A stretch of DNA of 64,000 nucleotides. Origin: Antedon mediterranea. Taxonomy: Eukaryota; Echinodermata; Crinoidea; Comatulida; Antedonidae. Every line of letters starts with the position of its first letter. Within the stretch, counting starts at the first letter, position 1. The stretch spans positions 7,474,312 to 7,538,311 of the forward strand of contig NC_092675.1 in assembly GCF_964355755.1 (NCBI RefSeq), in the 5' to 3' direction. The notes beneath the pieces are model-generated. The model saw nothing but the letters and a program-made list of their open reading frames with translations. It ran no database searches and was not told the DNA's origin. Positions 1-64,000 of the stretch are shown one piece after another. The translations under genes were made by a program, and so were the position numbers.

Positions 1-285
1 TATTTATTTCCTCTTTATACTAGGTGATCTTTGGCAATTACTTTTCTCCCAGAATGCCCAGTTATGGCTGTGTGTAACAGTGGCTGTGTGGGTACTAGTA
101 CACCGGGGTAATCCCCTACTCGTCTTGAAAAATGTACTAGGTTCTTTAAAGTGCACATGAGCATTATGTGTACACTGGACCTACGGTTTGTATTTCTTAT
201 CCGAGAAGACTTTGTTCTACCACCAGAACAATGGAGAGAGTTAGCCTCGACCTCTTGCCGATATTATATTATTATTGCCAATTCC
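1..285 (-). mobile_element. SINE family 1 copy (tRNA-derived family, head missing)
   Basis: This stretch shares a long core with 39705-39965, 62335-62600 and, reversed, 21765-21990. Common blocks are CACCGGGGTAA, TTTAAAGTGCACATGAG, TACACTGGACCTACGG and TTCTACCACCAGAAC. In the better copies the end near CTCGAACCC reads on the minus strand as a tRNA B box, so this copy is minus-oriented with its tRNA head decayed. It sits in the intron before the first visible P450 exon and explains the open frame at 151-351, which is not a gene. Confidence 0.75.
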
Positions 286-525
286 ACTGCTCCGTCACAT
301 TATGAAGCACAACTGTTAATAACTGTATACTTTATGTGTGACAATGGCTAAATGATAGACTTGAAGAGAAAGGATTTTGCTTATTACATTTAATGTCACC
401 ATCATCCTCAAACAGATTTTTTGTTGTGCCTTAATGCAAAGTGCAACTGTCAATAATATACTTTACGAACAATGATAGCTAAACGCAATAGTCATTCATT
501 AATTGTACATCTGCTTGTTTGATAG

Positions 526-2567
526 GAGGAGATCGCAATCGACCAGTCACCACAGATGACTTTAAAGAACTCAAATATCTTGACTGTGTTATCAAAGAAA
601 CACTTCGTATGTACCCTTCTGTTCCCATATTTGGACGTACTATAGAAGAATCTATATCAATTGGTAAGTTTTTCGGACCAATGTTAAAAAATACTTAATT
701 TCTTTATATAATGATTAATTTGATGTCATACGGCTGTTTCTTTTTATTATTATTATTACTTTGGTTTTTTTTCCCCATTTATTCGATAGTGATTTATTGT
801 CTCATTTATTTTATCTGTTTACTTAGTTAATTATATTAATTTAGTTTGCAAAGGGTCTTATATCTCAATTTTGAAATTCCGACTTATGTCTGATTTCTCT
901 TGCATGTGCTACATATGGTCAATATTCTTTCAAAAACTCCTTTCTTGACAAACATATATTACAGAAGTAATGAAATAAAGTATAAAGAATAAGAATAAAT
1001 AATACAATTGTGGTTTTAAATAAATATTTTGAATTATTTCACATTTGAAAATTGACATTGACTATTTCCATAGTGTTTGTGATATTTCTAGGAGTACCAT
1101 TCAAAACTGATAGTAATATAATTATTGCTTATTATCTAAATACTGTGATTCTTCTTTCTAGGGGGGAAAACAGTTCCAGAAGGAACGCAAGCCATTATTC
1201 TCACCTACGGCTTGCATCGAGATGAACGCCATTTCCCAGAACCTGAAGAGTTCAGACCGGAGAGGTTCTTGCCGGAAAACTGTGTTGATAGACATCCATT
1301 TGCTTATGTGCCATTCTCTGCCGGACCAAGGAATTGCATAGGTACAATTGTGAGACTGTTAGTGAGCATTTTCTAAAGCTCTGTCTACACTATCAAATGA
1401 GTTTGACAAAAAAAGTGTCCAAATTATGGTAGTGATATGACATCATCATGTCCGTATATGGGCACATCACATTCTGTTGTCACATAAAGTTTGATAGTGT
1501 AAACAGAGCTTTAGACTGTCTTTGCTAACAAGTTTAAACATGCAGAAATTGTCACCAGAGAACTTGAATATCCTGGTATCTAGACCAAATGCCCCAGATA
1601 AAATGTTTGTGCTAAGAGAAAGTAGCGTGATTGGCGAACAATGTTAATAAATAAATTAGAATAAAAGTAAGAATATGTAAGGTCACTACACAGTCCTAAA
1701 AATTTGGTGCGTGCGTACCCTTAACATTTTCTAGTCAACTCCATCCTCTAATGGTCCGGCTAAACAAAATGGATAGCCATTAAAATTTAAGTAATGATGA
1801 ATGGCAGAGTTATCTGAAGACATTACATCATCAAAAACACACCCTAATTGTATTTATTGTTGCATCTTAATATAGTCTGTTTTTAGTATCCCATACTGTA
1901 CAGTATGTTTCCAATTAATCCTGTGTTGAGAGCGAGCTGTCCCTTAGCGATGACATGACAATGACAACTTCTTTTATTTTCTTTGTAAATAAAGTAGATA
2001 AATAAACTACAAAATTAACATTTATAATTAAAAAATTGATTTAACCAAAGAAAAGAGGAAAATTCTTGCTTATAAATAAAAAAAAACCCCATTTAAATAT
2101 AAAATTCATTAATAAATGTAAATCAGCTCAAAATAATAATTTTATAGAAGTTTTCCAATAAAATACTACATTTAAACTAAGCAAACAATTTAGTTTTTAT
2201 TTTTGATTTATAAAAGAATGGGTTTACAAATTACTTTCTGAAATCAAATGCGTATATATTTACATAACTTTTTAAAAGTAATTTTTCTTGAACAAATTGT
2301 GATCATTTTAATCGCTTGAGGTATTTTATTAGGATACCTGCCAGAATAGTTTTATAAATGTCAAATTATGCTTATTCTTTGTCATATGTGTTTTACTATC
2401 TTTCAGGTCAACGTTTTGCAGTCTTTGAGGAGAAAGTAATCCTTGCACACATATTCCGAAGGTTCAATGTTGAATCCGTTCAAGAGTTTGACGACCTCAA
2501 GATACATGGAGAAATTATTCTACGTCCATCTGCTGGAATAGTTGTAAAGTTAACAAAAAGGAAGTAA
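526..2567 (+). CDS. CYP4V: Cytochrome P450, CYP4V-like, 3' part of gene (last three exons)
   Basis: Exons 526-663, 1162-1341 and 2407-2567 join in frame (phases 1 and 1) and end at TAA 2565-2567. The first acceptor could also be at 528. The product is the C-terminal third of a family 4 P450, a heme monooxygenase of the endoplasmic reticulum; CYP4V enzymes omega-hydroxylate fatty acids. Exon 1 carries the K-helix ExxR (KETLR) and the preceding YLDCVIKE; exon 2 has the PERF block (FRPERF) and the heme-binding loop [10 protein letters not shown] with its axial Cys; exon 3 has the L-helix (QRFAVFEEK) and the C-terminal ILRPS segment. The order and wording match vertebrate CYP4V2 closely. The N-terminal two thirds (membrane anchor, I-helix) must lie left of base 1. 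A MITE and AT-rich sequence fill the second intron. The family 4 assignment is firm; the subfamily is inferred from remembered similarity. Confidence 0.9.
1374..1513. mobile_element. MITE, AAGCTCTGTCTACAC family
   Basis: The element has terminal inverted repeats starting AAGCTCTGTCTACACTATCA and ending in the complement, with TA at both ends as a likely target duplication. The interior carries the family words TGGTAGTGATATGAC and GGGCACATCACATT. It lies in the second visible P450 intron. TA duplication suggests mobilisation by a Tc1/mariner-type transposase; the autonomous partner is not seen. Confidence 0.85.
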
Positions 2568-3603
2568 TCGTGCTGTACTGCTTTTTCTGTTAACGAAATT
2601 TATACAGCACAGAAAAATTAAACAAATCAAATCTATCAGTATAGTATAAGTACTAGTAAATAATTAATGTAAACAAACATTAACATTTTGCCCTCTTTCC
2701 AGGGGTTGGATATTTCCGCCGTTTCAGTAGGCGTGTTCGACTAGACTGTTTTGTATGAATGTTTTGTATGAAACTATGAAATATGTACAATTATATTTTA
2801 GTAAAATTCTACAGTTAATTAAAAATGTCAATTTCAATTATTTTTGTTTGCAAAGGTAACTATTAAAAATGCAATATAGTGCAGCTTAACTTGATAATCT
2901 AAATTTAATCATATTTTGTATAAAAAAAATTAAATTATTTATAATTGTTTTTATTGATATTAATATATATGTTTATAAAGTTTATTACTGACAGGTTTAA
3001 GAAGGAAGAATCAACTCAATTAGCAGCTGTGTTTATTTAAAGATGTATTGTCCCCCTGAAAAAATAATTCTTTAAACATTTTTGTTGAATATGCCATTTT
3101 AATGTCACCTCATAGTTATCCACTTTGAGCAAAAATTTGATCGGGAAAAAAAATGCATTTACCTAAAAAACTGTAATTTACCGTACAGAGAAATAATATA
3201 TACTTTTGTTGTCTATGTGTACACTAAAGATATCAATATTTTATATTTCAGTTGAATATTCTGAAAATTGTGATCTTTCTATAGAAATAATTTTCTGGAA
3301 TATAAGTCTATTGCTGAATGCATTTGATTTTGAATTATAAACGGTTAAATTGTATTTGAACAAATCGAGGCAATAAATTATTTTTAAATTGCATTTTGTT
3401 GTTTTACTTTGGTGTAATATTCATTCTTAACCCGGATTTAAGTTTGTTGGGCCTATTGTACGTTTTTTCTGGAGAAAATGCTTATTTGTTTGAAATTACC
3501 ATAGAGATATATCACTATGAAATAGCGGATCTCAATCGACTTAACTTTTTTATGATGGTGCTAGAAATGTAGATAGCCCCCTCTATTAAGTTACTTTGTT
3601 TGG
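2568..3603. other. P450 3' UTR and short intergenic spacer
   Basis: No coding exon is visible. The stretch is AT-rich, with AATAAA at 3372-3377 as a possible polyadenylation signal for the P450 and an ATTAAA-like word nearer the stop. The next gene begins within about 1.2 kb on the same strand. Confidence 0.5.
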
Positions 3604-3617
3604 GTTGCTATAGCTAC
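3604..3617 (+). promoter_or_regulatory. Imperfect RFX X-box upstream of coiled-coil gene
   Basis: The sequence GTTGCTATAGCTAC fits the X-box pattern (GTTGCY, two-base spacer, RGYAAC) with one mismatch in the right half-site. It is 116 bp before the ATG at 3733, the usual place for X-boxes in ciliary gene promoters. RFX factors bind such sites in ciliated cells of animals. Functional use is inferred. Confidence 0.4.
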
Positions 3618-3732
3618 AAGTTCCGGAAGTACAATATAGTGTATTGCCTAATGGTAAACAAAAATCAAAGTGACAGAATATTATTAAAGTACACGAACTT
3701 AATCGACGACCTAGGCTATATTTCCTATCAAA

Positions 3733-6390
3733 ATGAGTGAACTTGCATCGCACTGGGAAGCACTAAGAAAACAACGTGTAATTGATAGAAAACATGCTGC
3801 GTTGAAACGAATGAAAGAAGAAAAGGTGAGTTTATAGAGAGAGGCATAGCCTACTCTGTTGTTGTAGAGGTGAGGACTAAGCGGTGTCTTCATACATGAC
3901 TTCATACTCTGTATAGTGTTATATCCTACATGTATGTATTATTACATAGGCCTACAGCCTGCTGGTCTATTTATACTTTTATGCGCGGGTAAGCACACAC
4001 AAGTGTGATGATGATAATGTGTTCCGGGCCTGCACGACGAATGTTTATGAAACACGAAAACTATATCATAAATATAATGTTTGTATTTTTTATTCGTGTG
4101 TGTTTTTTTAGGAAAGACAAGAAAGAGAATTTGCCGAAGAAGAATACAGAAGAGCATGTATTTTAAGAGAACAAGAAGATCAAAGAAAACAGGAACTTTC
4201 AAATCAAATAAAATCCGGATCAAAAACAGCTATAAAGAAATCATACAGAGACAGAGAAAGGTTCGTTAAAAATTAAATATCTAAACTAGGCAAAATAAAA
4301 AAAATATATATATAATTTTATTTATAACTTGTGAATTTAAAGCAGATCATGTACACGAAAGTGATCGATACAGGATGTAGAGCCAAATAGAAATAAATGA
4401 TAAAGACGCTTATAAATTACCAATTGAACTTAATCTTCAGCAGGTGCTTGGCTCTGACTGAGAGTCAAGCACCTGAAGATTGAGTTCATACTCATGAAAC
4501 AGCCTGCAGTGCAATAAAATTTTAAATTGGTAATTTACAAGCGTCTTTATCATTCATTTCTATAATTTTAATTAGGTTTCCCCCCCCCCCCCCCCCACCT
4601 CCTCTGGTCCCCTCTGGTTTAGTATAACGCAGTGACTCAAACCACATGTGGAGATACTACGAAGATATACAATTTAATACAATAGAAATAACAAAAAGCG
4701 ATTGTAGTGTAAGCATAAATTGCACTCTGTTTAAAGAATGAATGATTAACATGTCACGTCTTTTCACACATTCATTGTGTTAGGAAATATGACAATGGAA
4801 TCCGTCACTACAAACAAGGGTATCGGTCACTGAAAATACAGCTTTAGGACGTTGAAAAGTCAGGCTAGGATCAAGCTAGGATCGTAAAGAAACAAGACAA
4901 AAAAAACTGAGCATCTGTCTAGAAACAGATAATAAAACTTGACTCTAGTTTTGTTGAAGTTCGATTTAATGAAAATTGTAGTTTTTTGCTGTGAAACAGT
5001 TTAATAAACTTTTGTGTTAAAATGTACAGTATTTTATTAAACGAAATAAACTGAATATGATGACTGTATTTTGTTATTACTGAGATTAGTAAGAATATAA
5101 ATGAACCATCGCATCAGTATCTCTATTAAAATGAAACAAGTATACCATTTTCAACGTATCCGGATATTCACCCCCTGGACATTTACCCCCCAAAAAAATA
5201 ACCCCCGGAAAATTACCCCCCCGGACAACCACCACCTGGACAACTACCCCCTTAGGACAACTACCCCCTTAGGACAACTACCCCTTTAGGACAACCACTC
5301 CCCGGACAATTACCCCCTAGGAACAATTAACCCCCGGACAATTACCCCCCCCCCCCCCCGGGTAATTACCCCGCGGACAACTACCTCTGAGACAATACTC
5401 CCCGTAGGACTCCTGGACCTGGACAATACTCCGAGGGCAAATAATCTTTTAGGACAACTACCTCCGTAGGACAACTAACCCCTGGACAACTACCACCCAG
5501 ACAACTATCCCTTTAGAACAACTATCCCCCGGACGGACAACTACCACCCAGACGATTCAACAACCTGACTCTGCAACAGTGTATAATAGGAATTAATAAC
5601 TATATTTTAATTCGTTACTTTGACGAATTACTATTCATTATTGTAAACAAAAGTAAAAGATTGAACATAAAATATAGCCTGGTGTCAGGTCTCTGGTCTC
5701 TGGTCTAGTCTCTAGTTTCGAAACACCCGTTAAAAACAGATGATTTCATCATTTTTACAGAAACCGGTCCTATATATTTGTCTACTTTTGGATTGGAGGG
5801 GGGGGGGGGTAGTTGACCGGGTGGTAGTTGACCGGGGGGTAGTTGACCGGGGGTAGTTACCCGGGAGGTAGTTACCCGGGGGGTAGTTATCCTAAGGGGG
5901 TAGTTGTCCTAAGGGGGTAGTTGTCCGGGTGATAGTTGTCCGGGTGGTTGTTATCCTAAGGGGGTAGTTGTCCTAAGGGGGTAGTTGTCCGGGGAGTAGT
6001 TGTCCGGGGGTAGTTGTCCTAAGGGGGTAGTTGTCCGGGTGGTAAACATCCGGGGGTGACTGTGTCTAGGGGGTAGGTGTCCTAGAACCCATTTTCAAAA
6101 TAGAACCGCAATAAGTTCGTCGAATACGGATTTTCATAAAAGAATTTAATGAATTTTATGTGTAGCGCCCTCTATTTACAAACTTTTTTGACAACTTTTT
6201 TAGAACAATACAACGGCTTCAGGAGGAACGAGAATGGCACGACGAGATGATAAGACACATGGACAAGAAAGAAAGACAAGATATTTATACAGATATGATG
6301 AGAGATCATAAACATAAGTCTAAGGTGCTACGTGATCACGGAATCTATAGAGGCGATCCTAAGTTTTTTATTGACCCTCAATATGCCTAA
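3733..6390 (+). CDS. Small charged coiled-coil protein, 142 aa, unrecognised; possibly ciliary
   Basis: Exons 3733-3825, 4112-4260 and 6204-6390 join with matching phases (0, then 2) and good donors and acceptors, except a weak GTTCGT donor at 4261. The start is the first ATG after the X-box (MSELASHWEALRKQR). The product is almost entirely charged helix rich in Glu, Lys, Arg and Gln (KRMKEEKERQEREFAEEE), with no signal peptide or membrane segment. It ends in a distinctive non-helical tail, HGIYRGDPKFFIDPQYA. This style recalls small ciliary or sperm microtubule-associated proteins, but I cannot match it to a named family. AATAAA at 6584-6589 is a plausible polyadenylation signal. Intron 2 holds two foldback elements. 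Gene reality is well supported by clean joins; function is unknown. Confidence 0.75.
4388..4561. mobile_element. Small foldback MITE with a second nested hairpin
   Basis: Outer arms at about 4388-4425 and 4522-4561 are near-perfect inverted repeats (AATGATAAAGACGCTT against AAGCGTCTTTATCATT). Inside, 4433-4480 forms its own stem around GGTGCTTGGCTCT / AGAGTCAAGCACC. It sits in intron 2 of the coiled-coil gene. Both stems would extrude as a hairpin within a hairpin. Confidence 0.8.
4572..4600. repeat. Homopolymer C tract
   Basis: An uninterrupted run of about 16 C just right of the foldback MITE. Similar G or C runs occur at about 5344-5360, 5798-5810, 6688-6700, 31767-31793, 41758-41774, 55826-55838 and 61879-61894. 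Confidence 0.8.
5145..6098. mobile_element. Foldback transposon with tandem-repeat arms (TU/FB-like)
   Basis: The left arm (about 5160-5560) is a run of imperfect copies of GGACAACTACCCCCTTA; the right arm (about 5797-6086) is the same unit inverted, TAAGGGGGTAGTTGTCC. A roughly 235-bp non-repetitive loop lies between. The 10-bp word CCATTTTCAA flanks both sides (5145-5154 and 6089-6098), as expected of a target-site duplication. Drosophila FB and sea urchin TU elements have this architecture, with long inverted arms built of short direct repeats. No transposase is encoded. It lies in intron 2 of the coiled-coil gene. Confidence 0.75.
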
Positions 6391-7947
6391 AACTGCCAGT
6401 GATAAGAAAAACACGAAGAGAGCTAGCTAAACATGTTTTGTAAAGACACGCCAACTAAGTAGTCTTTCCCACACTCGATCCTACGTAGTAGAGGTTTAGG
6501 GAAGGCCAACCGCACGGGACATTTTTTTTGTTTTGAATGATCTGACTAATTATTTTTAAAACAATGCAAATATTCATAGGCTAAATAAATGAGTAAGCAT
6601 ACGTTTTTATGTGTGAATTGAATTATTAATCTTTTTTTAATGTATTATCAAAAAGTGTGTCGAATTTAGGGTGTTTCGTCGGTGGGGTGGGGGGGGGGGG
6701 AACATATTTATTAATAACATTTAAACCTAACTTTATAACTTTAAACTTTATACTTTATGTTTAACATTCCGCACACCCAATTGTAAATAAAAAACGCAAA
6801 GGTACTGTAAAAGTGTAGTAGCATTGTTTTCTTTTGGTTTTTTTTTGAGATAAATAATATATATTATTATATAATAACAATATAATTATATCATTAAAAA
6901 CATGTGTATTTGTTCGGCGCGGCAGAGAAGAGTTGCCGATGCTTACAATACCAATGATAATCAACAGCTTGGAATTTCAGTTTAATTAAGTTATTTTATA
7001 ATATTGTTTTTTGATGTTATCTTGTTTTATATGTATTTTCTTGTTTTTCCATTACTGCGTCCAACTTAATCATTATATTAGGCATACTAGGCCCAACCAC
7101 TCACTTTTTCAGTTAATTACGGATTGGATCCCATTGGAAATAAGTTTACTTTTTATTTGTCGACTTAATGTGTTATCCTGGTATATTCTTTGTACATTGT
7201 ATATTTTAACCATTTTATGAATATCGAATAAAATCAATCAAGGCCTGTTGATTACTAAAGATCTGAAAATGTCAAAATACGTCAAGAGTTTTATTATTCT
7301 CTTAGCTTTGAACATGGAAATATAAAAATAAATGATTTATAACTCCATGCTTTGAACACAATTTTATGGATCAAGCAAAAAGCGACACTCATGCTGTATA
7401 ACAATACTGTTAGGAATCCTTGTGCCAATGTTTTACTAAATATTTATGTTTTTAACGATATTGAAAGAGCGCCGTCGGGTTGATTTATTTTAGCCTAGTC
7501 CGATTAGGCCTAATTTCCCTAAAGAATGCAATGGAGCTATGTAAGACCAGGGAAGAGTGAAATTCAATTTATTTTTACTCTTCCCTGAGACTATGTTTAC
7601 CATTAAAATTTGCGTTAACAGTTTAAAGACAAATGATATTAGAATAAACCCGGAATGTTACACTTGTAGTTTGTAGGCTACTTCAGTCACCAATTGGAAC
7701 AGTTGTGTAATGAATTTCGAGTAGGCCTATTCTCGGTTAAATACGAAATGAAACGTCCCTAAAATTTAGTAAAAACACAATGTATTATTACATAGTACAA
7801 TACGTATAATAAATATCTGTCGGCTTTATTGATGTTTGCAATGAATAGTTTGAAAGAAAAATCCAAATCATTTATCAGTAGACTACTATAAATAATACCA
7901 ATCAGCATGCAACACGCGCCAATTCACAACATCACACATTGATTACT
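6391..7947. other. 3' UTR of coiled-coil gene and intergenic sequence
   Basis: AATAAA at 6584-6589 probably ends the upstream transcript. A G-run lies near 6690, and the rest is AT-rich sequence without recognisable exons. A short inverted pair, GGGAAGAGTGAA / TTACTCTTCCCT, at about 7549-7586 can form a hairpin. Confidence 0.5.
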
Positions 7948-7961
7948 GTTGCCCAGGCAAC
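7948..7961. promoter_or_regulatory. Near-perfect palindromic RFX X-box, possible CDKL2 promoter
   Basis: GTTGCCCAGGCAAC is two perfect inverted half-sites, GTTGCC and GGCAAC, with a 2-bp spacer, matching the X-box consensus. The following 140 bp are less AT-rich and end in a usable donor, GTAAAT at 8105, so a noncoding first exon of the downstream kinase gene (ATG at 15967) could lie here. That link is inferred from position and strand only. Confidence 0.4.
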
Positions 7962-8849
7962 ACACGAAAAGAGCTTGGCTGAATATGCGTCCGTGACCTC
8001 GGAATCCGATGGTGATGACCTGAATGTGTGTATCGTCGTCGTGTGTGTTGGTGGTGCAGCTAGTAGCCGTGGTGGGTACGAAAGTTTGTCTCAAGTTTTT
8101 ACTGGTAAATTCTTTTGCATTTATTTGTTTTCAGTATGTAAGTTGATTACTCTTTTGTTAAGAATCAGTTATATAAAGTATAAGCTTTTCTAGGCTATGC
8201 CAATTCTAATTGTTAAGTTCTGTTTATGTTAAGTTTGTTGTGATCGTCAGCTGGCTTTTTTGGGGTTCGCGATTTATAAGCAGTTTGCTGTCCAGGCAGG
8301 CAGTGTTTTTGTTGGGGGAGTGCATTGTCATTGAGCCTGCAGATTGAGCACTCCTTTCAAACACAACTCATGTTTTTTCAAGCTTTAAATGTTTTCATGT
8401 ATATTATTATGTATCTTTTCTTTTATCTTTGCACAACTCCATCATAGTTTGAAACTTTTTTTGATTTTTTTATATTCAATATAATATTTTTTTACTGTAA
8501 ACTGTATACCTAGCTACTAGTACCTAGCGGCTAGCCTATCACTTAACAGCAGATCCGTTTCAAAAGGTGAGAGGAACAAATTAAAGATTGATTTCGCTAA
8601 TAAAAGATTGATTAGCGAAACAAGCAATTTTCAGCTGGGGGCAGGGGCCACCAACCAAGAGCAATTTTCGTTTCATTCACCAGTTCCAATTTCGGCGGGA
8701 ATGTCCCGCTTTTTTATATTGTGTCCAGTTCAATCCTGACCCACGTTTCAAATGTGTCACATTATTTATCAAAAAAACACATTTAATGACACTGGAGGAT
8801 TGAAAATAGCTCTTTGCCAGTAGACCAGGGTATGATATGTACTGTTACA

Positions 8850-8875
8850 CACCTCTAGATGGCTGGAAATTGCAC
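8850..8875 (+). repeat. Shared core ACACCTCTAGATGGC (copy 1)
   Basis: The word ACACCTCTAGATGGCTGGAA recurs with few changes at about 18172-18195 and, reversed, at about 61827-61860. The last two lie inside larger inverted-repeat elements, so this is probably a remnant of a dispersed element. Confidence 0.5.
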
Positions 8876-9295
8876 TCACAATCAACACTACAAAATACAT
8901 AACAAATTCACTGATTTTCCGGCAAAAATTAGGGGACCATCCTCCCTTAAAAAAAAAGTGGAGGGGATATTTCCTCTATCGACACCTTCCACCCCTAGGA
9001 TCTGCGCTGTTAATATCACCTTAAGCTTTCTGTGTTTTTGTTTTCTATCATGCATACCTACAGTAGGATGTCACACATAATATCAAAGTGTAAATTTATA
9101 CAAAAAGTAAACTCAATTACAGTATGAGGATGGGAGAAAAGCATAATTACTGTAATACTGTACATGGCATGTTGAAAATCAACCTAATCAAATATAGTAA
9201 CAACAATATACTTCAATATTCAAATTGTATTTCATTGCATTTTGTACGTTAAAGAATAAATACTGTACAGTACGTTAAATATTAATTTAAAAACT

Positions 9296-9445
9296 TAAAG
9301 CTGTCTACTGTATACTATCAACTCAAATGCGATGATGTGCCCATATAAAGACATGAGGATTTCATATCACTACCATATTTGGGCATATCACTACCATATT
9401 TGGGCACATTACACTTTTTTGATAGATAAGATAGACAGAGCTTTA
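9296..9445. mobile_element. MITE, AAGCTCTGTCTACAC family, decayed ends
   Basis: The copy starts TTAAAGCTGTCTACTGTA and ends ATAGACAGAGCTTTAA. The interior contains GATGTGCCCATAT and two copies of ATATCACTACCATATTTGGG, shared with the other copies. Confidence 0.75.
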
Positions 9446-10845
9446 ACCATAAAATAACATCATTTATGATATTAACTACTTGCATGATAAGCAACAGTAT
9501 AAAAGTACACTTGCTAATTTAACAAAATTTTTTTTATGTGACAGGAAATCAGCTGAAAGAAATGAATCAATAATTCAGTCTTAAAGAATATATTGGATTT
9601 AATATTACAAAATTCAATCAATTCGACATCTTAAATTTTACTTCAACAAGAAAGAACACGAAGAACGGCTGTCAAGATACTTGATGTCTCAATTATGTAG
9701 ATCATTTCAGTTTCCAGTATTTTTTTCTTGAGCATTCTGACACTTTTTTTCTCTGAGTATTGACCGCAAATATGTGGGAAATAGAATGCCAAGGAATTTG
9801 GAGACTTGAATTCAGTTAGAATAGAAGATTGCAATTTGGTAGGTAAGAATTTGAATTATTTATAGAGAATTTCTTACTTGTTTCTTGGTTGAAATTGAAT
9901 TGTATTTTTTACTGTACAGTTGGATTAATGGTTGTTATAAACACAATTATACAGTACTAGTGTCATACAGTATGTGGTTGACCACAATGAAATGAGTTTT
10001 TTTTTGTGGCAACTATGTAACATAACTTGGAGCTGTGGTTTTCCATATAACTAGCTCTGAAGAAAATCTTGTAATGTAAAGTAACTTTAAAAAACAACAA
10101 AATCACAAAAAAGTATCCCAAAGTACATATTTTGCTTTCTATAGATTGGAATGTACTTTTATGATCATAGAATATTTTGCTCTCTCCTGGCCTCCTGGTT
10201 ACATTATATTAATAATTTATCAGCATTTGTTGTTTTTAGAAATAGGCCTACTGTATTTTGGAATATAAGCATAAGTGATATAATATAAGTTAATTACAGT
10301 ATAACATTTTCTGTCATAAATTTATAAAAATTTGTCTTGGCAATATTAAACTTTGTAAGAAAACAATTATAATTAAATTGTTAAGAGAACATTTGATCTG
10401 CAAATACTACTTAGGAAAATCTATCTTTGAAATATTTTTAAAATAAATTTTATTAAAAGTACAAAAAGGGGAATTTTTTTGTTATCATAATAAAAAGATA
10501 AGCATTATTGTCTAGCTTAAAGTTATTCTGTATAGAATTATAACAAAGATTATGTGGTTTACATAGTGAGATTGAAATTATGATTTTTCATTGGATTGTG
10601 TTTTGACTTTTATATTGTTGGATAAAGTAAAAAGATTCCAAAGATGGCATGTCATATTATTAGTACTGTACCTTTGGATGTTATTATCGCACTCTACTAT
10701 CAAAATGACAAGGAAGCAGCTGAAATTTGGCATAGAAATTGCCTGTGAAAACTGTTACAAGATCAGGAATGAAAAAACTGTTAGGTCATTCAGAAAGGAT
10801 GTTTAAAAAAAATGAAGTTGCCAGACACATTTTTAGTTTGTTTCC

Positions 10846-11794
10846 TTAAGCTCTGTCTACACTATCAAAGGGCGCGTTTATACAACACGCTATTACACGC
10901 ATATTCTACACGCCTACGAGAAGTGTGTTGTATAACAACAAAGAGATTCCGTGTAATGAGATTTTAATTGCAAAAAAGGCTACTTGGCTGAATCCTAAAA
11001 ATTGGTGGATTCCCGGTCGCCGTTACCGTGTTGGAAGTGTCCTCAGGGTATATTTTGACCTCTCGTTAAAACAGGTCGTAATATCAATCATGTCATGCGA
11101 CGTCTAACAAGATTGGGCCCATTTATTGCTGCTTCGCTGCCAGCAATCATCCTCCTACCACGTCTTACGCCTAGCCTGGTAGGGCCAACTCGTAGTGGTA
11201 GTAGGCCTCTATAGACTATCGTTTCCCACTCCAAACAGAATAAAAAATAACATCGCAAAAATGGCATCTTCTTCCATAGTGTATAGATGAAACAATGAAA
11301 CAAACCCTTAAAATAACTTTTATTAATTTAAATGAACCGAGAACAAAATAAACAACAATGCAAACGTGAACGAATACAATAATGAAAACGGTAAAAACCG
11401 CGCGAATACATCGGACAGTGAGGAGGCCACGATGATTTGTTGACAACCCAGCCAACAATTCAATTCAAGCGATCAACGATTTGACCTTTTATCCTAGCAT
11501 GCACTGCGTGTTGATGAAACTTCCGGTACAACACGGTATCGTGATTTCTAGTATAACAGCAAACGTTAAGGTGGGTTGACCTCGGTCCGAACAACACGCT
11601 AAAAATTAAAGCCGTGTTCAAATTTAGGGTGTTGTATAAACACGACCAAAGTTTATGTGACAACAAAATGCGATTTGCCCATATATAAATATATGATGAT
11701 GTTATATCATTACCAATACAGTATTTGAGCACATCAAATACTTTTTAGTCAAACTACTGTATAATTTTGATAGTAATTAGTATAGAGCTTTTAA
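10846..11794. mobile_element. MITE, AAGCTCTGTCTACAC family, split by a nested insertion
   Basis: The left end TTAAGCTCTGTCTACACTAT is at 10846. The family interior (AGTTTATGTGACAA) resumes at 11648 and the right end TAGAGCTTTTAA lies near 11794. The intervening 778 bp is a different inverted-repeat element, so this copy is older than its guest. Confidence 0.8.
10870..11647. mobile_element. Non-autonomous DNA element nested in the MITE
   Basis: Its ends are GGGCGCGTTTATACAACACG and the complement of GGTCGTGTTTATACAACACC, imperfect inverted repeats of about 21 bp. AAA on both sides could be a 3-bp target duplication. GG starts with 3-bp duplications are typical of PIF/Harbinger-type elements, but there is no transposase to confirm the class. 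Open frames at 11088-11732 on the minus strand lie inside it and show no known domain. Confidence 0.7.
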
Positions 11795-12654
11795 GATTTT
11801 TAATTGTTTTAGAGGGACTTTACTGTACACTCTTTACTGTACACTAAGTACAGTAACTGTTTAGTAATATCAAACATGTAAATGTTTAGTCACCATTTAC
11901 ACACCTCGGAACGCTTTGCAATCATGCAAATTGAATGATTCTCAATATTTTTACTGAATGCAACGATTAAAAAAAATATAAATAACAGTCTACAGTAGGT
12001 ATAATTTATTATTTTAAAATGCATGCAAGTTCTCCAAAAGTTAATGATGGAAGAAATTTATATGAAAGTTAAACTAACATTTTTATTTGGCCTTAACTCT
12101 GGTTTATTTTTAGCATTTAAGCAGATGTCCATTTATTAACAAAATACAGACAGCATTACCAGATGATAACAATTCAATTAATATTCATGCAAGTAATAAT
12201 TGTCTCTGGGGGAGCTCTAAATAACAAATGGTTAGCATGGCAACTGCCAGGCACTTTTCAGCTGCTAAAATGTGCATGGACATTTACTACTGCTAGTGCT
12301 AGTGAAAATTGTCATTTCCATGCATGCTTTAACTATTTAATCAGGGAACATTTTTGCTGTTGTATTGTAGATACAGCAAATGTTAACAAACCTACCCAAT
12401 GCTACACCTTTATTGGTATAGTATACTTTCATTTCATTATTTATTTGGTCTATTTGAGTATATACCATAACAAAAAAAACTGGGGAGACCAGGGTCAACC
12501 TAAGTGAACTTAATCACTGTAGCTGAGCCTGTTGACCCAACCCCAAAGTCAATTTACACATAAAAGACATAAAGACAAAATACAGTTACAGCGAATCAAA
12601 ATGAATAACGAACTTTCTAATGAAGGCTGATGGGCTTTCTAGAACTGCAGCATC

Positions 12655-12735
12655 TATTTGATTTTGATTTGATTTGATTTATTCAATATCGGCTCATTAC
12701 AATTACAACAGAATACATAAAAATATATAATGAAA
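12655..12735. repeat. TTTGA-type simple repeat and possible retroelement tail
   Basis: A short (TTTGA)n-like run, GATTTGATTTGATTTATTC, precedes CAATATCGGCTCATTAC. A similar GAATT run lies beside the SINE at 62300. It may be the 3' tail of an old retroposed copy. Confidence 0.3.
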
Positions 12736-14782
12736 CAAAAAGCCAGGATTGTCACAAGCGAACCCAATCACTGTTTAAAGACTTTCCTTTAAATAACATA
12801 AATAAAATATAAAATAAATGATGAGAAAAAATTATCTATCAACGGTCTCGGAAGCTGGTCCCAGACACGGGGTAACTTGATTTCTATAGAATGGAAAAAA
12901 GCCTGTGTAGCACAAATGCAGTATACAACTATGTTTCTTGCATCTCAGACTCAAATTGATCACCAAGTAATTGCTAATCAGTATGCCTACCTGTTGACCA
13001 TCATAAACATTTATCATAATTTCTGAATTACTGGTACTGGTACAATAAATTAAAAATTCTGATGCCAATTGCAACTGTATTAAAAAACAACCTGTTGATT
13101 TACAGTACCTCACAGTCCTTAATGTTGCCTGAAATCACTGATGAAACTTACAGTAGTATGGTATAAAGAACTTTATGGAGACAACTTAATATGAAAAATA
13201 TTATGATCAAATTAATACTTGGAAAGTAATAAGTGCTTGGAAAAAATAACAAATAAATTGACAGTAATTTTACTATTGTATGCTCAGTATAACTATAAAC
13301 CAAAAAACAATGCATGGAGAAACCCCATAAGGTAGGATTTGTCCAGTAAATGGCCAAATTATTGTCATTTTCTTCCAACTTTACAGTACAGTATTACTGT
13401 AGTACTGTAACTTGAATCATAATGTTTCTTGTGTACAGTAGTACAGTACATGTACTGTACTTCAATCAGTAACAGTTTTTGAATATTTTAACTAACATCA
13501 TTCCAAATCCCACATCATGTCAAATTAGTCTTTAAGAAAAAAAGTGTGTTGACTTTAATATATTGGCACATGCAGTGTTTCATGATCTTTGAATGATGTC
13601 GTCTGCTTTTGATTGTTGCTTTTCCTTGATATAGAAAACTACCTGTGTACCAACAAATTAAATTGTGTTTATTGTTATTATCACCTGATCATTTCTGATT
13701 TATATTGAATGTTAATAACCTCAATACATAATGTTTGCAGGGTTATATACTATGTAAATGTTTACATTTTGATAAGTAGTAACAGTATGTCCTGTTTGGT
13801 CATGACAGTCATTTTGAACTTGAATTAAGCTTCAGAAATTCAATTAAATATTAACTTTGATAAATATTTGAATACACTTCTTGGCAATATTACTGTACAG
13901 TATATCCTCTGTGGTATAATCACCCCTGCACGCCTTCCCTTCCCCTTCCCATAGAACACAAAATTGGGAAGGGGGATGTAAGACTATACCCGGAGAAAAC
14001 CTGGTTCCAAAAATAAAAATGATTGGTAAGCATTTCTTGTAAAAACTCATCTGAACTGGCTAGAGAGAGGCCTATAAATAACTGTACTGTACATAACTAA
14101 AAGTCAATACTGGGACTAAACCCGGAGATATGTTTGTGAAATCAGAAATAAGTGGGTGGGATTAGACCTGAAATGGGTTTATAGCCAACGATACAGTATT
14201 ACTATTAGTAACTGTATTCTCTCTGCAATACATGAGTTTATAGTACTCTGTACCAAGTCAATAGCCTACTGTGTATAGAATCATCAAATACTGTAGTAAT
14301 CCATCAAATGAAGTGACATTGTATGTACTTAAATGTGTTTTCCTACCTGGGTATTAGATAGTATACTGTACAGTACAATAGTAAATATTTTTTATTGAAA
14401 TTTTGTTTTTTGATATTTAGGCAATTTGCCAAGGATTTCGAAAAGACCAAACAAAAACCACCTTACAGTATGTTGGCGTAACTTGACTGATCCTAAAAAT
14501 ATGCCCTATCCCTATCCTAGACAATTTTCCCAAATTAAGACCATTTTAATAACATTGATAAAAAAAACAGTGGCTGAGTTTTTTCTTTTATTCTTTTTTT
14601 TTTAAATTAAAAAATTATATAATAATACCTAATTATATTTTATAAACCTTTTTTTTATTGGCCTAGGCGAAATCATTCACTATCGTTTTTAAAGGTGGCA
14701 ATCCTACAGGAAAACATACAAGATGCAATTCTATACACATAAAGTATAGAGTTGAGTTTTTTTTATAAGAGAAAATCCTGAA

Positions 14783-14850
14783 ATCTGACTGGATTTGAAC
14801 CCAAGACCCTGGGTGTAAATAAAATGGTATTACAATACTGTAATCGCTAA
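14783..14850 (-). repeat. tRNA-like fragment, decayed SINE head
   Basis: Read on the minus strand it contains a B box (GGGTTCAAATCC) preceded by an A-box remnant near GTTAGCGATTACAG. No full cloverleaf can be drawn, so it is not called a tRNA gene. Confidence 0.4.
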
Positions 14851-15951
14851 CAATTCCATTCTCAAAGCAAGCAAACCTTTTTTGTTATTTTATCAATTTT
14901 CCACCTCATGTGAGGTGGAAGTTTATATAATAACATGCACTGAATGTGATGTCAGCATTATGTCACACATCCCTTTATGCTGCAATAATATAACATTCAT
15001 GGACTTTCATCCACCAATATAATAGAGTGTTGCCACTGCCAGAGGCCATTTCTTTCATTTCGTAACAAGATATTCATCTTCAGATAGGTATTTCAGCACC
15101 TGAGTAGACTTAACTAGGCCAGGTCAGCATTTTTTTCTTCTCAGGTAATTTCCACCTGTGGGGCTTGGAATCAGCATTTGGCCTACCAGACAGTTTCTTA
15201 GAAAACTTCAGAGAGGCCCTTTCTCACCCAATTAGCTTTTATCTCCTTGATGCATACACTCTGTTAAAGCATAAGAAAGGGTATCCTGCAGTGAGTCTCT
15301 GTTTTTCTACTATGGTAGTCCCATCATGTTGGCTTTTAATATGGAAAAAATAAACAATGGATATAGCACTCATTATTGTCGGTTTTTCTTTAAAGTTAGA
15401 CTGTCTTGCGTAGCTAGACTAAAATAATTCCATAATTCTAGACAGGTAATTTAAGATTCTGTTTTATTAGTATATATTAAACCTTGTCATGTTGCTAGCA
15501 TGTACTGTAGAGCCTGTGTCTCTACGATCAGTCAGGGAATTTTAGGTGATACATTTAAGTAAGTTTGGAATGATCTTTTAACTATTTATTGGAAATTCAA
15601 TACTTTTTTAAAATTTGATTCGATAGATTTTAGGAGTATTTGAGATTAATTAATAAAAGTTAAATTTTATTTAACTAAAAACAGTACCTTTTTTTTCAGT
15701 ATTTCGTGAATAGTGATACTGTAATATTAAATTACGTGGAGCTCTCATTTTGTGTACAAACATCTTTATAAAAGACGTAACAGAAATAAAAAAAAATGTC
15801 ATGTTTTAATACAGAACTGGTTTTTTTTTTCCTTTGTCAGATTGGGTAAAATTTTATGAATGTTAAAAAGTATTATTGTTAAATGTTACTGTACTGTAGT
15901 TTGATTGTTTATTTTGTGTAATCATTTGTATTATTCTCTTCCGTAGTTTAA

Positions 15952-36409
<20,458 letters not shown>

Positions 36410-38500
36410 AATCATCCATCCCACTGAACAGATAACAAAATCCTCATTTAACTGTGCTACATTGTATTAAATGTACATACTTACTAAATAATGTTGTTGT
36501 TTACTATTTGTTGTGAAATTTATGTACATTATATATTTTTTAATAAGACGTTTTATTTATCTAAGTGGCTAGAACTAGAAGAATCAGTCACACGAATGTT
36601 AAGGGTTTTACAATAATGTTATCGTTAATTAAATAGTATCCCGTAAACCCCCCGCAAACCCCAGCTCTTTATCCCCCAATTATTTGATACATCCCTATAC
36701 AGTATTACTTTTAGGTGCATACTTACATTCTGGATTCATACAATAGAGTTAAGTGTTAATATTAATTAACATACAAAGGTATACAACTTGGAATATGGAC
36801 TTGAGGTTCATATTGCTGAGAGAGTTATTCAGTGATTTTTTCTAATTGTGGAAGCTATTGATTGATGGATGGCACGAAGACAAAAACAAATAATAAACTA
36901 ATGATAACCATTTCATATTTAGCAATTGTGTGTCAAAAAGAGATGAAAATGATACAAATGTATAGAAGAAAACTATGTGAATGGTTGAGGGAATTAGAAA
37001 GAAGTGGATAGATTGTATGGTGGCATAAAATCACTCAGGAGCTTTGAATTTGCAACGGCCGATGACCGAAGTACTTCATACTTATTCACTCGGCACATAC
37101 ATGGATTTTAGAACGAGTTTCCTCACTCCCTATCTCAATACAAATTTGATGGATTATATGTCCAATTAATGACCAACGGCACATCAATTGACCTGACCTT
37201 TATAGGTCATCGCAAATCAAAAGTTCCCTATAGAATGTCTGTAGGGCCTCGTAAAAGAGACAATTTTACTTTTTAAAATTGTGAAAACCATTATTTTTGT
37301 TTTTTCTTATAAATTTTACATTGATATTGATATATTTACGCGTGACAGGTACACATTGGGTTAATTTTTTGGAGTTTATTATTGGCAATACTTTATGTAA
37401 TATGTATTTTATTACGTTTTTACTGTTTTTTTGTATTTTGTAAAATTTATTGTAATTCTGGAATAGCCTGAACAATTCCTACTATAAAAATAGATATTCA
37501 TACAATGTATCCTATTGTGAAACTTTTCTACATAATATTTAGATGTGATTTAATGCAAGCAATGAATTTACTAGCATATTATTTTTGCGCAATATTTTTT
37601 ATTCTGTAGTCAGCTGGAATTTTTGTATTTTACAGAAATTTATAATTCCAGTCATGTAGTATGTACACGTTGGTTTGAAAATCAACAATGTTCCTCCACT
37701 AAGGGTCACATTATGTCCTAATCTAAAGGTCACATGTTCGAAAAGTCAAATGACCTGATGGTAGTTTAACACGGTTCTATGAACTGCCTGTTGTGTATTC
37801 TGATTGCTGTTAGGATATGACTAAATTATGTCTTGGCAATGATTCTATCATTACAAGCCCTTTTATTATTTAGGGTAAATGGTTTTCAAAATTGCATTCT
37901 GTTCTATAGAATACACTTTAGACACCTGTTGTATTTTTTTTATGAATGATTATTTAAATATACCACCTGCAGTAAATGGAAAAAGAAAAGAGTATGGAAA
38001 CATAGGGAAACTGTTATTGGATGGGGTATTTAAACAGGGTTTGTTTGTGAAAGTTATACTATCACACTTGTACAGGCGCATTTGAACAAGTTGAGCTAAA
38101 AATAGCATGGAAGTTGTATTAATACAATTAATCTTATGGCATATCATTAACAAAGTGTGTGTAATGATGAAATACATTACAAATAAACATGTACAGACGT
38201 GTTGACGCTCTTTATTTTTATTCGCAACAAATTCTGATTGATGTGTGTATGGGCATTTATAATGAAACCTATATCTCCATAATGTGTGCAATTTTGTTAT
38301 AACCGTAGTTGTTTTAGATTTGTGTGACAAGCTTTGTATAAATATTCTAAGCTTCATGATTTATGGCTGAACATTTTGTATTTGCAGTACAAGTAGTGTC
38401 TAATTATTTAAAGGTTGATTAATTTATATAATTAATGGATTGACAATTAGAGGGGTTAAAGGCGTTCTATATGCTAGCTCATTTATTAAACAAGTTATCC
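36410..38500. other. CDKL2 3' UTR and intergenic sequence
   Basis: AATAAA at 36892-36897 is a plausible polyadenylation signal. The rest is AT-rich, with no coding exon or element I can support. Confidence 0.45.
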
Positions 38501-38650
38501 TAAATCTAAACTGTCAAACTCTATGTGACAAAAAATGCCCATATATGGACATGATGATGTCATATCACTACCATATTTGGGTATATCACTACACCATATT
38601 TGGGCACATCACACTTTTTTGTCAAACTAGTTTTATAGTGTAGACAGAAC
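38501..38650. mobile_element. MITE, AAGCTCTGTCTACAC family, decayed left end
   Basis: ACTGTCAAACTCTATGTGAC, ATATGGACATGATGATGTCA and GGCACATCACACTTTTTTGT match the family interior in order. The right end reads ATAGTGTAGACAGAAC. Confidence 0.75.
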
Positions 38651-38980
38651 AGACATGACTAATAATTATTATAGGATTCTTGGCATTTAAGGCAACCAAA
38701 TTAAGAGAATCAAAAATAATTTGATTACAGTTTTTTGGAATGAAAAATATTATTGAAACCTTTTACAATTTATTTTTAAATACCTACAAAATAAATTATT
38801 GCTTAAAAATATATGGAGCTATCATGAAATGGAAAAAACCTGACTACTACTGGCTTGTGTTGCAAAACAACATCTAATGTAAAGATATCCTCTATTGAGG
38901 GGACACTGTCCTATGAAATGAGATTTAGGGAAATATATATTAACACTACAGCAACCAGGGATAAAGGCACATCACATTGG

Positions 38981-39290
38981 AGTGGAGCTGTGGCTTGGTG
39001 GTTATGATGCTTGGCTACCAATCTAAGGGTCCTGGGTTCAAGTCCTGTCATATGTCAGGGTTTTTTTCTCATGACAATTTACAACTCCACTCCCAAAGAC
39101 TTAATAATAAGTCTTTGTCTATGTAGAGCATCTTGTGTATATGTTTGTCTTATATGTTCTAGTGCAGTATTTGGAGAGCCATCTCGATAGTGCTTTGCAC
39201 TCATGGCAATCCTCAGGGTGCTGCACCGCTGTATTGTCATGTATTGTTGTGCCTGAAAATTGAAAATAAAAAAAAAATAAAATAAAATCT
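38981..39290 (+). mobile_element. tRNA-derived SINE, family 2, complete copy
   Basis: The head has an A box (TGGCTTGGTGGTTATGATGC) and a consensus B box (GGGTTCAAGTCCTG) about 35 bp apart, the internal Pol III promoter. A body of about 200 bp follows (ATCTTGTGTATATGTTTG), then an A-rich tail of AAAATAAA units. A reversed head copy lies at 55553-55652 and a body fragment at 31005-31215. The minus-strand open frames here (39079-39351) are chance frames within the SINE. Confidence 0.85.
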
Positions 39291-39704
39291 CTATTAAGAG
39301 GACATTCGATGGTAGTACTGTAGTTTTTAAAAACAATATCACACACAACATTGAATCTATTTTTATTTATATTACTTACAAAAGATGTTTGAAATCCTAT
39401 ATATTATTTTTGCACCAAGGTTTTATTTTATATGAGCTAAATATGTAAATAAAATATGTATTTTCTTTTCTGATAAACTAGGAGTTAAGGTATTAGGAAT
39501 ATCCTATATATATATGTAATTGAAAATATCCACCTGGTTTAATAAATGCAAATGAATGAGATATCATGTGACTGGTTGTTATTCATTTAGGCAAAAATAC
39601 TGTTTGTTTGAGAGTTCCTATGTGTGTTAGTGTATCGCAAACTGTAAGGGCTAAACCAATTTTTGTATTCAGCCTTATTTATAGAGGGTAACCCTAAACA
39701 GTGT

Positions 39705-39965
39705 AAGGGGCCTTCTTATGATAACTGTCTGTGTGTGCCGTGGCTGTGTATACTAGTACACCGGGGTAACCCCCTACTTGTCTCGAAAGATGTACACATC
39801 AAGTGCACATGAGCCATATTTGTACACTGGACCTACGATGTATAGTCCTAATCCAAGAGGACTTGTTCTACCACCAAAACCATGGAGCGAGTGAGGCTCA
39901 AACCCTTGACGATATTATGGTACGGTTCCACTGCCTTAACCACTTGGCCATGCAGCTGACCCCTC
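39705..39965 (-). mobile_element. tRNA-derived SINE, family 1, with intact head
   Basis: On the minus strand the head reads ATGGCCAAGTGGTTAAGGCA (A box) and later AAGGGTTTGAGCCTC (B box), a tRNA-like Pol III promoter. The body follows through CACCGGGGTAACCCC (plus strand). This copy establishes the orientation of the other three. Confidence 0.85.
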
Positions 39966-39969
39966 TAAG

Positions 39970-41335
39970 AATACCTCATGAGGGAATGAAATCCACAGTT
40001 CACTAGGCCTATAATAGACTTAAATAGGTATAAAAATGCAAACATATTTGCAGTCTTGTTTTCGTCAATATAATTGTGTATGCTTGTGTATTCCCATTTG
40101 TATGGTACAAAAAAAAAATACTCAAATACCAACCTTATTATAACCATTTCTTTTAAGGCAATATCAACTGGAATATTTGAAAGAAATATGCTCTCTTATA
40201 GAACCAAAAAAAAAAAACTGCTAACAAAATTCATAATAATAATGCTTTATTAATATACATCATACATATTCCAAAAACAATTTAATAAATAAACAATTTG
40301 AATAGTATACAAAAATAAATGAAATTTCTTGTAAGGATTTCATTTTATTAATTCGCCTAAATTATATTTTACACCAAATAAAAAGTTGGTTGTACAAGGG
40401 TCCTTTGCCAGCAATTGCAACTAAAAAACTTCTTCAATTCACACTGCATTTAGCAACTTTGCACTGAGGGTTTGTGTTACCCGAAAGCTTGCAAATTCTT
40501 CCGTTTTACTTTATGGTTTTGTTTTAGCTTTTTGCTCATCTCTATTTGTATCTCCATTTTAGATCTTCACTGACACCCACAGCATTGCATTTTTTTCATT
40601 TGCTTTTTGATATATATTTAACAACCTTGTTTAGTTCTGACAATGATTCAGGCCCGATTCAAGGCACTTACTACATAGATATTAAATTATAGTTCACTAT
40701 AATATCTCTATGCTTACTGTTAACTTCTTAAAGTTAAAACTACTGTATTTATTTTGTTAGTATTATTTATAAATAAGCTTCTCTTGTTTATAATCGTTTT
40801 TAAATTGTACATAACGTGTGGATATTTCATAAATTCCTTTACTGTATCATGCTAAACCACTGTGACTGGTGTAGTGAAATAAATGCTACAGTACAACAAA
40901 AACTAATCAAAAGGTGCAGTGTTTCGTTTATAATCACAATTTGTTAATGGCATACAAAGAGATACCGAGATTTACAGTTAGTGAATGGAATGGTAGATTA
41001 ATATTAATAATTGAATAATTTATATTCAATACTGATAGAAATTATTGATTAAATTAAAACAATTTATTATAAATCTGTACAATAGGAGAATAATTAGAAA
41101 AATGAAACTATAAAGATAATTATAACATATTATACACCATGATTATTTCATATGAAGAATTGAAATGTGGAATGTTTATTTTATTTTATAATTATATTAT
41201 TTATAAAACTATGAATTTGATAGAAAGCATATCAAATATAAATCACTATTTTGCTTAGAAACGTACAAAAAATTCATTCAAGGTGGAATATGTGTATACA
41301 ATAGACACCATTAATCATACTGTTATAAACAACTA
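39970..41335. other. AT-rich intergenic stretch, nothing recognised
   Basis: No coding exon, RNA gene or bounded repeat could be supported between the SINE and the next MITE. Confidence 0.5.
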
Positions 41336-41338
41336 ATA

Positions 41339-41641
41339 CAAGGCTCTGTCTACACTATCAAACTATGTGACAAAAAAGTGTGATGTGCCCAAATATGGTA
41401 GTGATATGCCCAAATATGGTAGTGATATGCCCAAATATGGTAGTGATAAGACATCATTATGTCCATTATATGGAGCGTATCATTTTTGTCACATAAAGTT
41501 TGATAGTGTAGACAGAGCTTTAGGTGTTTTAACTAATCCCATTGACCTATATGTTACTCAATTCATATCACTATTAATACCCTATTTGGAAACATCACAC
41601 TTTTTTGTCAAACTAGTTTGATAGTGTAGACAGAGCTCTAG
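41339..41641. mobile_element. MITE, AAGCTCTGTCTACAC family, composite
   Basis: A copy at 41339-41522 runs from GGCTCTGTCTACACTATC to AGTGTAGACAGAGCTTTA and contains three tandem copies of a 21-bp unit (ATATGCCCAAATATGGTAGTG). A second right half (41580-41641) follows, ending GTGTAGACAGAGCTCTAG. It looks like tandem or overlapping insertion of two copies. Confidence 0.8.
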
Positions 41642-41754
41642 AATTAAAAAGTACCATTATTATGACCAAGTATATAATCCCTCCATCTAAATTTAGAATT
41701 AAAAGAAATTTAAGAAAACTTTGATAAATCCATTGATAGTTTAATATGCCTATA

Positions 41755-41775
41755 ATCACCCCCCCCCCCCCCCCA
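41755..41775. repeat. Homopolymer C tract
   Basis: A run of about 17 C. Confidence 0.9.
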
Positions 41776-43010
41776 TATTGTTTGCCAAATGTTGTACCCC
41801 CTGGGACTATATTTGATCATATACGGTATTTTTTTGTGGACATTTATTGTGTTGTGGTACCAATAAAAGTGAAACAATACTACAGCACCTAACAAACATT
41901 TTGATTAAAATTATGCAAATGTTCCTGAAGTAAACATTTAAACCATACCTTTTCAGATTAGCACCCTTTGGAGTTACCATAAATATTAAATTGAGTTGTA
42001 AACAAAAGTCTAAATCAGTGTAAGGAATCAAATATAAATCTAAATCTGTTAGAGACCATCGTACGATCAAAACGGTACTGGGTATGATCAACTAGCGTTC
42101 GTGTTCCCACCTAATCATCCATTCACAGAAGTACTGATGAAGATATCAATCTGTGGCGACAATAGAATGGACTCAAGACCTGGCTATCTTCGACTTTTAA
42201 ATAATAGAAAGTTTTGAAAAATTTTGCTAGGCTTGTATGATGTGTTTGTATATTGAAAAATGGTATATCTTTAAATATAAATAGCTTAAACTGTATTAAT
42301 ATACCGTAATATGTAAATCTAAACCTGTTAATTTGCTACACAAGACTAGGTCCACTTGGGGGCTGTGGTAGGCAGAAACCCACACCCCATGGTACTATTA
42401 ATATACAAAGTTATTATTTTTAAAACTATCTGTATTATGAAAGCTCATCGATTATGATCAAAACTACAGAAAGACTAAACATAGGAGGGAATGCTGTATG
42501 AGGAATGCTTTATGTTATTAATTGTTTGTACATTTTGATTGTAATAACGCCTCTTATTTTATATATTTTTTACTATCCAATTCTTCATCTATAAATTTAT
42601 TTAATTATAATAATTATTAGTTAAAAAATAAATTGTTAATACCAAATATCCGATATAAAAATGAAATTCACATTTTTAAAAATCAAAGCTGCCTTTTTTA
42701 TTTATTGGTGTATATTTACATCTTTTACATAATAAGTTAGCAAACTCTACTATATGGTGATATATAGAGAATACCCTTTAAATAATGAAGATAAAGCAAG
42801 ATATAGTCAGGGCTTCCAAGGTTCAAATACCCTTTTCAAACTAAATACCATAGTGATGGTAAATAGGCCTAAACTAGCCTTGCTTGTGACGGTTTCTGCC
42901 CCTTTTGAAACAAAAATAAACCTTCTATAAAAATCTTGGATATGGGCTTGGTCCCATCAAATTTAAAATTCACTGTAAGAATTTGAACTGAAAAACCTAT
43001 CAATAAGTGC

Positions 43011-43778
43011 TTAACCCTTTCACTGCGGAGCATTATTCCCACCTCTGTGCGTAATGTATATTTAAGAAAAACATATGGTATTTTAATAAATTTTAAAAAA
43101 ATGCTAATTGAGATAATTGTGTAATTATTTTTGTGGTGTGTGATGGGCAAAGGGTTAGTCTACAGTTAGGTATAAAAAAAAATGTAATTTGCATATTGAT
43201 CACGTCATTTTCCAACTGGATATTGATAAAGATATGTATAACAAATAAAAATATAAAAAAAAATTGAATTATTTTTATTGTTTTATAAATATTATGCACA
43301 AATCAAAGTTTTGGGGCAAAATCGTGAAAATAATGACATTTTCCAAAAATTCACTATAGTACAAAACTAAGTATTGTTTCAGAATTTTTTTTTTGCGTGT
43401 TGTGATAAACACAATGTTGCCCTATTGGGGCTGGTAAATTTTGGTTACTTTCAAAATGGCCACCATTACGCTACTCAAAACAACTTTCCAAGATAGAATA
43501 CTATTATATACACTATACTATATATAATATAACTATAGAGGGCGCATGATTTTCAAGACAATAATACAGCTATAGAGGGCCGTTTTTTTTGCTGGAAAAT
43601 TTTTTTAATGACTTGCAAAAATATTCAAGTTCATCGAACAAATATAGAGGGTGCTATATATTATAGGCAAATACGATTAAATCATTGTTTTGCCCATACC
43701 CGGTATTACCGGGTATACGCACTTCAACGACGTTTGTTTATACCCGGTAGTACCGGGTATACGCAGTGAAAGGGTTAA
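43011..43778. mobile_element. piggyBac-type MITE with TTAA duplication
   Basis: TTAA (43011-43014 and 43775-43778) immediately flanks inverted ends CCCTTTCACTGCG and CGCAGTGAAAGGG. TTAA duplications with CCC...GGG ends are the hallmark of piggyBac elements. Near the right end the self-complementary block TACCCGGTAxTACCGGGTATACGC occurs twice (from about 43697 and 43741), a likely transposase-binding subterminal repeat. No transposase is present in the 760 bp. Confidence 0.88.
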
Positions 43779-44443
43779 GCTGTTTGAATTATATTAAAAG
43801 CAGAGAGATATACATAGGTTGTGAGGATCAATGTCTATCAAGCATTATGATTACCATAGTGCATCACTTTTTAGTTAGCAATATAGCAATTTGACGACCA
43901 AGAAAAAAACGTCGAGAATATCTGGCCTTCTGAATACATTTTAAATAGTACAAGAACAAATTTGGGATCATTGGGTATATTAAAATAACGTCACTTAATT
44001 AATCATAGTGATAAGTTTAGTAAAATAAGGAGAAACCAATCACATAGAAAATATGTCACGATCTATTTAAACTATTGTGGTGTATATTGCTAAATGATTG
44101 TGGTATAAATTTGTTTTGCTCATTTTTTGAGATTTTTTAGATGAATAAGAGATTGATTGATTGCTGCATGAAAGCTGGGTCAAAGGTTGTATGCAATGAC
44201 TTGTAAACACTAAACCGTATGCTAATTGGTTGAATTCAGCTGATCATGATATTTGATCATATAAAATGACTTGCTTTATCATGATCAGTGGATACATGAC
44301 GCGAACTTACCTATTGGGAAAATTCTGGTTGAGGAAGTCCAGCTTGAGGGAAGTTGACTGATGGATATGACTGCTTGTATACAAAAAAAAAGTATACTGT
44401 AGGCTTTATATAATGTCATCTGATGTGTTTAAAATTAATTACA

Positions 44444-58202
<13,759 letters not shown>

Positions 58203-61200
58203 ATGAAATTATTAATTACTGTGATATTCTTTATCTGCCTAGCTTCTGCAAAAGTAAGTATTTTCCGCATTTTTTCAAGGAGATAGGCTATGATTATCTG
58301 CGTGCTAAAAAAAAACATACCGACGAATGCGCCGACAATTAATGTGAAATCAAAGAGCTTCCACGAGTACTTTTATCATTGTTAAATTAGCTTAACTATC
58401 AGGTTATGAATTAGGGTTGTTTTTGTAATTTTGACTGAACATTCAATTATCACTAACTTCTCATTACATAAAACATATTAAAGCAGTTCCCCCATAACCA
58501 AGGCGTACGTGCGTTACCACCCTTTACCTAAGTGAAACTCCCTGCTAAGTGTAAAGTTGTTTATAGATAGTGAAGCATGGTATATAAGTACTCATATTAG
58601 GCCACTTTACATCATCGTAAATCGTATTAGCGTAAACAAATAAACGATAAACGTGCTTTTTAGTTGTTACACAAGATGCATTGTGTATCAGAATTGCGAA
58701 TAGTACCCGTCAATGTGTAACAAAAGACTTAATTTGGCTGTCTGGCACTTTCCAATCACTTTAATGGGCCTGATAAAAGTAGCCACTGTGCATTTCGAGG
58801 TTGACTATCCGTGGTGCAAGAGATAACCAATTCCTTCTATGAATAAATAATACCAATTGTTTGCATGTACGATGTTTATTCTCTACCGTGTATGATGAAG
58901 GTTTAAACAGGGAGTTGTAGAACTCCCTGGTTTAACAACATTGAGACACGAAGTCAGACTGATCCTCCCGTTTACTTAATTAACAGTTGACAGTTTGGCA
59001 AATGAACTAAAATATGTCATCATCCAAATAATGTATTTTTATATGTAATCATTCTGACTGAATACATTTTTTTTTTAGGCCCATCAAACAAAATTGATAA
59101 AATAACATGATTCTTGGTCAAAGATACGGCGCGACGTGTTATTCGTTAGTATACGTCACACACGTGGGAGATTTTGTATATAAACTTTGGCTGATGTTTT
59201 CAATAATCATTTTGTCTAGCTTGACTTGTGCTTTTAATTATACCCATTAAAACCTCGCATTTGTTGTTGTAATCTTCAAACTATTCATCTCCTTGTAATT
59301 GATATTAAAGGAACTCCCCCTTGTTCAGTCGCCTAGAGATTTGTGCCTTTGAAAGTTTACGATAATTAGCAAATCAGGCACTGTTATTAATTAACCTTAA
59401 ATTTAACCCTTTCATGTTGGCCTACTTTATTTTCCCTCAATGCCAAGCCAGATAAGACTCGTGATTCATGATATGTTAAGAACGTCACGATGTCGTTTAT
59501 TTTTATATGATAACAATTTATGTAAAATTAAAAATTAGGATTTGAATATAAATCTTAATTATTGAATTAGAAATGAGTATCCTATTCATAGAAACTTAAT
59601 AAATAAAATATCCTATTTAAAAGCTACATTTAGTATTACTGTAAATAATGTCAACGTTAAAATCTATTTAAGAGAGTGTAGTTTGTTACGTTACAGATTT
59701 AGGCTATTGTATTGTATATACGTATATCCACTTACACATGTCGTATCAAAATGACCCAATGGTCCTGGGATGGTCACTCCGTCTCAGAAAATGATAAAAG
59801 ATATAAATGTAACAAAATAAGAATTATAATCTAGATACAAATACTATATAAAGCAATTCGTGATTGTTGAGTATATTTCTGATCGAGTGTGTGTTTATGA
59901 AGTTACTCTTAGTCTTATCAGTGAAAAGCATTTTTCTTTTGCAGCTCTGTGATTAATGATTTTTGATCATTTAGTTGTTTCAGAATCACTGTGAAGTCTT
60001 CGGCCATCTTAGATAATGTATTTATTTTAACTTATTTCTCCATGGTCTTATAAAGCTCATAATCAATTTACCAATTGGTAACTTGAGGTCATTTTATAAA
60101 CATTAATTAGCCTTAAAATAAGCTTTTATTGTCCCGCCGGGCCTAGTGGGTGATAATCGTGGTGTTAATTTACACATAAGTTAACACGCTGCGATACACT
60201 ACACTAGGTGTGTTAAAACAAACTAATTTGAAGACTAGTAATATTAGTGTTATGTGTTGATAACTAACACATGCTGTGGCTGTGTGTAAGTTTTTCCGCA
60301 TGGCCAAGTATCGTATGAATCATAATTAATAATCAAAATAATGATATTGTAGCAGTAATGCCATTATCATGGTGTAAATCAATATCAGAAATAAACAACT
60401 GCGTGAGTTAAAAACAAGAGGAAAGCTCAATGATGCATTATTTCTGTTATTATGTGGATTACTCTTACTGTATTTTATTTTCAAATATCTCTAAATGTTG
60501 TGCATACGGTGAAGAAATAAGTAATAATAAATAGGTACTAATAATAGGCCTATAATTAATGCATACATCAACACATTGCCACAGGTTTATATATTGTAGG
60601 CCCACCAATTGCCCTCATGGGTCAAATTAAATTAAAGGCCGCAATTGTAAAGAATGTTTATATGCATTGCAACGCGAGGATGTAAATTGCGCAATGCAAG
60701 TTAGTTGACAAATCACAATCGACAGTGGATCGATCGAGTGTTGGTCAACTTGGATCGATCGAGTGTTGGTCAACTTGGATCGATCGAGTGTTGGGCAACT
60801 AACTTGCGTTGCGCCTAAATCCGCACGGTGTGTCTAAGTGAGAAATCATGCTTAGATATACACCAATATTGTAAATAACAACATTCCGAACCATTTATTT
60901 TTTTAGAGAACGCTTGAAAATGTAGGCTATTTCAGGCCCGTAGCCAGGGGGGGTTTTTATGGTTCGGGCGAACCCCCCCTTTACAGCGAACCCCCCTTAA
61001 CTGACTGCGAACCCCCATCCCCGACATGCCCAATACCTCACCCTCATCTCCAAAAACCAAATACGTGCCCCACAGTACAAAAAGTTGTTCGTAAATTAAA
61101 AAATTCGTAAACTCGTTCGGAATAACTCATACAGTACCTTCTTCCCTGTATGAGCATACTTCGAGTGATATAGTCTGTAAAGAGTTACAAATGAATTGCC

Positions 61201-63583
61201 GATTTTAACATGAAAAACAAATGTTTGGTCCCTGCATGTAACATGATATTGACGCGTCTCACAGCGAGCTGGGGGACGAACGAACGATTCGTACGATTCG
61301 TACAAAGGACACCGCCAGACAACTGCGTACCAATTGTTTAGATCACTGGCAGTCAGGCAGCATGCATAAAGTATATAGCCTTCCGACATACATCAGTATT
61401 TATGTGTGGCTATGAAGTATAATGTATCATAGAGGATTATAGTGAATATTAATATTTTACACTATAATATCTATGGTATCATGTACTGTAGTTCACATTA
61501 TGACATCCGATTATTTTTTTCTATACGTACTCAAATGTATCAATATCACCTATTTACATTAGCATATTTAATTTCCTCAACAAATTGCTGTAAATAAATA
61601 TTATAGATAGAGCTATAATAAGAATTGCATTTGCCTTCACCCAGTGTGCTTTTTTCGGGGCTTCTCCTAGACGTACGTTCGCATTGAACTTGAACGCAAA
61701 AAAAAATATCGAGTAAATGATCAAACAATCGGCGGTTCCGCACAGAGCACGCGCATCTAACATACGGCAACAAGCAACGAGTCCAAGTACGATCGTTTTG
61801 CTCATTGGTAGCATGCTGCATGAGAGTGTCTTTTCCGGCCATCTAGGGGTGTCATTTAACAAAATTTGCTTCGCCTCAGGGGGGGGGGGGGGGTAGGTAC
61901 TGGGGTGGGTAGGTATGGGGGTGGGGGTGACCCAAATACTTAGTGTGCGAACCCCCCCTTGACAGATCCTGGCTACGGCCCTGTATTTGGTGATTTCCAA
62001 AACTAAAATAACAACATTGTGTATGTTTTATTGTTTAGAAGCAAAGGCCGCGTAAATTATCATCTGAACAGGCAAAAGCAGTTCTTGATGAGTTAACATA
62101 TACCAAGGAACAGCAAATATACAACATAAATGATATTAATGACCAACAACTTGGTAAGGAAATCACGAAAGAAGCACAGAGGCAGGTTAAGAATTTCATC
62201 AAAAGTATGTACGATTATTACTTCCGTCAGAATGGCGAGAGGTCATGTGGTCGAGCGCGTGTGTTTGTTTGTTTGTTTCTTTCTATGTTTGTTAGTTGAA
62301 TTGAATTGAATTGGATTGAAATTTATATTTATACTGGGTAACCTCTTCAGTCAAAGACTGGTCTCCCAGAGGGCCCAGTTGGTGATCAGTGGCTGTGATG
62401 TACTAATACACCGGGGTAAACCCCTACTCGTCTCGAAAGATGTAGGCCTACTGGTTCTTTAAAGTGCACACGAGTTAGATGTGTACACTGGACCTACGGT
62501 TTATAGTCCTTATCCGAGAAGACTCGTTCTACCACCAGAACGATGGAGTGAGTGAGCCTCGAACCCCTGCCGTTGTTATGGCTACATCGGTACCGTAGTT
62601 GTTATTAGCAGTATACTAAAAAACCCAATTTTCATAAGATTATGAAGGACGGTTTCGTAGCTATATGGGAATACGTAATGTCATGCATTGGCGAGGTTTG
62701 CGCTCTCTGGAATGCCCTTTCAGTTTCTCATTGATATTGATTGATTAATTATTATCGATTAACTTATTTTTTTTAAAGTCTATTTCATTTAAACGGTGGG
62801 ATGAGTGTTATGGCCACAATAATTATTAGTTGATTTTTTTTTTAGATCCTTGCAGTACCATGAAATGTAACCAAGGACAGATTTGCGCATTAAACGAAAA
62901 CTTCGAACCAACGTGCACATGCGCAGAATTCTGTACTGGTTCGGAAATAGAGACTAACATCTGTGACAGCGCCAACGTAACGTACCCAAGCGAATGCGAG
63001 TTCTATCGTAGAAAATGTCTGACTCCAAAGATATTAGCTGACGTTGAGTTGGACTATTATGGTTCTTGTTTAGGTTCGTATTCCGTATTTTCATTGAACT
63101 GCTGCAAGACGTCCGTTTTAGTCAATTGTATTGCGTAAAAAATACTAATATTTCACTCAATACATATTGAATTTCTTTACAGGAGAATTTTAAATGTTAA
63201 GAGTGTTTCTATTAGCCTAAATGGTTTAAACCTAAGTCCATAGGTTAGATGACTTATTTTTTACACTAAAAGACACTGGTAGCTTTGTTTTATGCGCTTT
63301 GATCGCCTTTTTACACCAACCCATATTATTGTTGTTCTGTATGTTTATTAACTGACCCTACAGATGTTGAGCAGATGTGCTCTCCTTCCGATCTACTGGC
63401 GATGCCCTCTCTGCTGCAACAATGGTTCTACATGGGTATGGGAGAGCTCACGCAACGGGACTCTTTAGAGCTGACAACGGTATCTTTACTTGATTCACCC
63501 CAATCACAGAAGAAAACACCTAAGCGAATGATGAAGTTTCTGAGATACCGATTTAATATGTTGGACGATTCGGCCCCAAACAG
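58203..63583 (+). CDS. SPARC: SPARC/osteonectin family protein, 5' part (runs off right edge)
   Basis: Exons 58203-58253, 62039-62204, 62846-63073 and 63364-63583 join with consistent phases (0, 1, 1), giving 222 residues; the last ends in phase 2 at GTAAAT, so the gene continues past 64000. The start MKLLITVIFFICLASAK is a clear signal peptide. Residues 18-72 form the N-terminal segment, which lacks the acidic runs of vertebrate SPARC domain I. The follistatin-like domain (about 73-149) has ten Cys, NPCSTMKC to LDYYGSC, and a glycosylation sequon NVT in the position of the SPARC site. Exon 4 begins the extracellular calcium-binding domain (MCSPSDLLAMPSLLQQWFY); its EF hands lie beyond the window. 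SPARC is a secreted matricellular collagen- and calcium-binding protein. The weak donor GTTCGT at 63074 is supported by phase. Confidence 0.88.
58254..60720 (+). other. SPARC intron 1, left part
   Basis: Intron 1 is 3.8 kb (donor GTAAGT at 58254, acceptor TTGTTTAG at 62038). No exon or element could be supported in this part; it is AT-rich. Confidence 0.5.
60727..60801. repeat. 25-bp minisatellite, three copies
   Basis: GGATCGATCGAGTGTTGGTC starts at 60727, 60752 and 60777; the third unit has one change (GGGCAACT). Each unit contains the palindrome ATCGATCGA. Confidence 0.9.
60933..61983. mobile_element. DNA transposon remnant, CAGGGCCGTAGCCAGG ends
   Basis: CAGGCCCGTAGCCAGG at 60933 and the inverse CCTGGCTACGGCCCTG ending at 61983 bound 1051 bp; C/G-rich GCGAACCCCCC blocks extend the inverted ends. 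TATTT lies immediately outside on both sides (60928-60932 and 61984-61988), a likely 5-bp duplication. The interior includes the shared core CCGGCCATCTAGGGGTGTCA (61837-61856). Minus-strand open frames at 61096-62000 lie within it and show no transposase motif. Confidence 0.8.
62335..62600 (-). mobile_element. SINE family 1 copy
   Basis: It shares CACCGGGGTAAACCCCTAC, TTTAAAGTGCAC and CTCGTTCTACCACCAGAAC with the other copies. The minus strand has GGGGTTCGAGGCTC (B box). A (GAATT)n-type run at 62295-62320 is probably its 3' tail. It lies in SPARC intron 2. Confidence 0.8.
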
Positions 63584-64000
63584 GTAAATCAATACAGTTA
63601 CTTTATAACGTACGGTTGGTAAGCATATATGCATTTAAAGGATGATATAGAAAGGTATGGTATTAAGAATAAGATTATAGTGATAGTATTTAGTTAGTAG
63701 TTATAGTAGGCCTACAATGATAGTTGTTCAAGGAAACCGCATCAGTTCGTTTTCCGTACAACATAATAATTGGCAAGATCAAATCTTTGGCAAAGCGACA
63801 GAGTGCGTGCTATTTGTTATTTCAGCTAATGTTGAAGGTAAATATAACTCGAGATTTTAATCAGCTGTTGTCGCGTCACCAATATTTAGATTTTCATGAA
63901 AATCAATAGGCATGGTATGTGACTATTTGGAAAAAGAAAATTTAGGAAGAAATTGAAAATTGTGGACATTTTCGTGCAAACAAACAAACAGATAGATATA
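63584..64000 (+). other. SPARC intron 4, incomplete
   Basis: After the donor at 63584 no further SPARC exon (EF-hand coding) is recognisable before the window ends. Confidence 0.6.

Follow-up and report, generated by a model that had tools for sequence, protein, structure and literature searches.

The window (the whole stretch of 64,000 nucleotides from Antedon mediterranea analysed here) contains, in an intron, a gene-less foldback transposon of 935 bp (5155-6089) that very probably belongs, as a non-autonomous copy with an internal deletion, to a foldback family of Mutator-like (MULE, FLYWCH/Phantom-type) character, moved in trans by a transposase of the type encoded by another copy, L031, with a stagger of 9 bp. 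In the proposed mechanism, a FLYWCH-MULE transposase of this type would act in trans on the family ends, recognising their tips and excising the element, presumably by cut-and-paste, and reinsertion with a staggered cut of ~9 bp would leave a 9-bp duplication.

Anatomy of the window copy

The element starts with CGTATCC (A end) and ends with TAGAACC (B end), borders that were placed by comparison with other copies of the family. Its parts are as follows, in window coordinates:

5146..5154, + strand: left target-site duplication CATTTTCAA, 9 bp, from family comparison of flanks
5155..5560, + strand: A end and A arm, the 7-bp tip CGTATCC followed by degenerate 15/17-bp GGACAACTACCCCC(TTA) units
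5561..5683, + strand: left core segment, 95-99% identical to other family copies
5684..5728, + strand: right-end remnant of a nested second-family foldback, with the deletion junction at ~5683/5684
5729..5737, + strand: 9-bp duplication GTTAAAAAC belonging to the nested element itself, right copy
5738..5795, + strand: right core segment
5796..6089, - strand: B arm and B end, reverse-complement units terminating in ...TAGAACC
6090..6098, + strand: right target-site duplication CATTTTCAA, 9 bp

Tandem arrays (TRF) run from 5170 to 5554 on the left and from 5804 to 6082 on the right, and the two arms oppose each other, with ungapped pairings that include a 68-nt stretch at 93% complementarity and a 30-nt stretch at 100%. 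This bears out an earlier note on this DNA, which had described inverted arms of tandem repeats around a 235-bp loop; the spacer between the arms measures ~235 bp (5561-5795). Units of ~17 bp, as described in that note, are present but are intermixed with 15-bp units (TRF), and the mixture is degenerate. The window copy has both structural marks of a foldback element, namely long inverted arms of tandem direct repeats around a spacer and a target-site duplication outside the arms. The flanking repeat had been put at 10 bp; the duplication is real but comprises 9 bp, since the right tip that other copies conserve (...TAGAACC) extends to and includes the C at 6089. Within the window the 10-mer CCATTTTCAA occurs solely at 5145-5154 and 6089-6098 (0.56 matches expected), and the 9-mer CATTTTCAA occurs six times (2.41 expected). 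Since 10 of 100 shuffled windows also carry CCATTTTCAA two or more times, the flanking 10-mer pair proves little by itself, and the weight of the argument rests on the family data.

A genome-wide family with conserved tips

Searches of the genome (354 Mb, 18 contigs) gave 1279 + 1342 matches to a 28-base unit pair, 131 + 128 = 259 to the 21-base tip A and 133 + 151 = 284 to the 21-base tip B, all with ≤2 mismatches and each with 0 matches to the reversed control. The earlier note had proposed searching for the unit in inverted pairs, and the tips bear such pairing out. Exact-match ends among the matches listed, rather than all 259 and 284, were paired, leaving out 10 of the 100 A ends listed, which lie beyond the last B end listed; a B end faces the A end in inverted orientation within 30 kb in 78 of these 90 cases. 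The A-to-B distance is ~1.5-2.5 kb in 65 of the 78 pairs, smaller in three and wider in ten, and the longest pairs may be chance pairings. A-type tips seem to stand at both sides of one copy (L015), and another two (C2:24627634 and C2:24629743) face each other 2.1 kb apart.

Arms of short degenerate tandem units, flanked by a 10-mer pair that is weak alone, might also be expected of a satellite or minisatellite in which two blocks by chance lie in opposite directions, without transposition. Consistent with this explanation, 12 of the 100 exact unit matches listed in the first 30.2 Mb of contig C1 have no same-strand tip listed within 800 bp; against it, the other 88, spread over 31 of the 35 clusters, sit no more than 800 bp inward of a conserved family tip listed on the same strand and in the right orientation, so the one-direction satellite against which the earlier note had cautioned did not appear. 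The tips moreover pair convergently, and family copies have target-site duplications and empty sites. Tip pairing and duplications rule out an ordinary satellite, and we give chance opposition of satellite blocks next to no probability.

Target-site duplications and empty sites

Exact direct repeats of 7-12 bp flank 34 of the 48 A-B pairings at the fetched loci (22 of 9 bp, nine of 8 bp and one each of 7, 10 and 12 bp, the 12-bp one within an AT repeat), compared with 3 matches in 2248 when flanks of different loci were swapped, all three of which share a site (L014/L018, L027/L028) among the rows shown. The rows are partly non-independent, with shared flanks in L014/L018, L022/L041 and L027/L028 and two rows for each composite copy. 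The 14 pairings without an exact duplication comprise the inner ends of four composites (L010, L021, L024, L026), four matches of 8-9 bp with one mismatch (L013, L014, L022, L041) and six with none (L011, L012, L047, L050, L057 and L055, the last having 6 bp with one mismatch). In the composites an extra A or B end adjoins the inner 22-bp array; the outer ends of L010, L021 and L024 have a target-site duplication, and the outer B end of L026 lies beyond the stretch examined.

The L014 copy is located in repeated DNA, and its joined flanks align uninterrupted, over almost their full length, to C11:9260992 (84%) and C7:16570331 (81%). Each of these two places has the target 9-mer a single time, with one differing base in one of the two; a third, weaker match across the junction lies at C5:19100583 (74%, query 103-300). 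As paralogous empty sites without element or duplication, the first two support precise insertion at L014. The flanks of the window copy are single copy in the genome search: when joined, they hit nothing but the left and right halves at the window site itself, and no paralogous empty site was found. Inverted tip pairs, duplications mostly of 8-9 bp and the empty sites at another copy (L014) agree with the earlier assignment of the window feature to foldback elements.

The right flank of one filled site recurs with 97-100% identity at nine places (C1:2876761, 2879681, 9016884, 11812928 and 11815850; C4:14763076, 20247453 and 20252290; C10:12291826), so there the host repeat seems to have been multiplied with the element inside.

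A transposase-bearing copy

L031 (C2:22959617-22964275, 4659 bp; A end at 518 and B end at 5176 in locus coordinates) carries both family tips and a 9-bp duplication, CTTTTAAAT, and between its A arm and core has ~2.97 kb of sequence that is absent from the short copy compared, L009. Pfam, which was applied to L031 frames only, recognised a MULE transposase domain between the family ends (PF10551, E 3.7e-16) and, N-terminal to it as in Phantom elements, a FLYWCH zinc finger (PF04500, E 3.2e-8; two exons joined by hand at GT/AG borders). The frames searched give FLYWCH and MULE domains and not the THAP/P-type transposase of the P superfamily. This one copy has the transposase domain; the window copy encodes none. 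By domains, rather than by a transposase tree, the family is Mutator-like and Phantom-type. The earlier suggestion of a distinct family is upheld by its conserved tips, its hundreds of copies and this single transposase-bearing one.

Besides introns, the L031 frames, read by eye, include a frame change near L031:2080-2105, which makes the activity of this copy doubtful. No intact transposase source was found with a 2956-bp DNA query, which recovered a single full copy of the region among the best 40 of 112 candidates. Those 40 include four pieces of 312-526 bp, 98% identical, from the 3' end of the L031-specific region, and these adjoin arm units in L032-L035. The match extends far into the core in L032, L033 and L035 and stops soon in L034; L035 has no recognisable tip, and L032 and L034 have the A tip only. 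We read these four loci as deletion intermediates, which would connect L031 to the short copies. The left core of short copies contains ~225 bp without a match in L031 among the matches listed. A repeat of ~100 bp (L031 ~2340-2453; query 1281-1394) lies between two transposase exons and has many genome matches at 81-91%.

A rival on this point would place the foldback in a different superfamily (hAT, Merlin, or P-type as in Galileo), and the MULE gene of L031 would then be a chance insertion. Duplications of 8-9 bp are by their length alone compatible with hAT, P or Merlin elements, and the gene is in a single copy only. Set against this are the four other places at which the 3' part of the L031-specific region recurs, at 98%, beside arm units, and the fit of the family's duplications, mostly 8-9 bp, to the MULE range of 8-11 bp given in an excerpt of PMC6446971. 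We regard another superfamily as very unlikely and infer that an L031-type protein is the mover of the short copies.

Other coding candidates were rejected or gave nothing. Among the matches listed, ten A-B pairs exceed 3 kb, and five were taken for coding candidates, those of 3.2, 13.6, 17.7, 18.8 and 19.0 kb being left out. Inspection by eye recognised nothing in the reading frames of the long pair L029 and, in L030, frames of a LINE-like reverse transcriptase. L027 and L028 represent one region present in duplicate (98.4% identity), and inserted in its A arm is a different inverted-repeat element (L027 2011-5668, also in L028) with arms of ~640 bp and tandem units of 151-307 bp. The longest reading frames of seven copies of 1.8-2.1 kb are mostly read-throughs of the 22-bp array (by eye). 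Related MULE fragments at C5:17813639 and C4:13301323 (74-76% identity) were rejected as family copies, having no family tips at ≤3 mismatches; no long inverted arms were found around them, and of the loci with such fragments L036 has no arm units and L037 has three left-type units.

A second foldback nested in the first

Typical copies have a central 22-bp array, which is itself a piece of a foldback, with GGGTGTTTCGAAAC... tips at its ends and GTTAAAAAC on either side. Inner pieces of 200-600 bp with both ends number 36, in 35 loci (within L009-L059), and in 35 of these the left and right flanking 9-mers are identical; a looser test on 12 named loci found both inner ends in L031, L035 and L056 also. 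By hand tally, 38 of the 48 loci holding a family copy have both nested ends, seven have one only (L019, L020, L033, L034, L038, L047, L050) and three have neither (L014, L015, L018). The 22-bp unit pair has 876 + 779 genome matches (≤3 mismatches; control 0). Six places were fetched outside the first family: L060 and L061 carry both second-family tips and their own duplications (ATGTTACAGT and ATCATGCAC, respectively), L065 has both tips and L062-L064 have one tip each. No transposase-like frame was recognised by eye in L060, L061 or L065, the frames of L065, considered as a second-family transposase, being LINE-like (by eye).

This distribution suggests a single insertion of the second foldback family into an ancestor of the first, after which the two were copied together. 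The window copy retains only the right end of the nested element (5684-5728) and one GTTAAAAAC (5729-5737). A nested foldback with a single fixed duplication is a clean marker for the order of events, and the fixed module is the unusual part of the family; we found no described case of one foldback family fixed inside another among titles and the starts of abstracts, in a search outside which most subscription papers lie. More speculatively, and with a probability that we put well short of even, the two families may form a two-tier foldback system, in which a Phantom-type MULE foldback permanently took up a second foldback as an internal module, in coding and short copies, and spread genome-wide. 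The 22-bp units of the module would recombine with the outer element to give doubled ends, and deletion products that had lost the module, the window copy among them, would then have spread alone.

Origin and age of the window copy

Among the best 40 of 575 candidates, three places are 95% identical to the greater part of the spacer of the window copy, and the other matches listed are 99% identical to its first 139 bases. Its deletion junction, AGCCTGGT/GTCAGGTC, is common to L019, L020 and L038, of which the last two lie <7 kb apart, and the window copy, L019 and L020 have differing target-site duplications. Read most simply, these sequences go back to a single deletion, after which the shortened element transposed; separate deletions, each at this short match, are a possible alternative. 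Most likely, the window copy arose from a short copy by loss of most of the core, including most of the nested foldback, and then landed in the last intron of its host gene. Core divergence over ~369 bp has a median of 1.5% in 40 segments (range 0 to 5.2%; some loci give two segments), and for L031 the median difference from the other cores is 3.5%. Activity of the family seems to have been recent.

Host gene and predicted RNA hairpin

The host gene has three exons (by eye) and encodes 142 aa in all:

3733..3825, + strand: exon 1, read by eye; outside the protein searched
4112..4260, + strand: exon 2, homologous to PDB 8snb chain 1o
4261..6203, + strand: last intron, containing the element; GT..AG borders by eye
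6204..6390, + strand: exon 3 with the stop codon, matching PDB 8snb chain 1o

The translation of exons 2-3 matches PDB chain 8snb_1o (142 residues; E 1.8e-25), which is labelled meiosis-specific nuclear structural protein 1 and belongs to what we take to be a sea urchin sperm axoneme entry. The intronic position given in the earlier note is supported by these two exons, which bracket the element (by eye and by the PDB match). Upstream, at window 492-2567 on the + strand, lie exons that we presume to be those of a CYP4-type cytochrome P450.

A long RNA hairpin, also proposed earlier, is plausible: the predicted fold of the element is thermodynamically very strong because of the arms, at -479.2 kcal/mol compared with -326.7 (sd 7.2) for 20 shuffles, none of which was as stable. 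That fold, and the end of the element 114 bp upstream of the last exon, would suit an element kept in the intron for a regulatory effect of its hairpin RNA on the host gene, be it on splicing, on editing or on the production of small RNAs. Hundreds of copies elsewhere and a foldback structure that follows from the transposon arms argue otherwise, making retention for such a function highly improbable. Very stable intronic hairpins are a possible source of double-stranded RNA, which we offer only as a suggestion.

The same intron contains a palindromic MITE-like element (window 4387-4563) with 42-nt arms, 93% complementary, and inner palindromes. Elsewhere in the window TRF reports a 32-bp unit array (33889-35471; 49.5 copies, 93% matches) and short arrays of a 21-23-bp unit, CATATCACTACCATATTTGGG, at 9363, 29095, 38561 and 41380, one of them reversed.

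Comparison with known systems

Drosophila FB/NOF and sea urchin TU elements have inverted arms of short tandem units and target-site duplications of 8-9 bp. The Antedon family resembles these elements in both respects, and the likening to FB and TU in the earlier note holds for the structural class; the closest documented matches are MULE foldbacks, nematode Tm1 and mosquito Muta1.

In the excerpted account of Tm1, a Mutator/Foldback family of root-knot nematodes (PMC3169594), the likeness extends to asymmetric 7-bp tips followed by GGA in both families, arms with a variable number of tandem units (13-15 bp in Tm1), target-site duplications that range from 8 to 10 bp and mostly have 9, one reported FLYWCH-MULE copy beside many deleted ones, and derivatives that retain only sequence 3' to the MULE domain, comparable to L032-L035. 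Tm1 differs in its tips (CGGTTAA / CCTACCC, here CGTATCC and GGTTCTA) and unit (CGATTCAGTATCCGC, here the 15/17-bp GGACAACTACCCCC), which makes the Antedon elements a different family of the same architecture. There are tens of Tm1 copies and hundreds of tips here. In Tm1 an unrelated inverted-repeat element is described as nested in one copy (PMC3169594, same excerpt), whereas most fetched Antedon copies share one nested foldback. Since the architecture matches and the sequences differ from Tm1, the family is, on sequence comparison, a new member of a kind of foldback already known.

The Muta1 and Muta5 MULEs of Aedes aegypti likewise have a MULE transposase, TIRs with subterminal tandem repeats of 12-15 bp, target-site duplications of 8-9 bp and hundreds of deleted derivatives; Muta1 differs in that its TIRs, of 145 bp, are shorter and that several of its coding copies are nearly identical, and its transposition was shown in yeast (excerpt of PMC5225508). 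According to the same excerpt, 10 of 12 long-TIR MULE families of A. aegypti have subterminal repeats of 9-15 bp and all 14 of 14 MULE families have duplications of 8-9 bp (PMC5225508). The composite copies, with their additional ends, are reminiscent of the multiple TIRs of some plant MULEs, as these appear in part of PMC3310237.

In Galileo, of the P superfamily, binding sites for the transposase lie within the tandem repeats of the foldback-like arms (PMC3688188, in excerpt), and by analogy the 15/17-bp tandem units of the Antedon arms may be arrayed transposase-binding sites; the Galileo transposase is of the P-type, with THAP, whereas a FLYWCH-MULE is found here. Tetris of Drosophila virilis shares the foldback anatomy, target-site duplications of 8-10 bp and tandem units inside the arms, but its units are ~220 bp and no transposase copy was found for it, Tetris being suggested as a Mutator element from duplication length and precedent (excerpt of PMC4079207). 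The gene that moves a foldback is not always found, Tetris being an example (PMC4079207, in part); in Antedon a FLYWCH-MULE protein is encoded by a copy that shares the family ends, and the family adds a case to the view, stated in that excerpt, that most foldbacks are Mutator-type (PMC4079207).
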